Source: Micromonospora sp. NBC_01813 (GTDB taxonomy: Bacteria; Actinomycetota; Actinomycetes; Mycobacteriales; Micromonosporaceae). From it: a stretch of 64,000 nt of DNA. Positions 1 through 64,000 of the stretch are shown here, in pieces. Each line of letters begins with the position of its first letter. The first letter of the stretch is position 1. The DNA is taken from assembly GCF_035917335.1 (NCBI RefSeq), contig NZ_CP109067.1, positions 5,517,001-5,581,000 on the forward strand, given 5' to 3'. The position numbers and the translations under genes were made by a program. The notes under the pieces are model-generated. The model worked only from the letters and a program-made list of their open reading frames with translations, made no database searches and had not been told where the DNA came from.

Positions 1-1358
1 GCCGACGCCCCGTCGGTGGAGATGACGGTCATCTTGTCGATCGAACCCATCGGCGCGCTGGCCGCCTCGACCACCTGCGGCAGCACCTTGACCAGCAGGT
101 CGAGCACGGCGGCCTCGCCGTACGCGGCGAACGCCTCGGCCTTGCGGGCCATCGCCTCCGCCTCGGCCTCACCACGGGCCCGGATCGCCGCCGCCTCGGC
201 GTGGCCTTCCCGCTCGATCGCGTCGGCGATCGCGGTACGCCGCCGCTGCTCGGCCTCACCCTCCTTGGCACCTTCGATGGCGTTCGCCTCGGCCAGCGCG
301 GCCCGCCGGGAGCGCTCACCTTCACCGGTGAGCCGGGCCTGCTCGGCGGAGGCCTGGGCGGCGGCGATGGTCGCCTGCCGCTCGGCGTCGGCCCCCAGCA
401 CTGCGGCGCTACGAGCCGCCTCCGCCTCCTGCTCGACCCGGTAGCGTGCCGCGTCTGCCGGCTTGCGTACCTCGGTGTCGAGCTGGCGTTCCTTCAGCTC
501 GGCGTTGCGCTCGGCGACCTTCTGCTGCTCGGAGAGGATGGCCTGGTCGCGTTCAGCCTGGGCCAGTGGGCCGGCCGCCGCGGACCTGGCCTTGGCGGCG
601 TCGATCTCGGCCGCGATGGACGCCTGCTTGAGCGACAGGTTCCGGTTGGCTTCGGCGATCGCCTCTTCGGCGAGCAGCCGTTCCTGCTCGGCGGCCTGGC
701 GGGCCCGTGCCTCGGCGATCGCCGCGTCCTTGAGCACCCGGGCCGCCTCCGGCCGGCCGAGGTCCTGCAGGTAGGTGCCCTCGGCGATGATGTCCTGCAG
801 CTGGAAGGTGTCGAGCACCAGACCCTGGTTGGTCATCGAGTGTTCGGCTTCCTCGGCGACCGCGCTGGCGAAGGCGGCCCGGTCCCGGATGATCTCCTCG
901 ATGGTGAGCCGGCCGACGATCGACCGCAGCGCACCGGCGAGGACCTCCCGGGTGAAGTCCTCGATCTCGTCCTGCTGGTGCAGGAAGCGTTGGGCGGAGG
1001 CGCGGATCGCGTCCTCCGTACCGCCGATCTTGACGATCGCGACGCCCTGCAGGTTGGCGCGGATGCCCTGCTTGCTGACCGCGCCGGTGATCTCCACGTG
1101 GATGCGGCGGCTGGACAGGTCGAGCACCTGGAGCTTCTGCACCACCGGCAGGACGAACACCGAGGCGCCCATCACGACCTTCTGCCCGGACATGTCGGTG
1201 GAGCGGGAACCGTCGAGCGCCTGGGTGGTGCGACCCTTACGGCCGGTGACGATGAACGCCTCGTTGGAGCCGGCGACCTTGATCCTGGAGAGCACGAAGA
1301 GGATGAGGATGAGCACCAACGCCGCGGCGCCGACGATCGCGATGAGCAGTGGGGTCAT
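1..1358 (-). CDS. Flotillin-like SPFH/Band 7 membrane protein (C-terminal end outside the window)
   Basis: Reading the minus strand from the ATG at 1358 gives an N-terminal membrane helix (about residues 3-24), an SPFH/Band 7 domain (about 30-200), then a long Ala/Glu/Arg-rich coiled coil with many AEA and EAEA steps. That is the flotillin order. The frame stays open to the window edge after about 452 codons, so the end is missing. AAGGAA lies just upstream of the ATG as ribosome binding site. The NfeD gene precedes it by 34 bases on the same strand; NfeD-flotillin pairs are a known arrangement (for example YuaF-FloT in Bacillus). Family role: scaffolding of membrane microdomains. The plus-strand frames covering this region are antisense shadows. 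Confidence 0.9.
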   Translation of the reverse strand, partial: MTPLLIAIVGAAALVLILILFVLSRIKVAGSNEAFIVTGRKGRTTQALDGSRSTDMSGQKVVMGASVFVLPVVQKLQVLDLSSRRIHVEITGAVSKQGIRANLQGVAIVKIGGTEDAIRASAQRFLHQQDEIEDFTREVLAGALRSIVGRLTIEEIIRDRAAFASAVAEEAEHSMTNQGLVLDTFQLQDIIAEGTYLQDLGRPEAARVLKDAAIAEARARQAAEQERLLAEEAIAEANRNLSLKQASIAAEIDAAKARSAAAGPLAQAERDQAILSEQQKVAERNAELKERQLDTEVRKPADAARYRVEQEAEAARSAAVLGADAERQATIAAAQASAEQARLTGEGERSRRAALAEANAIEGAKEGEAEQRRRTAIADAIEREGHAEAAAIRARGEAEAEAMARKAEAFAAYGEAAVLDLLVKVLPQVVEAASAPMGSIDKMTVISTDGAS

Positions 1359-1392
1359 GCGGGTTCCTTAAGAGGTGAGGTGGGTCTCGATG

Positions 1393-1917
1393 TCACTGGA
1401 TCGTGGCGGTCTGCTCGACGACGACACTGGTGTCGCTGACCGCCTCCACCACGAAGACCTGGGCACCCAGCGGGATGGTCCGGTCGGCGCGAGCGCTCAG
1501 CTTCACCGGCTGCCCGCCGAGACGGACCCGGATCTCGCCGTACCCGCCGGGGTGGATCGGGGTGATCACGACGCCGAGGGTGCCGACCAGGTCGTTGCGG
1601 GTGGGGGTCGCGTCGGTGGGCATGTCACGGGCGGCGCGGGACAGCCGCGCGGTCAGCCAGCCGGTGGGCACCGCGGCGGCGACGCCGATCGCGGCGGCCG
1701 CGACGGTCAGGCCGGTGCTGCCGGCACCGAGCAATTCGTTCGCGATGGCGCCAGCGAAGCCGAACGCCCCGGCGAAGCCGGCGACCACCTCCACCGACAC
1801 CGGGCCGTCGGCACCGACGTTGCCCAGGTGCAGCAACTCGCCGCCGAGCAGCCCGATGGCGAGGACCGCCACCCCCAGGCCGCCGATGACGAGAAATACT
1901 AGTGTTCCGGTGTCCAC
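1393..1917 (-). CDS. NfeD-like membrane protein
   Basis: A 174-residue protein with three hydrophobic segments (about residues 5-27, 45-62 and 68-88) and a soluble C-terminal part of about 75 residues, with the Gly-Val-Val and GEIRVRLGG-type strands of the NfeD OB fold. The start is a GTG at 1917; no good Shine-Dalgarno is seen, and TATCGT lies eight bases upstream as a possible -10 box. It precedes the flotillin-like gene by 34 bases and is probably co-transcribed with it. NfeD proteins act with flotillins in membrane organisation. The role here is inferred from family and pairing. Confidence 0.85.
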   Translation of the reverse strand: MDTGTLVFLVIGGLGVAVLAIGLLGGELLHLGNVGADGPVSVEVVAGFAGAFGFAGAIANELLGAGSTGLTVAAAAIGVAAAVPTGWLTARLSRAARDMPTDATPTRNDLVGTLGVVITPIHPGGYGEIRVRLGGQPVKLSARADRTIPLGAQVFVVEAVSDTSVVVEQTATIQ

Positions 1918-2047
1918 ATCCAGTGACGATAGCCCTGGATGGCAACCATCCTGGTCGGCGCGGTGCTGCTCAACCAGGGTCGATGCACGCTTGTCGATCG
2001 GCCGGTGGTCGGTGGCGGGATCAATCAGGCGCGGTAGCCTGCACGCC

Positions 2048-4096
2048 GTGCCTGAGATCTCTCCACCTTTTGCTGCTGATCGGTACGTGCTCGCGAAGCT
2101 TCTCGGTCAGGGCGGGATGGGTCGGGTATGGCAGGCCCGGGATTCGATGCTGCAACGCGATGTCGCCATCAAGGAGATCGTTCCGCCGCCTGGCCTGACC
2201 GACGAGGCGCGGCAGGAACTGCGGACCCGGTCGCTCCGTGAGGCACAGGCCATCGCCCGGCTCGACCACCGCAACGCCATTCGCGTGTTCGACGTCCTGC
2301 TGGGGGACGGCGGTGACCCGTGGATCGTGATGGAGTACGTGCCGTCCCGGTCGCTCTCGGAGCAACTCGCCGCCGACGGCCCCGTCTCGCCGATCAGGGC
2401 AGCCGAGATCGGACTGGCCGTACTGGGCGCGCTGCAGGCGGCACACCGCGTCGGAATCGTGCACCGCGACGTCAAACCCGCGAACATCCTGATCGGCGTC
2501 GACGGCAGAGTCGTGCTCACCGACTTCGGACTGGCTACCGCCGTGGAGGACACCAGCCTGACCCAGACCGGCATCGTCCTCGGCTCACCCGCGTACGTCG
2601 CACCCGAACGGGTCATGTCCGGCACGGTAGGGCCGCAGGGGGACCTGTGGTCACTCGGTGCCACCTTGTTCGCCGCAGTCGAGGGCCGCGGCCCGTACAC
2701 CCGAGCGTCCAGCTTGATGAGCCTCACCGCGCTGGCCACCGAGCCGCCACCGGAGGCCACCCACGCCGGCCCGCTGGCACCGGTGATCGAGGGACTGCTC
2801 ACCAAGGACCCGGCCGAGCGGATGGCGGCCGGCCTGGCCGAGCGGCTGCTGCGCCAGGTGGTGGAGGCCGCCTCGACCGCCGCGACCTCGCCGCAGGTCG
2901 GCCTATCAGCGCAGGCGCAGCCGACGGCCGATACGGCCCAGCTGACGGCGGCCGCCCCGCCGCCGGGCCGCACCCGTCCTCGGCCGCGTGCGACCTGGCT
3001 GGTGGGCGGCCTCGCCGTCGCGCTGCTGGCGGTCGGTGGCGGGATCGGCGTGCGGCTGCTCGACGACCGGTCGGTCGACAGCGCCGCCGACCTGACGGAA
3101 CTGGATGGCGGACTGGGACCCGCCTCCTCCGGAGCCGCTGATCCCACCCCGAGCGGCGTGGCCGCCCTGCCGATCACCTGGTCCACCTACCGGGACGAGA
3201 GCGGGTTCAGCATCCCGGCACCCAGGGAGTGGCAGATCGTCCGGGACGGCGGCCGGGTCGAGTTCCGGGAGCCGAACGGCGAACGTCGGCTCGTCGTCGG
3301 GCAGACCGACGAGCCGCCAGCCGATCCGATGGCCGACCTGGCCGCGCAGGAGAAAGACCTTCCGGCCGACGGCCGGTACCCGGGCTACCGTCGGATCCGG
3401 ATGATCGCGGTCAACTACCAGCAGAGCGCGGCGGACTGGGAGTGGGTGCACAGCGACGCCGGTCGACAGACGCGGGTGCGGCAGCGCACGTTCGTCACCA
3501 GCCGACAGCAGGCTTACACGATCGTCTGGTCGACCCCCGAGGCGAGCTGGGCCGGCAGCGAGGACGCCTTCAGAACGATCGTCGACGGCTTCCGGCCGGC
3601 CAGCGAGCCGCAGTCGGCCACGCCTTCGTCACCGGCGGCCGCCTCGCCGAGCCCGGCAGCAGCCACCCCGTCGGCACCGGCGAGCAGTGCGCCGCCTGTC
3701 TCGGCCGGCGATCAGATCGTCAGCGTGGCGAGCGGCCGTTGTCTGGATATCGGTGACCCGGACTCGGCCGCCACCCTCCAGGTGCGGATCATGGACTGCG
3801 ATGCTGCCCGGGACCGGAGCCAGCGCTGGATCTTCGGCCCGGACGGCACTGTCCTGTCGAGCGGAAGATGCCTCGACGTGGCCAACGCGTCGACTGGCGA
3901 CGGCGCGGTCATCCAGCTCACCGCCTGCAACGGTGGCCCTGCCCAGCGGTTCACGCTCAACAGCGAACGGCAACTCGTCAACGCCCTCAGCGGAAAGTGT
4001 CTCGACGTGACCGACTGGGGGACCGGAAACGGGACCCCGATCCAGCAGTGGACCTGCAACAACGGTGCCGACCACCAGAAGTGGACGCGCGGGTGA
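2048..4096 (+). CDS. Transmembrane Ser/Thr protein kinase with extracellular ricin-type lectin domain
   Basis: The 682-residue protein has a full Hanks-type kinase domain: glycine loop GQGGMG (about 21-26), VAIKE lysine, HRDVKPAN with catalytic Asp141, DFG at Asp159 and the GSPAYVAPE activation segment. A Pro/Arg-rich juxtamembrane part leads to one membrane helix (about 315-335). Outside the membrane are an uncharacterised domain of about 150 residues, a Pro/Ala/Ser linker, and a C-terminal ricin B-like beta-trefoil (about 555-682) with three QxW-type repeats. The start is GTG 2048, chosen because TAGCCT lies seven bases upstream, a leaderless signal, and because the domain begins there. The frame is open further upstream, but that stretch lacks family similarity. 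It probably senses a glycan and phosphorylates cytoplasmic targets. Confidence 0.9.
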   Translation: MPEISPPFAADRYVLAKLLGQGGMGRVWQARDSMLQRDVAIKEIVPPPGLTDEARQELRTRSLREAQAIARLDHRNAIRVFDVLLGDGGDPWIVMEYVPSRSLSEQLAADGPVSPIRAAEIGLAVLGALQAAHRVGIVHRDVKPANILIGVDGRVVLTDFGLATAVEDTSLTQTGIVLGSPAYVAPERVMSGTVGPQGDLWSLGATLFAAVEGRGPYTRASSLMSLTALATEPPPEATHAGPLAPVIEGLLTKDPAERMAAGLAERLLRQVVEAASTAATSPQVGLSAQAQPTADTAQLTAAAPPPGRTRPRPRATWLVGGLAVALLAVGGGIGVRLLDDRSVDSAADLTELDGGLGPASSGAADPTPSGVAALPITWSTYRDESGFSIPAPREWQIVRDGGRVEFREPNGERRLVVGQTDEPPADPMADLAAQEKDLPADGRYPGYRRIRMIAVNYQQSAADWEWVHSDAGRQTRVRQRTFVTSRQQAYTIVWSTPEASWAGSEDAFRTIVDGFRPASEPQSATPSSPAAASPSPAAATPSAPASSAPPVSAGDQIVSVASGRCLDIGDPDSAATLQVRIMDCDAARDRSQRWIFGPDGTVLSSGRCLDVANASTGDGAVIQLTACNGGPAQRFTLNSERQLVNALSGKCLDVTDWGTGNGTPIQQWTCNNGADHQKWTRG

Positions 4097-4160
4097 CGGA
4101 TCCGGTGCCCACCGACGGCACAACGGGGCAGCGGCGGAATCCGCATGCGACGATGCGTCG

Positions 4161-4769
4161 GTGGAGATCAGGATCCGGACCGTCGTCGGCCCAGCCGAGA
4201 TAGCGGCGCTGGCCGGGCTCGACACGTCGTTCTCCACCACGTCCGTCTACCGGGTCGCCGTGCGCGAGGACGGTTTCGGACTCAGTGAGACTCCGGTCCC
4301 ACCGCTGAGCAGGCGCTACGACCTGACCGAGGGGGTCACCGCCGGCAGCCGACCTTGGGACCTGTACGCGCTCGCCGTCGCCGACACACGGCCGGTCGGC
4401 TTCATGGCGACCACCTACGAGCGCTGGAACGGGCGGCAGGTCGTCAACGAGCTGCATGTCGCCCCGGCGCACCGCCGGCGTGGGCTGGCCCGGGACCTGT
4501 TGGGCCTCGTCGCGGTCACCGCCCGGGAGAACGGCGCCCGGGAGATCTGGCTGGAGACCCAGAACGTCAACATCGCGGCGGTACGGGCGTACCGCCGGCT
4601 CGGGTTCGCGCTGACCGGGATCGACACGACGCGCTACCTGCCGCCGTACGACGACGAGGTGGCCCTGTTCATGTCGGCGCCGGTGCCACCCGGTCCGACC
4701 GTGGTGCCACCGTTTGCCGACCCGACCGGCGCGCAGTCGTTGGCCGACCCGTCCGGCGACGGCGGATAA
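4161..4769 (+). CDS. GNAT N-acetyltransferase, streptothricin acetyltransferase-like
   Basis: This is a GNAT-fold protein with the acetyl-CoA loop APAHRRRGLARDLL followed by the segment WLETQNVNIAAVRAYRRLGF and a GID...Y ending. That pattern is characteristic of streptothricin acetyltransferases (Sat/SatA) and relatives, in which lysine amines of streptothricin are acetylated. The GTG at 4161 gives 202 residues and starts at the first conserved strand; the frame is open upstream and overlaps the kinase gene, so the start is not certain. The protein carries a Pro-rich tail of about 25 residues. Whether it gives drug resistance cannot be told from sequence; many homologues in soil actinomycetes have unknown substrates. 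Confidence 0.8.
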   Translation: MEIRIRTVVGPAEIAALAGLDTSFSTTSVYRVAVREDGFGLSETPVPPLSRRYDLTEGVTAGSRPWDLYALAVADTRPVGFMATTYERWNGRQVVNELHVAPAHRRRGLARDLLGLVAVTARENGAREIWLETQNVNIAAVRAYRRLGFALTGIDTTRYLPPYDDEVALFMSAPVPPGPTVVPPFADPTGAQSLADPSGDGG

Positions 4770-4776
4770 TCGACCG

Positions 4777-5259
4777 ATGCGATGGGCGGTGCTCGACTCA
4801 CCGATCGGTGAGCTGTCGGTGGCCGTCGACGACGTCGGCGTGTGCCGGGTGCTGTTCGGGCGGGCCGACGGGGTCGACGACGGACCGGCCACCGACCCGA
4901 CGCTACGGGCGGCGCTCGCCGAACTGCGTGGCTACTTCGCCGGTGAGCTGACCGGCTTCACCGTGCCGCTGTCGGTGCGCCAGGGCACCGAGTTCGAGCG
5001 CGCCGTCTGGCGGCGGATGACCGACATTCCGTACGGGCAGACCGAAACCTATGGGGCGGTGGCCGGCGCGTTGGGTGACCCGCAGGCGGCCCGGGCGGTG
5101 GGGGTGGCCTGCAACCGCAACCCGATCCCGGTGATCGTGCCCTGTCACCGGATCATCGGTGCCGGCGGCAAACTGGTCGGCTTCGGCGGTGGCCTGCCAC
5201 GCAAGCGGCACCTGTTGGAGTTGGAGGCCGGGGTGGCGCTGCGCCAGGCCTGGAGCTGA
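4777..5259 (+). CDS. ogt: Methylated-DNA--protein-cysteine methyltransferase
   Basis: A 160-residue protein of the Ogt/MGMT family. The active-site signature IVPCHRIIG places the methyl-accepting cysteine at residue 123, and the winged-helix DNA-binding part with the arginine finger region (RAVGVACNRNPIP) is present. It removes alkyl groups from O6-alkylguanine in DNA by suicide transfer. The ATG at 4777 follows GATAAT by six bases, so the mRNA is probably leaderless. It lies seven bases after the acetyltransferase gene and ends before a strong hairpin shared with the convergent ino1. Confidence 0.93.
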   Translation: MRWAVLDSPIGELSVAVDDVGVCRVLFGRADGVDDGPATDPTLRAALAELRGYFAGELTGFTVPLSVRQGTEFERAVWRRMTDIPYGQTETYGAVAGALGDPQAARAVGVACNRNPIPVIVPCHRIIGAGGKLVGFGGGLPRKRHLLELEAGVALRQAWS

Positions 5260-5294
5260 CAGTCCGTCCGGTGCCCGCCGCTGAGCGACGACGC

Positions 5295-5328
5295 GGGGCG
5301 GGTCACCAGCCAGCTGGTGACCCGCCCC
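5295..5328. terminator. Bidirectional terminator-like hairpin between ogt and ino1
   Basis: A perfect 16-base inverted repeat (arm GGGGCGGGTCACCAGC) is separated by only CA. It lies between the convergent ends of ogt and ino1. There is no T tract, as is common for actinobacterial terminators. The position and perfection of the arms support a shared terminator. Confidence 0.75.
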
Positions 5329-5356
5329 GAGGGCGTGCGACGACGAGCGGTCTGGG

Positions 5357-6436
5357 TCAGCGCTCGATCTTGTTGGCGATGAAGTCCTCGACGGACTGGT
5401 GGGCGTCGTGGTCGGCGTACTGCTCCGGCGGCGACTTCATGAAGTAGGACGACGCGGAGAGAATCGGCCCGCCGATCCCCCGGTCCAGCGCGATCTTCGC
5501 GGCGCGCAACGCGTCGATGATCACACCGGCGGAGTTGGGGGAGTCCCAGACCTCCAACTTGAGTTCGGCGTTGAGCGGGGTGTCGCCGAACGAGCGACCC
5601 TCCAGCCGGATGTACGCCCACTTGCGGTCGTCCAGCCACGGCACGTGGTCGGACGGCCCGATGTGTACGTCGCTCTTGGCCATCTCGTGCGGCACCTGGG
5701 AGGTCACCGACTGGGTCTTGGAGATCTTCTTGGAGACCAGTCGGGTGCGCTCCAACATGTTCATGAAGTCCATGTTGCCGCCGAAGTTGAGCTGGTACGT
5801 GCGCAGCAGCTCGACGCCCCGGTCCTCGAAGAGCTTGGCCAGGGCACGGTGCACGATCGTGGCACCGACCTGGCTCTTGATGTCGTCGCCGACGATCGGC
5901 AGCCCGGCGTCGGTGAACTTCTGCGCCCAGGTCGGGTCCGAGGCGATGAAGACCGGCAGGGCGTTGACGAACGCGCAGCCGGCGTCGATGGCTGCCTGGG
6001 CGTAGTGCCGGGCGGCCTGCTCGGAGCCGACCGGCAGGTAGCAGACGACCACGTCGGCGCGGGCGTCCCGCAGTGCCTGGGCGATGTCGACCGGGTGCTG
6101 GTCGGACTCGTGGATGATCTCCCGGTAGTACTCACCGACGCCGTCGAGGGTGGGGCCACGCTGCACCAGCACCCCGGTCGGCGGTACGTCGCAGAAGTTG
6201 ATCGTGTTGTTCTCGCTGGCGCTGATCGCCTCCGCGAGGTCCATGCCGACCTTCTTGGCGTCCACGTCGAACGCCGCGACGAACTCGACGTCCGAGACGT
6301 GATAGTCGCCGAAGGTGACGTGCATGAGACCCGGGACGCGGTCGTTTGGGTCGGCGTTGCGGTAGTACTCCACGCCCTGGACCAGGGACGAGGCGCAGTT
6401 TCCGACACCGACGATGGCGACGCGGACGGAGCCCAT
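5357..6436 (-). CDS. ino1: Inositol-3-phosphate synthase
   Basis: The 359-residue protein shows the Rossmann NAD site [12 protein letters not shown] at its start and the family segments [23 protein letters not shown] and LNFGGNMDF. It converts glucose 6-phosphate to inositol 3-phosphate, the first step to myo-inositol for mycothiol and phosphatidylinositol lipids in actinobacteria. The start is the ATG at 6436 because AAGGAGG lies eight bases upstream; the frame also has an ATG nine codons earlier, but it precedes the ribosome binding site. The PadR gene ends 23 bases upstream on the same strand, so the two are likely an operon under the palindromic operator at 7227-7247. The order padR-ino1 matches Rv0047c-Rv0046c. 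Confidence 0.96.
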
Positions 6437-6459
6437 CGCGTTTGCCTCCTTCTTGTTCT

Positions 6460-7128
6460 TCACGGCCGCTCCTGCTCTTGTCCGGGTTGTCCGGGCGAAG
6501 CTTCCCTGGTCTGTCCAGGCGGAGGCGGTTCGTTTGCTGCGGGTTCGTTGTGCGTGGGGTCGAGGTGGCCGGTGCGCGGGGCCCGGCCGGACCGCTCGTT
6601 GGCGATCAGTTCCTCCAGCCAGCGGACCTCGCGCTCGCAGGCGTCGAGTCCGTGCCGCTGAAGTTCGAGGGTGTACGCGTCGAGGCGCTCGGCGGCGCGG
6701 CTGAGCACGTCGCGGAGTCCTTCCCGGCGTTCCTCGATCTTGCGTCGCCGACCTTCCAGGATCCGTAGCCGGGTGGCCCGGTCGGTCCGGGAGAAGAAGG
6801 CGAAGTGCACGCCGAACCCGGTGTCCTCGTAGGTCTCCGGGCCGGTCTGGGCGATCAGGTCGGCGAACCGTTCCTTGCCCTCGGCGGTGATGGTGTAGAC
6901 GACCCTGCCCCGTCGGCTGGTGAGCGCGGGGATCTCGACGTCGGCGGTCGGCGGGTCGTCGGCCTCGGCGATCAGGCCGTTGGTCTGCAACCGGCGCAGC
7001 GTGGGGTAGAGCGATCCGTAGCTGATCGCGGCCCGGATGGCACCGAGTTTGGCGGCGAGTTCCTTGCGGAGCTCGTAGCCGTGCATCGGGGACTCCTGAA
7101 GCAGGCCGAGGATGGCCAGTTCCAGCAT
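6460..7128 (-). CDS. PadR family transcriptional regulator
   Basis: A 222-residue protein with the PadR winged helix at residues 1-95 ([17 protein letters not shown] and the [12 protein letters not shown] recognition region) and a C-terminal helical dimerisation part with a coiled coil of about 60 residues. The last 35 residues are Pro/Glu-rich and disordered. It precedes ino1 and probably controls that operon and itself through the ATGT...ACAT palindrome about 100 bases upstream. The same pair is found in mycobacteria. The effector is not visible from sequence. Confidence 0.9.
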
Positions 7129-7226
7129 GTTGTCCCTCCTGCCTCGTCGCCGTTCGGTCGTCGTTCGCCGTTCACCTGGGTCGGTTGCCGGGAGCCGGCC
7201 AGCGGCTGCCTGCGGTTCACCGAGCC

Positions 7227-7247
7227 GATGTATCGGCCCGATACATC
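7227..7247. promoter_or_regulatory. Palindromic operator, probable PadR site
   Basis: Two perfect 10-base arms (GATGTATCGG and its complement) flank one central C. The ATGT...ACAT ends match the operator pattern known for PadR and LmrR family regulators. It lies between the divergent padR-ino1 operon and the DUF5318 gene, 99 bases from the padR start. Autoregulation of padR-ino1 is the inference. Confidence 0.75.
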
Positions 7248-7358
7248 GACACGGTAGACGGGATCCGGTCGGCCGGCAAATGCTGCCTCCGCACGCGATC
7301 GGCTACTGAAGGTGACGGTGGTCGCCAAGGTCAGCCCGGACCGCGTACCCTCGGTTCC

Positions 7359-7820
7359 ATGCGTTCCCAGCGGCAGATCGTCGACTACTCGCTTCAGCGG
7401 CGAGCAGTGCTGCGGGACGTTCTGTCTGGCCGGGTCGGCGCCTACGAGGTCTGCGATGCCTCGCCGTACCTGAAGAACGCCGCTCGGTTCCACGGCGAGT
7501 CGACGGAGGAGCCTTGCCCGATCTGCCACCGTGAGAACCTGACTCACGTGCACTACATCTACGGCGATGAGCTGAAGCAGTCTGCCGGGCAGGCCCGGAA
7601 CCAGGCTGAGCTGTCGCTCCTGGCGATGACGCTGCGTGAGTTCCAGGTGTACGTCGTCGAGGTGTGTCGCGTCTGCAACTGGAACCATCTGGTCGAGCAG
7701 TACCTGCTCGGCCGGCAAGGTCTGGACTCGGCCGACACCGGCGACGCGAGCGCTGCGCTGGCCGCGTCCGGTGGCGGTCCGGTGCTCATGAGCAAACGAA
7801 GGCGAGAGGCTCACCGGTGA
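7359..7820 (+). CDS. DUF5318 family protein
   Basis: A 153-residue cytoplasmic protein with two CxxC-type pairs (CPICH near residue 53 and CRVC near residue 107) that could bind zinc. Its place just upstream of the class A PBP gene matches Rv0049 before ponA1 in mycobacteria and the same order in other actinobacteria. The start is the ATG at 7359, seven bases after TACCCT, which fits leaderless transcription; the longer open frame upstream overlaps the operator region. The function is unknown. Confidence 0.85.
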   Translation: MRSQRQIVDYSLQRRAVLRDVLSGRVGAYEVCDASPYLKNAARFHGESTEEPCPICHRENLTHVHYIYGDELKQSAGQARNQAELSLLAMTLREFQVYVVEVCRVCNWNHLVEQYLLGRQGLDSADTGDASAALAASGGGPVLMSKRRREAHR

Positions 7821-8013
7821 ACCCAACTGCCCGGCCGCTGCGTAGGCATCAGAGAGTGGGCAGGGCAATGTAAATGGTTAACCGGACAAGTCACGATATT
7901 TCTGATGAAGTGGCTTTCGGCTGCTGGTGCCGTCGCGGCACAGCAGTGGGCCAACTCACGGCAGACCGGTGGTGTCGCGTGTGCGTACCACCGCAACCGG
8001 CAGGGTGTGACAC

Positions 8014-10929
8014 ATGAACACGTACGGCGACCCCAACTCCGCTCACGGGCGTGCCAACAGATCAGGCACCGGCGGCGGGTACGGATCTGAGCCGGATGAC
8101 CGCCAATGGGGCTTCGGCGATGACGACGCGCCGCCGGGGCGCTCCCGTGCCCCGTACGGCGAACCCGATGCCGGCTGGCAGCGCGGGGACGCCCCAGCGG
8201 GCCCCGGCCCGGCTGGCCGTGCCCCGATCAGTGGTGGACGGGCGTCGGTCGGTGGCGTCGCTCCGGTCAGTGGCAGCGCCTCGGTTGGCGGTGCCGCCGG
8301 GCGGGCGTCCGCCGGGCGGGCCTCGGTCGGCGGATCGGCCGGCCGGGCGTCGGTCGGTGGTGGACGGGCGTCGGTCGGTGGCGTCGCTCCGGTCAGTGGC
8401 AGCGCCTCGGTTGGCGGTGCCGCCGGGCGGGCGACGGTCGGCCGGGCCAGCGTACGGCCGGTGTCCCCGGCCGGCGGGTTCGGTGACGGACCGGGCGGCC
8501 CCGGTGGCCCAGTCGGCCCCGGTGGCCCCGGTGGCCCCGGCGGACCGGGCGGCCCTTCCGGCCCCGGCCGGCGTGGGCGCGGCGGCCGCAACGACCCCGC
8601 GGCGGCCAAGAAGGCCAAGCAGCGGCGGCGGATCAACCTGCTGATCGCCTCGTTCGCGATCCTGATCATGCTCACCGGTGGCGCGGTGGTCGGCGGCACC
8701 TACTACACGACCACGGTGGCGCTGCCCGAGGAACTGCCGTTGCCGTTGGCCAGCACGCTCTACGCCAGCGACGGCAACACCCGGATCGCCAAGCTGGGTG
8801 AGTTCAACCGGATCTTCGTGCCGGTCGAGCAGATCCCGGAGCACGTACAGGAGGCGGTGGCGTCCGCCGAGGACCGTAACTTCTACGAACACTCGGGGAT
8901 CGACTACGTCGGCATCGCCCGCGCGGCGTGGAACAACTTCACCGGCGGCAGCCGGCAGGGTGCCTCCACGATCACCCAGCAGTACGCCAAGAACGCGATG
9001 GACCTACGGGAGGTCTCGTACGCCCGGAAGGTTCGGGAGGCGGTACTCGCCTCGAAGCTGAACGACAAGTACGAGAAGCACGAGATCATGGGGTTCTACC
9101 TGAACACCATCTACTTCGGCCGTGGTGCGTACGGCATCGAGGCTGCCGCACAGCAGTACTTCGGCAAGTCGGTCGCCGATCTGAACGTCGCCGAGGGCGC
9201 GGTGATCGCGGCGGTGATCAAGCAGCCGGAGCCGGACTCCGCCACCGGCCACCAGGGCTTCGACCCGGCGGTCAACGAGGCGGAGGCGAAGGCCCGCTGG
9301 GAGTACGTGATCGCCGGCATGGTCGAAAGGGGCTGGATCTCGGAGGCCGAGCGGCCGGCCGAGTACCCCGAGGTCAGGGTGGTCGACCCGAACAGTTGCG
9401 TCATCGACTGCGGGATCAACACACCCGAGGGCAACGTCATCAACTACGTCCGGGACGAGATGGTGCAGCTGGGCATCTGTACCCCGGACACCTGCTCACA
9501 GGAGCTCCGCCAGGGCGGGTACAAGATCACCACGACGATCGACCCGAAGATGCAGGAAGCGGCGAAGAAGGCGATCTGGCGCCAGGCCGAGGGTTCGGCC
9601 ATGGAAGGCCAGCCGGAGAATCTGATGGCCGCCATGGTCGCGATAGAGCCGTCGACCGGTCGCGTGCTCGCCTACTTCGGTGGCGACAACGGCACCGGGC
9701 ACGACTACGCCGGCCGCAACTACGAGAACGGCCAATGGACCGGCGGTCACTCGCCCGGCTCGACGTTCAAGATCTATACGCTGGCGGCGGCGTTGGACAA
9801 CGACATCTCGGTCGACTCGCACTGGACGGCCAAACCGTTCAAGGTCGAGGGCACCGAGATCCAGGTGCAGAACGCCGGCCGTAACGCCGGCTGCGGCGAG
9901 TGGTGCTCGCTGGTCGAGTCCACCGTCCAGTCGTACAACGTGCCCTTCTACCACGTGACCGAGCAGATCGGCGCGGACAAGGTGGTGGGGATGGCCGCCG
10001 CCGCCGGTATCCACACGATGTGGAACACCGCCGACGACAAGCCGTACGACCTCACCTCGGTCGACCCGAAGGAGGTCGCCCCGTCGCCGTTCTTCAACGT
10101 GGTCGCCTACGGGCAGTACCCGGTGACCGTGATCGACCACGCCAACGGCGTATCGACGCTGGCCAACCGGGGCGTCTACAACAAGGCGCACTTCGTGATC
10201 TCGGTGGAGCAGAAGAACACCCAGACCGGCGAGTGGCTGTCCAAGGGTGGTGAGCAGCTCAAGCCAGAGCAGCGGATCCGCCCGGAAGTGGTCGCCGACC
10301 TCACCGACGTGCTGACCCGGATCCCGGACAACATCAACAAGGATCTCAGCGGCGGCCGCCCGGTCGCCGGCAAGACCGGCACCTGGGAGCTCAACGACGA
10401 CAGCAGCGAGAACGGCGACGCCTGGATGGTCGGGTACACGCCGCAGATCGCCGCCGCCGTCTGGGTCGGCAACGTGGCTGACCGCAAGCCGCTGCGGGAC
10501 AAGAACAACAACTCGATCGGCGGTGCCGGCCTGCCGGCCACCATCTGGCAGCGCTTCATGAACGAAGCCCACAAGGGCTTGGACGTCGCGCGTTTCCCGG
10601 AAGCCAGGGAAATCGGCAGCCCCGACGCCGGCAACGGCAAATCGCCGGCGCCACCGCCGCCGGACCCGGACACGCAGGGCGGTGGCGGCGTCTGTGACGG
10701 GCCGCTGGGTGGCATCTTCTGCCCCGGCGGCAACCCGGCCGCCGGCAACGGCAACCCCAACAACGGCGACCAGGGCAACGGAACCCCGCCCGCACCCGGC
10801 GACGGGACCGATCCCAACAACGGCGGGCAGTCCGACGACGACGATGACGGGGATACCGGGATCGAGTTCGGCGGCGGTGGTGGCGGCACGGGTGTGACTC
10901 CCACGCCGAACCCCACCGGCTTCGACTGA
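8014..10929 (+). CDS. Bifunctional class A penicillin-binding protein (transglycosylase/transpeptidase)
   Basis: The 971-residue protein has a disordered Gly/Ala/Val/Pro-rich cytoplasmic N-terminus of about 205 residues, one membrane helix (about 208-232), a GT51 glycosyltransferase domain with catalytic Glu286 in EDRNFYEHSG and the QGASTITQQ motif, then a transpeptidase domain with SxxK at Ser583 (SPGSTFK), SYN at 640 and KTG at 787. A Pro/Gly/Asp-rich tail of about 110 residues follows. It polymerises and cross-links peptidoglycan outside the membrane and corresponds by position to PonA1. The N-terminus holds a 77-base exact direct repeat. The N-terminal extension could be a phosphorylation or protein-binding region, as in mycobacterial PonA1. 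Confidence 0.95.
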   Translation: MNTYGDPNSAHGRANRSGTGGGYGSEPDDRQWGFGDDDAPPGRSRAPYGEPDAGWQRGDAPAGPGPAGRAPISGGRASVGGVAPVSGSASVGGAAGRASAGRASVGGSAGRASVGGGRASVGGVAPVSGSASVGGAAGRATVGRASVRPVSPAGGFGDGPGGPGGPVGPGGPGGPGGPGGPSGPGRRGRGGRNDPAAAKKAKQRRRINLLIASFAILIMLTGGAVVGGTYYTTTVALPEELPLPLASTLYASDGNTRIAKLGEFNRIFVPVEQIPEHVQEAVASAEDRNFYEHSGIDYVGIARAAWNNFTGGSRQGASTITQQYAKNAMDLREVSYARKVREAVLASKLNDKYEKHEIMGFYLNTIYFGRGAYGIEAAAQQYFGKSVADLNVAEGAVIAAVIKQPEPDSATGHQGFDPAVNEAEAKARWEYVIAGMVERGWISEAERPAEYPEVRVVDPNSCVIDCGINTPEGNVINYVRDEMVQLGICTPDTCSQELRQGGYKITTTIDPKMQEAAKKAIWRQAEGSAMEGQPENLMAAMVAIEPSTGRVLAYFGGDNGTGHDYAGRNYENGQWTGGHSPGSTFKIYTLAAALDNDISVDSHWTAKPFKVEGTEIQVQNAGRNAGCGEWCSLVESTVQSYNVPFYHVTEQIGADKVVGMAAAAGIHTMWNTADDKPYDLTSVDPKEVAPSPFFNVVAYGQYPVTVIDHANGVSTLANRGVYNKAHFVISVEQKNTQTGEWLSKGGEQLKPEQRIRPEVVADLTDVLTRIPDNINKDLSGGRPVAGKTGTWELNDDSSENGDAWMVGYTPQIAAAVWVGNVADRKPLRDKNNNSIGGAGLPATIWQRFMNEAHKGLDVARFPEAREIGSPDAGNGKSPAPPPPDPDTQGGGGVCDGPLGGIFCPGGNPAAGNGNPNNGDQGNGTPPAPGDGTDPNNGGQSDDDDDGDTGIEFGGGGGGTGVTPTPNPTGFD
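8231..8433 (+). repeat. 77-base exact direct repeat inside the PBP N-terminal region
   Basis: Bases 8231-8307 and 8357-8433 are identical, offset by 126 bases (42 codons). The reading frame is kept, so the protein carries the segment GRASVGGVAPVSGSASVGG twice. Shorter RASVGG units fill the space between. The exact DNA identity, not only protein identity, points to a recent duplication or to gene conversion. Confidence 0.9.
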
Positions 10930-10956
10930 TCGATATCTGGGAATCCGTCGCACCGG

Positions 10957-11000
10957 CACCGGCCGGCGACCAGGTCATCTGACCAGGTCGCCGGCCGGTG
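10957..11000 (+). terminator. Terminator-like hairpin after the PBP gene
   Basis: Two perfect 15-base arms (CACCGGCCGGCGACC and its complement) enclose a 14-base loop that starts 28 bases after the PBP stop codon. There is no T tract. The next gene starts at 11074, so this probably ends the PBP transcript. Confidence 0.7.
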
Positions 11001-11073
11001 TGTCGCTACGGGCGTTGCGACACTCCGGGCCCCGGCAGACGAAAGCCGGTTCCGTACGGCAGGATTCCTGTTC

Positions 11074-12681
11074 ATGAGCGTGCAGCCACCGAACGGCATC
11101 GATGAAGCTGAGCGGGACGAAGCCGCCGGCCCACCCGCGGCGGGTCCCGGGGCAGCGCCCGACGGGGTGCTGGTCGACCATCCGTCCCGCAGCGACGCGT
11201 TCGTCCGCGGCCTGTCCGAATCCATCGGCGGTCCACTCGGCCGACACGCCGCCGGGCAGGACCGGTTGGCGCCGCGGCCCGGCCGGTTCTGGACCGCGGC
11301 CCGGATCGTGCTGGCGCTGATCTGCCTCAGTCTGGCCGCTCACTGGGTGCAGAAGTCGCCCTGTATGGACGGTGGCTGGCACAGCAACATCCAGTACACG
11401 AAGTTCTGCTACACCGATGTGCTGGCGCTCTACTACGCCGAAGGACTCAACGAGGGCAAGGTCCCCTACCGGGACCACCCGGTCGAGTATCCGGTGGTGA
11501 CCGGGTACTTCATGGGCGTACTCGGCCTGCCGGTGCACGCACTCGGCGCCGACCGACCCGAGCTCAACCAGGCGATGTGGTTCTACAACGCCAACGCCCT
11601 GGTGCTCTGCGCGCTCGCGGTGGCGACGGTGGCGACGATTCTCGCGCTACGTCGCCGCCGACCCTGGGACGCCGCGATGTTCGCGCTCGCCCCCGCGTTG
11701 GTGCTGACGGCCACCGTCAACTGGGACATGTTGCCGATCGCGTTCGCCGCCTTCGGCCTGTTCGCCTGGGTTCGCCAACGTCCCCTGCTCGCGGGGTTGC
11801 TGCTCGGCATCGGCGCCGCCGCCAAGATGTGGCCGCTGTTCCTGCTCGGACCGATCCTGGTGCTCGGCCTGCGGTCGGCCCGCATCCGGGCGACGATGAT
11901 CGCGATCTTCACCACGCTCGCCACCATCGTCGCGCTCAACCTGCCCGTCTACTACTTCGCGTACGACGGCTGGCGCCGCTTCTTCGACCTCAACTCGGAG
12001 CGGGCCATCGACTGGGGAACGCTGTGGTACATCGGGCGCTACCTGGACGGCAAGTGGTTCGCCGGGGTGGCCGGCGACCAGGGCCCGTTCCAGTGGCTCA
12101 GCGCCAACATTCCGACCCTGAACATGCTGTCGTACGCGTTGTTCGGGCTGGCCTGCGTCGGCATCGGGGCGTTGGCGATGCTCGCACCGCGCCGCCCCCG
12201 GCTCGCCGCGCTGGCCTTCCTGGTGGTCGCCGCGTTCCTGATCTTCAGCAAGGTCTGGTCCCAGCAGTTCACCCTGTGGCTGTTGCCGCTGATCGTGCTC
12301 GCCCGCCCACGCTGGGGTGCCTTCCTCGTGTGGCAGGCCGCCGAGGTCGGCTACTTCCTCGCCTTCTACGGCCAGCTGCTCGGCGCGTCGACCGGAACAC
12401 AGGTCATCCCCGAAGGGGTGTTCGTCCTCGCCGCCACCTTCCGGCTGGCCGCGGTGGTGGCGCTGGTCGTGTTCGTGATCCGTGACATTCTCCGGCCGGA
12501 GTTGGACGTGGTGCGTGGCACCTACCTGGACGACCCGGACGGCGGGGTGTTCGACGGGGCGCCGGACGCGGCGTGGGTGCACCGGATCCGGCGCCGACTA
12601 CTCGGCAGACCCGACTCACAGCCGGAAGACGACAGTGTCGCCGATGTCCGCCCGCTCGATGCCGAGCCCGTCGACCGGTAG
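11074..12681 (+). CDS. Polytopic membrane protein, GT-C / DUF2029 (GT87-like)
   Basis: A 535-residue protein with a cytoplasmic N-terminus of about 70 residues followed by about ten hydrophobic segments and a short charged tail. The first outer loop carries the Tyr/Asp-rich segment with PYRDHPVEYPVVTGYFMG, typical of DUF2029 proteins that use polyprenyl-phosphate sugars. Its position after the PBP gene matches Rv0051. Probable function: transfer of a sugar to a cell-envelope acceptor; the substrate is not predictable. Its last 66 bases overlap the end of the convergent gene at 12616. Confidence 0.8.
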   Translation: MSVQPPNGIDEAERDEAAGPPAAGPGAAPDGVLVDHPSRSDAFVRGLSESIGGPLGRHAAGQDRLAPRPGRFWTAARIVLALICLSLAAHWVQKSPCMDGGWHSNIQYTKFCYTDVLALYYAEGLNEGKVPYRDHPVEYPVVTGYFMGVLGLPVHALGADRPELNQAMWFYNANALVLCALAVATVATILALRRRRPWDAAMFALAPALVLTATVNWDMLPIAFAAFGLFAWVRQRPLLAGLLLGIGAAAKMWPLFLLGPILVLGLRSARIRATMIAIFTTLATIVALNLPVYYFAYDGWRRFFDLNSERAIDWGTLWYIGRYLDGKWFAGVAGDQGPFQWLSANIPTLNMLSYALFGLACVGIGALAMLAPRRPRLAALAFLVVAAFLIFSKVWSQQFTLWLLPLIVLARPRWGAFLVWQAAEVGYFLAFYGQLLGASTGTQVIPEGVFVLAATFRLAAVVALVVFVIRDILRPELDVVRGTYLDDPDGGVFDGAPDAAWVHRIRRRLLGRPDSQPEDDSVADVRPLDAEPVDR

Positions 12682-14607
12682 GTCGATCGTGGTCTGAAAC
12701 GGCGTGCCGGCCACCCGGTCACGCCGGATCACCACGGTGCGTACGCCGAGTTCCCGCAGGTACGAGATGCTCGCCTGGTCGGGGAAACGCTGGGTGACCT
12801 CGCGTACCTCGGCCAGCCGCTGCGGGGTGAAGCCGCTGCCACCGTTGACCACCGGCTGGAATCGGCTCGCCGACCAGAGCATCACGTGCTGGTCGAGATT
12901 CTGACCGCTGGGCAGCACCAGGATCGGGCCGTCGTCGACCCGCATGATCTGCGGCTGCTCGGGCACCGCCGGGTGCGGGGTGACGTTGAGGCCCTCCACC
13001 AGGACCAGCAGCAGCGGCAGCAGGGTGGCCAGGCGCAGCAGCGCACCGGGCCGCTCGGTGACCCGTAGCCGGGCTATGTCGTCCACCCGGCGGACGAGCG
13101 CCGCCACCGCGCCAGCGGCGAGAATCGCCAGCAGCAGCGTCGTCCAGAGCATCATCCGACCGGGCGTACGGATGCCGTCCCAGCCGGGCAGGTACTCGAA
13201 CAGCAGCCCGTACGTGTAGGTGCCGCCGAGGAAGTTGGTGCCCATCGACAGGATCGCGGTGAGCAGCACACCAGCGAGCAGCAGCAGGCGTTGCCGCAGT
13301 GTCCAGATCGAGAAGACCAGGCCGGCCAGGGCCAGCGCGTAGAGCACGAAGCCCGGTAGCAGGGTCATCTCGGGATGCCACGGCAGCGCGGCGCGGGCGT
13401 CGGCGTGCCGCCCGCCCCACAGCAGCGACTCCTGCGGCGCGGTGAACAACCCCGACAGCGGCGGCGAGTAGGCGGCCAGGTCGTCGAGGGTGCGGGCCGC
13501 GTTCGGGTGCAGCTCGGCAACCCTGAAGTACGGGATCGCCAGCAGTACGCCGACGGCGGCGAACAGCGCGCCACCGGCCAGGTCGGCGAGCAGCAGTACG
13601 GCCCCGAACGGCTTGCGCGGGCGCCAGAACCAGATGCGCCGAACGACGTACATGACGAGCGAGACCAGGCAGCCGACCGCCAGGATGTAGATGAACGGCA
13701 GCCCGATTCCGAAGCCCAGACTGATCTGCCAGGCGGCCACCAGCCAGCCGGCGAGCGCCCAACCGACGCTGCGCCGCTCCGGCCGGTAGCCGTACCGCAG
13801 GGACCAGCCGTGGCCGCGGGCCAGCATCGCCAATGCCAACGGAATGCCGCCGTTGGAGACGATGTGCAGGTGCCCGGCCTGGGAGAGCAGCCATGGCGCG
13901 TACGCGTACGCGGCCCCGCCGACCGCCGCCGCGGTCCGACCGGCACCGAGCTGGCGGATCAGTGCGTAGGCACCGAGCGCCGCGATCGCGTGGGCGAGCA
14001 CGAAGACGAGGTTGTACCGGAGGATCGCCGCCGTCGGACCCTCGCCGATCATCCCGGCCGGCGCGTAACCGAGCAGGGTGTCGGAGAAGGCGAACGTCCA
14101 GGACTCCGGGTAGAACGTGTTCGACTGCCACAACTGAGTGGGGTCCGTCAGCAGGATGTGCCCGGACCAGGCCATCTGCCAGGCCTGCAAGGTCGGATCC
14201 CAGGTGTCCTGCGGGATCGTGTAGAGCGGGTAGCGCAGCGTCGGCCAGGTCATCGCCACGGCGAGGGCGATCGCGGCGAGGCCGGCGAGAGACCATTCAT
14301 GGCCGATCACCCGGCCCACCGCGCGGGTGGCTCGACCGATCCGCGAGGGCGGTCGCCCCGGATCGGGCGCGAACGCGACGAAGGGGTCGGCCGGCTCGGC
14401 CGGCTTGTCCCTCTCGGCCGGCTCCTGCTGCTCGGCCGGCTTGTCGGGGTCCTGCTGCGCTGCGGGTTTGTCCTGACCGATCGGCTTGTCGGCTTCCGCC
14501 GTCGTCGCCGGGGTAACGTCTTCGTCGGCCGGTGCCGGCGCCGCCGGGGTGGTCGACGGCTCGTCGACTCGGGCACCGTCGCCGGGCGTCGCCTGTTTGT
14601 CGGTCAT
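12616..14607 (-). CDS. Large polytopic membrane protein, GT-C glycosyltransferase-like
   Basis: The 663-residue protein has a Pro/Ala/Glu/Lys-rich N-terminus with EQQEPAERDKPAE-type repeats (residues 1-100), then about twelve membrane helices and a soluble C-terminal domain of about 130 residues. The first outer loop contains DTWDPTLQAWQMAW and the later segment LFEYLPGWDGIRTPGRM, typical of DUF6541/YfhO-like integral glycosyltransferases. The ATG at 14607 overlaps the stop of the endonuclease IV gene (ATGA), so translation is coupled. The 3' end runs 66 bases into the convergent gene. Substrate unknown. Confidence 0.8.
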   Translation of the reverse strand: MTDKQATPGDGARVDEPSTTPAAPAPADEDVTPATTAEADKPIGQDKPAAQQDPDKPAEQQEPAERDKPAEPADPFVAFAPDPGRPPSRIGRATRAVGRVIGHEWSLAGLAAIALAVAMTWPTLRYPLYTIPQDTWDPTLQAWQMAWSGHILLTDPTQLWQSNTFYPESWTFAFSDTLLGYAPAGMIGEGPTAAILRYNLVFVLAHAIAALGAYALIRQLGAGRTAAAVGGAAYAYAPWLLSQAGHLHIVSNGGIPLALAMLARGHGWSLRYGYRPERRSVGWALAGWLVAAWQISLGFGIGLPFIYILAVGCLVSLVMYVVRRIWFWRPRKPFGAVLLLADLAGGALFAAVGVLLAIPYFRVAELHPNAARTLDDLAAYSPPLSGLFTAPQESLLWGGRHADARAALPWHPEMTLLPGFVLYALALAGLVFSIWTLRQRLLLLAGVLLTAILSMGTNFLGGTYTYGLLFEYLPGWDGIRTPGRMMLWTTLLLAILAAGAVAALVRRVDDIARLRVTERPGALLRLATLLPLLLVLVEGLNVTPHPAVPEQPQIMRVDDGPILVLPSGQNLDQHVMLWSASRFQPVVNGGSGFTPQRLAEVREVTQRFPDQASISYLRELGVRTVVIRRDRVAGTPFQTTIDLPVDGLGIERADIGDTVVFRL

Positions 14608-15395
14608 CGCGACGAATCCTGTTGTCCCAGCCGGGACCGGAGATAGGCGATGTCGGTGGCTTGGCCGTCGCTTCCGCCGGGAGTCTCGACGATGGCCGGT
14701 GCGTCGGCGGCGCGAATGACCGCGACGATCAGCTCCGGATCGATCGACCCGGCCTGGAGGTTCTCGTGGCGGTCCCGGCCGCTGTCGAACCCGTCCTTGG
14801 AACCGTTCGCGTGGATCAGGTCGATTCGACCGGTGATCGCCTTGACCCGGTCGACGATTCCGAGCAGGTCCTCGCCGGCGGCGTGCGCGTGGCAGGTGTC
14901 CAGGCAGAAGCCGGGACCGAACTCGCCCACGGCGTCCCACAGCCGGGCGAGTGCGTCGAACCGTCGGGCACAGGCGTTGTCGCCGCCGGCGGTGTTCTCG
15001 ATCAGCACCGGGAGCGGGAAGCCGCCCTGCTGTTCGGCGTAGGCGAACGTCTTACGCCAGTTGTCGAAACCGATCGACGGATCGTCGCCGCGATTGACGT
15101 GCCCCCCGTGCACGATCAGGCCCTTTGCGCCGACGTCGTGGGCGCTGGCGGCATGGTTCACCAGGAGCTTGCGGCTCGGGATACGAATCCGGTTGTTCGA
15201 GGTGGCCACGTTGATCACGTAGGGCGAGTGGATGTAGAGATCGATGTCCGAGCCGCGCAACCGCTCCGCGTCGGTACGCGGCTTCGGCGCTTGCCAACCC
15301 TGCGGATCCGCCAGGAAGAACTGGACGGCGTCGGCTTGGCGGTCGGCGGCCGCGGCGAGCGGGTCGGCGGGGTCGACGTGGGCTCCGATACGCAT
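14604..15395 (-). CDS. nfo: Endonuclease IV-like AP endonuclease (deoxyribonuclease IV)
   Basis: A 263-residue TIM-barrel protein of AP endonuclease family 2. Visible metal-site segments are IHSPYVINVAT, IVHGGH, LIENTAGG, the signature LDTCHAHAAG and the final HANGSKDGFDSGRDRHENL. The enzyme cuts 5' to abasic sites in base excision repair with a trinuclear zinc centre. The start ATG at 15395 gives MRIGAHVD, the usual N-terminus; upstream sequence in the frame lacks similarity. It overlaps the following membrane-protein gene by four bases. Confidence 0.9.
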   Translation of the reverse strand: MRIGAHVDPADPLAAAADRQADAVQFFLADPQGWQAPKPRTDAERLRGSDIDLYIHSPYVINVATSNNRIRIPSRKLLVNHAASAHDVGAKGLIVHGGHVNRGDDPSIGFDNWRKTFAYAEQQGGFPLPVLIENTAGGDNACARRFDALARLWDAVGEFGPGFCLDTCHAHAAGEDLLGIVDRVKAITGRIDLIHANGSKDGFDSGRDRHENLQAGSIDPELIVAVIRAADAPAIVETPGGSDGQATDIAYLRSRLGQQDSSR

Positions 15396-15632
15396 GGGGG
15401 CGAGCCTACGTGGCAAGCCTGACGCTCCGGGCGCGGTGGCTCGGCCCGATCCGCAGGTCGATTCGGGTGGTCCCCGGCTGGGTAGGCCGGGCCGGTCGGC
15501 GTGCGTCACCGTGGCGCGACGGTGTCGTTGGTTCCGGTAGACATCCGGCTCGGCAGCCTTTCGGCCGGCGTGCCGGACCGTCGTCCCGGTCGGGATGCCG
15601 GACCCGCCATCCCGGCAGCGAGAGGATCGCCG

Positions 15633-15800
15633 TTGCACGTGTCGCTGGGGGTCAGGCCGGCAGCTTCCTGGCTCACCGACCTGGCCAGCCAAGATCATCC
15701 AACCGGACTATTGGCGATTCTTGCCTTAATTGCGGTGATTGGTGTATCTGCCGCTGCTATCAGGGTTATCCTTGTACAACACGGGCAGAAGCCTCGGTAA
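15633..15800 (+). CDS. Possible small membrane protein
   Basis: A TTG start preceded by GAGAGGA opens a 55-codon frame with one hydrophobic segment of about 22 residues (LLAILALIAVIGVSAAAI) and a basic end. Codon third positions are much less GC-rich than in neighbouring genes in the second half, which argues against an ordinary gene. It may instead be promoter DNA of the rpsF operon that happens to be open. Homologues before rpsF in related genomes would decide. Confidence 0.3.
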   Translation: MHVSLGVRPAASWLTDLASQDHPTGLLAILALIAVIGVSAAAIRVILVQHGQKPR

Positions 15801-15840
15801 CTGCCCGCCGGCCGGCCCGGGCCGTACAACTGCACAGGCT

Positions 15841-15978
15841 CCGCGGGGCGCTTCATGTCCAACCTCGTCGGTGTGGTCGTTCCTCCCCAGGTCCCACCCA
15901 AAGAATGCGGACAGGGCGCCCCGCGGCTCGTGCCCACCAGGCCGTACCCGGGCTGACGCGCGGGTGCCGGCGGGCACC
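15841..15978 (+). promoter_or_regulatory. Structured leader upstream of rpsF
   Basis: In the gene-free stretch 15396-16097 a long-range stem can form between CCGCGGGGCGC (15841-15851) and its complement (15916-15926), extended inside by TGTCC/GGACA. A second hairpin, GGTGCC-GGCG-GGCACC, lies at 15963-15978. Ribosomal protein leaders that bind the S6:S18 complex precede rpsF in many bacteria, so autoregulation is a reasonable inference, but I cannot confirm the known consensus here. The rest of the 700 bases shows no other clear element apart from the possible small frame at 15633. Confidence 0.45.
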
Positions 15979-16097
15979 AGCTATTCTTGTGCGGTTGTGC
16001 AGGCGGCCAGGCGACATGGCCGGTCGTCCGCACCACGACGCTGGACCTCCTGCCACGGATGGACCGTGGCCGCCAGCCCATAGGAGGTGAGTCAGTC

Positions 16098-16388
16098 TTG
16101 CGTCACTACGAAATCATGGTCATCCTCGACTCGAGCCTCGAGGAGCGCACGGTCGCGCCCTCGCTCGACACGTACCTGAACGTCATCCGGACTGCCGGTG
16201 GTTCGGTCGAGAAGCTCGACGTCTGGGGCCGTCGGCGCCTTTCCTTCGAGATCAACAAGAAGACCGAAGGCATCTACGCCGTCATCGATCTGCAGGCTAC
16301 GCCGTCTGCCGTCGCGGAGCTGGACCGCCAGCTGCGACTCAACGAGTCGGTGCTGCGCACCAAGGTCATTCGGCCGGAAACGCGCTGA
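16098..16388 (+). CDS. rpsF: 30S ribosomal protein S6
   Basis: The 96-residue protein begins [10 protein letters not shown], the usual S6 start, and carries the conserved [19 protein letters not shown] segment. The start codon is TTG at 16098, eight bases after a strong AGGAGGTGA; no ATG or GTG in frame fits the ribosome binding site as well. S6 binds S18 on the small subunit platform. It begins the rpsF-ssb-rpsR-rplI operon. Confidence 0.97.
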
Positions 16389-16486
16389 CGCGTCGTATCC
16401 GGGACGCCCGACAGCCTCATCGATTCTGTCGCACGGCTCTGGCAGCCTGGGCACAGCAAATCGACTGAGCGCGCGAGGAGATGGTC

Positions 16487-17008
16487 ATGGCAGGAGATAC
16501 CACCATCACGGTCATCGGCAACCTGACCGATGACCCTGAGTTGCGTTTTACCCCATCCGGTGCGGCGGTGGCGAAGTTCCGGGTCGCCTCGACGCCCCGG
16601 TTCATGGACAAGGCCTCCGGCGAGTGGAAAGACGGCGAGGCGCTCTTCCTAGCCTGCACGGTGTGGCGTCAGGCGGCCGAACACGTCGCCGAGTCGCTCC
16701 AGCGGGGCGCCCGGGTGATCGTCTCGGGTCGGCTGCGGCAGCGGTCGTACGAGACCCGCGAGGGTGAGAAGCGCACCGTCATAGAGCTGGAAGTGGACGA
16801 GATCGGCCCGTCGCTGCGGTACGCCACGGCGAAGGTACAGAAGATGGCCCGCTCCGGCGGCAGTGGTGGCGGTGGCTTCGGTGGTTCCGGCGGCGGCGGT
16901 GGAGCCCCGGGCGGCGGCAACTTCGAAGACCCGTGGGCCACAGCTGCGCCGGCCGCTTCGTCTGCACGCGCGGGCGGCGGAAACTTCGAAGAGGAACCCC
17001 CGTTCTGA
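16487..17008 (+). CDS. ssb: Single-stranded DNA-binding protein
   Basis: A 173-residue protein with an N-terminal OB fold (about 1-110: [21 protein letters not shown]), a Gly-rich linker and the acidic tip EEEPPF that recruits repair and replication partners. The ATG at 16487 is preferred to the in-frame ATG at 16481 because GAGGAG ends at 16480, directly against the earlier codon. The start of rpsR follows within 42 bases. Confidence 0.96.
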
Positions 17009-17049
17009 TGGCTACCAACGCCCGCGATCGCAAACCAGGAGCACGGTCA

Positions 17050-17289
17050 ATGGCCAAGGCTGCGGCACTTCGCAAGCCGAAGAAGAAGGTGAACCCGCTA
17101 GACAAGGACGGGATCACCTATATCGATTACAAGGACACCGCGCTGCTGCGCAAGTTCATCTCCGACCGCGGCAAGATCCGCGCGCGGCGGGTGACCGGAG
17201 TGACCTCCCAGCAGCAGCGGCAGATCGCCCGCGCGGTCAAGAACGCCCGCGAGATGGCGCTCCTGCCGTACACCACTACGGCTCGCTGA
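17050..17289 (+). CDS. rpsR: 30S ribosomal protein S18
   Basis: The 79-residue protein has the S18 segments [22 protein letters not shown] and [21 protein letters not shown]. The start ATG at 17050 follows AGGAG by eight bases and gives the usual [13 protein letters not shown] beginning. An in-frame ATG at 17008 that overlaps the ssb stop would add 14 basic residues and is less likely. It lacks the Cys residues of zinc-binding S18 paralogues. Confidence 0.96.
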
Positions 17290-17303
17290 GCGGAGGCACC
17301 CAA

Positions 17304-17753
17304 ATGAAGATCATCCTTACTCAGGAGGTGTCTGGGCTCGGCTCCCCCGGGGACGTTCTCGAGGTAAAGGACGGCTACGGCCGTAACTACCTGCTGCCCC
17401 AGGGGTTCGCGATCACCTGGACAAAGGGCGCCGAGAAGCAGGTCAGCTCGATCAAGCGGGCCCGTTCCGCACGGGAGATCCGCGACCTCGGTCACGCCAA
17501 CGAGGTCAAGGGTCAGCTTGAGCACCTCAAGGTCACGTTGACCGCCCGGGCCGGCGAAGGTGGCCGGCTGTTCGGCTCGGTGACCCCGTCCGAGGTCGTC
17601 GACGCCGTCCGGACCGCTGGAGGTCCGGCCCTGGACCGCCGTCGGCTCGAGTTGCCCGGCCACATCAAGTCGGTCGGCACCTACCCGGTGAAGGTCAAGC
17701 TGCACCCGGACGTCACCGCGAAGTTCGACCTCAGCGTGCTTCAGGCCAAGTAA
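17304..17753 (+). CDS. rplI: 50S ribosomal protein L9
   Basis: A 149-residue protein with the L9 N-terminal signature GLGSPGDVLEVKDGYGRNYLLPQG, a long connecting helix and a C-terminal rRNA-binding domain. GGAGG lies upstream of the ATG. It is the last gene of the rpsF-ssb-rpsR-rplI operon and is followed by a strong hairpin. Confidence 0.97.
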   Translation: MKIILTQEVSGLGSPGDVLEVKDGYGRNYLLPQGFAITWTKGAEKQVSSIKRARSAREIRDLGHANEVKGQLEHLKVTLTARAGEGGRLFGSVTPSEVVDAVRTAGGPALDRRRLELPGHIKSVGTYPVKVKLHPDVTAKFDLSVLQAK

Positions 17754-17779
17754 GGCCGACCGCCGCGAGTGCAACCATC

Positions 17780-17813
17780 GAGCGGGCCACACCGAATCCG
17801 GTGTGGCCCGCTC
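17780..17813. terminator. Terminator-like hairpin after rplI
   Basis: Two perfect 15-base arms (GAGCGGGCCACACCG and its complement) enclose the loop AATC. It starts 27 bases after the rplI stop codon and lies between rplI and the convergent beta-helix gene, so it may serve both. Confidence 0.8.
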
Positions 17814-17914
17814 GCCTATGCAAGACGTGGCCGGCTGCGAGACGAGACCGGGTGCTAGACGGGACCAGGTGCTGACCCGACCGAGGTAAGCCCCAGCCCA
17901 GCACCTGCCGCAGG

Positions 17915-19186
17915 TCAGCGCAGCGTGCTGGAGACCACCACCGGTTCCCCCGCACCGAGGTAGAAGATTCCGGGGTAGCCCGCGGTGGCGAAGCCCTGGC
18001 TGGTGTTGCGACGTAGCACCGAGTCGGTCAGTTCCAGGGTGCCGGACCGGTCGTTGCTGACGAAGAAGATCGCCCCACCGCCCTCCCTGGCCTCGTTGTC
18101 CTCGATGACGCTGCCGGCGACGGTGATACGGAAAAGATTGCCGTCAGCGTAGATCGCGCCGCCACTGCCGCCGCCGGGCGTACCAGGCTTGGCCGGGTTG
18201 GCGCCGTGCCCGATCGCCGAGTTGTGGGTCAGCACGCTGTTGAGCACCGTCCAGGAGACCCCGATGCTGCTCAGCGCGCCGCCGTTGGCGCAGACCCCGC
18301 CATCGCCCGGCGCCCCGCCGAAGGTGCTCCGCACCACGTACACGGGCTGGTCCTGCCACTGATCCAGCACCCGGATCGCCGCCCCGCCCAGATCCGGGCC
18401 GGCCGCATCACACCGGTTGCGGACGAACCGGCTGTCGACAACGCGGAACTGCCCTCCCCGGACGAAGATGGCACCACCCCCACCGCCGTCGGTCTGCTCG
18501 CCGGTGGCATCACCGTCGGCGAACGTCAGGTTCTGGACCACCAACTCGGGGTGGTCCTGATCGTTGCAGTGTGAAGTCGTCCAGCCCTGCGCTTCGTCGC
18601 AGGTGTTCATGTAGAGGATGCGGCGCTCGCCACCGCCGCTGAGGGTGACCCGGCCGCCGCCGTCGAGGACCACCTGCCGGGCTGCCGCGTTACGGACCTT
18701 CGCCGTCCGCGTCATCGTGATCACCACCGGCTCCGGACCGCAGGAGAAGGTGATGATTCCGCCTGCGGCGACCGCAGCGACCACCGCGTCAGAGGTGCAG
18801 CTGGCCGGCGTACCGTCGCCGACCGTGCGGGTCGGCCGGCTGGTGTCCACCGCGCGGGCCTGCGCCGGCACCTCTGCCGTGCCGTCGGGATTGCCGGCCG
18901 GGTCACCCGACGGGGTGCCACCGGCGTCGCCCGGTGCGGCGGCACCCTCCGTGCGCGGCGCCGGCCCGAGCCCGGAATCCCCGGACGGCGTGGCCTCGGT
19001 GGCGGGAACCGGCGCGGACGCGGCCGGCGTCGTTGCCGCGGCCCGGTCCGGGTCCTCGACGACGTCGTCGCCACCGCCACCGCTACTGCCGCAGCCGGCG
19101 AGCAGGGCTACGAGCAGCAGTCCGGCGGCTGCGCGCGTGGTCGTCCGGTCTCTGCTGTGCACCGGCCGATGGTACGAGCACCGCAC
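17915..19186 (-). CDS. Secreted lipoprotein with right-handed beta-helix repeats
   Basis: A 423-residue protein with a lipoprotein signal peptide ending LLLVALLAGC, a disordered Pro/Ala/Thr/Gly region (about 35-110), and repeated strand-turn units such as VVQNLTFADGD, VVDSRFVRNRC and LTDSVLRRNTSQG typical of parallel beta-helix proteins. Such folds often bind or cleave polysaccharide, but no catalytic set can be named. The first start is GTG 19186; GTG 19162 is an alternative and neither has a good ribosome binding site. The repeat-rich membrane-protein gene ends 40 bases upstream, so the two may be co-transcribed. Confidence 0.75.
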   Translation of the reverse strand: MRCSYHRPVHSRDRTTTRAAAGLLLVALLAGCGSSGGGGDDVVEDPDRAAATTPAASAPVPATEATPSGDSGLGPAPRTEGAAAPGDAGGTPSGDPAGNPDGTAEVPAQARAVDTSRPTRTVGDGTPASCTSDAVVAAVAAGGIITFSCGPEPVVITMTRTAKVRNAAARQVVLDGGGRVTLSGGGERRILYMNTCDEAQGWTTSHCNDQDHPELVVQNLTFADGDATGEQTDGGGGGAIFVRGGQFRVVDSRFVRNRCDAAGPDLGGAAIRVLDQWQDQPVYVVRSTFGGAPGDGGVCANGGALSSIGVSWTVLNSVLTHNSAIGHGANPAKPGTPGGGSGGAIYADGNLFRITVAGSVIEDNEAREGGGAIFFVSNDRSGTLELTDSVLRRNTSQGFATAGYPGIFYLGAGEPVVVSSTLR

Positions 19187-19225
19187 ACACCGTGAACAGC
19201 ACGAACAGGTGGCTGATCTGGATCG

Positions 19226-21172
19226 TCAGCCGATCGGTTGGCCAGTGATGGCGCTGGCCAACACCTGCGACATGCCGCCGCCGATGACCGCCGCCGCCAG
19301 GCCGGCGCTGGACGCGCGCCAGGTGCCGCTCACCCATCGGATCAACACCGCCAGGACCAGCGAGGTCATCAACGCGTAGGCGAAGGCGGGCGCGGCGGCG
19401 ATCAGCGAACTGATCGCCTGCGCGCGGGCGGAGAGACAGTCGCCGTCCACTCCGAGTACGCAGTCGTTGGTGGCGGGGGTGCCGTCCAGCGTCAGGCTCC
19501 AGATGAGGAACGCCACCACCGGAAGGGCGTACCAGGCCGCCGTGTAGAGCAACGACGACAGGTAGCCGCCCTGATCGGCGTCGATCAGCTCGTCGTCGAT
19601 CCGGTACGTCAGCCGACGCTGCGACGGTGGCTCGTAGCGTGGCCGGGACCGTGGCTCCGGGTCTGCCCGGGACCTCGGCGCGCTCGGCAGCGCCATCGGT
19701 GACCGCGGCGCGGACAGCGGGGTCTCCACCCACCTCGGGTCGTCCGCCGCGAGCCGGGTCCCTGACCAGAAGGTGCCTTCGCGGCCGGGTTGCGCCGACG
19801 GCCAGGGATCGACCGGCGGGAGGACGTCGTCCGGTCCGGCGATGTCGGCCGCCAGCCTCTTGCGTGCTCCGGTCCGGCTGCCGGCGGGCCAACTTTCCGG
19901 ATCGTCGCCCCGATGCCACTGGCCGGTGTAGTCGCTGACGCCCGGCCAACCGGCTGCCGGCTCCTGCCCGTACCTTTCGCGGTCGTTCGGCCGGCCGACC
20001 GCGCCGGTCCGAGGCGCCTCCGGGCCCGCGCCGATGGCCCGTGGGGCGCGCGTCCACGTACTGGTGTCGTCGGACGGCTCCCGACGAGGTGCCTCAAGCT
20101 CCCGACGGGAGGCTTCCAGCTCGCGCCGCGCTGCCCGGGTACGCCGCCCTGACCGGGTGTCCTCCCGCTGCCAGCCTTCGGTGTAGTCGGACTCTCGGCT
20201 CCACTCGCCGGTGTAGTCGGACCCACGGCTCCAGCCACCGGTGAGATCGGCACCCCGGCTCCACTCGCCGGTGAGATCGGCACCGCCGCTGGCGGAGCTA
20301 CCGATGGCTCGCCGCCGGGAAGCGGGGCGGCGGTCGGTGGCTCCGCCCGCCGCGGCGGGCGGGTCGTCCCGAAGCCACTCCGAGGTGAAGTCCGGCTCGT
20401 ACCGGCGCCCGGTGTCGTCGTCGGCTCTGCGTCGACGGCTCGGACGCCGGGTGTCGTCCGGCTCCCCGGGATCGCGCGCCGGCCGGCGGCTGGGCCGACC
20501 GTCGTCCCGCCATGGGTCGACCTGCTCGGCGGGCACCTCCGACCACCTCGCCGGCGGGCTCGACCAGGTTGCCGGACCGGCGCCGCTGCTGGGGGCGTCG
20601 CGTTCCCAGCCGCGTCGGCCACCCGACGTCGGGGTTCCGGAGACCGGTTCGTCGGGGTACGGCCGGCTGGAGTAGGGCCGGCTCGAGTACGGCCGGCTGG
20701 AGGTCGGCTCCCCGGAGTACGGATCACCCGAGGAGTACGGATCACCCGAGACCGGTTCCTCGGCGGCCCGGCGTCGGCCACCGGGCCGGCCTTCGATAGC
20801 CCGCCGACCGCCACTGGTGGGGTAGGCCGAGTCGTCACCGGACTGCGGATTGGCGGCCGAACCACGGGAGCCGCGCCGGCCTCGTACCGGCTGCTCAGGA
20901 ATCTGCCATGACTGGTCGCGGTGCCGTCCGGCACGACCGCTCGGCGGGCCAGCCGGCGAGACCGGTGGGTCGGACGCCCTCGATCCGGCGGCTGGCGCCG
21001 CACCGTCGTCGCGACGACGGCGTCGCGGCGGCCCGTCGTAGCCGACCGGATCCGAATACTGTGGGTAAGGGGACGGCTCGTCCGGGCCAGGATCGCGGTC
21101 ATCGGGCCAGCGAGTAGCCGGCCGCCGCTCACGTGGAGGGCGGTCGTCGTACTCCCAGTCCCGGTAGTCCAC
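19226..21172 (-). CDS. Low-complexity Arg/Asp/Ser-rich membrane protein
   Basis: The 648-residue protein starts at GTG 21172 with about 520 residues of charged, Arg/Asp/Pro/Ser-rich sequence with many short repeats (PYSSRPYSSRPY, EPVSGDPYSSGDPYS). A tandem run of four 10-residue units of the pattern x-D-L/Y-T-G/E-x-W-x-R-x lies at about 20164-20283. The final 120 residues hold about three membrane helices with the loop CVLGVDGDC between two of them. No known domain is recognised in the long part. It could be a cytoplasmic scaffold anchored to the membrane, upstream of and divergent from dnaB. Confidence 0.7.
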   Translation of the reverse strand: MDYRDWEYDDRPPRERRPATRWPDDRDPGPDEPSPYPQYSDPVGYDGPPRRRRRDDGAAPAAGSRASDPPVSPAGPPSGRAGRHRDQSWQIPEQPVRGRRGSRGSAANPQSGDDSAYPTSGGRRAIEGRPGGRRRAAEEPVSGDPYSSGDPYSGEPTSSRPYSSRPYSSRPYPDEPVSGTPTSGGRRGWERDAPSSGAGPATWSSPPARWSEVPAEQVDPWRDDGRPSRRPARDPGEPDDTRRPSRRRRADDDTGRRYEPDFTSEWLRDDPPAAAGGATDRRPASRRRAIGSSASGGADLTGEWSRGADLTGGWSRGSDYTGEWSRESDYTEGWQREDTRSGRRTRAARRELEASRRELEAPRREPSDDTSTWTRAPRAIGAGPEAPRTGAVGRPNDRERYGQEPAAGWPGVSDYTGQWHRGDDPESWPAGSRTGARKRLAADIAGPDDVLPPVDPWPSAQPGREGTFWSGTRLAADDPRWVETPLSAPRSPMALPSAPRSRADPEPRSRPRYEPPSQRRLTYRIDDELIDADQGGYLSSLLYTAAWYALPVVAFLIWSLTLDGTPATNDCVLGVDGDCLSARAQAISSLIAAAPAFAYALMTSLVLAVLIRWVSGTWRASSAGLAAAVIGGGMSQVLASAITGQPIG

Positions 21173-21277
21173 CGCCGGAGCCTCGCTCCCTCGCTGTCGA
21201 GCCGTGATCGGCTGAACCGGCGAATCAGTTACCGCTGATAGTAGCCGGTAGCCGGGCCCGCAGCCCGGTACGGAATT

Positions 21278-21394
21278 TTGTCCACCGGGTGTGGACAGAG
21301 TTGTCGCAGCTCAGCAGTGCTGCCTCTGGAACTGGCGTGAGTTATCCACAGGCTGTGCACAACCTTGTGCACAGCCTGTGGCCCGCTATCCACA
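21278..21394. promoter_or_regulatory. DnaA-box cluster upstream of dnaB
   Basis: The region contains TTGTCCACC (21278-21286), its inverted partner TGTGGACAG (21290-21298), a perfect TTATCCACA (21342-21350) and CTATCCACA (21386-21394). Between the last two is a perfect 17-base inverted repeat with a CC spacer (21346-21381, arm CCACAGGCTGTGCACAA), which itself carries two TTGTGCACA-type near-boxes. The stretch 21173-21596 has no other supported gene. DnaA binding here could regulate dnaB. Confidence 0.7.
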
Positions 21395-21596
21395 GCTTGT
21401 CCCGAGGTTCATCAACAGGCCCGTTTGGGGCTGCCGCCCGGAGTCCGTATCGTTTCCCGGAGCCCTCCCGCACAGATGCGACGCCCCCGGTCGCCGACGC
21501 CTGCGGCGTGGCAGCCGGCGAGACGCCGACGAACAGCAGACGATGTCGTACCCGAGCAGTTCACTAGCGGGTGGTGACGTAGCGAAGGGGGCCCGG

Positions 21597-23885
21597 ATGT
21601 CCATCACGGATGATCTGCAGGCCGACCCCCGGCCGCCGCGACCCGCTGGCCCACCCAAGCCCCCGGCCCAACCACCCGGACCGCCGACCGGCGGCGGCCA
21701 GTTCGACCGCACTCCCCCACAGGACATCGCCGCCGAGCAGTGCGTGCTCGGTGGGATGCTGCTGTCCAAGGACGCGATCGCCGACGTCGTCGAGATCCTC
21801 AAGTCGCACGACTTCTACCGCCCGATCCACGCGACGATCTTCGACATCGTGCTCGACCTCTATGGCCGGGGTGAGCCGGCCGACGCGATCACCGTCTCCG
21901 CCGCGCTCGCCGACTCGGGCGACCTCGGCCGGGTCGGCGGCGCCCCGTACCTGCACACCCTGATCGCCAGCGTGCCGACCGCGGCGAACGCGTCGTACTA
22001 CGCCCGCATCGTGGCCGAGCGCGCGGTGCTGCGTCGACTCGTCAACGCCGGCACCAAGATCGTTCAGCTGGGCTACGGATCCGCGGCCGGTGGCGGCCGG
22101 GACATCGACGACGTCGTCGACCTGGCCCAGCAAGCGATCTACGACGTCACCGAGCGGCGGGTGAGTGAGGACTTTGCCGTCCTCGCCGACATGCTGCAGC
22201 CGACACTCGACGAAATCGAGGCGGTGGGCGCCCAGGGCGGCGTCATGACCGGGGTGCCGACCGGGTTCACCGACCTCGACCGGCTGCTCAACGGTCTGCA
22301 CCCCGGGCAGCTGATCATCGTCGCCGGACGGCCCGGTCTGGGCAAGGCGCTGGCGCTGGACACCCCGCTGCCCACTCCGGCCGGCTGGACGACCATGGGC
22401 GAAGTCGCCATCGGCGACCAGCTGCTGGGCGCGGACGGACGGCCGACGACCGTCGTCGGCACCTCCGGCATCCTCCTCGGCGGCCGGTCGTACCAGGTGG
22501 AGTTCTCCGACGACTCGACGATCGTCGCCGACGCCGACCACCTGTGGCAGGTGACCCGCCAACCGGTGGCGATGGCCCTGGCCGGTGCCGGGCCCTCCGC
22601 CGCGGCCGCCGGCAACTGGACCGATCCGACCGCCGGCGCACCGGCCGAGGTGCTCACCACCGAGCAGATCGTCGAGGTGCTCGGCACCGGCGGCGAGCCC
22701 AGCGTCGTGGTCACCAACTGCCGCCCGCTGGCGCTGCCCGACCGCGACGACCTGCCGGTCCCGCCGTACGAGATGGGGGTCGAGCTCGCCACCGGCGACC
22801 AGGCCCTCGACGGCGACGACGATGACCGGCGAATCCCGGCGGCCTACCTGCGTGGTTCCGAGCAGCAGCGTCGGGCGTTGCTGGCCGGGCTTCTCGACAG
22901 CGCCGGTACGTCGCGGGTGGGCGGGCTCGTCGAGTACCGCGCCACCTCCCGCATGCTGGCCGGCACGGTCCGGGAGCTGGTGGCGAGCCTGGGTTACCAC
23001 TGCACGATCTCGGCCGCGACCGTCCAGGGCCGGATGACCGCTCCGCCCACGGTGTACACCGTGGCGATCCAGGCCGGCCCCGGGCAGCAGCAGCGGTACG
23101 TCACCGCGGTCCGACCGGTGCGCAGCGTCCCGGTGCGCTGCGTGACGGTGGACAACGCCGACCACCTCTTCCTGGCCGGTCGGTCGATGACCCCGACGCA
23201 CAACTCCACCGCGTCGATGGACTTCGCCCGTAACGCGGCGATCCGGGCCGGCTGCGCCAGTGCGATCTTCTCGCTGGAAATGAGCAAGGTGGAGATCGTC
23301 ATGCGGCTGCTGTCGGCCGAGGCGAAGGTGCCGCTGCACGTGCTGCGCTCGGGTCAGCTCTCCGACGACGACTGGACGAAGCTCGCCCGACGGATGGGCG
23401 AGATCAGCGAGGCCCCGCTCTTCGTCGACGACACGCCCAACATGAACCTGATGGAGATCCGGGCGAAGGCTCGGCGGTTGCGCCAACGGCACGACCTGAA
23501 GCTGATCGTGGTGGACTACATGCAGCTGATGAGTTCGCCGAAGCGGACCGAGAGCCGTCAGCAGGAGGTCGCTGAGCTGTCCCGAGGGCTCAAGCTGCTG
23601 GCCAAGGAGGTCGAGTGCCCGGTCATCGCGGTCAGCCAGCTGAACCGTGGTCCGGAGCAACGCACCGACAAACGACCGCAACTGTCCGACCTGCGTGAGT
23701 CGGGATCGATCGAGCAGGACGCCGATGTGGTGATCCTGCTGCACCGGGACGACTACTACGACAAGGAGTCACCCCGGGCCGGGGAGGCGGACTTCATCGT
23801 CGCGAAGCACCGTAACGGTCCGACCGACACGGTGACCGTCGCGGCGCAACTCCACCTCTCCCGGTTCGTCGACATGGCGATCTGA
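21597..23885 (+). CDS. dnaB: Replicative DNA helicase DnaB with an in-frame intein
   Basis: The precursor has 762 residues; removing the intein (residues 251-536) leaves a 476-residue helicase, the normal size. The N-terminal domain (AAEQCVLGGMLLSKDAI) follows a Pro-rich tail. The Walker A motif GRPGLGK ends at residue 250 and its following Ser-Thr resumes at 537. The RecA-like part then has SLEMSK, the Walker B segment LIVVDYMQLM and the DLRESGSIEQDADV region. The ATG at 21597 follows AAGGGGG; the upstream open frame runs through the DnaA boxes and is not coding. DnaB unwinds DNA at the fork. Without splicing, the P-loop is broken and the helicase should be inactive. Confidence 0.96.
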   Translation: MSITDDLQADPRPPRPAGPPKPPAQPPGPPTGGGQFDRTPPQDIAAEQCVLGGMLLSKDAIADVVEILKSHDFYRPIHATIFDIVLDLYGRGEPADAITVSAALADSGDLGRVGGAPYLHTLIASVPTAANASYYARIVAERAVLRRLVNAGTKIVQLGYGSAAGGGRDIDDVVDLAQQAIYDVTERRVSEDFAVLADMLQPTLDEIEAVGAQGGVMTGVPTGFTDLDRLLNGLHPGQLIIVAGRPGLGKALALDTPLPTPAGWTTMGEVAIGDQLLGADGRPTTVVGTSGILLGGRSYQVEFSDDSTIVADADHLWQVTRQPVAMALAGAGPSAAAAGNWTDPTAGAPAEVLTTEQIVEVLGTGGEPSVVVTNCRPLALPDRDDLPVPPYEMGVELATGDQALDGDDDDRRIPAAYLRGSEQQRRALLAGLLDSAGTSRVGGLVEYRATSRMLAGTVRELVASLGYHCTISAATVQGRMTAPPTVYTVAIQAGPGQQQRYVTAVRPVRSVPVRCVTVDNADHLFLAGRSMTPTHNSTASMDFARNAAIRAGCASAIFSLEMSKVEIVMRLLSAEAKVPLHVLRSGQLSDDDWTKLARRMGEISEAPLFVDDTPNMNLMEIRAKARRLRQRHDLKLIVVDYMQLMSSPKRTESRQQEVAELSRGLKLLAKEVECPVIAVSQLNRGPEQRTDKRPQLSDLRESGSIEQDADVVILLHRDDYYDKESPRAGEADFIVAKHRNGPTDTVTVAAQLHLSRFVDMAI
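22347..23204 (+). other. Class 3 DnaB intein (286 residues) with decayed endonuclease
   Basis: The element starts with Ala (GCG at 22347), not Cys or Ser, and ends PTHN before extein Ser537. The features of class 3 inteins are present: Trp in block B (ADHLW, intein residue 67), Cys in block F (PVRCVTVDN, residue 265) and Thr in block G (PTHN, residue 284), with the final His-Asn at 285-286. In this class the block F Cys is the first nucleophile. The middle keeps one LAGLIDADG-like motif (LLAGLLDSAG, about residues 177-186) and no obvious second one, so the homing endonuclease is probably inactive. Confidence 0.9.
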
Positions 23886-23972
23886 TCCGCCGCTGGCTGG
23901 TCGCCCTCCCGATGTCCGGCCGGTACGGCGAGCCGAGACCCAGTTGATCGACCAGCCGGCAGGCAGCTGGGG

Positions 23973-24338
23973 TCAGTCGAAGAGCTGGTTCAGGAAGCTC
24001 TTCTGCTTCTTGTTCCGGTAGTGCCCGTGGTATCCGTGGTGCCCGTAGGCGGGAGCCGGCGGGTAGCCCGGTGCCGGCGGATAGCCTGGCTGGTGGGCCG
24101 GTTGGTGCGCCGGCGGAGGATATCCGCCGGTGGGGGGCGCGGCCGGCCGCGCCGGCTGCTGGGGCTGCTGGGGCTGGCCGCCAGGGCCGCCGTTCCACGC
24201 CGCTTCCGCGTCGAGGAGTCGCTCCAACTCGCCCCGGTCGAGGAAGATCCCGCGACACTCGGTGCACTGGTCGACGGTGATGCCGCTGCGCTCGTACTGC
24301 CGCATGGCTCCGTGACACTTGGGACAGTTCATCTGCAT
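23973..24338 (-). CDS. TFIIB-type zinc-ribbon protein
   Basis: The 121-residue protein starts with the zf-TFIIB pattern NCPKCHGAM...VDQCTECRGIFLDRGELERLL, with two CxxC pairs for one zinc. The remainder is Pro/Gln/Gly/His/Tyr-rich and ends with a short basic and hydrophobic tip. The ATG at 24338 directly precedes the domain; a GTG at 24368 that overlaps the stop of the preceding phosphoribosyltransferase gene would add ten residues and suggests coupled translation. The function is unknown. Confidence 0.8.
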   Translation of the reverse strand: MQMNCPKCHGAMRQYERSGITVDQCTECRGIFLDRGELERLLDAEAAWNGGPGGQPQQPQQPARPAAPPTGGYPPPAHQPAHQPGYPPAPGYPPAPAYGHHGYHGHYRNKKQKSFLNQLFD

Positions 24339-24364
24339 GGCTTCGACGGTACCGGCTCCGGTCA

Positions 24365-24997
24365 TCACCCGCCGACAGGCAGTCGGGTCACCTCATCGTC
24401 GGAAATCTGGTGAAAATCCAGGTAGTACTGGCCCACGGCTCGGAAGTCGCCCGGCCGCAGTGGGCAGACGATCTCGTCGACGACGTCGCGCAGCGAGGCA
24501 ATGGCCTCGACCGAGCCGACCGGCACCGCCAGGATCACCCGCGCGGCGCCCAGACCTCGGGCCACCGCCACCGCGGCTCGTGCCGTCGCCCCGGTGGCCA
24601 ACCCGTCATCCACCAACACGGCGGTTCGTCCGGTCAGGTCCAGCGGCGGGCGGCCGCCCCGCAGCCGCTGTTCACGGCGGCGTAGTTCGGCGGTCTCGTC
24701 GCTGGTGACCTGCGCGATCTGCTCAGCGTCGAGCCGCTGGGCGACCTCGGTGTTCAGTACGCGTACCCCACCGGGCCCGATCGCCCCGAAGGCGACCTCC
24801 GGTGCCGACGGCAGCCCGAGCTTGCGGATGACCAGGACGTCGTACCGGACGCCGAGCCGGTGGGCGATAACCGCGGCGACCGGCGCGCCCCCGCGCAGCA
24901 GACCCAGCACGGTGACATCGGGCCGGCCGGTCAGCTGCACCAACTTGCGGGCAAGCGTCTCGCCGGCATCGTCGCGATCCCGGTACGCACTCTCCAT
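24365..24997 (-). CDS. Phosphoribosyltransferase family protein
   Basis: A 210-residue protein with the PRPP-binding motif AVLVDDGLATGATARAA near residues 125-141 and the N-terminal LRGGAPVAAVIAHRLG segment of stand-alone type I phosphoribosyltransferase proteins. Members of this subgroup are of unknown substrate and are often found near stress or erythromycin-esterase-like genes. It shares an overlap with the zinc-ribbon gene downstream. Confidence 0.85.
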   Translation of the reverse strand: MESAYRDRDDAGETLARKLVQLTGRPDVTVLGLLRGGAPVAAVIAHRLGVRYDVLVIRKLGLPSAPEVAFGAIGPGGVRVLNTEVAQRLDAEQIAQVTSDETAELRRREQRLRGGRPPLDLTGRTAVLVDDGLATGATARAAVAVARGLGAARVILAVPVGSVEAIASLRDVVDEIVCPLRPGDFRAVGQYYLDFHQISDDEVTRLPVGG

Positions 24998-25051
24998 CCC
25001 TCTAGATGTACGCGGGATCCGGGCAGCTCGCCTGCCAACAGCTCAAAACCA

Positions 25052-25423
25052 TCAACCGCTGAGCAGCCCGGCGACGACCCGGCCGGTGGCCAGGGCGGTC
25101 AATCCCACGCCGAGGGTGCCGGCCGCGTAGCCGGCGGCGGTCCACCGCGCCCGGCGGGAGCCGCCGGCGAGCTGGACCACCTCGTACGCGAAGGTCGAGT
25201 AGGTGGTCAGCGCCCCGCAGAAGCCGGTGGCGACCAACGGGGCCAGCCAGCCGGCCGTGACCGTTGCCACTGCGGCCAGGAAGCCGAGCAGGGTCGCCCC
25301 GACGGCGTTGACGGTGAAGGTGCCCAGGAAACTCGGTCGGCCAAGCCCGACGGTGACCCGGTCGACGAGGTAGCGCACCAGCGCACCGGCGGCTCCACCG
25401 ATCATCACCAGGACCAGCGTCAC
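25052..25423 (-). CDS. crcB: Fluoride exporter CrcB/Fluc (second of a pair)
   Basis: The 123-residue protein has four membrane helices with the Fluc motifs GTFTVNAVGATLLG and GFCGALTTYSTFAYE. It forms a fluoride-specific channel. The GTG at 25423 overlaps the stop codon of the preceding crcB gene by four bases, so both are translated together and probably form a heterodimer, as known for paired crcB genes in Gram-positive bacteria. Confidence 0.92.
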   Translation of the reverse strand: MTLVLVMIGGAAGALVRYLVDRVTVGLGRPSFLGTFTVNAVGATLLGFLAAVATVTAGWLAPLVATGFCGALTTYSTFAYEVVQLAGGSRRARWTAAGYAAGTLGVGLTALATGRVVAGLLSG

Positions 25424-25842
25424 GGTGCGGCCTGCGCGATCCGGGCGGCGACGGGCCGGGCGGCCGTGCCGCCGAGCCAGACTGCTGCCACGCCGCCGAC
25501 CAGGGTGCCCAACGCGTAGCCGGCGGCCAGCCACGGCCGTTCCGCGGTGATCAGGTTCGTTGTCTCGAGCGTCTGCACCGAGAAGGTGGTGAACCCTCCA
25601 AGCAGTCCGGCGCCGAGGAACGGTCGGAGCAACCGGTGTGGTCGAGGGTGGGCGGTGACGAGTCGCATCAGTACGCCGATCAGCAGGCAGCCGACGAGGT
25701 TGGTCCCCAGGGTCGCCCACGGAAAACCGTCGTCGGCGGGTGGCCAGGCGGTTGCCACGCCGTACCGGGCGGCCGCGCCGAGCGCACCGCCGGTGGCGAC
25801 CGCGGCGAGCACGGTGGGCGCGGCCGACCCGGGCGGCATCAT
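25420..25842 (-). CDS. crcB: Fluoride exporter CrcB/Fluc (first of a pair)
   Basis: A 140-residue four-helix protein with WATLGTNLVGCLLIG and GLLGGFTTFSVQTLE. The ATG at 25842 overlaps the stop of the upstream GT87-like gene (ATGA), although an ATG at 25839 is also possible. It is the partner of the following crcB. No fluoride riboswitch is recognised ahead of the operon, so fluoride control is not shown by the sequence. Confidence 0.92.
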   Translation of the reverse strand: MMPPGSAAPTVLAAVATGGALGAAARYGVATAWPPADDGFPWATLGTNLVGCLLIGVLMRLVTAHPRPHRLLRPFLGAGLLGGFTTFSVQTLETTNLITAERPWLAAGYALGTLVGGVAAVWLGGTAARPVAARIAQAAP

Positions 25843-27254
25843 CGGCCGGTCCCGGTTCGGCTTCGGGTCAGGTCGGCCGGCGCCGGCCGCTGGACGGCGC
25901 GCAGCGTGGGGACCCAGCTGAGCAGCGCGATCGGATACAGCAGGTAGCCGAACCGGGTCGATGGCAGCAACATGGTCGCGGCGAGCAGACCGACCCAGCA
26001 GATCAGCGCGGCGGCGGCGGCGGTGCGCGGTGGCCGGCGCAGCAGGCGTGCCGCGATGACGAGCCCGGCCGTCAGCAGCAACGCGCCGGCGATGAACCGT
26101 CCGCCGGGCAGCCAGTCGGCGACCAACTGACCCGGCAGCGGCGACTGGGCGGGAGTGCCGACCACGCCGTTGCCGAGTGGAAATGCGAGCACGTTGTGCA
26201 CCAGTGCGACACCGTCCACGAGCACCGCCGGCAGTAGCGCGAGCAGTGGTAGGCCGATTCCGCCGATGGCGAGCCGCCCAAGCGTGTGCCGCCCGCGGGT
26301 CGCGGCGTGGCAGAGCAACACGACCAGGATCGGCCAGGCGAAGAGTTTGAGCGCGGCCGCCGCGCCGATCGCGGCGCCGGCCGCGCCGTACCGTCCGGTC
26401 GCACACAGCACCAGCGCGAGTAGGGCGAGGGCGAGCACCGGAAGATCGCCGCCGCCGGTGCTCAGGGTCAGCGCGTAGATCGGCAGTACCGAACTGAGCT
26501 GCGCGGCGCGAACCAGTGTGCCTTCGCCGCCGCCGGTGGTGGCCCGCCGGTACGACAGAACGATCGCCGCGCCGAGGGCGGCGACCGTGGCGACGGCGAA
26601 CCAGACCCGTGCGTCGGTCCACCAACTGACGCCGGCGAGCGCCCGGGGCACTCCGAACAACGCCATCCCCGGCTGGTACGGCAGGTAGCCGAGGAGTTGG
26701 TCCTCGGCGGGCAGCGTCACGATCTGCTGTTGCGACAGGTACGGGCTGCCGCCCGCCAACAGCCGGGCACCGCCGTCCTCGACGACGAGTACCTCTTCCT
26801 GCGCCCGGTCGGCTCGTCCGCCGGCCCGCTGTACGGCTTGGAGCACCAGCGGTACGGCGGCCACGGCTACCCAGGTGAGCCCGGTGAGCCAGGAGCGGGC
26901 TGCGACGCCGGTCCATGCCGCGCCGGCCTGGCCCCGGGACGGCGCGGACCGGGCCGGGTCGGTGGGTGCGTTCCCGCGTTCCGGCGGGGGCGTACCGGCG
27001 TACCGGTGGATGGCGAGTTGGACCAGCACGGTGGCGGTCGCAATGGTGTAGCCGATGACCGCGACGGTGGCCCAGGCCCGGTGCGAGGCGAGCGACGTGG
27101 TGACCGCGATGACTCCGGTGAAGGCGGCCGAGATCAGGTAGAGGGCGAGGTCGCCGGTGAGGCCACCGGCGTGGCGGTTGATCCACTGCCAGTTTCGACG
27201 GATCGCTCCTGGCCGGGGCTGCTGGCCCGGGTCTGCGGCGGTCGCGGCGGTCAC
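25839..27254 (-). CDS. GT87/DUF2029-like membrane glycosyltransferase
   Basis: A 471-residue protein with about eleven hydrophobic segments. The first large outer loop holds LLAGGSPYLSQQQIVTLPAEDQLLGYLPYQPG, the pattern of polyprenyl-phosphate-sugar dependent mannosyltransferases, and KLFAWPILVVLL is the usual middle helix. The start is taken at GTG 27254, after the end of the upstream GGDEF-EAL gene; no strong ribosome binding site is seen. It overlaps crcB by four bases. An envelope sugar acceptor is likely. Confidence 0.75.
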   Translation of the reverse strand: MTAATAADPGQQPRPGAIRRNWQWINRHAGGLTGDLALYLISAAFTGVIAVTTSLASHRAWATVAVIGYTIATATVLVQLAIHRYAGTPPPERGNAPTDPARSAPSRGQAGAAWTGVAARSWLTGLTWVAVAAVPLVLQAVQRAGGRADRAQEEVLVVEDGGARLLAGGSPYLSQQQIVTLPAEDQLLGYLPYQPGMALFGVPRALAGVSWWTDARVWFAVATVAALGAAIVLSYRRATTGGGEGTLVRAAQLSSVLPIYALTLSTGGGDLPVLALALLALVLCATGRYGAAGAAIGAAAALKLFAWPILVVLLCHAATRGRHTLGRLAIGGIGLPLLALLPAVLVDGVALVHNVLAFPLGNGVVGTPAQSPLPGQLVADWLPGGRFIAGALLLTAGLVIAARLLRRPPRTAAAAALICWVGLLAATMLLPSTRFGYLLYPIALLSWVPTLRAVQRPAPADLTRSRTGTGR

Positions 27255-27277
27255 GCTGGAAATTCTGACAGATAGGG

Positions 27278-29812
27278 TCAGGCCGGCAGATGTGGGACCT
27301 TCTCCGCGCGGTGGCGTTGGCCGGCCCGTCGCGACTGGTCCAGCCGGATGACCGATCCGGTGCCGTGTAGCGGGCCGGCCAGGCTTCCCGGGCGCCCGCC
27401 GGACCCGCACTGCAACACGGTGAGCAGCCGGTGGGCGGCCATCGGCCGGGCGAACAGATGGCCCTGCCCGGCGGTGCAGCCGAGCGCCCACAGCGCCTGG
27501 CGTTGTGGCTCGCTCTCCACTCCTTCGGCCACCACCATCAGATCGAGACTGCGGCCGAGATCGACCGTCGACCGGATGACGGCGACGGCTTCGGCGGAGG
27601 TCTCCATCCCCGCCACGAACGATCGGGCGATCTTCAGCTCGTGGACCGGCACGCGGGAGAGCATCGACAGCGACGAGTATCCGGTGCCGAACTCGTCGAG
27701 CGCCAGCCGGACTCCGGCGTCGCGCAACTGTCCGAGGACCTGGTCGACGACTTCGAGTTGGCTGATGGTGAGGGTTTCGGTGAGCTCCAGGATGAGCTGG
27801 CTGGGTGGGATGTCGTGCGCGCGTAGCCGGGCCAGGACGGCGCTGGGGAAGCGCGGATCGAGCAGGCTGCGCGGCGACAGGTTGACCGCGACCGGCACGG
27901 CGAAGCCGGCTTCCGCCCAGGTGGCGGCCGCGGTCAGGGACTTGTCGAGGACGGCGTCGGCGAACGCCGGAAGCAGTCCGGACCGCTCGATGGTCTCCAG
28001 GAAACGCCGTGGGTCGAGACGGCCTCGATCGGGATGCTGCCAGCGGGCCAGGGCTTCTGCGGCGATCACGTCGCCGCTGCCGAGATCGACTATCGGTTGG
28101 AAGCTGACGCTGAACTCGTGGTGGGCGACCGCCCGGGGCAGATCGCCGCCGAGGGCGAGCCGGCCGACGTCGGCGGTGTCCCGGCTACGGGTGTAGGTGG
28201 AGATCCGCCCGCCGGAGCGTTTGGCCTGGTACATGGCGACGTCGGCACGTCGCAGCAGCTCGGCGATGCCGCCGCTGCCCGGAGCGACGGCGATGCCGCC
28301 GCTGGCTTCGACGTTGATCCGCATTCCGTCGAGCTCCATCGACGCGCAGATCGCGGCGAGCAGCGCGTCGGCCCGGTGGGTGGCGATCGCCGGTGCTGGA
28401 AGACCGGTCAGCAGTACGGCGAACTCGTCGCCGCCGAGGCGGGCGACCATGTCACCGGCGTGTGCGGTGACGGATAGTCGGCGGGCGACCTCGATCAGTA
28501 CCTTGTCGCCGGCGGCGTGCCCAAGGGTGTCGTTGATCTCTTTGAAGTGATTGAGGTCGATGAGTAGTAGGGCGCTGATGCCGCCGGCCGGCCGGCGGGC
28601 AAGGACCTCGGCGCCGTGCTCCATCAAGCGGCGGCGGTTCGCCAGCCCGGTGAGCGCGTCCTGGGCTGCTTCGCGAGCGTGTCGTTCCGCGACCTGGATC
28701 ATCTTCTGGTACATCGAGGCGTTGCGTATCACGGTGCACAGCGCGGATGCGAAGGTGTGCAGTGTGTAGTGCTCCCGCTCGCTGAACTTGATCTGACCGG
28801 TGAAGCACAGTCGCAGCGTGCCAATGCTGGTCTCGGTATCGGGACCGACGAGCGGTACGGCGATGACGGTGCGGGTCCGGGCTGCGGGTGCGCCCTCGGG
28901 TGGCCCGTCGTATCGCACGCCGTCGCTGTTGCCTTGGACGAGTCGAGGTGGTGTGTTGAGTTCGACCTCGACCCGGTCGGTGGAGAACAGGTCGCTGGCC
29001 TGGACGGTCGCGGCGGAAAGCACCCCGTCGAGGTCGACCACGTTGAGCGCGTCGGTGGCGCGGGCGAGCCGTTGCCAGGCCTGCTGCTCGGTCCGGGCCC
29101 TCGCCTGTCCGGCGTAGGCGAGATGGATGCAGAGGATGACCGGTGGGATCGTCACCAGCAGCCACTGTTCAGCTGTGAGGATCAGCAGGGTGGCGAGAAT
29201 CAGCGGGAACCGGACGATGGCGCTGGAGACCCGGAGTCCGAGGTTGTGCCGGAAGCGGGAGCGGATCGGGGTACGGGTCGCTCGGGCGATCACCGGCAGG
29301 GTCAACAGTTCGTCGAGTACGACCGCGACGACGTAGGCCAGGACGAGCGGCCAGAAGAAGTTGGTGCTGGAAAACGCTTGATCCGGCACCCAGCCGGCGG
29401 TGTGGAGGGCGACCCCGGCAGCTGCGGCGACCGTGGTGTTCTTGGCGACGGCGAAGGTCGCCTTGATCGGTGCGACTCGTTGAATGATCATTGCGAGGCC
29501 GACGCCGAGTCCAGTGCAGAGGACCACCATGGGTGCGGGTGCCACGGCCAGACCGACAAGTATGGCTATTTCGCTCCATGCGATGGCGTGGGCGTTCGAC
29601 CGTACTCGGACATGCCACTTGACGGTCACTCCCACGGCCGCGAGAAAGACCAGCGTCGCGGCTTTCGCCAATTCGTCTGGAGTCCGGGCCATCGATCCGG
29701 ACACCAGATAGAGCGCTGCAAATCCGGATATCGCCGCACAAACGGCGACGAGACCGACGAGCAGCTGGAGCTGCTGATCGGTCTCAGTGTCGCTTCGAAC
29801 TGCGGGGGTCAC
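27278..29812 (-). CDS. Membrane GGDEF-EAL protein (c-di-GMP turnover)
   Basis: The 844-residue protein has six or seven N-terminal membrane helices, a GAF-like region (about 260-370), a GGDEF domain with intact RLGGDEFAVLL, and an EAL domain with AEALARW, VNLSP, LELTE, AEGVE and QGHLF. The loop reads LDEFGTG instead of DDFGTG and KIARSF replaces KIDRSF. The position of the RxxD inhibitory site is HAGD, so product inhibition is probably lost. The GTG at 29812 was chosen because AAGGA lies five bases upstream; GTG 29866 lacks one. It may make, degrade or do both to c-di-GMP. Confidence 0.9.
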   Translation of the reverse strand: MTPAVRSDTETDQQLQLLVGLVAVCAAISGFAALYLVSGSMARTPDELAKAATLVFLAAVGVTVKWHVRVRSNAHAIAWSEIAILVGLAVAPAPMVVLCTGLGVGLAMIIQRVAPIKATFAVAKNTTVAAAAGVALHTAGWVPDQAFSSTNFFWPLVLAYVVAVVLDELLTLPVIARATRTPIRSRFRHNLGLRVSSAIVRFPLILATLLILTAEQWLLVTIPPVILCIHLAYAGQARARTEQQAWQRLARATDALNVVDLDGVLSAATVQASDLFSTDRVEVELNTPPRLVQGNSDGVRYDGPPEGAPAARTRTVIAVPLVGPDTETSIGTLRLCFTGQIKFSEREHYTLHTFASALCTVIRNASMYQKMIQVAERHAREAAQDALTGLANRRRLMEHGAEVLARRPAGGISALLLIDLNHFKEINDTLGHAAGDKVLIEVARRLSVTAHAGDMVARLGGDEFAVLLTGLPAPAIATHRADALLAAICASMELDGMRINVEASGGIAVAPGSGGIAELLRRADVAMYQAKRSGGRISTYTRSRDTADVGRLALGGDLPRAVAHHEFSVSFQPIVDLGSGDVIAAEALARWQHPDRGRLDPRRFLETIERSGLLPAFADAVLDKSLTAAATWAEAGFAVPVAVNLSPRSLLDPRFPSAVLARLRAHDIPPSQLILELTETLTISQLEVVDQVLGQLRDAGVRLALDEFGTGYSSLSMLSRVPVHELKIARSFVAGMETSAEAVAVIRSTVDLGRSLDLMVVAEGVESEPQRQALWALGCTAGQGHLFARPMAAHRLLTVLQCGSGGRPGSLAGPLHGTGSVIRLDQSRRAGQRHRAEKVPHLPA

Positions 29813-30188
29813 GCCTGTCCTTGATCTCGCAGGGAGTGATTGTCCCGCAAGACTACTGCTCGTCACCGTAGGGCGACAGTCTCAGTACCATTCGTTGCTA
29901 CGCATGATGATCGACCCTCCAACCTTGATCGGGCAGGTGAACTGCCGTTTCGTGGTGCGATGAGGGAACAATACGTTTGCGATATGCCACTTGCATACGG
30001 ATATATGTCTATATGCGCACGATAAGTGAAGATGGAGCGCTTCTGTCACCCTTTGTGGCTGTGCAAGTGCGTGCTGCGTTCGAACACATTCGTTCAGAAC
30101 CTTAGGTTTTCCTTAGGTGATTGCTTGTACTCCTTCATGCGCGTCCCTGCGATCTACCGCCTGTCCGGTGGCGGCCAGTCAAACCTTT
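29813..30188. other. AT-richer intergenic stretch
   Basis: This gene-free DNA between the divergent GGDEF-EAL and moaC genes is visibly richer in A and T than its surroundings, with runs such as GCATACGGATATATG near 29993 and a direct repeat CCTTAGGTTTTCCTTAGGT near 30101. No coding frame with actinobacterial codon use is seen. It may hold the promoters of the GGDEF-EAL gene or be a decayed foreign remnant. Confidence 0.6.
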
Positions 30189-30220
30189 GACACTCACCTG
30201 TGATGACACAGGTGAGTGTC
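30189..30220. promoter_or_regulatory. 14-base inverted repeat upstream of moaC
   Basis: Perfect arms GACACTCACCTGTG and its complement enclose ATGA. It ends 20 bases before the -10 box TAGGGT (30241-30246) of moaC, so it covers the -35 region and is placed like an operator. A hairpin in RNA is also possible, but there is no transcript upstream on this strand that needs a terminator. Confidence 0.6.
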
Positions 30221-30253
30221 GGTCCAGCGCTATCCCTCGCTAGGGTCGTTCAG

Positions 30254-30745
30254 GTGACCGAGGCGCAGAATCTGACCCATGTCGACGAGGCCGGTGCCGC
30301 ACGGATGGTGGACGTCTCCGCCAAGACCCCGACCATCCGGCGCGCGGTGGCAGCCGGTTGGCTGCGGACCACGGCCGAGGTGATCGACCTGCTCCGCCGC
30401 GACGGCCTGCCCAAGGGCGACGCGATCGCGGTGGCCCGCATCGCCGGAATCATGGGTGCCAAGCGCACCCCCGACCTGATCCCGCTGTGTCACCCGATCG
30501 CCCTGCACGGCGTCACCGTCGACCTGACCCTGCACGACGACCTGGTGGAGATCGTCGCCACCGTCCGTACCGCCGACCGGACCGGCGTCGAGATGGAAGC
30601 GCTCACCGCCGTCGCCACGACCGGCCTCACCCTGATCGACATGGTCAAGGCGGTCGATCCGGCGGCCACCATCGACGGGGTACGGGTGCTGGCCAAGGAA
30701 GGCGGCAAGACCGGCGACTGGCAACGCCCGGCGGACCGGCCGTGA
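30254..30745 (+). CDS. moaC: Cyclic pyranopterin monophosphate synthase
   Basis: The 163-residue protein has the MoaC segments HVDEAGAARMVDVSAK, AKRTPDLIPLCHPI and GVEMEALTAVATTGLTLIDM, containing the active-site His and Lys residues. It converts the 3',8-cyclic GTP made by MoaA to cyclic pyranopterin monophosphate. The GTG at 30254 lies seven bases after TAGGGT, so the transcript is probably leaderless. The stop overlaps the start of the mog/moaB gene. Confidence 0.96.
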   Translation: MTEAQNLTHVDEAGAARMVDVSAKTPTIRRAVAAGWLRTTAEVIDLLRRDGLPKGDAIAVARIAGIMGAKRTPDLIPLCHPIALHGVTVDLTLHDDLVEIVATVRTADRTGVEMEALTAVATTGLTLIDMVKAVDPAATIDGVRVLAKEGGKTGDWQRPADRP

Positions 30746-31266
30746 CCGCGTCACCACCGGGTCGCCAGCCGGCGGGCTCCGGCACCGGTCCGTACGCCTG
30801 GGTGGTCGTCGCCTCCAACCGCGCCGCCGCCGGGGTCTACTCCGACACCAGCGGGCCGCTGCTGGTGGCCGGACTGCGGGAACTGGGCTGCCGGGTGGCC
30901 GAGCCGGTCGTCGTACCGGACGGCCCACCGGTCACCGAAGCGCTGCGCCGGGCGATCGCGGACGGCGCCGTGCTCGTGCTCACCAGCGGCGGCACCGGCA
31001 TCACCCCGACCGACCGGACTCCCGAGGCCACCCGGGCGGTGCTCGACTACGAGATCCCCGGGATCGCCGAGGCGATCCGGGCGGTCAGCCGATCCGCCGT
31101 ACCGACCTCGGCCTTGTCCCGGGCCACCGCCGGAGTGGCCGGCCGGACCCTGATCGTCAACCTGCCCGGCTCCACCGGCGGTGCCCGCGACGGTCTCGCC
31201 GTACTCGGGCCGATCCTGCGGCACGCGCTGGACCAGTTGGCCGGCGGCGACCATCCACGTGGCTGA
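30742..31266 (+). CDS. mog: Molybdopterin adenylyltransferase (MogA/MoaB family)
   Basis: A 174-residue protein with the family motifs LVLTSGGTGITPTDRTPEAT and LIVNLPGSTGGARDGL. It activates molybdopterin with AMP before metal insertion by MoeA. The GTG overlaps the moaC stop by four bases. The N-terminus is Pro/Gly-rich for about 15 residues. MoaB and MogA cannot be separated by sequence alone here, so the symbol is tentative. Confidence 0.9.
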   Translation: MTASPPGRQPAGSGTGPYAWVVVASNRAAAGVYSDTSGPLLVAGLRELGCRVAEPVVVPDGPPVTEALRRAIADGAVLVLTSGGTGITPTDRTPEATRAVLDYEIPGIAEAIRAVSRSAVPTSALSRATAGVAGRTLIVNLPGSTGGARDGLAVLGPILRHALDQLAGGDHPRG

Positions 31267-31305
31267 GCCGGCCGACCGTCACGACCGACCCGATAGGCTC
31301 GCCCG

Positions 31306-32532
31306 GTGACCGCCACCGCGCCCGTCGACTGGGCACTGGCCCGCGAACTCTGCCACGCCGCCGGCCGGGCCGCCCGGCGACCGGCCCGGCGACTGCCGTT
31401 GCCCGAGACCGACGGACACACCCTCGCCGCCCCGCTGGTCACGCTGACCGACCTGCCGGCCTTCCCGACCGCGAGCGTCGACGGCTGGGCGGTTCGCGGC
31501 GGCGGCCCCTGGCGGATCGTCGGCGAGGTGCTCGCCGGGGCGGTGCCGACCGCACTCACCGACGACGGCACCGCGGTGCGGATCGCCACCGGGGCGATGG
31601 TGCCGCCGGGCGCCACCAGCGTGCTGCGGGTCGAGGACTCGACGACCGACGCGGCGGGACTGGTGCGTGGCGAGCCGCGGGCGCGACCCGAGTGGCGTAC
31701 CCCCGGGGAGGAGGCGTCCGTCGGCGAGGAGTTGCTGCCGGCCGGCACCCCGGTCGACCCCGGGGTGATCGGTCTCGCCGCCTCCTGCGGCTACGACACG
31801 CTGCCGGTGCACCGCCCCGTCCAAGCCGCTCTGCTGGTCTTCGGCGACGAGTTGCTGACCACCGGGCGGCCGGGGGCGGGCCGGGTCCGCGACGCGCTCG
31901 GCCCGGCTGTGCCGGCCTGGCTGCGCCGCTACGGCTGCGAACTGTCCACGACGGTGGGGATCGGCCCGGTCGCGGACACCCTCGACGCCCACGTCGACGA
32001 GCTACGGTCCGCGTTGTCGCGCGCCGATCTGGTCTGCACCACCGGCGGCACCATGCACGGGCCGGTCGACCACCTGCATGCCGCGTTGCGGGTGATCGGC
32101 ACCGAGTACGTGGTCAACACGGTCGCGGTCAGGCCGGGATTCCCGATGCTGCTCGCCCGGTTGACCGGTGACGACGGGCACGACCGCTTCGTCGCCGGGC
32201 TGCCCGGCAATCCGCAGTCGGCGATCGTGGCGCTGGTGTCGTTGGTCGCGCCGCTGCTCGCCGGGCTGCACGGCCGGGCGGCGCCGCAGCTGCCGCTTCA
32301 CCGGCTCGGCGCGCCGGTGCCAGGCCGTGGCGACTTCACCCATCTGGCCCTGGTACGCGCGGATCCGGTGACCGGGGTGGTGTACCCGGTGCAACACGTC
32401 GGGTCGGCGATGCTGCGTGGCCTCGCGACCGCCGTCGGGTTCGCGGTGATACCGCCCGGAGGTGACGGCCGGCCGGGCGACGAGGTGTCCGTCGTACCGC
32501 TGCAACTGCTGCCCGGGGAGCGACTGACGTGA
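31306..32532 (+). CDS. moeA: Molybdopterin molybdotransferase MoeA
   Basis: The 408-residue protein shows PTASVDGWAVRGG, RIATGAMVPPGATSV and the C-terminal MoCF domain with TTGGTMHG and VAGLPGNPQSAIVALV. It inserts molybdate into adenylylated molybdopterin. The domain order is complete, but sequence such as the TTGG motif deviates slightly from the TSGG of textbook MoeA. The GTG start at 31306 is six bases from TAGGCT, so an own leaderless promoter is likely inside the mo gene run. It overlaps moaE by four bases. Confidence 0.93.
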   Translation: MTATAPVDWALARELCHAAGRAARRPARRLPLPETDGHTLAAPLVTLTDLPAFPTASVDGWAVRGGGPWRIVGEVLAGAVPTALTDDGTAVRIATGAMVPPGATSVLRVEDSTTDAAGLVRGEPRARPEWRTPGEEASVGEELLPAGTPVDPGVIGLAASCGYDTLPVHRPVQAALLVFGDELLTTGRPGAGRVRDALGPAVPAWLRRYGCELSTTVGIGPVADTLDAHVDELRSALSRADLVCTTGGTMHGPVDHLHAALRVIGTEYVVNTVAVRPGFPMLLARLTGDDGHDRFVAGLPGNPQSAIVALVSLVAPLLAGLHGRAAPQLPLHRLGAPVPGRGDFTHLALVRADPVTGVVYPVQHVGSAMLRGLATAVGFAVIPPGGDGRPGDEVSVVPLQLLPGERLT

Positions 32533-32960
32533 CCGTACCGATCCGGCTTGCCCTGGTGACGGTGACTGCGGACCCGCTCGACCTGGCCGCGCACGAGGCG
32601 GCGGTGGCCGATCCGCGAGCCGGTGCCGTGGTGTCCTTTCAGGGCGTGGTCCGCGACCACGACCACGGGCGTACGGTGACCCGACTCGAGTACGAAGGCC
32701 ATCCGAGCGCGGCCGACGTGCTGCGGGAGGTGGCCCGGGAGGTGGCTGCCGATCCGGCGGTGTACGGGGTCGCCGTGTCGCACCGGCTGGGCCCGCTGGC
32801 CATCGGCGACGTGGCCCTGGTCGCGGCGGTGAGCACCGCGCATCGGGCGGCGGCCTTCGCCGCCTGCGCCCGGCTGGTCGACGAGGCGAAGGCCCGGTTG
32901 CCGATCTGGAAGCGACAGATCTTCGCCGACGGGACCGAGGAGTGGGTCAACTGCCCGTAG
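32529..32960 (+). CDS. moaE: Molybdopterin synthase catalytic subunit
   Basis: A 143-residue protein with GAVVSFQGVVRDHDHGRTVTRLEYEGH and KARLPIWKRQIFADGTEEWV, the MoaE active-site lysine segments. With MoaD it puts two sulfurs onto the pyranopterin. The GTG start overlaps the moeA stop. The last 14 bases overlap the end of the convergent GT87 gene. The MoaD partner is encoded apart at 45662. Confidence 0.95.
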   Translation: MTVPIRLALVTVTADPLDLAAHEAAVADPRAGAVVSFQGVVRDHDHGRTVTRLEYEGHPSAADVLREVAREVAADPAVYGVAVSHRLGPLAIGDVALVAAVSTAHRAAAFAACARLVDEAKARLPIWKRQIFADGTEEWVNCP

Positions 32961-34443
32961 TGCGTCGGGCGCTTTCCGCAACTGTGCGTCGGTGCCGGAT
33001 CTGCGGCTGGGGATCGGTGTAGAAGGCCGGCTCGGCACCCGGCCGCCACGGCAGGGCCGCGACGAGCGCGATCAGCGCCAGGGCGAGCGAGTTCTCCATC
33101 ACGACGCCGAACAACCCGTCGTGGTAGTGCGACACCTGCGGCAACTGGTGCTCGTACGGCCAGATCGGGGAGATCAGGAACAGCAGGTACAGGGTGACGG
33201 CGGCGGTGGCGTGCCGCAGACCGGTCAGCGCGGGGAACCAGATCGGCGTACGCAGGCCGGCCACCCCGCTGATTCCGGGGCCGGTCGGCGGATAGGTGCG
33301 GCGCGAAATGAGCCCCCGGCTGGCGCTGCGGCGGCGCAGCGCCGCGTCGGCCAGCACGATGATCGCCGGGATCACGAAGACCAGGTGGTGCGACCAGCTG
33401 ATCGGGCTGATGACGTTGGCGGTGAGGCCGATCAGAGTGAACGCGGTCAACTCGTCGCCGTCGGCGTGTGCGTGGGCGGCCCGGGACAGCCCGAGGGCGA
33501 GCAGCAGTGACGCGAAGGAGATCCAGAGCAGGCCGGGGGTCTGCATCGAGTCGTACAGCCGGGCCAGGACCCCGGCGAGCGACTGGTTCGGCGTCATGTC
33601 GGCCACGCCGACCCGGCCGGTGTCCCACAGTATGGAGGTGAAGTAGGTCGCCGACTCGTCGGCGGCGACGAGCATCGCGCCGATGGTGACCGCGGCCGCG
33701 GTGCCGATCGCGGTGGCCGCCGCCCGCCACTGCCGGGTGACCAGCAGGTAGACGATGAACAGCGCGGGCGTCAGCTTGATCGAGGTTGCCAGGCCGATGC
33801 CGGCGCCGGCCCAGATGCCGCTGAAGAAGAACCGACGCAGCGGACCGCCAGCGGCCAGCCGGTGCGGCACTGGCGCGGCCCGCCAGCGCAGCGCCACCAG
33901 GTCGGCGATGACCAGGCCGAAGAGCAGCAGGTTGACCTGGCCGTACCCGAGGGTCTCCCGGGACGGTTCGATGGCCACCGCGAGGGGCACCGCGAGGCCG
34001 ACGACGAACCATCGTGGCCAGCCGCAGCGGTCCGCGATCGGACCGAGCAGGACGATGAGTACGACGGTGAGGGTGGCGATGCCGAGGGCGACGTTGATCC
34101 AGCCTGCGGTCATCATCGGCACCACCGCCATCGGCAGCATGGTGAGGCCGGCGAACGGTGGGTAGGTGAAGCCGAGCGTGGTCTCCGGTGCGATGAACTC
34201 GTACAACTCGCCGCCGTTGGCCCACCACATGATCGCACCGTGGTAGATGCGCATGTCGAAGAAGTTGTACGGCCGACCGAAGGTGCCGATCGCCAGCCAC
34301 GCGATATAGCAGGTCAGTGCGATGAGGCCGATGCGAAGCAGTGTGCCCCGCTCGACGCCACGGCCGGCGCGAAGGAGTTTCTCCAGGTGGGCCCGGCGCA
34401 GCGGGGTCAGACGACGGACCCGGTCCCGGACGTCCGTCACCAT
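32947..34443 (-). CDS. GT87 mannosyltransferase-like membrane protein
   Basis: The 498-residue protein has about twelve hydrophobic segments. The first outer loop (NFFDMRIYHGAIMWWANGGELYEF then FTYPPFAGL) and SIKLTPALFIVYLL are characteristic of GT87 polyprenyl-phosphomannose transferases such as PimE and MptC relatives, which extend phosphatidylinositol mannosides or lipomannans in actinobacteria. The tail of about 40 residues is charged. The ATG at 34443 is preceded by GGTGGG. The exact acceptor is unknown. Confidence 0.85.
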   Translation of the reverse strand: MVTDVRDRVRRLTPLRRAHLEKLLRAGRGVERGTLLRIGLIALTCYIAWLAIGTFGRPYNFFDMRIYHGAIMWWANGGELYEFIAPETTLGFTYPPFAGLTMLPMAVVPMMTAGWINVALGIATLTVVLIVLLGPIADRCGWPRWFVVGLAVPLAVAIEPSRETLGYGQVNLLLFGLVIADLVALRWRAAPVPHRLAAGGPLRRFFFSGIWAGAGIGLATSIKLTPALFIVYLLVTRQWRAAATAIGTAAAVTIGAMLVAADESATYFTSILWDTGRVGVADMTPNQSLAGVLARLYDSMQTPGLLWISFASLLLALGLSRAAHAHADGDELTAFTLIGLTANVISPISWSHHLVFVIPAIIVLADAALRRRSASRGLISRRTYPPTGPGISGVAGLRTPIWFPALTGLRHATAAVTLYLLFLISPIWPYEHQLPQVSHYHDGLFGVVMENSLALALIALVAALPWRPGAEPAFYTDPQPQIRHRRTVAESARRTTGS

Positions 34444-34707
34444 GAAATACCCACCCCCGGCTATCGGTTGCCCAGAACTTGCCCAGAACTTCAGCGCCCG
34501 TCTGAGCCTAGAACGCGGCGGCGTCCGACACCGGGCGCGTTACCCTTCCGTGTCCGATCCCACACTAGTTCGCGACATTTCAGCCTCGTTAACGCAGTGT
34601 GGCGTGTTCCGTATGATTCGTAGCGCTCAATAGCAAACTACGGTATGAAGTCCGATATTTACAGTCTACGCGGCATCCGTCGGAGCAGCTCGGGCCGCCC
34701 TCGCGGA

Positions 34708-35259
34708 TCACCGGCCACCGGGCAGCCGCCGGGCGACGGCCGCGGACCTGACCGCTATCCGGGCGTCCCGCCGGGCCGAGTGCACCGCCCGCCGGACCGA
34801 CCGGCGACTCTGGCGAACCGCTCGACCGGTCCGCCACCGCAGACCCGGCCGACCACCAGTATCCGCCGCGGCGAGGAGCAACCCACCGAGAAGTCCCAGA
34901 TTCTTGAGGAAGTGCACCTGATGGAGTTGCCGCTCGGTCGGGTCCGAGGTGGACCAGAACGGATGGCCGGCGATCGTCGTCGGCACCAGCGACGCCGCCA
35001 ACACGGCGGCCGCCGGCCGGGTGCAATGACCGGTCGCGAGCAGCATGCCGCCCATGAGTTGGCTGGCACCGTGCATCCGTACCAGGCTCTCGGTGTCGGT
35101 CGGCACTCGCGGCGCGGCACGGCCGATCATCGGGCCGACCTGGTCGGTGACCGGCTTCGCCCGGTCGACGTACGCCGCGGGGTTGGCCACCGCGCGGGCG
35201 CCACTGACGATGAAGATGCCACTGAGTAGGGCGCGGGCAGCGGTACGTACGGGTCTCAT
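34708..35259 (-). CDS. DoxX family membrane protein
   Basis: A 183-residue protein with four predicted membrane helices, starting with LLSGIFIVSGARAVANP and carrying HGASQLMGGMLLATG, the DoxX pattern. The last 45 residues are Arg-rich and probably cytoplasmic. DoxX proteins have been linked to redox stress in mycobacteria, but the biochemical role is not defined. The 264 bases downstream to the GT87 start show no gene. Confidence 0.85.
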   Translation of the reverse strand: MRPVRTAARALLSGIFIVSGARAVANPAAYVDRAKPVTDQVGPMIGRAAPRVPTDTESLVRMHGASQLMGGMLLATGHCTRPAAAVLAASLVPTTIAGHPFWSTSDPTERQLHQVHFLKNLGLLGGLLLAAADTGGRPGLRWRTGRAVRQSRRSVRRAVHSARRDARIAVRSAAVARRLPGGR

Positions 35260-35314
35260 GCTTCATTCGTACCCGCTTGGCCGGTCCGCTATGCCGTAAA
35301 CCCGGATGCTCGAC

Positions 35315-36580
35315 TCAGCCGGGCTGGGTGCGCAGGTAGCGGCCGAAGTGCGGAACGGTGAAGGCGACCGTGCCGCGTTCGCCCGAATAGATCAGGCCCT
35401 TTTTGATCAACGCGTCCCGGGCCGGCGACAGGCTGGCTGGCTTGCGCCCCAGCGACCGGGCTATCTCGGCGGTCGGCACCGCCGCGTCCGGGTCGACATC
35501 GTCGACCGATCGCGCCGCGCCGGACGGGTCGGCGGCACCGGCGAGGGACGCCATCGCCCGCATGTACTCGCGTTCGGCCGGTGTCGCGCGCTCGAACCGG
35601 GAGCCGAAGAAGCCGACTGCCAGTTCCGCCTCGGCCTCGGGCGCGGCCATCCGGACGTCGGCGGCGGTGATCGGCGAACGCGGCGCGTTGTCCCAGGTCG
35701 CTTTGCCGTACGCCTGGACGAAGTACGGGTATCCGCCCGACTTGTCGTACAACAGGTCCAGGGCCTTGGCCTCGTACTCGACCTGCTCGCGGGCGGCCGG
35801 CGCGGTCAGCGCCTGATCGGCGGCGACCCGGTCCAACCGGTCGATGCGCTGGTAGCGGAAGAGCCGCTCGGAGTAGGACTTCGCCGCGGACAGCACCGCC
35901 GGCAGATGCGGCAGGCCGGCACCGACCACGATCAACGGCCCGCCGAGCTGCGACAGTTCGTGGCAGGCCGCGCAGAGCGCCGACACGTCGTCGGTGCCCA
36001 CGTCCTGCATTTCGTCGATGAACAGCGCGATCCCGGTGCCGACGTCGGTGGCGACCGCCGCGGCGTCGGTGAAGAGCTCCACCAGGTCGATCTCGATGTC
36101 ACCCGAGTCGGCCCGACCGGTGGCGGCCGGCACGTCGATGCCGGGCTGCCAGCGGTCGCGCAGCCGGGGTGCCGCACCACGTCCGCCGGCGGCCGGCGGG
36201 TTCGCCCGCAACGCGAAAGCCTTGAGTACGCCGAGGAAGTCGTCGATCCGCTCCGGTGCCCGGTGCCGGGGTGCGAGTTCGCGTACCGCCATGTGCAGGG
36301 CGGCGGCGACCGGTCGGCGCAGCGACTGGTCCGGTCGGGCCTCGATCTTGCCGGTGCCCCACAACCGGCTGATGGCCTGCGACCGCAGCGTGTTGAGCAG
36401 GACGGTCTTGCCGACACCGCGCAGGCCGGTGAGCATCAGGCTGCGTTCGGGGCGGCCCCGGGCGACCCGTTCCAGCACGACGTCGAAGACGTCGAGCTCG
36501 CGGCCCCGGCCGGCGAGCTCCGGCGGGCGCTGGCCGGCACCGGGGGCGTACGGGTTCCGGATCGGGTCCACGTCTGGCAC
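35315..36580 (-). CDS. AAA+ ATPase with C-terminal winged helix
   Basis: The 421-residue protein has Walker A GLRGVGKTVLLN (about residues 50-61), Walker B ALFIDEMQDV (about 195) and a sensor-like VVGAGLPHLP segment, followed by a helical part and a C-terminal winged helix (EIARSLGRKPASLSPARDALIKKGLI). That architecture resembles ORC/Cdc6-like and STAND-type NTPases that act on DNA or as regulators. The start is the GTG at 36580, 12 bases downstream of a palindrome at 36593-36610 that may bind a regulator. Function unknown. Confidence 0.8.
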   Translation of the reverse strand: MPDVDPIRNPYAPGAGQRPPELAGRGRELDVFDVVLERVARGRPERSLMLTGLRGVGKTVLLNTLRSQAISRLWGTGKIEARPDQSLRRPVAAALHMAVRELAPRHRAPERIDDFLGVLKAFALRANPPAAGGRGAAPRLRDRWQPGIDVPAATGRADSGDIEIDLVELFTDAAAVATDVGTGIALFIDEMQDVGTDDVSALCAACHELSQLGGPLIVVGAGLPHLPAVLSAAKSYSERLFRYQRIDRLDRVAADQALTAPAAREQVEYEAKALDLLYDKSGGYPYFVQAYGKATWDNAPRSPITAADVRMAAPEAEAELAVGFFGSRFERATPAEREYMRAMASLAGAADPSGAARSVDDVDPDAAVPTAEIARSLGRKPASLSPARDALIKKGLIYSGERGTVAFTVPHFGRYLRTQPG

Positions 36581-36592
36581 CGTATCGGCTCA

Positions 36593-36677
36593 TCTAGCGT
36601 GATCGCTAGATCCGGCTAGAAGACGCGATCGTGTCGTTCTCGTCCACAAACTAGGGCTCTCTAGCTTGAACGCTAGA
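36593..36677. repeat. Two copies of the palindromic motif TCTAGCnTGAnCGCTAGA
   Basis: The copies lie at 36593-36610 and 36660-36677, 67 bases apart, and match in 16 of 18 bases; the differences are the two symmetric n positions. The first copy sits 12 bases upstream of the AAA+ ATPase start codon and the second forms the top of the long hairpin. The symmetric design suggests a dimeric regulator. Confidence 0.8.
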
Positions 36678-36693
36678 GAGCCCTAGTTTGTGG
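36644..36693. terminator. 22-base perfect inverted repeat, terminator-like or regulatory
   Basis: Two perfect 22-base arms enclose the loop TTGAAC. The arms start with CCACAAACTAGG and end with TCTCTAGC. It lies 55 bases past the stop of the gene at 36749 (minus strand), so it can end that transcript. The arms are AT-richer than normal for this chromosome, and the tip is the palindrome shared with 36593. Confidence 0.7.
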
Positions 36694-36748
36694 TAGCGGG
36701 TGCGGCCAGCCGACCGGCCGGCGGGCCGGAGCAGGGAACTCCGCCGGC

Positions 36749-37567
36749 TCAGAGCTCCTTCATGCAGAGCACGTAGTCGAGGATCGCCTGGTCGCTGTCG
36801 TTGACGTACGTGGTGTCGGTGTCCTCGTGGCCGAAGACCGGATCGTCACAGCGCTCCGTGTCGGTGGTCAGCGGGATACGGGCGAGCACCTCGTACGAGC
36901 CCGGCTCGCAGGCGACCTTGCGCAGCACCGCGTCGGAGTCCGAGCCGTCGTTGACGACACAGTCGCCGACCACGATCAGCCCACCGGTGTCACCGCCCTC
37001 GGTCGGCGGCACGCCGGACTCCGTGTCGTCGTCCGGCGACTCGGCCGGCGCGCCCACCGACGGTGACTCGATCGGCTCGCTCGCGGTGCTGGTCTCGCCG
37101 TTCGCCACGGCGAACGCCACGAGGCCACCGCAGCCGCAGAGCACCAACAGCACCACCGCGCCGATCACCAGCCCGATGATCAGCCCGGCCCGGGACTTCT
37201 TCGGCGGCTGACCGCCCGGCATTCCCGGTGGTGGTGGACCCCAACCGGGTGGCGGTGGCGGCGGGTAGCCACCCCCGGAACCCGGCGGCGGGGGGTAACC
37301 GCCGCCACCGGAGGTCGGCGGTGGGAAGCCCGGCTGCCCACCCGGCTGATACGGCGACTGGTACGGCGTCGTGGGATCGGGGTAACCGCCGCCGGACACC
37401 GGTTGTCCGCCCGGGGCCGGGTAGCCGCCACCGGCCGGATACTCGCCCGGGGAGGGATACCCGGGCGGCGGCGGAAAGGCCTGACCGGGCGGCGGATATC
37501 CGGGTTGGCCGGCGGGGTCGTCGGGCTGTCCCGCACCGGGGTAGCCCGGCGGACCGTAGCTGGACAT
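36749..37567 (-). CDS. Pro/Gly-rich single-pass membrane protein, paralogue 1
   Basis: A 272-residue protein: about 125 residues of PPGYP-type repeats in the cytoplasm, one membrane helix with CGCGG at its end, a disordered acidic linker and a C-terminal outer domain of about 75 residues with four Cys (GDCVVN, VACEPGSYEVLARI, RCDDP and VLCMKEL). That domain is shared with the next gene and resembles the small LppU/septum-formation-type domains of actinobacterial envelope proteins. The ATG at 37567 follows GGGAG. Confidence 0.75.
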   Translation of the reverse strand: MSSYGPPGYPGAGQPDDPAGQPGYPPPGQAFPPPPGYPSPGEYPAGGGYPAPGGQPVSGGGYPDPTTPYQSPYQPGGQPGFPPPTSGGGGYPPPPGSGGGYPPPPPPGWGPPPPGMPGGQPPKKSRAGLIIGLVIGAVVLLVLCGCGGLVAFAVANGETSTASEPIESPSVGAPAESPDDDTESGVPPTEGGDTGGLIVVGDCVVNDGSDSDAVLRKVACEPGSYEVLARIPLTTDTERCDDPVFGHEDTDTTYVNDSDQAILDYVLCMKEL

Positions 37568-37782
37568 GATCTCCCTAGCGTCGTCGCTGCATGGGGTCGA
37601 GGTGGTCTGGCAGCGTAGCGCGGAACAACCGTGCTACCCAGCACGGTAACCAACGGTCGCCAACCGCCGGCCGGCCGGCAGCCCGGACGTGGGCGGGGCG
37701 ACAGTTCACGGCCGGCGCGACTGGCGTGCCGGGCCTCGTAGCACTAGCGGCCCAACCACCTAGCCTCTGGCATCGTCGCAGC

Positions 37783-38751
37783 TCAGCGCTGTTTAAGACA
37801 GAGTACGAAGTCGAGCGCGTCAAGTTGGCTGTTGAAGAAGTACCAGTTGGTGTAGCCGGTGACGTCGGCGCACTTCGTCTTCGCGTCTTCCTCACCCTCG
37901 GTGACTCCGTCGAAACGGGCGAGCACCTCGTATGCGCCGGCGTCGCATTCCGTGATGGCCAACACCGGCGTCGCCTCGTCATCCTCGCCGTCGGCCTCGT
38001 TGCGTACGCACTGGCCGACGGTGACGAAACGGGCGTCGCTCGACGCCGCCGGTGTCGGCGTCGGGGTGGGATCGTCGTCCTGGGCTGGTTCGGGTGTCGG
38101 GTCGGTGCCAGTCGACGGTGCCACGGACGGGTCGACCTGCGGGTCCGTCGTCGGCACCGCCAGTCCTTCGCCGCCGTTCTGCGGCTCGGGTCGGTTGATC
38201 AGGTAGATCCCGACCGCGCCGCCGCCACAGAGCAGCACCGCCAGGCCGATCACCACCGCGAGCAGCGCGCCGCTCACGCCGCCGCTCTTCTTGCCGGGCC
38301 GGCCCGGTGCCGCTGTCGGCTCCCAGGCCGGCGCCGCCGGCGGCTGCTGGTGCTGGCCGGCACCCGGCTGCTGCCAGGTCTGCTCAGTGGCACCCGCCCA
38401 CCCCTGCGCAGGTTGGGTGCCCGAATGCCAGTTCTGGTCACCCGCCGACGTCTGCTGCCCGTACCCCTGCCAGTTGGGTTGCGCGGCCGGAGGTTGGCCG
38501 GCCTGCCAGTTGGGTTGCGCGGCCGGGGGTTGGCCGGCCTGCCAGTTGGGGTCGTTCTCGCCGTGCCAGGGCTGCTCCGGCCCGGGCCGCCAGGGTTGTT
38601 CCGGCCCGGCGGGGGGTGGGGTATCGCCCCAGGGGTCGTTCCCGCCCCACGGGTCCGACGGCTCCCGGAACGGCTCCGGCGCGTGTCGGTCAGCCCACCG
38701 GTCCGGCTGCTGATCCGGGTACGGCCCGCCGGGCGGTCCGTATTGCGACAT
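37783..38751 (-). CDS. Pro/Gln/Trp-rich single-pass membrane protein, paralogue 2
   Basis: The 322-residue protein has the same design as its neighbour: a cytoplasmic region with repeated PNWQAGQPPAAQ units, one membrane helix, a Thr/Pro/Asp-rich linker, and a Cys-containing outer domain (VGQCVRN, ECDAGAYEVLARFDGV, KCADVTGYTNWYFF, LDFVLCLKQR). The ATG at 38751 lies after AGGAGGACAGGAC. The tandem pair probably arose by duplication and then diverged; the outer domain is the best conserved part. Function unknown. Confidence 0.75.
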   Translation of the reverse strand: MSQYGPPGGPYPDQQPDRWADRHAPEPFREPSDPWGGNDPWGDTPPPAGPEQPWRPGPEQPWHGENDPNWQAGQPPAAQPNWQAGQPPAAQPNWQGYGQQTSAGDQNWHSGTQPAQGWAGATEQTWQQPGAGQHQQPPAAPAWEPTAAPGRPGKKSGGVSGALLAVVIGLAVLLCGGGAVGIYLINRPEPQNGGEGLAVPTTDPQVDPSVAPSTGTDPTPEPAQDDDPTPTPTPAASSDARFVTVGQCVRNEADGEDDEATPVLAITECDAGAYEVLARFDGVTEGEEDAKTKCADVTGYTNWYFFNSQLDALDFVLCLKQR

Positions 38752-38834
38752 GTCCTGTCCTCCTGCACGGCGCGGGTCGATCTGGTCACCCGCTTGGCCT
38801 GGCGGTGATGACGTCACCGTAGCGTGAGCACCCC

Positions 38835-39851
38835 ATGAGCTCACCTCCCCGAAGTACGCCAACTCCCGGAGAACCGTCCGATTCGCGCGGACTTGCCGGG
38901 TCGACGGTTGCCGACTCCGTGGGCGTGTCGGCAACCCGACCGGCGATGATCTGGTCGGCTCTGCTGATCGTCTACATCGTCTGGGGATCCACCTACCTGG
39001 CGATCCGGGTGGTGGTGGAGACGATGCCACCGATGGTGTCGGCGGGGACCCGGTTCGGGCTGGCGGCGGTGCTGCTCGCCGCGATCCTGCGGGTACGCCA
39101 CGGTCGAGGCGCGCTGCGGGTCACTCGCCGGCAACTCGCGGGGGCGGCCCTGGTGGGGGTCCTGCTGCTCACCGGTGGGAACGGCCTGGTGATGCTGGCC
39201 GAGTCCGGTCCGCCGGGGGTCGCCGTGCCGTCCGGCATCGCCGCGTTGCTGGTGGCGGTCGTCCCGCTGCTGGTGGTGCTGCTCCGGCTGGCCGTCGGGG
39301 ACCGGCCACGGTCGACGACGGTCGCCGGGGTGCTCGTCGGCCTGGGCGGGCTGGTCGTCCTGGTCGCTCCGACCGGTGGCGCCGCTGCCGCCGCGCCACT
39401 GGCCGGCGCGTTGCTCGTGCTGGCGGCAGCCACCTCGTGGTCGACCGGCTCGTTCATCTCCAGCCGGATCAGCATGCCGTCCGACGCGTTCGTCGCCACC
39501 GTCTACCAGATGGCCGCCGGCGCGGCCGCGCTGCTGGCGATCGGGGCGCTGCGGGGCGAGCTGCGCGGCTTCGACGTGACGCAGGTCTCGGCGAGATCGT
39601 GGTCGGCGTTGGTCTACCTCCTGGTGGCCGGGTCGTTGATCGCCTTCACCGCGTACGTGTGGTTGCTGCAGAACGCGCCGATCTCGTTGGTGGCCACCTA
39701 CGCGTACGTCAACCCGGCGGTCGCGGTCGCCCTCGGCGCGCTGTTCGTCGCCGAGCCGATCACTCCCCGGGTGCTGCTCGGCGGTTTGGTGATCGTCGTC
39801 GGGGTGGCGCTGGTGGTCACCACCGAGCGCCCCCGGCGCGGCCGCTCCTAG
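38835..39851 (+). CDS. EamA family (DMT superfamily) exporter
   Basis: A 338-residue protein with ten membrane helices in two EamA repeats. The first has WGSTYLAIRVVVETMPPM and the second has ISLVATYAYVNPAVAVALGALFVAEP, both typical of RhaT/YdcZ/RarD-type metabolite exporters. About 38 Ser/Pro-rich residues precede the first helix. Substrate unknown. Confidence 0.88.
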   Translation: MSSPPRSTPTPGEPSDSRGLAGSTVADSVGVSATRPAMIWSALLIVYIVWGSTYLAIRVVVETMPPMVSAGTRFGLAAVLLAAILRVRHGRGALRVTRRQLAGAALVGVLLLTGGNGLVMLAESGPPGVAVPSGIAALLVAVVPLLVVLLRLAVGDRPRSTTVAGVLVGLGGLVVLVAPTGGAAAAAPLAGALLVLAAATSWSTGSFISSRISMPSDAFVATVYQMAAGAAALLAIGALRGELRGFDVTQVSARSWSALVYLLVAGSLIAFTAYVWLLQNAPISLVATYAYVNPAVAVALGALFVAEPITPRVLLGGLVIVVGVALVVTTERPRRGRS

Positions 39852-39892
39852 CCCACCACTGCCCGGCCGCTCCTAGCCCACCGCTGTGCGGC

Positions 39893-40933
39893 TCAGCGGA
39901 CGAAGAGGGTGGCCCGGCCGTCGCGGATCCCGACGATGTGTCCCCAGACGTTGACGTCGACGACCCGGTCGGTCGGGCGCAGGCCCAGCGTGGTCAGGTC
40001 GACCATGGTGCCACGGTGCCAGCGGAACGGGTGGCTGGCGCCGGTCGCGGTCTCGGAGTGGCCGATCACCTCGCCCCGGTCGCTGATCGCGACGGCGAGA
40101 CTCACCGGGCCGCCGAGCGTGCCGAGCTCGCTGATCGTCCCGTCCCGCCACAGGTACGCCTGCCGGCCTGCGGTAGCCGTCAGCGAGTTGCTGACGATCT
40201 CCCGCCGATTGTTGAGGTCGGCCGGCTGGTTGACCCAGGGCCCGCTGCCGCCGAGGTCGCCCAGGTCGGTCAGTACGCCCTGGTGCTAGCGGGCACCACG
40301 GCAGTTGCAGGGGTACCCGGGGGTGGGCTCGTACTCGCCGACCAGATCACCCCAGTTGTTGATCCCGACCTGCGCCGCGTACGCGTTGTTGTGCCAGAGC
40401 ATGGTGAGGGTGCCCCGGTGCCAGAGGAAGCTCTGATCCGGCGAGGTCACCTCGGTGGTGCCGAAGACGACGCCCCGGTCGTTGATGGAGATCGCGTACG
40501 AGGATCCGGCGTCAGGGATCTCGATCGGGGTGAAGGTGCCCCGCTGCCAGACCGCCACCTGTGAGAGCCCGCTGGTCGTGATCGCGTTGCCGAGCACCGT
40601 ACCGGCTTCGTTGATCTCTCTGGCTCCGAAGCTCTGGTAGCCGGCGGGTGCGCCGAGCGGGCTCAGTTGCCCGGCCTGCCATCGGTAGCCGCCGCCGACG
40701 ACCTGCCCTCGGTCGTTGATCGCCAGGCTCCACTCGGTCGCGGCGAAGCCGAGATCCACCGCCTGGTACGGCCGGGCCGCCCAGTTGCCGGCGGCACCGT
40801 CGACCGCCCCGCCGACGGCACCCGCCGTCGACGATGGTCCGACGACCGCGCCGATCGACATGGCCACCGCGGCGACGAGCACCGTGGCGGCGCGCTGGCG
40901 GCTTCGCGGGAGCACCCGGGGCTGCTGACTCAT
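39893..40933 (-). pseudogene. Secreted HAF-repeat protein interrupted by one amber codon
   Basis: From ATG 40933 the frame encodes a signal peptide (Arg-rich start, hydrophobic core, end near STAGA) and repeats of the HAF type such as LAINDRGQVVGG, SINDRGVVFG and GINNWGDLVGE. A TAG at 40288-40286 stops it after residue 215. The same frame then continues without another stop to 39893 with further repeats (HQGVLTDLGDLGG, AISDRGEVIGHSE and VWGHIVG). In these repeats a Trp sits at the position of the stop (RGAR-W-HQG), so TGG to TAG explains it. Role unknown; HAF proteins are extracellular. Confidence 0.75.
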
Positions 40934-41011
40934 GGTAGTCAGCCTGAAGCCGAGGGTCACTCGTGTCAATGTGTGACCAGCGCCTGTCGGCCAAGCGACA
41001 GTCGTCAATGG

Positions 41012-44000
41012 TTACAGCAGTCGCAGTTGGCGATCCTTCGGACGACGCGGACCTTCTTCACCCAGCCGGTCGAACAGGCCGGCATCGATCGCGTCCAGGA
41101 ACGGCGTCGGCCGCATCTGCCGTTCCTGACCGTGCCGGACCCGCCGGCCGGCGTGGGACACGTACAGCCGGTCCTGGGCCCGGGTGAGCCCGACGAAGAA
41201 CAGCCGGCGCTCCTCGGCCACGTCGTCCTCGCTGGGGGTCGTGCCCGGGAAACGCAACGGCAGCAGCCCGTCCTCACAGCCGACCAGGAAGACCACCGGG
41301 AACTCCAGGCCCTTGGCAGCGTGCAGGGTGAGCAGGGTGACCGCCTCGGCCCGGGGATCCATGGCGTCCACCTCGGCGCCGGTGTCCAACAGCGACAGCA
41401 GCATCGGCAGGTCGTCGCCGCAGCGCCGGGCCAGTGGGCCGAGCAGCTCCACCGCCGACCAGATGTCGGCCGGTACCAGGTGCGGGCCGGCGGACGAGTC
41501 CAGCGTCGGCGTGGTCAGCCGCTCGGCCAGGACCTGGCCGGCGAGCCGGACCCGGGCGGCAAGTGAGGAGTCCGCCCCCGCGTCCCTCGCGGTGTCGGCA
41601 TGCCGCAACTCCCGGGCGATCGCCGTCACCCCCGGCCGGTCCCGCAGCCGGTTGTGGGACCGTTTCTGCACCGGAACCCCGGCGCGGGTCAGCGCCTCCA
41701 CGATCGGCCCGGACTGCGCGTCGGTGCGGTACAGCACCGCGATGTCGGAGAACGACACCGTCGACGACTGCCCGTCGATCCGCCCCGAGTCCAACGAACG
41801 GTGCGACACCCCGCCGACCAGTTCGTCGACCGTGCGTACCACGAACGCCGCCTCGTCGGCGGCCGTGCCGGCCGGATACCGGCCGATCAGTGGCGCCTGC
41901 GGATCCAGCCGGGCCGGCTCCAGTCGTCGGCCCCGGACCAGCGAGCTGGGGGCGATGGCCTGCACCGCGGCCGCCAGGATCGGTGCCGCCGACCGGTAGT
42001 TGCGGGCCAGCCGCACCAACCGGGCGTCGACGAAGTCGGCGGAGAAGCGCAGGAAGTACTGCACGTCAGCGCCACGGAACGAGTAGATCGCCTGGTCGGG
42101 GTCGCCGATTGCGCACAGGTTGCCGTCCGCCGGGCTGAGTAGCCGCAGCAACTCGTACTGATCCGCGTCGACGTCCTGGTACTCGTCGACGAAGATCCAC
42201 CGCCAGCGGTCCCGGTAACGCTGGACCAGCTTGGGGTCGTCGCGCAGCAACCGCAGCGGCAGGGTGACCAACTCGTCGAGGTCGACCAGGTCGGCGGCGC
42301 GCAGCAGCTTGGCGTACGCGGCGTCGTCCTCGCCGGCCTGCGTACGGGCCTGCGCCCGTTCGGTGTCGTCGGCGATCCGGAAGCCCTTGGCCAGCCCGGC
42401 CGCCTTCGGGTTCTCCCGCAGGATGGTCAGGCCCAGCGAGTGGAACGTGGCGACGGTGACGTCCTCGGCCACCGGGCCGAGCAGGCCGTCGAGGCGGTGC
42501 CGTAGCTCCTCGGCGGCCCGGCGGGTGAAGGTGATCGCCAGGCAGTGCTCGGGGTAGACGTTGAGCTCGGCACAGAGGTACGCGATCCGGTGGGTCAGCG
42601 TCCGGGTCTTGCCGGTGCCCGGGCCGGCCACGATCAGCAGTGGCCCGCCGGGTGCCGACGCGGCGACCCGTTGCATCGCGTCGAGGCGGTCCAGCAGTCC
42701 GGTGCCGACCTCCTCCATCCCGGCCAGCATCGGCTCGAACGGCTCGTGCGGTGACGGCGCCGGCGGCGGCGGGATCGGCGGCGCGGCCGGCGTCGCGCTC
42801 GCCCGGGCGGCCCGCGCCGGCCGCCCGGTGCCGCCGGCCCGGGTGCCGCGCCGGGCCACAGCCGCAGCCGGACCGCCGGCGGCAGCCGGCTCGCTGGCCG
42901 GTCGCTGCGCCGGCACCGGTACGTCGAACAGCGCCTCCGGCTGGCTGCCGGCCCCGCCGGCCAACTCCTCGGGTGCGAACATCGTGATCACCCCGTACTC
43001 GCCGTCGTAGCCCGGCACCCGGCGGACGTCGCCGCGGCGCAGCCGTTCGATCGCCTCGCCGAGGAGTTCGCCGCCGACCCGACGGATGTCGTCGACCGGC
43101 ACCTTGGTCAGGATGTCCAGCTCCGGGCCGAGCGCGGCGACCAGGTTGACGACCTGGCCTTCGACGGTCTTGGACCGGGCGCCGACCCGGTTGATCTCGC
43201 CGACGATCTCCGGCAGCGCCACCAGGTGGGTGACCTGTTTGGCGTTCGCCGGCCGGTGCCCTTCGGCCCGGTCGGCGAGGTCTTCGACCCGGCTCAGTAC
43301 GCCGATGGTCAGCGGTTTGCCGCACTCGGGGCAGTTGCCGCCGGCCTGCCGGGTCTGCTCGGGTGCCCAGTTGACGCCGCAGTTGCGGTGCCCGTCGGCG
43401 TGGTACTTGCCCTCCTCGGGGAAGAACTCGATCGTGCCGACCAGCCCGTCTCCGGTGCGCAGCGCCTCGCGTACGGCGTAGTAGTCGAGCGCGCTGTCCA
43501 GCACGGTGGCCTCCCGGGCCAGCGCCGGTGGCGAGTGGGCGTCGGAGTTCGACACCAACTGATACTTGTCCAGGTGGGACACCCGCCAGTTCATCGCGGG
43601 GTCGGAGGAGAGCCCGGTCTCCACCGCGAAGATGTGCTCGGCCAGGTCCGCGTAGCAGTCGGCGATCGCGTCGAAGCCGGACTTGGAGCCCAGCGCGGAG
43701 AACCACGGCGTCCAGATGTGCGCCGGCACCAGGTAGCCGTCCGGGCTCGCCTCCAGGGTGATCTCCAGCAGATCGCGGGAGTCCAGGCCGAGGATCGGCC
43801 GCCCGTCCGAGCCGAGGTTGCCGATCCGCCCCAGCGCGGTGTTGAACCGGGCCACCGCGTCCAGGTCGGGCAGATAGATCAGGTGGTGCACCTTCCGGGT
43901 GCGGTCGTCCCGTTTGTAGATCGTCGAGATCTCGACGCTCAACATGTAGCGCACCGGGTTCGACTCGGCCTCGCTGGCCAGCCGGGGCGGCAGCCGGCGG

Positions 44001-44269
44001 GCCACGTCCCGCTCGGCCTCGGGGCTGAGCCGGTACAGCCCCGGCTCGGCCGGGTGCAGCGACTCACGCAGGTGGTCGAACCAGGCCGGGTGGGTGAAGT
44101 CACCGGTGCCGAGCAGGCTGACGCCCTTGCGCCGGGCCCACCAGGCCAGGTTCGACATGTTCAGGTCGCGACTGCAGGCCCGCGAATACCGGGAGTGGAT
44201 GTGCAGGTCGGCGACGAAGGATCCGGGACCCGTGGAGCCGGGGGAGGGCACGGCGCGGTACGGGGGCAC
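41012..44269 (-). CDS. EndoQ-like PHP nuclease fused to a UvrD/Rep-type helicase
   Basis: The protein of about 1085 residues has an N-terminal PHP domain with ADLHIHSRYSRACS, LLGTGDFTHP and SNSDAHSP metal motifs, then the zinc-ribbon region NCGVNW...CPECGKPLTIGV, as in endonuclease Q (TIGR00375). After an Ala/Pro-rich linker comes a complete superfamily 1 helicase: Walker A AGPGTGKT (about 548), FVDEYQDVD, GDPDQAIYSFRGA, TLHAAKGLEFPVVF and FVGLTRAQDRLYV. EndoQ cuts 5' of deaminated bases, so the fusion probably nicks and unwinds damaged DNA. The start is GTG 44269, six bases after AGGA; GTG 44284 is an alternative. Confidence 0.9.
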   Translation of the reverse strand: MPPYRAVPSPGSTGPGSFVADLHIHSRYSRACSRDLNMSNLAWWARRKGVSLLGTGDFTHPAWFDHLRESLHPAEPGLYRLSPEAERDVARRLPPRLASEAESNPVRYMLSVEISTIYKRDDRTRKVHHLIYLPDLDAVARFNTALGRIGNLGSDGRPILGLDSRDLLEITLEASPDGYLVPAHIWTPWFSALGSKSGFDAIADCYADLAEHIFAVETGLSSDPAMNWRVSHLDKYQLVSNSDAHSPPALAREATVLDSALDYYAVREALRTGDGLVGTIEFFPEEGKYHADGHRNCGVNWAPEQTRQAGGNCPECGKPLTIGVLSRVEDLADRAEGHRPANAKQVTHLVALPEIVGEINRVGARSKTVEGQVVNLVAALGPELDILTKVPVDDIRRVGGELLGEAIERLRRGDVRRVPGYDGEYGVITMFAPEELAGGAGSQPEALFDVPVPAQRPASEPAAAGGPAAAVARRGTRAGGTGRPARAARASATPAAPPIPPPPAPSPHEPFEPMLAGMEEVGTGLLDRLDAMQRVAASAPGGPLLIVAGPGTGKTRTLTHRIAYLCAELNVYPEHCLAITFTRRAAEELRHRLDGLLGPVAEDVTVATFHSLGLTILRENPKAAGLAKGFRIADDTERAQARTQAGEDDAAYAKLLRAADLVDLDELVTLPLRLLRDDPKLVQRYRDRWRWIFVDEYQDVDADQYELLRLLSPADGNLCAIGDPDQAIYSFRGADVQYFLRFSADFVDARLVRLARNYRSAAPILAAAVQAIAPSSLVRGRRLEPARLDPQAPLIGRYPAGTAADEAAFVVRTVDELVGGVSHRSLDSGRIDGQSSTVSFSDIAVLYRTDAQSGPIVEALTRAGVPVQKRSHNRLRDRPGVTAIARELRHADTARDAGADSSLAARVRLAGQVLAERLTTPTLDSSAGPHLVPADIWSAVELLGPLARRCGDDLPMLLSLLDTGAEVDAMDPRAEAVTLLTLHAAKGLEFPVVFLVGCEDGLLPLRFPGTTPSEDDVAEERRLFFVGLTRAQDRLYVSHAGRRVRHGQERQMRPTPFLDAIDAGLFDRLGEEGPRRPKDRQLRLL

Positions 44270-44362
44270 GCCGCATCCTGCCACGACGGCAGGCCGCTCG
44301 GCGTGTCGCCACGCTCGGAAACACCCGAGACGTGACTCTCACTCGCCCGGATCCGTACTCGG

Positions 44363-45646
44363 TCAGCCGGCCCGCAGCTCGACCAGGGAGACCTGCGGCG
44401 GCGCGCCGACCCGCACCGGCGGCCCCCAGAAGCCGGCACCGTTGGTCACGTACACCTGGGTGCCGTCGACGGAGCCGAGGCCGGAGACCACCGGCTGCGC
44501 CAGCCCCACCAACAGGTTGAACGGCACGAGCTGACCACCGTGGGTGTGGCCGGAGAGCTGCAGGTCGACGCCGAAGCGGGCGGCCTCCTGGGCCTGCACC
44601 GGTTGATGGGCCAGCAGCACCACCGGGCGGTCCGGATCCCGGTCACCGAGTGCCCGCTCGTAGTCCGGGCCGGCCAGCTGCCCGGACACCTCGGCGGTCT
44701 CCCCGGTCGCGTCGTTCACCCCGGCCAGGTCGAGTACGCCGCCCGGGGTGACGATCCCCCGACGTTCGTTGACCAGTACCTGCAGGCCGAGCCGGTCCAC
44801 CTCGGCGACCCACTCCTCGACACCGGAGTAGTACTCGTGGTTGCCGGTGACGAAGAAGCTGCCGTAGCGGGAGCGCAGGTTGGCCAGCGGGGCGGCGCTG
44901 CTGCCGAGCTCGGTGACGGTGCCGTCGACCAGGTCGCCGACCACGGCGACCAGATCGGCGTCCAGACTGTTGATCAGCTCCACGATCCGGGCGGTGTGCG
45001 CCGGCCCGGTCAGCGGGCCGATGTGGATGTCGGAGACGGTGGCGATGCGCAGGCCGTCCATGGCGCGGGGCAGCCGGGCGAGTGGGATCCGTACCCGGTC
45101 CAGCTGGGGCGGGCCGAGCGCGGTGCGCACCCCGTAGCCGGTGACGCCGGCCGCGGTCAGCCCGGCGAAGATCGCGACGCCCCGGGCGATCAGCAGCCGG
45201 CGGCTGGGGTCGGGCACGACGTCGTCGACTGGGCGACCGCCGGGCAATTCGGCCGGCGGCGGCGGAGCGACCGGCGGCGGCGGAGCGGCCGGCGGCGGCG
45301 GGACGGTCACCGGCACCGGTGCGCTCGTGCCGACCTGGCGGCTGCGGGCCCGGCCGACCAGCCGGACCACCAGCATCGGCACCTCCAGCGCGACCAGGAC
45401 GACCAGCAGGTAGAACATCACCGCCAGCCAGACGTAGCCCGGCCAGGCCAGCCAGGACATCCCGGCGGAGCGGGTGCTCACCATGGTCGTCGGCACCAGG
45501 ATCGCCAGCCCGAGGGCCAGCAGGCTGCCGGCCCGTCGCCACCGTCCAGGTCGGGTGGTGTCCCGGACCAACCGCCGCCACAGGTAGAAGTGGATCAGGC
45601 TGGTGACCAGCGTCAGTGTGGCGACGAACCCGAGTACGGCGAGCAC
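44363..45646 (-). CDS. Membrane metallophosphoesterase
   Basis: A 427-residue protein with three N-terminal membrane helices, a Pro-rich linker (APPPPVAPPPP), another membrane segment and a calcineurin-like phosphoesterase domain with all metal motifs: SDIHIGP, GDLVDG, GNHEYYSG and GHTHGGQ. It is of the YkuE/YaeI type, which hydrolyse phosphate esters, sometimes of lipids, at the membrane. GTG start 45646 follows GAGGAGGAG. It is 15 bases after moaD, probably one transcript. Confidence 0.88.
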   Translation of the reverse strand: MLAVLGFVATLTLVTSLIHFYLWRRLVRDTTRPGRWRRAGSLLALGLAILVPTTMVSTRSAGMSWLAWPGYVWLAVMFYLLVVLVALEVPMLVVRLVGRARSRQVGTSAPVPVTVPPPPAAPPPPVAPPPPAELPGGRPVDDVVPDPSRRLLIARGVAIFAGLTAAGVTGYGVRTALGPPQLDRVRIPLARLPRAMDGLRIATVSDIHIGPLTGPAHTARIVELINSLDADLVAVVGDLVDGTVTELGSSAAPLANLRSRYGSFFVTGNHEYYSGVEEWVAEVDRLGLQVLVNERRGIVTPGGVLDLAGVNDATGETAEVSGQLAGPDYERALGDRDPDRPVVLLAHQPVQAQEAARFGVDLQLSGHTHGGQLVPFNLLVGLAQPVVSGLGSVDGTQVYVTNGAGFWGPPVRVGAPPQVSLVELRAG

Positions 45647-45661
45647 AGGCGCGGCTCCTCC

Positions 45662-45919
45662 TCAGCCGCCGGCGAACGGTGGCAGCACGTCGACCGTGGC
45701 ACCGGCCGGCAACGGTGCGTGACGATCATGCCAGACCGTGCCGTCGACGAGGAAACTCGCCGCCGACAGCACCCGACCCAGCTGGTCGCCGTGCCGGCTG
45801 GTCAACTCGGCCACGAAGCCGGCCCGATCCAGGCCGGCGGGGGCGGACTCCTCGGCGCGGCCGGCCGCCGCCCGTGCCCCGGCGAAGTAGCGCACCGTCA
45901 CCGACGGCCCAGCTGCCAT
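45662..45919 (-). CDS. moaD: Molybdopterin synthase sulfur carrier subunit (MoaD/ThiS family)
   Basis: The 85-residue protein starts SVTVRYFAGARAAAG and ends VLPPFAGG; the Gly-Gly end is thiocarboxylated and passes sulfur to MoaE. The ATG at 45919 is two bases after the moaA stop, so the genes are co-translated. Longer frames upstream are inside moaA. Confidence 0.92.
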   Translation of the reverse strand: MAAGPSVTVRYFAGARAAAGRAEESAPAGLDRAGFVAELTSRHGDQLGRVLSAASFLVDGTVWHDRHAPLPAGATVDVLPPFAGG

Positions 45920-45921
45920 GA

Positions 45922-46953
45922 TCAACCGCCGATCGCGGACATCGGCCGGGTCGGCTGCAGAAACGACGGATCGTCGATGCCGTGCCCGGCCCGCTTGCCC
46001 CACATCGCCACCCGCCACCGGCGCGCCAACTCGTCGTCGTCGGCACCGGAGCGCAGCGCGCCGCGCAGGTCCGACTCGTGCCGGGCGAACAGGCAGTCCC
46101 GCACCTGACCGTCGGCGGTCAGCCGGGCCCGGTCGCAGTCGCCGCAGAACGGCCGGGTGATCGTGCCGATCACGCCGACCCGCGCCGGGCCCTGCACTCC
46201 GGTGACGCCCCCGACCAGCCAGGTCTCGGCTGGCGCGGCACCCCGCTCGACCGGATCCGGCTGCAGATCGAACTCGGCCTGCAGCGCGGCCAGAATCTCG
46301 GCGGCGGTGACCATCTGCGCGCGGTCCCAGGACTGCTGCGCGTCCAGTGGCATCTGCTCGATGAAGCGCAACTCGTAACCGTGATCGAGGGCGAACCGCA
46401 GCAGGGCCGGGGCCTCGTCGTCGTTGACGCCGCGCAGCAGCACCGCGTTGATCTTCACCGGGGTCAGCCCGGCCGCCGCCGCGCCGGCCAGCCCGGCGAG
46501 AACGTCCGGCAGCCGCCGCCGGTGCGCCAACCGGGCGAACCGCTCCCCGTCGAGCGTGTCCAGCGACACGTTCACCCGGTCCAGGCCCGCCTCGCGCAGC
46601 CCGGGAGCCAACCGGTCCAGCCCGATCCCGTTGGTGGTCAGCGACAGCACCGGCCGGGGCCGCAGCGCCGCAGCCTCGGCGACGATCCGGGTCAGGCCCG
46701 GCCGCAGCAGCGGCTCACCGCCGGTGAACCGCACCTCGCGCACCCCGAGCAGCCGCACCGCGACCCGGATCAGCCGGATCACCTCGTCGTCGGTCAGGAC
46801 GTCCGGGCTGGGCAGCCAGGGCAGACCCTCCGGCGGCATGCAGTAGGAACAGCGCAGATTGCACCGGTCGGTCAGGGACACCCGCAGATCGGTGGCGACG
46901 CGTCCGTAGCGGTCGATGAGCCGGCCGTCGTCGGGCCGTGCGCTCGGTTCCAT
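45922..46953 (-). CDS. moaA: GTP 3',8-cyclase (radical SAM)
   Basis: A 343-residue protein with the radical SAM cluster site DRCNLRCSYC (Cys31, Cys35, Cys38), EVRFTGGEPLLR, the second cluster segment PFCGDCDRARLTADGQVRDC and the C-terminal Gly-Gly that is needed for catalysis. It turns GTP into 3',8-cyclo-7,8-dihydro-GTP, the first step of molybdenum cofactor synthesis. moaD follows at two bases. Confidence 0.96.
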   Translation of the reverse strand: MEPSARPDDGRLIDRYGRVATDLRVSLTDRCNLRCSYCMPPEGLPWLPSPDVLTDDEVIRLIRVAVRLLGVREVRFTGGEPLLRPGLTRIVAEAAALRPRPVLSLTTNGIGLDRLAPGLREAGLDRVNVSLDTLDGERFARLAHRRRLPDVLAGLAGAAAAGLTPVKINAVLLRGVNDDEAPALLRFALDHGYELRFIEQMPLDAQQSWDRAQMVTAAEILAALQAEFDLQPDPVERGAAPAETWLVGGVTGVQGPARVGVIGTITRPFCGDCDRARLTADGQVRDCLFARHESDLRGALRSGADDDELARRWRVAMWGKRAGHGIDDPSFLQPTRPMSAIGG

Positions 46954-47001
46954 GGGCCGACGGTAGCGCGCCGGGCCGACGGACGGGTTTCGGCGCGTAG
47001 G

Positions 47002-47895
47002 TCAGCAGCGCAGCGCGGTGCGGGCCGCGTCGGCCACCGCCGACCGGTACGCCGCCCCGAACAGCGCGGTGTGCACCAGCAACAGCTGCAGCTGATGCAC
47101 CGGCACCCGGGCCGTCCAGCCGTCCGCCAGCGGCCACTGCTGCTGGTAGCCGGCCAGGATCCGGTCCAGGTGCGGCGCCCCGCCGAAGAGCGCCAACTGC
47201 GCCAGATCGGTCTCCCGGTGCCCGCCGTGCGCCGCCGGGTCCACCAGCCGGCAGCGGCCGTCCGCCGCCCACAGCAGGTTGCCGGGCCACAGGTCACCGT
47301 GCACCCGGGCGGGTGGTTCGTCCCCGCCGTACCCGTCGATTTTGTTGATCAACTGCTCGACCAGGGCGACGTCCGTCGCGGTGAGCGCGCCGTTGTCGAC
47401 CGACATCCGCAGGTACGGCAGCAGCCGGCGCTGCGCGAACCACGCCGACCACGACCCTTCCTCGACCGGGGTGTTGTCCTGCGGCAGGGAGCCGATGAAG
47501 CCTGGCCAGTCCGCCCCGAAGCGCGGTGCCCCGGCCCGGTGGGTGACCGCCAACTCCCGGCCGAACCGTTCGGCGGCTTCGGCGTGCGGCTCACCAGGCT
47601 CGACCCACTCCAGGGCCAGCAGCTGCGGCAGCGCGACGATCACCTCGGGCACCGGTGCCCCGCCGGCCGCACCCAACCACCGCAGCCCGGCCGCCTCGGT
47701 GGTGAAGAATCCCGCCGGAGCCGGCGCGCCGGCGGCCTCCGGCCAGGACTTGGCGAACACCGAGTTGCCATCGTCGAGGGTGAGTCGACTCGCCGTACAG
47801 ATGCTGCCACCGGCCACCGGCGTCTCCCGGATCCGCTGATGGGTGAGGAACGTCGGCAGGTGCTCCGGGTGAGCCCGCAGGTACGCCAGATCCAT
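47002..47895 (-). CDS. Fructosamine kinase family protein
   Basis: The 297-residue protein has the kinase-like motifs RVHGDLWPGNLLW and CRLVDPAAHGGHRETDLAQL of the fructosamine/ketosamine-3-kinase family, which phosphorylates glycated amines so that they decompose (protein deglycation). The ATG at 47895 starts MDLAYLRAHP. It is on the same strand as moaA but 48 bases upstream and is probably a separate function. Confidence 0.9.
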   Translation of the reverse strand: MDLAYLRAHPEHLPTFLTHQRIRETPVAGGSICTASRLTLDDGNSVFAKSWPEAAGAPAPAGFFTTEAAGLRWLGAAGGAPVPEVIVALPQLLALEWVEPGEPHAEAAERFGRELAVTHRAGAPRFGADWPGFIGSLPQDNTPVEEGSWSAWFAQRRLLPYLRMSVDNGALTATDVALVEQLINKIDGYGGDEPPARVHGDLWPGNLLWAADGRCRLVDPAAHGGHRETDLAQLALFGGAPHLDRILAGYQQQWPLADGWTARVPVHQLQLLLVHTALFGAAYRSAVADAARTALRC

Positions 47896-48003
47896 GGCCG
47901 CACGGTAGCCCGCGCCGCGCCCGGACCTCAGCGGACCCACCGATTCCGGTCCTTACGCTCGGTACGGAGAAACGCCCCCACCTGGACAAATACTCTGCGT
48001 AGC

Positions 48004-48041
48004 TGTGGATAACTCGGCGTGTCGTCCGTCGTTTATCCACA
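48004..48041. promoter_or_regulatory. Two perfect inverted DnaA boxes at the DUF4192 promoter
   Basis: TGTGGATAA (48004-48012) and TTATCCACA (48033-48041) are both perfect DnaA boxes in opposite orientation with 20 bases between them. The second ends five bases before a likely -10 box TACTGT (48046-48051) of the DUF4192 gene, so DnaA could control this promoter. Confidence 0.7.
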
Positions 48042-48092
48042 GGTCTACTGTGGTCAGTGTGCCTGGTGGCCGAATGGCGAACCCTTTTCTTC

Positions 48093-49226
48093 ATGACACC
48101 GATCGATCCCACTGCTTCACTCACCGTCCGCGAGCCGGCCGACCTGATCGCCGCCGTGCCGTACCTGATCGGCTTCCACCCCGCCGACAGCGTCGTGGTG
48201 GTCGGGCTGCGCGACGCGACCGTCGTCTTCGCCGCCCGAGCCGACCTGCTCGACGACACGGTTTCCGAGGACACCCGGGCTACGGCGACCGCCCAGCTGA
48301 TGGCGATCGTCGAACGGCAACGGGTGGACGCCGCAGTCCTGCTCGGCTACGGACCGGCCGCCGCCGTCGACCCGGCCCTGGACGCGACCACCGCCTCGCT
48401 GCGCCAACACGGCATCCCACTGCTCGACGCGCTGCGGGTGACCGACGACCGCTACTGGTCCTTCTTCTGCGAGGACCTCGCCTGTTGCCCACCCGAGGGT
48501 CACCGCATCGCGCCGGGTGTCAGCCCGCTGGCCGTCGCCGCCACCGTCGCCGGCCAGGTCGCCCTGCCCGACCGGGCCACCCTGCAGCGGCAGGTCGAGC
48601 CGATCACCGGCCCGGCCCGCGCGGCGCTGCGAGCCGCGACCGAGAGGGCCCGCGCCCGTCGGTCCGCCCTGCTGGGCGAAGCCCCGCCGAGTGACCTGCT
48701 CGGCGCGCGCACTCTGCGCCGCGCAGGTGAGAAGACCGTCCGGATGCTGCTCGACCGACAACGGCGCGGCATCGCCCCGACCGACGACGACATCGCCTGG
48801 CTCACCCTGCTGCTGACCGACCTGTCGGTGCGCGACCACGCCTGGGAACGGATCACCGACGAGTCGTGGCAGGTCACCTTCTGGCAGGACGTCGCGCGGC
48901 GGGCCGAGCCGGAGCTGGCGGCCGGGCCGGCCAGCCTGCTCGCCTTCGCCGCCTGGCGCAACGGCAACGGCGCGCTCGCCCGGGTCGCCCTGGACCGGGC
49001 CCTCGACGCCGAACCCGGCTACACGATGGCCCAGCTGATGGACGACGTGCTGATCCGGGGCATCCCGCCGGCGGCGCTCGGCCCCTGGCCCAAGCCGGGC
49101 GAGGAGCCGGCGAGCGGCGGCACCCGTACCGACACCCGGACCGCCCGCCGTCGTCGCCCGCGCGGCGAGCGTCGGGACCGCGCCCGCCCCGCCGGCCCTC
49201 GCCCCGCCGGCCCCCACCGACCGTGA
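48093..49226 (+). CDS. DUF4192 family protein
   Basis: A 377-residue protein with REPADLIAAVPYLIGFHPADSVVVVGL near its start and the later segment LLAFAAWRNGNGALARVALDRALDAEPGYTMA, the DUF4192 hallmarks. The end is Arg/Pro-rich. ATG 48093 has no ribosome binding site; GTG 48057 lies five bases after TACTGT and could be the start of a leaderless mRNA, adding 12 residues. The function is unknown. The family is common in actinobacteria. Confidence 0.85.
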   Translation: MTPIDPTASLTVREPADLIAAVPYLIGFHPADSVVVVGLRDATVVFAARADLLDDTVSEDTRATATAQLMAIVERQRVDAAVLLGYGPAAAVDPALDATTASLRQHGIPLLDALRVTDDRYWSFFCEDLACCPPEGHRIAPGVSPLAVAATVAGQVALPDRATLQRQVEPITGPARAALRAATERARARRSALLGEAPPSDLLGARTLRRAGEKTVRMLLDRQRRGIAPTDDDIAWLTLLLTDLSVRDHAWERITDESWQVTFWQDVARRAEPELAAGPASLLAFAAWRNGNGALARVALDRALDAEPGYTMAQLMDDVLIRGIPPAALGPWPKPGEEPASGGTRTDTRTARRRRPRGERRDRARPAGPRPAGPHRP

Positions 49227-49279
49227 ATCGCCGCAGGTAGACGAGCCACGGTCCTGCCAGGTACACCGACGCGGGGGTG

Positions 49280-49321
49280 CAAAAGTGCGTGCCGCGCAAG
49301 AATGCGGGTCACGCACTTTTG
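49280..49321 (+). terminator. Terminator-like hairpin after DUF4192 gene
   Basis: Arms CAAAAGTGCGTG and its complement, 12 bases each, enclose an 18-base loop. It starts 54 bases after the DUF4192 stop and the right arm ends in TTTTG. It also faces the convergent PIN toxin gene. Confidence 0.6.
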
Positions 49322-49402
49322 ACTGTTGTGACTGAACAGGGTTGCGGTCCCAGGCGCGCCGGCGGGCTTTGATGCACGCCTTGGCCGGCGACGCCGGGTC
49401 GT

Positions 49403-49792
49403 TCAGTCGGGGATATGGATGACGGGCAGGTCGCCGTAGCGGTGCTCGCGGGTGAGGATCGTGGCGTCGTGGTCGAACGAGGCGATGACGGTGCTGGCCA
49501 GGTCGACGCGGCCGGTGAGGGTGCGCCAATAACTGAGCTCGTGCCAGCTGTCGCCGTGGGTGGGCAGGACGACGCAGGCGTCGAGGGTCAACAGCCGGTG
49601 CAGGAGAGCGCGGTCCTTGGCGTCGTCGACGCCGGCGAGGGTGTCGGCGGCGGTGACGGCGGTCACTCCGAACCGGTTGCGGTCGGCGATGACCTCGTGC
49701 AGTGGTTCACCGACGTGAACGGAGCCGGTGAGGTAGGCCAGCAGGGTGGACCGGTCCAGCAGGAGCCGGACCGGCCGGTCGTCGACGCTCAC
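49403..49792 (-). CDS. PIN-domain toxin (toxin-antitoxin pair 1)
   Basis: A 129-residue protein that opens with the PIN strand VRLLLDRSTLLAYLTG and ends with ASFDHDATILTREHRYGDLPVIHIP, containing the acidic residues expected for an RNase site. The GTG at 49792 overlaps the antitoxin stop by four bases, the usual coupling. It has the same VGEPL/VGEL...EV design as the toxin at 51914. RNA target unknown. Confidence 0.75.
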   Translation of the reverse strand: MSVDDRPVRLLLDRSTLLAYLTGSVHVGEPLHEVIADRNRFGVTAVTAADTLAGVDDAKDRALLHRLLTLDACVVLPTHGDSWHELSYWRTLTGRVDLASTVIASFDHDATILTREHRYGDLPVIHIPD

Positions 49793-50103
49793 GCGGCCGG
49801 TTGCTGGCTGCCTGTGGTGCCGGTGGCGTCGTCGTTCAGGTGTTGGCGTACGCGGTCGCGGACGGCCTGGCGGCGTTCGGCCGGCCATTCGGCCTCGACG
49901 GCGGCGCGGCGGGCGCGGGCGGCGGCCACGCCCTGTTCGGTGATGGGGATGCCGGCGTGGGCCAGCTCGGTGTCGAGGGCGTCCAGGCGTATCCGGTCGC
50001 GGACGGCCTGGGTGACGTAGGCGGAGACGTTGGGCTCCTGCTCCAGGCGGTCGGCGACGTCAGGCGGGACGGAGATCGACAGCTTCCTCACCGGCGTGGT
50101 CAT
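49789..50103 (-). CDS. Ribbon-helix-helix antitoxin (pair 1)
   Basis: The 104-residue protein begins with a ribbon-helix-helix segment (KLSISVPPDVADRLEQEPNVSAYVTQAVRDRI), the same pattern as the antitoxin at 51666. The C-terminal charged helix probably wraps the PIN toxin, whose gene overlaps its stop. Confidence 0.8.
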   Translation of the reverse strand: MTTPVRKLSISVPPDVADRLEQEPNVSAYVTQAVRDRIRLDALDTELAHAGIPITEQGVAAARARRAAVEAEWPAERRQAVRDRVRQHLNDDATGTTGSQQPAA

Positions 50104-50215
50104 ACCGATCAGGGTACGCCGGTAGGACAGGGATTTTGATCCGCTACGGGATCACGGTGGAACAGACTTGGTGTCCAGCTGCCGCGCCTACGCGATCGGG
50201 CGCTGCCTGACGGGC

Positions 50216-51085
50216 CTAGTCCGCGAGGCGCTCGGCGCCGGAGTAGACGTTCATCGTCGACCCGCGCAGGAAGCCGACCAGGGTCATGCCGGCCTCCTCG
50301 GCGAGTGCCACCGCCAGGCTGCTCGGTGCGGAGATCGCCGCCAGCATCGGGATACCGGCCATCCATGCCTTCTGGGTGAGCTCGAAGCTCGCCCGCCCGG
50401 AGACCAGCAGCAGGTGACCGTGCAGTGGCAGTTGCTTCTCCCGGGCCGCCCAGCCGATCACCTTGTCGACGGCGTTGTGCCGGCCGACGTCCTCACGGAC
50501 CACGCGCAGCTGCCCGTCGGCGGTGAACAGTCCGGCGGCGTGCAGCCCGCCGGTCCGGTCGAATCCCTGCTGGGCGGCGCGGAGCCGGTCCGGCAGGCCG
50601 GCCAGCAGTCGCGGGGCGAGTGCGGTCCGGTCGGCGGCCACGTCGAAGCGGGACCGGGTGCGGACGGCGTCGATGCTGGCCTTGCCACACACCCCGCACG
50701 AGCTGGTCGTGTAGAAGTTGCGGGCCGGGTCCGTCTCCGGCGGCGGCACATGCTCGGCGAGGGTCACGTCGACCACGTTGTACGTGTTCGGGGTGTCGGT
50801 GTCGGTGCCGGCGCACAGCTGGGCGGTCACCACGTCGTCGGCGGCCCCGATCAGCCCCTCGGTCAGCAGGAAGCCGATCGCCAGGTCGATGTCGTGACCC
50901 GGGGTACGCATGGTGACCGCCAGCGGGGGCCGCCGGCCCGGCCCGGCCGGGCCGACCCGGATCTCCAGCGGTTCCTCCCCGGCGACGGTGTCCATCCGGC
51001 GTACCCGCCGAGTCGGCCCGCCAGCGTCGGTCTCGTCGCCGACGTCGATCCGCAGCACCGTGCGGCGCTCACTCGCCCTGCCCAT
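50216..51085 (-). CDS. fdhD: Formate dehydrogenase accessory sulfurtransferase
   Basis: The 289-residue protein has the Cys motif [15 protein letters not shown], which takes sulfur from a cysteine desulfurase, and the [12 protein letters not shown] and [17 protein letters not shown] segments. FdhD sulfurates the molybdenum cofactor of formate dehydrogenases. No formate dehydrogenase gene is seen in this window. The gene lies between the two toxin-antitoxin pairs. Confidence 0.94.
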
Positions 51086-51243
51086 GCCACCATCCTGCCG
51101 CCGACCTCGGCCGACAGCCCACCGGTCCGGCCGATCCCGCTCCTCACATGAGGCATCTGCGATGCATCTCTGCGGCAGGACAGCCCAGCACCGCCCTTTC
51201 CTCGTACCCTTGGATCAAAGTCCGGAGTGGGCGGAGAGGATCA

Positions 51244-51609
51244 ATGTTGATCATGACTGACGAACCAGGCCGCCTCTTCCGCGAAGCGTGGATCGCCGGC
51301 GTGCGCAGGCACTATCCGGGTGAGCCGAAGCCTGGTTACGTCACGCCGTGGGAGGCCACGCCCGACTGGGAGCGGCAGGCGGCGGCAGCTGTGGCCAGCC
51401 AGATCCGCGAATTCGTGCAGGTCAGTGCCGGAGCGACCGCGAAGCTGAGCCGGGAGCAGAAGGGCCGGTTCGTTGCGCTGTGCTGGACCGCCCAGATCCA
51501 CAAGCACTTCGATGACCCGAAGCCTTCGTACGTCGCTGACTGGGACGCACTGCCCGGCTGGCAGCAGGAGACCGATGCCGACATCTTCGAGTACGTCGCG
51601 GCGAGTTAG
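51244..51609 (+). CDS. Hypothetical protein with two similar halves
   Basis: A 121-residue soluble protein. Its two halves share a pattern, GEPKPGYVTPWEATPDWERQ and DDPKPSYVADWDALPGWQQE, which suggests an internal duplication. GGAG lies seven bases before the ATG at 51244; an ATG at 51253 is also possible. I do not recognise the family. It directly precedes toxin-antitoxin pair 2. Confidence 0.6.
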   Translation: MLIMTDEPGRLFREAWIAGVRRHYPGEPKPGYVTPWEATPDWERQAAAAVASQIREFVQVSAGATAKLSREQKGRFVALCWTAQIHKHFDDPKPSYVADWDALPGWQQETDADIFEYVAAS

Positions 51610-51624
51610 CCGCCAGCACTGCGT

Positions 51625-51647
51625 CGGTAGTACCGGCGGTACTACCG
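51625..51647. promoter_or_regulatory. Operator-like palindrome of toxin-antitoxin pair 2
   Basis: Two perfect 11-base arms (CGGTAGTACCG and its complement) flank one G. It ends six bases before the -10 box TAAGCT (51654-51659) of the antitoxin gene, so it overlaps the -35 position, as expected for an autoregulated pair bound by the ribbon-helix-helix protein. Confidence 0.7.
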
Positions 51648-51665
51648 GAGGGGTAAGCTTGGTGC

Positions 51666-51917
51666 ATGACCGCGAAACGCTCGATCAGCGTTCCTGACGA
51701 CGTCGCCCAGTGGCTCGACGGACAGCCCAATGTCAGCGCCGCCATCACTGCGGCCGTGCGCGCTCAGATGGCCGGCACCCAACTCGACGAGGTGCTGCGC
51801 CGCGCCGGCATCGAGGTCACCGACGCAGGCAAGACCCGCTGGCGCGACCGCTTGGCGGCACCGATCTCTGATGAAGCCCTTGCCGAGGGACAGCGCATGC
51901 TCGACGAGGCCGCGTGA
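51666..51917 (+). CDS. Ribbon-helix-helix antitoxin (pair 2)
   Basis: An 83-residue protein with the ribbon-helix-helix pattern KRSISVPDDVAQWLDGQPNVSAAITAAV, close to the antitoxin at 49789. ATG 51666 is six bases after TAAGCT (leaderless). The stop is overlapped by the toxin start. Confidence 0.8.
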   Translation: MTAKRSISVPDDVAQWLDGQPNVSAAITAAVRAQMAGTQLDEVLRRAGIEVTDAGKTRWRDRLAAPISDEALAEGQRMLDEAA

Positions 51918-52333
51918 GCGTCAACCAGGTCGCCGTGGTCCTGGACGCCACCGCGCTCGCCGCGTACGTCAACGGGCAGGTCGCCGTGGGTGAACTGATC
52001 GCCGAGGTCGCCGACGAAGGCCGCGCGGTCGGCGTACCAGCAGCCTGCCTCGCCGCCGCCTACGCCGCGACCAGCAGCGAGGTCAGTACCGCCCTGCTCA
52101 CTCTCCTGACCACCACACCGACGATCACCGTGCTGCCGCTCGGGGCTGAGCCCGGCAACGACGACACCCGCCAAGCCGGCGTTCTGGCACGTGCCGCAGG
52201 CGGCGACATCGCCCTCGGCCACGCTGCTCGAAGCGCCATCGCTCACCAGGCGCACCTTGCAACCACAGACCCTAAACCGGCCACCGCCGTCCTGCCCGCA
52301 GGCTGGAGCATCCTCGACCTCGGCCAACCATAG
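51914..52333 (+). CDS. PIN-domain toxin (pair 2)
   Basis: A 139-residue protein that starts NQVAVVLDATALAAYVNGQVAVGE, the PIN N-terminal strand with its Asp, and has GDIALGHAARSAIAHQAHLATTDP near the C-terminus. The GTG start overlaps the antitoxin stop by four bases. It shares design but little sequence with the toxin at 49403. Confidence 0.75.
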   Translation: MSVNQVAVVLDATALAAYVNGQVAVGELIAEVADEGRAVGVPAACLAAAYAATSSEVSTALLTLLTTTPTITVLPLGAEPGNDDTRQAGVLARAAGGDIALGHAARSAIAHQAHLATTDPKPATAVLPAGWSILDLGQP

Positions 52334-52365
52334 TCCGTCGCCGCGGTCCACTCGGATTCGCGGAG

Positions 52366-52722
52366 CTAGTCGAATTCGAGGCAGAACGGGTGGCCGGCGG
52401 GGTCGGCGTACACCCGGAAACCTGGCTCGACGTCCGACAGCCGGGTGGCGCCGAGCGCGAGCACGGCCTGTTCGGCGCGTTCGATGTCGTCGACCCGGAC
52501 ATCCAGGTGGACCTGCTGCGGCCGGGCCGGGTCCGGCCAGCGGGGCGGCTGATGGTCCGGGGCGTGCTGAAAGCTGATCCGTGGGCCGCCGTCGCCGTCG
52601 GAGATGTCGATCCAACTGCCGTCGACCCGGGTGATCTCGTACCCGAGCAGTTCGCAGTAGAACCGGGCCAGCCGCTGCGGGTCCGGGCAGTCGAGCACGA
52701 TCGCCGAGAGTCGTCCGATCAT
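52366..52722 (-). CDS. VOC (glyoxalase-like) family protein
   Basis: The 118-residue protein has the two beta-alpha-beta-beta-beta modules of the VOC fold, with LDCPDPQRLARFYCELLGYE and VYADPAGHPFCLEF. It overlaps the stop of the upstream membrane-protein gene (ATGA). Substrate unknown; the family ranges from dioxygenases to fosfomycin-type resistance and many unknown enzymes. Confidence 0.88.
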   Translation of the reverse strand: MIGRLSAIVLDCPDPQRLARFYCELLGYEITRVDGSWIDISDGDGGPRISFQHAPDHQPPRWPDPARPQQVHLDVRVDDIERAEQAVLALGATRLSDVEPGFRVYADPAGHPFCLEFD

Positions 52723-53198
52723 CCGGTCAGGCTACCGCCGGCGTCGCGGCGCAGCGCCAGCCGCGCGGCGAGCAGCAGGCCGCTGACGGCGAACATCGTC
52801 GCGCTGACCAGCAGCCAGCGACCCAGGTAGGGCTCCTGGGTCAGGCCGGTCGCGGCGGTGAAGGCACCGCCGCCGAGCTGCAGGATGCCCGGCAGGTACA
52901 CGAGGAACAGCAGCGCCGCGCCGAGGGCCGGGACTCGGACGTGGTTCACCACCGCGCGCCGTACGCCAGGTCGAAGCCGGCCGCCGATGCCGGCCGCGGT
53001 GACCAGGACGCGGTCGGCCGCCGCGGCGAGCGGGTAGAGGACCAGGTCGTGGGCGACGACCGCGGCAACGAACCAGACCAGCATCCGTACGGCGGTGGCC
53101 TCGCCGGACAGCCGCAGGACGATCCACCCGGTGACGGTGAAGCCGGCGACCAGCAGCGGCAGCTGCCAGACCGGTGCGCCGTACCTGAATCCGGTCAT
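52719..53198 (-). CDS. Small polytopic membrane protein
   Basis: A 159-residue protein with four membrane helices and the motif VAHDLVLYPLAAAADRVL. The ATG at 53198 overlaps the oxidoreductase stop by four bases and its own stop overlaps the VOC gene, so the three are translated together. The function is unknown, but the tight coupling to the molybdopterin enzyme suggests a role in its assembly or electron path. Confidence 0.75.
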   Translation of the reverse strand: MTGFRYGAPVWQLPLLVAGFTVTGWIVLRLSGEATAVRMLVWFVAAVVAHDLVLYPLAAAADRVLVTAAGIGGRLRPGVRRAVVNHVRVPALGAALLFLVYLPGILQLGGGAFTAATGLTQEPYLGRWLLVSATMFAVSGLLLAARLALRRDAGGSLTG

Positions 53199-54538
53199 CG
53201 GCGGGGGCCCCGGAACTCGATGGCGCGTACCCACTTGGTGCACCGGACCCCGGGCAGGGCCGGCACGATGATCCGGGCTGGGAAGCCGTGGTCCGCCGAC
53301 AGGTCGACCCCGTTGACCCGCAGGGCCAGCAGCGAGTCGCCGTCGAGCACCTGATTGGCCTGCAGCGTCGCCTTGTTGAACAGCCCGCTGCGCTGGATCG
53401 AGCGAACCAGCGCCGACGTCGGCTCGGGCACCCCGGCGAGGGCGGCGAGGTCGCGCAGCCGTACGCCGGTCCAGGTCTGCAATGTCGACCAGCCTTCCAC
53501 GCAGGCGATCGGCAGCCGGGCGGTGTGCAGCGGCATGGCGAGCAGTTGGTCGCGGTCGAGCCGCACGGTGCGGCCGGCGGCGTCCCGCAGCTCCAGCCGC
53601 CAGTCGGGGCCGGTGTCGGCTGGCCGGATGCCGGCGGCGGCGGCCGTCCGGTTGACCGGGAAGCCGTTCGGTCCGTCGTCGAGCTGCCGGCCCCGGGGCA
53701 GCAGCACCGCGAGGCGCCGCCACGGGCCGTCGAGGCTCTGCCCGACCGTCGTCACGGCCAGCAGCAGCGACCCGCCGCCGGTCAGGGCGAGCAACCCGCG
53801 CCGGCTCATCGTCGACGGACCGGGGCGCGGGGCGACCAACTCGTCGGCTTCGGCTTCGGGTTCGGGTTCGGGTTCGGGCGAGGTCGGACGGGTGTCGGAG
53901 CGGTCGGTACGCGACCCGGCGCGGCCCGGCGGGGACCGTAGCGCGGCGACCATCCGGGGCAGTTTGAGGATGACGTGAACGACGAATGCGGCGGTGAACA
54001 CCCAGGCGCCGAAGTAGTGGGCGGTGTAGAAGTCGAAGCCGAACAGATACGCGTACTGCACGTTGAGTACGCCGGTGACGGTCTGGAACAGAATTCCGCC
54101 GACGAGCAACAGCAGAGAAACACGTTCCAGTGCGTGTGCCACCGAGCGGATCGGCGGCCAGGTGAACAGTTTCGGAATGACCGACCAGAGTTTGACCAGG
54201 ATGACCGGAATCAGGGCGATGCCGAGTGCGACGTGCAGGCCCTGACTGACCCGGAACAGCCAGGAGGGCCGGGTCGGCCAGTCGAAGTGAGGCAGTCGCA
54301 GCCAGCCCACGTCGGCTGGCATCGCCTGGCCGAACCGAGGTCCGTAGGCGCTGTAGTCGAGCAGTCCGGTGACGATGACCAGCGGCAGGCCGACGAGGAG
54401 GACGGCACCGAGGACCGAGGTGAGCCAGGTGCCGCGCAGCGGGCTGCGCCAGCGGATTCCCTCGGCGGGGCCGGGATCGTCGGTGGTGGTGGCGCCGTCG
54501 TCGGATGGCGGGTGGCTTGCGGGAAGATCGACGGGCAC
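53195..54538 (-). CDS. Cytochrome b561-like membrane domain fused to a sulfite-oxidase-type molybdopterin domain
   Basis: A 447-residue protein. Residues 35-195 form about four helices with paired His residues (QGLHVALGIAL, VVHVILKL) suited to heme b. After a Glu/Pro repeat linker and another hydrophobic segment come about 160 residues of the oxidoreductase molybdopterin-binding fold, with the Mo ligand Cys in LPIACVEGWS and the ending GVRCTKWVRAIEF. It is probably an outward-facing YedY/MsrP-like reductase or sulfite-oxidase relative that carries its own membrane electron donor. GTG 54538 follows TGAGGAGAC. Confidence 0.85.
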   Translation of the reverse strand: MPVDLPASHPPSDDGATTTDDPGPAEGIRWRSPLRGTWLTSVLGAVLLVGLPLVIVTGLLDYSAYGPRFGQAMPADVGWLRLPHFDWPTRPSWLFRVSQGLHVALGIALIPVILVKLWSVIPKLFTWPPIRSVAHALERVSLLLLVGGILFQTVTGVLNVQYAYLFGFDFYTAHYFGAWVFTAAFVVHVILKLPRMVAALRSPPGRAGSRTDRSDTRPTSPEPEPEPEAEADELVAPRPGPSTMSRRGLLALTGGGSLLLAVTTVGQSLDGPWRRLAVLLPRGRQLDDGPNGFPVNRTAAAAGIRPADTGPDWRLELRDAAGRTVRLDRDQLLAMPLHTARLPIACVEGWSTLQTWTGVRLRDLAALAGVPEPTSALVRSIQRSGLFNKATLQANQVLDGDSLLALRVNGVDLSADHGFPARIIVPALPGVRCTKWVRAIEFRGPRR

Positions 54539-54749
54539 GTTGTCTCCTCAGGACGGTCTCGGTCCCGACCGGTATTGGCAGGCTAATCGCCCCGACCGAG
54601 GCTAAAGACCGGTCCGGCGCTTACGGATTCCTTACGCGACCGGACGCCGGTGGCGGTGCGATCCGAAATCGCCGGGGCGGTTGTTACGAAATTCTGACGG
54701 CAGCCGGAAACCGAACTGGGCGTGCCGATGCGGGTCTTACGGTGAGCGG

Positions 54750-55817
54750 ATGCGGATTCTGCTCACCGGCGCGGCCGGGTTCATCGGGTCGCACATCGCC
54801 GACCTGTTGGTCGACGACGGGCACGAGGTGCTGGCGTTGGACGCGTTGCTGCCGCAGGCACACGGCGGTGAGCCTCCCGAATGGACTGGCCGGCACGACC
54901 TGATCCACGGGGACGTGCGCGACGGTGAGCTGCTCGACCGGCTGTTGCCCGGCGTGGACGCGGTCTGCCACCAGGCGGCGATGGTGGGGCACGGCCTCGA
55001 CCCGTCGGACGCGCCGAGCTACGCGGGCCACAACGACTACGGCACGGCGGTGCTGCTCGCCGCGATGCACCGGGCCCGGGTGACCAGCCTGGTGCTGGCC
55101 AGCTCGATGGTGGTGTACGGCGAAGGCCGGTACACCTGCGCCAGACACGGCACCGTACGGCCGGCGCCGCGTCGTCCGGCGGACCTGGCGGCCGGCCGGT
55201 ACGACCCGGGCTGCCCACGTTGCGGCGACGCGTTGGCGTGGGCGACGGTCCCGGAGGACGCCCCGCTGGACCCGCGCAGCACGTACGCGGCGACCAAACT
55301 CGCCCAGGAGCATCTGGCGTCGGCGTGGGCCCGCCAGACCGGCGGCGGCTGCTGGGCGCTGCGCTACCACAACGTGTACGGCCCCCGGATGCCCCGCGAC
55401 ACCCCGTACGCGGGGGTGGCGTCGATCTTCCGGTCGGCGCTGGCCGACGGCCGGCCGCCACAGGTGTTGGAGGACGGTCGGCAGCAGCGTGACTTCGTCC
55501 ACGTCACCGATGTCGCACGGGTCAACGTCCGGGCGCTGGTCGCCGAGCCGCCGGTGGGCGGCGGCCTGGTGCCGGTGAACGTCTGTTCCGGCGAGCCGCA
55601 CACGGTCGGTGACCTGGCGCGGACGCTGGCCACGGCGATGGGGGGACCCGACCCGCTGGTCGTCGGCGGTGCCCGCGCCGCAGACGTCCGGCACGTGGTG
55701 GCCGATCCCAGCCGGGCGGCGGACCTGCTGGGCTTCACCGCTGGGGTGCGGTTCGCCGACGGGGTGGCGGCGTTCGCGACCGACCCGCTGCGGGAGCCGG
55801 CGGTCGGCGTCGGCTGA
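54750..55817 (+). CDS. NAD-dependent sugar epimerase/dehydratase with a zinc-ribbon-like insert
   Basis: The 355-residue SDR protein has LLTGAAGFIGSHIADLL, the active-site Tyr-Lys pair in STYAATKLAQEHL and the RYHNVYGPRMP segment. Between the nucleotide-binding half and the active site is an insert with YTCARHG and YDPGCPRCGDAL, two Cys pairs that may bind zinc. ATG 54750 lies six bases after TACGGT, so it is likely leaderless. It probably acts on a nucleotide sugar with the neighbouring transferases. Confidence 0.85.
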   Translation: MRILLTGAAGFIGSHIADLLVDDGHEVLALDALLPQAHGGEPPEWTGRHDLIHGDVRDGELLDRLLPGVDAVCHQAAMVGHGLDPSDAPSYAGHNDYGTAVLLAAMHRARVTSLVLASSMVVYGEGRYTCARHGTVRPAPRRPADLAAGRYDPGCPRCGDALAWATVPEDAPLDPRSTYAATKLAQEHLASAWARQTGGGCWALRYHNVYGPRMPRDTPYAGVASIFRSALADGRPPQVLEDGRQQRDFVHVTDVARVNVRALVAEPPVGGGLVPVNVCSGEPHTVGDLARTLATAMGGPDPLVVGGARAADVRHVVADPSRAADLLGFTAGVRFADGVAAFATDPLREPAVGVG

Positions 55818-55865
55818 GCTGCCGACCATCGGCGCACAGCCTAGCCCAGGCCGGGTCGGCCCAGG

Positions 55866-57251
55866 TCAGGAGAACGTGAGCAGCAGGTGGTTGACCGCCA
55901 GCGCGGTCGCCGCCTGCCCGGCCAGCCACCAGCGGTGGGTGCGGGCCGGCAGGTGGGCGGTGGCGACCAGCAGCCAGACGACGAACGGCAGCCAGATCCG
56001 TTCGACCTCGGCTTTGCTCAGCCCGGACAGGTCGGCTGCGGCGATCGCGACCGCCGCGGTGAGCGGAAGCAGGATGGTGGGTCGGGCCGCCGCCCGGAGC
56101 CACCACCGGGTTACGGTGCCCTCGCCCACGTCGTCGACGCCGTGTCGGGCGCGCCGGGCCGCGTCGATCGTGCGACGCAGCGCCGGACCGACGACGAGAC
56201 CGGCGGAGAGCAGCATCGCCGCCAGGTTGGCCCACACCCAGTAGGCGTACGGGCGTTCGGCCGCCCAACCCTGGTAGTAGCGCACCACGACCAGTTGGTA
56301 GCCGTCCCACCACCAGAAGCCGGCGACGGTGAAGGCGACGACGACGGCGGCCACCCCGACGGCGGCACCGAGCAGTGCGGGCAGGAACCGTCCGGGTCGC
56401 AGCGCCAGCACCGCGAGGGCGAGCAGTCCGACGAGGACGAACCCGTACGACAGGTAGAGGGCGAAGCCGAGCAGCACGCCACCGGCGAGCGGCGCGACCG
56501 GATGCCGGGCGGCGAGCAGGGCCAGCCCGGCGGCGACGACTCCGGTGAAGACGCCGTCACCGGACGCGCCGATCCAGACCGCTCCGGGCAGCAGCACCAG
56601 GAACGGCAGCACGGTGCGGGCGGCGTCCGCCGCACCGAGCGAACGCAGCGCCGCCGGGATGGAAACCACCATGGTCGCGCCGGTCAGGATGCAGGCCAGG
56701 CCGGCGGCGGCACCACCACCGAGGCCGATGCGGTCCAGCCAGACGAAGACCAGCAGCGCGCCCGGAGGATGGCCGGCCGTGTGCGTCGACCAGGAACCCG
56801 GCTCGAAGTCGAGGATCCGGTCGCTGAAGCCGGCCAGCATGACGGGGATGTCGGTGATCCGGTGCACCTCGTGCAGGTACTCGGCCTGGTTGGTGAGTCG
56901 CTCGGCGACACCGGCGGACCAGCCGTCGACGAGTGCCAGGCCCAGGGTCCAGGCGACAGCGGCGAGGTAGCCGGCACCGAGCAGCGGACCCCAGCGGGCG
57001 GTGCGCGCCCACCGTACGCCCCAGACGATGACGGCGACCGCGACGGCGACCGCGATTGGCGTACCCCAGCCGAGGTGCGGTCGCCAGAAGGCGTAGATCG
57101 GGGCGGTTTCGGCGTAGAGCCCCACGCCCCGCCGGTTGAGTACCGCCCCGACGACGATGGCGGCGGCGATCAGCGCCAGCTCGACGCCGAGCACGATCAG
57201 GTCGGCGCGGCTGGACCGCCGGACGATTGTCGAGGAAGGATTCGAGGTCAT
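55866..57251 (-). CDS. Polytopic membrane protein, GT-C glycosyltransferase-like
   Basis: A 461-residue protein with about eleven membrane helices and outer-loop segments AEYLHEVHRITDIPVML and WSTHTAGHPPGALLVFVWLDRI, typical of lipid-linked sugar transferases. The ATG at 57251 opens MTSNPSSTIVRR. It is divergent from the GT2 gene and convergent with the epimerase gene. Substrate unknown. Confidence 0.75.
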   Translation of the reverse strand: MTSNPSSTIVRRSSRADLIVLGVELALIAAAIVVGAVLNRRGVGLYAETAPIYAFWRPHLGWGTPIAVAVAVAVIVWGVRWARTARWGPLLGAGYLAAVAWTLGLALVDGWSAGVAERLTNQAEYLHEVHRITDIPVMLAGFSDRILDFEPGSWSTHTAGHPPGALLVFVWLDRIGLGGGAAAGLACILTGATMVVSIPAALRSLGAADAARTVLPFLVLLPGAVWIGASGDGVFTGVVAAGLALLAARHPVAPLAGGVLLGFALYLSYGFVLVGLLALAVLALRPGRFLPALLGAAVGVAAVVVAFTVAGFWWWDGYQLVVVRYYQGWAAERPYAYWVWANLAAMLLSAGLVVGPALRRTIDAARRARHGVDDVGEGTVTRWWLRAAARPTILLPLTAAVAIAAADLSGLSKAEVERIWLPFVVWLLVATAHLPARTHRWWLAGQAATALAVNHLLLTFS

Positions 57252-57397
57252 GACCACCGGACCGTACGGCCTCCGGCCGGCGTCGGAGAGCGAGCCGGCG
57301 CGGCGGTAATCGTTCGGTAAGAAACCCTTCACGCGGTAAGAGTTCCGTAAGCATCGATCATCTCCGGGCAGCGGCGGTAGGCCCTAGCGTCTCCGAT

Positions 57398-58072
57398 ATG
57401 CCGACCCTGATCGACGTTGTGCTGCCCTGCCTCGACGAGGCCGCCGCCCTGCCGGGCGTACTTGCCGCGCTGCCGCCCGGCTACCGGGCGGTCGTGGTCG
57501 ACAACGGTTCGCGGGACGGCTCACCGGAGGTCGCCGCCCGGCACGGTGCCCGGGTGGTGCACGAGCCGCGCCGTGGGTACGGGGCCGCCGTCCACGCCGG
57601 CCTGCTGGCCGCCGAGACGGAGCTGGTCTGCGTGCTGGACGCGGACGGCTCGTTCGATCCGGCGCAACTGCCCGCACTGGTCGAGTTGGTGGCGGCGGGC
57701 CGGGCGGAGCTGGCCGTCGGCCGCCGTCGTCCGGTCTCGGCGTCGGCGTGGCCCTGGCACGCCCGCGCCGGCACCGCACTGGTGGCTGCGTTGCTGCGCA
57801 ACCGGGGCGTGCCGCTGTGGGACCTGAGCCCGATCAGGGTGGCCCGCCGGCAGGCACTGCTGGATCTCGGGGTCGAAGACCGGGCGTTCGGCTATCCGCT
57901 GGAGCTGCTGATCCGCGCGGCCGGCGCCGGGTGGCGGATCGTCGAGCTGGACGTCAGATACGCGCCACGGGCGGCCGGCACCCGGTCGAAGGTCTCCGGT
58001 TCCGTCCGTGGCACGTACCGCGCGACCCGCGACTTCGTCGGTGTGCTGCGTACGGTGGGCCACTCCCGGTGA
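57398..58072 (+). CDS. Family 2 glycosyltransferase
   Basis: The 224-residue protein has the GT-A fold motifs IDVVLPCLDEAAALP, VVDNGSRDGSPEVA and VLDADGSFDPAQL (the DxD region), as in dolichyl-phosphate-mannose-synthase-like enzymes. ATG 57398 is seven bases after TAGCGT (leaderless). The stop overlaps the next gene (GTGA). Confidence 0.9.
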   Translation: MPTLIDVVLPCLDEAAALPGVLAALPPGYRAVVVDNGSRDGSPEVAARHGARVVHEPRRGYGAAVHAGLLAAETELVCVLDADGSFDPAQLPALVELVAAGRAELAVGRRRPVSASAWPWHARAGTALVAALLRNRGVPLWDLSPIRVARRQALLDLGVEDRAFGYPLELLIRAAGAGWRIVELDVRYAPRAAGTRSKVSGSVRGTYRATRDFVGVLRTVGHSR

Positions 58073-58770
58073 CCGTCCTGGTGGTGATGGCGAAGTCCCC
58101 GGTCGCCGGGCAGGTGAAGACCCGGCTCTGCCCACCGGCGACGCCGGCCGACGCGGCCCGGATCGCCGCTGCGGCGCTGCTGGACACGATCGACGCGGTG
58201 CGGAACACCGCAGGGGTCAGCCCGGTGCTGGCATTGGCTGGTCGGCTCGCCGACGCCGACGGGCCCGCTGGTACGGCCGCCGAGTTGGCGGCGGCGACCA
58301 GCGGCTGGCAGGTGTTGCCGCAGCGCGGTGCCGACCTCGCCGACCGGCTGGCGAACGCGCACGCCGACGTGGCGGCCGCCTACCCGGGGGAGCAGGTGCT
58401 GCAGATCGGGATGGACACCCCACAGTTGACCGCCGACCGGCTGACCGACGCCGTCGACCTGCTGACCGACGCCGGTGCGGTGCTCGGCCCGGCCGTCGAC
58501 GGGGGCTGGTGGGCGCTCGGCCTGCAGAACCCCTGCGACGCCGACGTGCTGCGTACCGTGCCGATGTCCACGGCGGACACCGGGCGGCGGACCTGGCTCG
58601 CCCTGCACGGTCGGGGGTTGTTCGTGGCCCGACTGCCGTTGCTGCGGGACGTGGACGACTGGGGCGACGCGCTGGCAGTGGCGCGACTGGTCCCCGGCGG
58701 CCGGTTCGCCCGCCAGGTCGCGGCGCTGCGGCCGGCCCGGCCGGCGACGGTCGCCGAGGTCGATCGGTGA
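58069..58770 (+). CDS. TIGR04282/DUF2064 glycosyltransferase-like protein
   Basis: A 233-residue protein beginning VLVVMAKSPVAGQVKTRLCPP and containing QIGMDTPQL and GPAVDGGWWALGL, the hallmarks of the TIGR04282 family (arsenosugar-type transferase relatives). It overlaps both neighbours by four bases. The actual substrate is unknown; the operon suggests transfer of a sugar onto a small molecule. Confidence 0.85.
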   Translation: MTVLVVMAKSPVAGQVKTRLCPPATPADAARIAAAALLDTIDAVRNTAGVSPVLALAGRLADADGPAGTAAELAAATSGWQVLPQRGADLADRLANAHADVAAAYPGEQVLQIGMDTPQLTADRLTDAVDLLTDAGAVLGPAVDGGWWALGLQNPCDADVLRTVPMSTADTGRRTWLALHGRGLFVARLPLLRDVDDWGDALAVARLVPGGRFARQVAALRPARPATVAEVDR

Positions 58771-59438
58771 CCATCGACATCCGTCAGCGCGCAGCCGACA
58801 GCGGCTTCGTGGCCCCGCTCGACGCCGTCGTGCGGGGCGGGCACTGGCTGGTACAGGGGGACGGGACGCGGTGGCGGCTGCCGGTGCGGCGGTGGCACGG
58901 GGCACCCGAGCCGGCGGTCGACGCGGTGGTGGCCCGATGCGCCGGGCCGACGCTCGATCTCGGCTGCGGACCGGGCCGGGTCACCGCCGCCCTGGCCCGG
59001 GCCGGGGTGACCGCCCTCGGGGTCGACGTCTCGGCGCAGGCGGTCTCGTTGACCCGGTCCCGAGGCGTGGTCGCGATCCACCGGGACCTGTTCGACCGAC
59101 TTCCCGGTGAGGGCCGTTGGGCGCACGCCGTCCTGCTCGACGGCAACATCGGCATCGGCGGCGACCCGGTCGCGCTGCTGCGCCGCTGCGGCAGGCTGAT
59201 TCACCCACGGGGGAACCTGCTGGTCGAGTTGGAGCCGCCCGGGGTGGGGCTGTGGCGTGGGGACGCGTACGTGACGTCCGCGCCCAGGCGCGGGCGACAC
59301 CGGCCGGGGCCGGCTTTCCGCTGGGCCCGTCTGGACGTTGCGGCGGTACGGGACACGGCCGCCGACAGCGGGCTGTCCGTGAGTGACCTGTTCCGCGTGG
59401 ACGGACGCTGGTTCGGCGAGTTGCGGCCCACAAGTTAG
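58767..59438 (+). CDS. Class I SAM-dependent methyltransferase
   Basis: The 223-residue protein has the SAM motif TLDLGCGPGRVTAALARAG and LGVDVSAQAV. GTG 58767 overlaps the upstream stop. It is the last gene of the GT2-TIGR04282-methyltransferase operon and may methylate the sugar product or its acceptor. Confidence 0.88.
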   Translation: MTIDIRQRAADSGFVAPLDAVVRGGHWLVQGDGTRWRLPVRRWHGAPEPAVDAVVARCAGPTLDLGCGPGRVTAALARAGVTALGVDVSAQAVSLTRSRGVVAIHRDLFDRLPGEGRWAHAVLLDGNIGIGGDPVALLRRCGRLIHPRGNLLVELEPPGVGLWRGDAYVTSAPRRGRHRPGPAFRWARLDVAAVRDTAADSGLSVSDLFRVDGRWFGELRPTS

Positions 59439-59601
59439 CCCGCCGCCGGCACCGATTTCCTTTCGCTGATCCCCTTTATTACCGGGCGCTTACGTACCGC
59501 CGGAAAACCGACCCGCCGGCCGGGCAGCCGCGTACCCACGAGCGGAACCAGCAGCCGTCATGGCTGAGGGAGACACCTGGCGCAAGGTAGGGAGAGCGCG
59601 A

Positions 59602-61359
59602 ATGAGAACACATCCGGGCCGGTTCCGATCGATCGGAACCGGCAAGGCCCGAGCCGTCACGTTGTCGATAGCCGTGGCGACTCTCGGCGCGGTCGCGACG
59701 GTCACCGTCGTGTCCGGCGGCGGGCGCAACACCGCCGCCGCCGAGGTTGGTCTGGACGACTTCGTCAGCATCCAGAACGTCGCACCGAACGTGGTGGCCG
59801 TGCCGACCGGCGCGAACGCGTCCACCGGCGTGTTCACCGTCGACTGCGGAGTGAACGAGAACGGCAAGTTCAGCTCCGACAACCCGGTGGCCCAGCCCGG
59901 CATCAGCCACGGCGCGGAGCACCTGCACGACTTTGTCGGCAACCTGGCCATCACCGCCGACACCAGCGACGAGGCCCTGGCCGCCTCCGACACGACCTGC
60001 CGCAACGGCGACCGGTCGTCGTACTTCTGGCCGGTGGTCCGGATCGACCGGTCCGTACGGGACCAGGCCGCCGCAGACCCCGGCCCACCGGCAGTGGCGT
60101 GCCCGCAGGTCACCGACCGGCTGCCGTCCATCCCGTCTACGGCGGTCGTCGAGGTCCGGCGCGGCCTCATCGCGCTCAACGAGCAGATAGACGAGGCGAA
60201 CAGCCGACTGGCCAGCAGCGAGGGCATCGACGTCGACCGCAACAACGAGGTGCTGGACTGGCTACGGGACCGCCGGGCCGAGACCCTGAAGCAGCTCGCC
60301 AACGAACTCGGGCGGCACGGTGCACGACCGACCGGAATGGTGTCGATGGTCGACTGCGCCGTGTACTACGGGTCGCACGCCGGGCACACCGGCGGCGCAC
60401 CGACGGTGAGTCCGCTCGCCACGCCGACCGTGAGCTGCCCCGGTGTCCGCGAGCGGCTGCCCGTGGTGCCGCCGCAGGCGTCCGCCGAGGTGGACCGGAA
60501 CCTGGATCTGCTCGACCGGCAGATCGCCGAGGCCAACGAACGGTTGGTCACCACGGCCGGCCAGGGCGGCCCGAACTTCATCGACAACGCGATCCTGGGG
60601 CCGCTGCGGGACAAGCGGTTCGCCACCCTCGACCGGATCGAGATCGCGATCGGCCGCAACGCCGCCCGGCCGACCAACCTGACGCAGCTGGCCGGCTGCC
60701 GGCTGCTCGGAAATCCCGGTGGCGGCTCGGACGCCGACGGCGGGGACAGCGGTGGCGGAGCCGACCAGGGTGGAGAGCCGGCGGAGCTGCCGGTGCCGTC
60801 CGGCCCGAACCTGGAACTGCCCGGCAACACCGGCGAGATCGTCCGACCGGCGCAGGTGCTCATCGAGTACCGGGGCAACGCCACCAGCAAGGTCACCCCG
60901 ATGCCCCGGTTCCTGCGGGCGTTGACCGGCGACTCGAAGCCGATCAGTCGCGGACCAGCGAATGCCCGCAACAGTTGGACCTGTTCCGGCTTCGAGGACC
61001 GGCTTTCGGACAAGTACCCGATCTGCCCGGACGGCAGTCAGGTCCTGCGGGTCCACGATTTCCCCGGCTGCTGGGACGGCAAGAACATCGACAGTGAGAA
61101 TCACCGGTCGCACCTGTCGTTCCCTGATGCCGCCACTGGTGCCTGCCCGACCGGATTCGTCGCGATCCCACAGTTGCGCATCACCATCGCCTACGACATT
61201 CCGCAGGATGTCCAGGTCAACGGTCAGTATCTGCTCGACTCGTTCCCGGAGGAGGACCACAACCCGTTCTCGGACCACAACGACTTCATCAACGTCAACT
61301 CCGAGAAGCAGATGCGGAAGATCGCCAAGTGCATCAACATCGGCCGTAGCTGTCGGTGA
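59602..61359 (+). CDS. Secreted DUF1996 protein with two coiled-coil inserts
   Basis: A 585-residue protein with an N-terminal signal or anchor segment (about 15-45) and a DUF1996 core: ISHGAEHLHDFVGN, SSYFWPVVRID, then the C-terminal HDFPGCWDGKNIDSENHRSHLSF and DHNDFINV. Two similar helical modules of about 85 residues each (starting CPQVTDRLP and CPGVRERLP) lie inside the domain. Fungal DUF1996 proteins are secreted and of unknown activity. The ATG at 59602 follows GGGAG. Confidence 0.85.
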   Translation: MRTHPGRFRSIGTGKARAVTLSIAVATLGAVATVTVVSGGGRNTAAAEVGLDDFVSIQNVAPNVVAVPTGANASTGVFTVDCGVNENGKFSSDNPVAQPGISHGAEHLHDFVGNLAITADTSDEALAASDTTCRNGDRSSYFWPVVRIDRSVRDQAAADPGPPAVACPQVTDRLPSIPSTAVVEVRRGLIALNEQIDEANSRLASSEGIDVDRNNEVLDWLRDRRAETLKQLANELGRHGARPTGMVSMVDCAVYYGSHAGHTGGAPTVSPLATPTVSCPGVRERLPVVPPQASAEVDRNLDLLDRQIAEANERLVTTAGQGGPNFIDNAILGPLRDKRFATLDRIEIAIGRNAARPTNLTQLAGCRLLGNPGGGSDADGGDSGGGADQGGEPAELPVPSGPNLELPGNTGEIVRPAQVLIEYRGNATSKVTPMPRFLRALTGDSKPISRGPANARNSWTCSGFEDRLSDKYPICPDGSQVLRVHDFPGCWDGKNIDSENHRSHLSFPDAATGACPTGFVAIPQLRITIAYDIPQDVQVNGQYLLDSFPEEDHNPFSDHNDFINVNSEKQMRKIAKCINIGRSCR

Positions 61360-61429
61360 CCCGTGCCGTCGGTCGGCCGCCCGCTCCGGACACCTCGACG
61401 GAGGCGGGCGGTCGACTACGGTGACCGGC

Positions 61430-62056
61430 ATGACCGGATTCGCGGCGGTGGTGCTGGCCGGCGGCGCGGCGCGCCGGATGGGCGGCGTGGACAAACCCGG
61501 CGTACCGGTGGGTGGGGTGGCCATGCGCGACCGGGTGCTCGCGGCCGTCGCGGCCGCCGACCCCCGGATCGTCGTGGGCCCGCTGACCGACCCACCGCCG
61601 GGTGTCCTGGCGGTACGCGAGGAGCCGCCCGGGGCCGGCCCGGTTGCCGCCACCGCCGCCGGGCTTGCAGCTCTCACCGGGCCCGCAGCGCTTGCGGGAT
61701 CCGACTTCGTCGCGGTGCTCGCCGGCGACCTGCCACTGCTCAGCGCGTATGCGGTCGACCGGCTGATCGAGACCCTGGTCCGGCAGCCGGTCGACGGGGC
61801 GCTGTACGTCGACGACACCGGTCGACGGCAGCTGCTCTGCGGTGTGTGGCGCACCGATCGGCTGCAGGCCGCCCTCGACCGACTCGCCGGACGACGCGAC
61901 GGCACCTTGGCCGGGGCGTCGATGCGCGCGTTGTTCGCCGACCTGACCGTCGCCGAGGTGACGTGGCGCGAAGCCGGACCGCCGCCGTGGTTCGATTGCG
62001 ACACCGATCAGGACGTCCAGCGGGCTGACGAGTGGACTTCAGGTGGCGCGGCGTAG
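61430..62056 (+). CDS. mobA: Molybdenum cofactor guanylyltransferase-like protein
   Basis: The 208-residue protein starts AAVVLAGGAARRMGGVDK, the NTP-binding loop of MobA, and has VLAGDLPLLSAYAVDRL and a DxD-like end. It likely links GMP to the molybdenum cofactor for bis-MGD enzymes such as formate dehydrogenase, in line with fdhD. ATG 61430 is seven bases after TACGGT (leaderless). Its stop codon lies in the 19-base repeat at 62048. Confidence 0.85.
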   Translation: MTGFAAVVLAGGAARRMGGVDKPGVPVGGVAMRDRVLAAVAAADPRIVVGPLTDPPPGVLAVREEPPGAGPVAATAAGLAALTGPAALAGSDFVAVLAGDLPLLSAYAVDRLIETLVRQPVDGALYVDDTGRRQLLCGVWRTDRLQAALDRLAGRRDGTLAGASMRALFADLTVAEVTWREAGPPPWFDCDTDQDVQRADEWTSGGAA

Positions 62057-62420
62057 CGGATCTAGCTAGCGCTCACTTGGGTTCGGCGACGAACACGCCG
62101 ACGCCGTGAGCGCTCTCGACCAGGCCCTCAGTGCGCAGGGCATGCATTGCGTAGCGGATCACCGAGTCCGAGATGTCGTGCTCGGCCTTGAGCTGGGCAG
62201 TTGACGGGAGCTTGTCGCCTGGCTGCAACTCGCCGCTCTTGATCTGAGCGCGAATGTGGTCGGCAAGCTTCTCCCACTTGGTCGCGGGCATCGGGGCACT
62301 CCCTGGTCTCCGTTGGGGGGCTGCGCCATCCTCCCCACCCGCCGCCCGTCATGGGTAGCGGGTATCCAAGATCAATGTGAGCGCCAGAGACCTTTGAAGC
62401 TGCGGCGTGGCGGATCTAGC
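62048..62420 (+). repeat. 19-base direct repeat flanking the small GntR gene
   Basis: GCGGCGTAGCGGATCTAGC at 62048-62066 recurs with one change at 62402-62420. Each is followed by GCTCAC, after an extra TAGC in the first copy. The first copy includes the mobA stop codon. Direct repeats at the 3' end of a gene resemble attachment sites. Confidence 0.75.
62073..62291 (-). CDS. Small GntR-family regulator
   Basis: A 72-residue protein that is only the GntR winged helix (WEKLADHIRAQIKSGELQPGDKLPS...GLVESAHGVGVFV) without an effector domain. Such short GntR proteins are typical of actinobacterial integrative elements and of small regulators there. The ATG is at 62291. Its 3' end lies within the repeat region. 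Confidence 0.85.
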   Translation of the reverse strand: MPATKWEKLADHIRAQIKSGELQPGDKLPSTAQLKAEHDISDSVIRYAMHALRTEGLVESAHGVGVFVAEPK

Positions 62421-62436
62421 GCTCACATTGATCTTG
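62367..62436. promoter_or_regulatory. 18-base perfect inverted repeat upstream of gntR
   Basis: Arms CAAGATCAATGTGAGCGC (62367-62384) and its complement (62419-62436) are perfect with a 34-base spacer. They lie 76 bases upstream of the gntR start, between the gntR and Xis-like genes. The spacing suits two bound dimers or a recombination site better than a terminator. Confidence 0.6.
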
Positions 62437-62511
62437 TTTGACCAATGCGGCGTGGTGGCACTCCCCCTTGTTCTGACCGGGCACAAGCAAGGGTGTCGGG
62501 TTCCTGCCAGA

Positions 62512-62706
62512 TCACTCTTCGCGTTGGCTCGGCCGGTTGGCGGCGATCCAGGCAGCGACCTCGTCGCGACTCCAGATGCGCATCCGGCCGTTGCCCACCA
62601 CGTCGATCGGCTCGGGGAATCCTGGCCGGCGGACGATCTCCACCGTCCTCGTTCGCGACACGCCGCCGAGCATCGTGGCGATGTCTGCCAGGGCGACGAG
62701 CTTCAC
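62512..62706 (-). CDS. Xis/AlpA-like helix-turn-helix protein
   Basis: The 64-residue protein has a MerR/AlpA-type helix-turn-helix (LADIATMLGGVSRTRTVEIV) followed by the strand FPEPIDVVGNGRMRIWSRDEV, the pattern of excisionases and AlpA regulators in mobile elements. The GTG start at 62706 is six bases from TACGTT (leaderless). No integrase is found nearby. Confidence 0.8.
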   Translation of the reverse strand: MKLVALADIATMLGGVSRTRTVEIVRRPGFPEPIDVVGNGRMRIWSRDEVAAWIAANRPSQREE

Positions 62707-63008
62707 AGCTTGAACGTAGGACCGCCGAGAGTTGCCACTTCAGCACTTGCCTACTTGACAGTGTCTAAGTGATAAGTGAGGCTGTGGTGGTCAGCGATGA
62801 GCCTGTGAGTGATATCGGTCGGGGCGGTCGGCGAGGTCATGTCGCCGGGTGTCCCGGCCCCGAAGGTTGCCCTGGTCGCCGTACTGCCAAGGAGGGCTGT
62901 GGCGGTTGGGGTCGGGGGTGGCCCTGCCGGATCGGCAACGGGCAGGGCCACCCCCTTCCAGACCCTCGGCTCTCGTAGCAGAGCACCAGCGAAAGGAAGG
63001 AAGACCAG
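62707..63008. other. Gene-free stretch with an ACTT-rich operator-like region
   Basis: No frame here has convincing codon use. At about 62740-62780 repeated CACTT/ACTT and AAGTG steps form an imperfect inverted repeat near the start of the Xis-like gene, perhaps its operator. A strong hairpin follows at 62914-62955. Confidence 0.5.
62914..62955 (+). terminator. Strong hairpin in the island
   Basis: Arms GGGGGTGGCCCTGCC and its complement, 15 bases each, enclose a 12-base loop. It lies 53 bases before the DivIVA-like gene. No upstream gene on the plus strand within 850 bases explains it, so it may end a short RNA or be a remnant. Confidence 0.5.
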
Positions 63009-63401
63009 ATGCGAGAACTATGGCGCCGCTGGCAGGTCCGCCGGCAACGTCGGAAGTTGGCGACCACCCCACCGGCCGACTGGCCCGGCGGGAACGGTGT
63101 CCACCGCGCACCGAGCGCCGGCCGCAACCAGCGGGCAGGCGCATACCGGCCGATCCGACCGTGGCAGGTCCGCAGCCAGCGCTTTCGCACTGTCGGCCGT
63201 ACCGCGCACGGCCGCGGCTTGGACCCGGCCGACGTCGCCGCCTTCCTCGATCGGATCGCACACGACCTCGGCATCGTCTAGGCCGAACTGGACCGCACCT
63301 GGGAGCAGAACGACCGAATCAAGGACGCGCTGCGTCGATGGCAGACCACCCAGGCCGCCTTCGCCCAGGGGAGCCTTCAGCAGGCGGGCACCCACCGGTG
63401 A
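63009..63401 (+). pseudogene. DivIVA-like coiled-coil protein interrupted by one amber codon
   Basis: After GGAAGGAAGACCAG an ATG opens an Arg/Trp-rich 90-residue frame ending in GLDPADVAAFLDRIAHDLGIV, a DivIVA-type segment. A TAG at 63279-63281 stops it, but the same frame then reads AELDRTWEQNDRIKDALRRW and on to a TGA at 63399, the natural coiled-coil continuation. A TAC (Tyr) to TAG change explains it. DivIVA-domain proteins of this size occur in mobile elements of Micromonosporaceae. Confidence 0.65.
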
Positions 63402-63535
63402 ACACGCCGAAACCGCCCGCTGTCACGAATGTCGACTGTGCCGGCTGTCACGGCACCGCGACCATCAGGCGGGAGTCCTGGTGGTGGCCAGGCTGTGGGA
63501 GTCCAACATGGCCGAAGGGTAGGCGTGGTGGCTAG
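63398..63535 (+). CDS. Possible small CxxC protein
   Basis: GTG at 63398 overlaps the TGA of the DivIVA-like frame and encodes 45 residues with VDCAGCHG and WWPGCG, a possible partial zinc site. The coupling with the frame beyond the amber codon supports that the long frame was once translated as a whole. A further GTG frame of 29 residues follows at 63528 and is not supported enough. Confidence 0.45.
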   Translation: MNTPKPPAVTNVDCAGCHGTATIRRESWWWPGCGSPTWPKGRRGG

Positions 63536-63695
63536 CCGACTACTCGCCGTACCGGCTCCGAAGCCAGGGGACGCGCTGCACGTCAGACGGCTGAGCATCG
63601 ACCGAGGAGTGAAATGATCACCGAGGGGAAGCACGGATGACGTGGATGGGCCGCACCTCGATGCGTCGTAGCCGGACCGGTGATAGGAGCGAGGG

Positions 63696-63953
63696 ATGAG
63701 CGACACGATGGGGCAGTGGGTGGCGTCGGCCGCCGCCGAACTCGGGCTCGAACCCGGTGACGTGCCGGTGCCGGTGGTGCTCGATCTGGCCCGCGACGTG
63801 GCGCACAACGTGCTGCGGCCGGGTGCGCCGGTCACCGCGTACCTGCTGGGGTTGGCTGTTGGTCGCGGCGCCGACCCGGTCGAAGCCGGCGCCCGACTAG
63901 CGGCCCTGGCCCGTGCCTACGGCGAAGGTGTCACGCCGGCTCCAGGCGGATGA
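63696..63953 (+). CDS. DUF6457 protein, MobA-associated
   Basis: An 85-residue helical protein (GQWVASAAAELGLEPGD...LDLARDVAHNVLRPGAPVTAYLLGLAVGRG) of the DUF6457 family, which commonly follows or is fused to MobA-type enzymes. Here mobA ends 1640 bases upstream with the island between. GGAGCGAGGG precedes the ATG. Role in cofactor synthesis is inferred from this association. Confidence 0.8.
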   Translation: MSDTMGQWVASAAAELGLEPGDVPVPVVLDLARDVAHNVLRPGAPVTAYLLGLAVGRGADPVEAGARLAALARAYGEGVTPAPGG

Positions 63954-64000
63954 TGATCTGCTTGGAGGTCGGAGTGTTCGAGCCGGCCGCGGTGGAGCCC
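63931..64000 (-). CDS. C-terminal end of an unidentified gene (start outside window)
   Basis: On the minus strand the window edge is open and the frame ends with TSKQIIIRLEPA and a TGA at 63933-63931. Only 22 residues are visible, too few to name the product. Its end overlaps the DUF6457 gene by 23 bases in convergent orientation. Another frame cannot be excluded. Confidence 0.4.
   Translation of the reverse strand, partial: GSTAAGSNTPTSKQIIIRLEPA

Follow-up and report, generated by a model that had tools for sequence, protein, structure and literature searches.

The dnaB gene in the window (the whole 64,000-nucleotide stretch of Micromonospora sp. NBC_01813 DNA that was analysed) is interrupted between the Lys and Ser of its Walker A motif by a class 3 intein in which residue 48, a near-invariant Cys in the sampled cellular inteins of this site, is Ser. 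The point of interest is this natural Ser48, which conflicts with published mutagenesis unless the residues around it compensate; the class, the insertion site and the decay of the endonuclease are ordinary and already known. We are confident in the reading as a whole, namely that a cis-splicing class 3 intein has been fixed in the chromosomal dnaB of a genus of Micromonosporaceae, that its homing has been lost, and that it splices with Ser48 and without the Cys48 disulfide route.

Mycobacterium smegmatis (Msm) DnaBi1 is among the main cases in the question of whether inteins are retained because they sense stress or simply ride along. The redox claim made for Msm DnaBi1 rests on Cys48, whose replacement in laboratory mutants is reported to cost splicing (PMC6195587). 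The same replacement occurs in nature in six species, in the sole dnaB found in the window's genome, and a Cys48 sister is available for comparison; the question thus becomes accessible to tests on matched proteins, all of them from the Micromonosporaceae.

The features on which the analysis rests are the following (window coordinates, all on the + strand):

15987..17753, +, rpsF-ssb-rpsR-rplI cluster upstream of dnaB (Pfam Ribosomal_S6, SSB, Ribosomal_S18, Ribosomal_L9 N and C)
21597..22346, +, DnaB N-extein, 250 aa, C-terminus GRPGLGK (DnaB N-domain Pfam match)
22347..23204, +, intein of class 3, 286 aa, splitting the Walker A Lys from the Ser (motif residues, homologue alignment, tree)
22347..22565, +, N-terminal splicing domain, residues 1-73, with Ala1 and DxxH (motifs, alignment; dN/dS about 0.14)
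22488..22490, +, codon 48, TCG, which encodes Ser and not the near-invariant Cys48 (gapless alignment)
22539..22541, +, His65 of DxxH, N-terminal splicing domain
22545..22547, +, Trp67, N-terminal splicing domain
22773..22799, +, decayed LAGLIDADG block C, MGVELATGD (relatives e.g. GAWLGDGH; alignment, pattern census)
22878..22910, +, LAGLIDADG block E, LLAGLLDSAGT (several relatives LLAGLLDTDGT; alignment, pattern census)
23094..23204, +, C-terminal splicing domain, residues 250-286, ending His285-Asn286 (motifs; dN/dS about 0.15)
23139..23141, +, Cys265, C-terminal splicing domain
23196..23198, +, Thr284, C-terminal splicing domain
23205..23885, +, DnaB C-extein, 226 aa plus stop, starting with Ser+1, the Walker A Ser (Pfam)

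A 762-aa DnaB precursor is encoded on the + strand from the ATG at 21597 to the stop at 23885; this start was our choice, the longer mechanical open reading frame beginning at 21291. The insert is in frame (22347-23204, 286 codons) with the flanks GRPGLGK and STASMDFARN, and DnaB without it measures 476 aa. Both boundaries could be fixed because the intein-free DnaBs among the fetched relatives (10/10) read GRPGLGK-ST unbroken, as a sequence-only reading of this DNA, which placed the split between GRPGLGK and ST at the Walker A motif of DnaB, had proposed. The exteins were matched by Pfam DnaB and DnaB_C, and the insert only by LAGLIDADG_3 at a sub-threshold score (18.2 bits vs. a cut-off of 22.5). 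Neither Rfam at the gathering threshold nor a tRNA scan had a match anywhere in the window. An antisense open frame of 726 aa (window 21564-23744, - strand) spans nearly all of dnaB, the intein included, and is likely a by-product of the 71% G+C.

The source genome is a single 7.63-Mb contig, 99.97% complete. A backup second dnaB was sought in it with the C-extein, and the window dnaB was the one match at E <= 0.001. Given this single match and the location of the gene downstream of rpsF, ssb, rpsR and rplI, we take it to encode the replicative helicase of the chromosome. Weaker matches to the rest of the precursor exist in the same genome, two of them N-domain-like (E 6.5e-33 and 4.1e-11) and one to the P-loop region (E 1.8e-4). 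Four loci in this and sister genomes (L035, at G000:C1:4714327-4714800, and L034, L036 and L037) show a 42-44% match to the N-terminal part of DnaB (residues ~10-176), which may partly reflect proline-rich similarity. In another genome of the family, G016, two dnaB-like genes were observed (G016:C1:4281622-4284045 and 8279419-8280753), one with a class 3 intein and the other a 459-aa frame without intein whose C-part is 84% identical to that of the window DnaB; splicing may be dispensable there.

Assignment of the insert to class 3, also proposed from the sequence alone, was borne out by its motif set, its PDB matches and its position in the tree. In the translation, residue 1 is Ala, not Cys, Ser or Thr; the WCT set (Trp B:12, Cys F:4, Thr G:5) is present as W67, C265 and T284, aligned with W67, C118 and T137 of Msm DnaBi1 (numbering of PMC6195587); and block B His65, H285, the C-terminal N286 and a +1 Ser are all in place. 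Cys265 is indeed precursor residue 515 counted from the ATG at 21597. The insert has a HINT fold, and a PDB sequence search with it returned Msm DnaBi1 and Mycobacterium chimaera (Mch) DnaB1 at E values of 2.2e-34 to 1.1e-33, far beyond chance. Placement among class 1 inteins had been named as grounds for refutation; in a tree of 111 columns, in which a single lineage stood for class 1 (9 of the 22 extracted class 1 inteins, all from DnaB site a) and the bootstrap had not settled, the window intein grouped with class 3 and the class 1 rows split off at 100/100.

Class 3 chemistry has been reported for homologues (PMC5222942, PMC7664689, PMC7891396). By analogy, Cys265 would attack the bond between Lys250, the last N-extein residue, and Ala1; the N-extein would then be transferred to Ser+1, Asn286 would cyclise, and an acyl shift would restore the GK-ST peptide bond. 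The P-loop of the helicase would exist only after these steps, and its ATPase is predicted to depend on splicing because the insert breaks the P-loop. The single-copy gene, the intact catalytic residues and the constraint described below suggest that the window intein does splice.

The single LAGLIDADG-like motif that had been noted was confirmed at residues 178-188 (LLAGLLDSAGT), and the proposed decay of the endonuclease was substantiated by alignment and pattern census. The surviving motif is the second one (block E), in which the Asp of DTDG has become Ala in the alignment, and block C is degenerate. By our own patterns, none of the seven inteins of the genus (0/7) keeps the acidic residue in either motif; an active LAGLIDADG homing endonuclease, which would have one in both, is not predicted here. 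The same patterns found both acidic positions kept in 90 of 129 family inteins and both missing in 10, in a set restricted to N-flanks ending in GK that may include other P-loop proteins. Both were also missing in 3/72 viral inteins and in 35/79 from the GTDB set, the best 80 of 547 relatives. Endonuclease decay is thus not special to the window's genus. With its motifs stripped of acidic positions, the element would no longer home and would be inherited with the gene.

Selective constraint was estimated from 15 pairs among the six Ser48 species by a counting method with Jukes-Cantor correction, which yields point values without a significance test. Pooled dN/dS was 0.144 and 0.152 for the two splicing halves, compared to 0.565 for the linker and 0.429 for the endonuclease remnant; the exteins gave 0.053 and 0.020. 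The splicing halves are kept, and the middle of the intein is relaxed but not free.

In Msm DnaBi1, peroxide is reported to induce a Cys48-Cys118 disulfide, accompanied by stopped splicing, and replacement of Cys48 with Ala, Ser, Thr, Met, Glu, Asp or His each abolished splicing; the authors termed Cys48 non-conserved and its influence on splicing unclear (PMC6195587). We therefore surveyed residue 48 across related inteins; class 3 as a whole comprised 1701 inteins in the count of PMC7891396. Matches were present in 138/354 genomes of the family, 169/397 of the order and 19/396 of the phylum, and were read via the fetched loci and 160 fetched stretches, the order-wide sample comprising 30 returned loci and 60 further stretches from the 169 genomes with a match. 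We excluded rows with a gap in column 48 or column 67, collapsed identical rows to one, and recognised the site by its RPxxGK flank motif instead of searching for the DnaB domain. A C-domain was found for 315 of 317 N-domain rows, L254 being the sole exception among the GTDB, family and phage loci.

For the RPxxGK site the cellular sample comprised 267 distinct N-domains; it includes the GTDB set and is to that extent biased toward window-like sequences. Residue 48 is Cys in 262 of them and Ser in 5. These five sequences represent six species, all in the window's genus, and the seventh species of the genus, G002, has Cys. At other flanks, Cys48 was found in all 22 cellular class 3 N-domains, in 55 of 69 distinct N-domains from viral contigs (the remainder being Thr 6, Ala 5 and Val 3) and in three of four distinct sequences from phage records (Thr in the fourth); the Bexan terminase intein has Thr48, and Val occupies the aligned column in all class 1 site-a inteins of the tree (9/9). 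Natural Thr, Ala or Val48 at flanks other than RPxxGK occurs in viral-contig loci L125-L127, L135, L141, L145, L153-L155, L165, L166, L174, L192, L194-L196, L201 and L202, and a further replacement of this kind in the phage record L335. Contrary to the published label, Cys48 is near-invariant across the sampled inteins of this site family, and the only cellular lineage in the sample that departs from it is the window's. We found no prior report in the open-access papers searched of Ser48, or of Cys48 conservation, in class 3 inteins, nor any of splicing by a Ser48 DnaB intein.

The intein is present at this site in all seven species of the genus that were examined (7/7). In the intein tree, the six Ser48 inteins form one clade (100/95) with the Cys48 intein of G002 as sister, within a genus clade at 100/99. 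A tree of the DnaB extein DNA repeats this arrangement, with the six at 84/83, short of a star, and the genus at 100/99. A single change from Cys to Ser followed by vertical descent would explain this match between intein and extein trees.

Residues 46-48 read RPC in 245 of the 267 distinct cellular N-domains, STC in G002 and GRS in all six Ser48 species. The Arg-Pro pair is already altered in the Cys48 sister, which suggests that its change preceded the loss of Cys48; judged from this one branch, it may have been permissive for Ser48. Compensation through Arg-Pro is, however, a correlation seen on a single branch: 16 distinct sequences from other genera likewise lack RPC yet keep Cys48, and further columns differ, namely 38, 43 and 253 in the six Ser48 inteins and 39, 40 and 69 in these and in G002. 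Splicing would persist despite Ser48, and the earlier change of the adjacent Arg-Pro is perhaps the reason.

With Ser at position 48, the disulfide that Cys48 forms with the catalytic Cys in M. smegmatis is impossible, and that route of oxidative inhibition would be absent. Inhibition by zinc through the catalytic Cys is also reported (PMC7360933), and this control might remain in the window intein. A further-reaching proposal is that Cys48 is near-universal in class 3 DnaB inteins and retained partly because its oxidation pauses the maturation of the helicase, and that the Arg-Pro change let this genus, alone among the cellular lineages sampled, drop it with splicing intact and freed the helicase from oxidative control; we hold this to be rather unlikely.

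It is quite possible, if just short of probable, that Cys48 is structural everywhere and not regulatory, its replacement being a neutral repacking of the core with no redox change that matters, which is compatible with our main reading. Thr, Ala or Val in 14 of the 69 distinct viral-contig N-domains indicates that Cys48 may be a packing residue and not a selected switch, and the prevalence of Cys at the other sites points the same way, as the hosts of those inteins may have no common cause for pausing replication. In line with this are the Val of class 1 site-a inteins and the AceL NrdHF class 3 intein, whose sole N-half Cys (C81, at a position other than 48) is reported to be dispensable for splicing (PMC7891396). 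Set against it are the disulfide and the peroxide inhibition of Msm DnaBi1.

Relocation of the redox switch to another cysteine appears improbable. In the window's lineage a different disulfide might form through C125 or through C219, which lies in what is left of the endonuclease; C219 is shared by all six Ser48 inteins and the Cys48 sister, and C125 by four of the six and the sister. However, several Cys48 relatives also have Cys at the aligned C219 column, and C219 need not be a replacement.

One counterpoint to our main reading, that the identical Ser substitution abolished splicing in Msm DnaBi1, would fit a decaying intein in which Ser48 marks a loss of efficiency, with poor or no splicing and a gene on its way out or tolerated; the endonuclease motifs are, moreover, already gone. 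We regard this as very unlikely, as there is a single dnaB C-extein match in a nearly complete genome, the exteins are strongly constrained and the splicing halves constrained, and the precursor is free of internal stops in 6/6 Ser48 species.

The movement from phage to host raised in the sequence-only reading is unsupported for the window copy. Class 3-like matches are abundant in phages (410 of 50,697 records), and it has been proposed that mycobacterial DnaB-b and phage TerL inteins descend from one ancestor (PMC5050341), but all phage matches are <60% identical (the best-ranked of those listed 37%), the nearest relative within the collections searched is not in a phage, and, with the intein throughout the genus and both trees concurring on it, recent acquisition from phage was rejected as barely credible. 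A plasmid search with the 75-aa N-part returned 28 records; among the 15 matches listed were six dnaB rows, which are all mycobacterial and 56-67% identical.

The same site and class have been described in the DnaB of M. smegmatis and M. leprae (PMC6195587). Msm DnaBi1 (PDB 6bs8, 6own) shares with the window intein the DnaB host, P-loop site b and class 3, and Mch DnaB1 (6rix, 6riy) the host and the class; Ala1, DxxH, His65 and Trp67 have identical residue numbers in all three. The Msm and Mch chains are 139 and 145 aa without endonuclease, whereas the window intein has 286 aa with a dead endonuclease remnant. The M. leprae DnaB intein is likewise described as a class 3 mini-intein homologous to DnaBi1, with His65 and Trp67 (PMC5222942, PMC8557812, PMC6195587), but it has 145 aa and carries Cys48, Cys81 and Cys110 beside the catalytic Cys124 (PMC8557812). 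AceL NrdHF (6zgq), in contrast, is naturally split and resides in another host protein. The sister intein of G002 (L013) shares genus, site and the loss of endonuclease motifs, and differs in its Cys48 (motif STC), its length of 340 aa and a second intein in the same frame. That 1406-aa DnaB open frame (L013/L033, G002:C1:690973-694755) contains the class 3 intein at the P-loop, followed by a class 1 intein of 444 aa with Cys1, located before SIEQDA at site a. Residue 48 is Cys in Msm DnaBi1 and Mch DnaB1 and Ser in the window intein, which consequently has no Cys48 to pair with its catalytic Cys; the window intein is thus placed in class 3 but not in the redox-switched DnaBi1 type.
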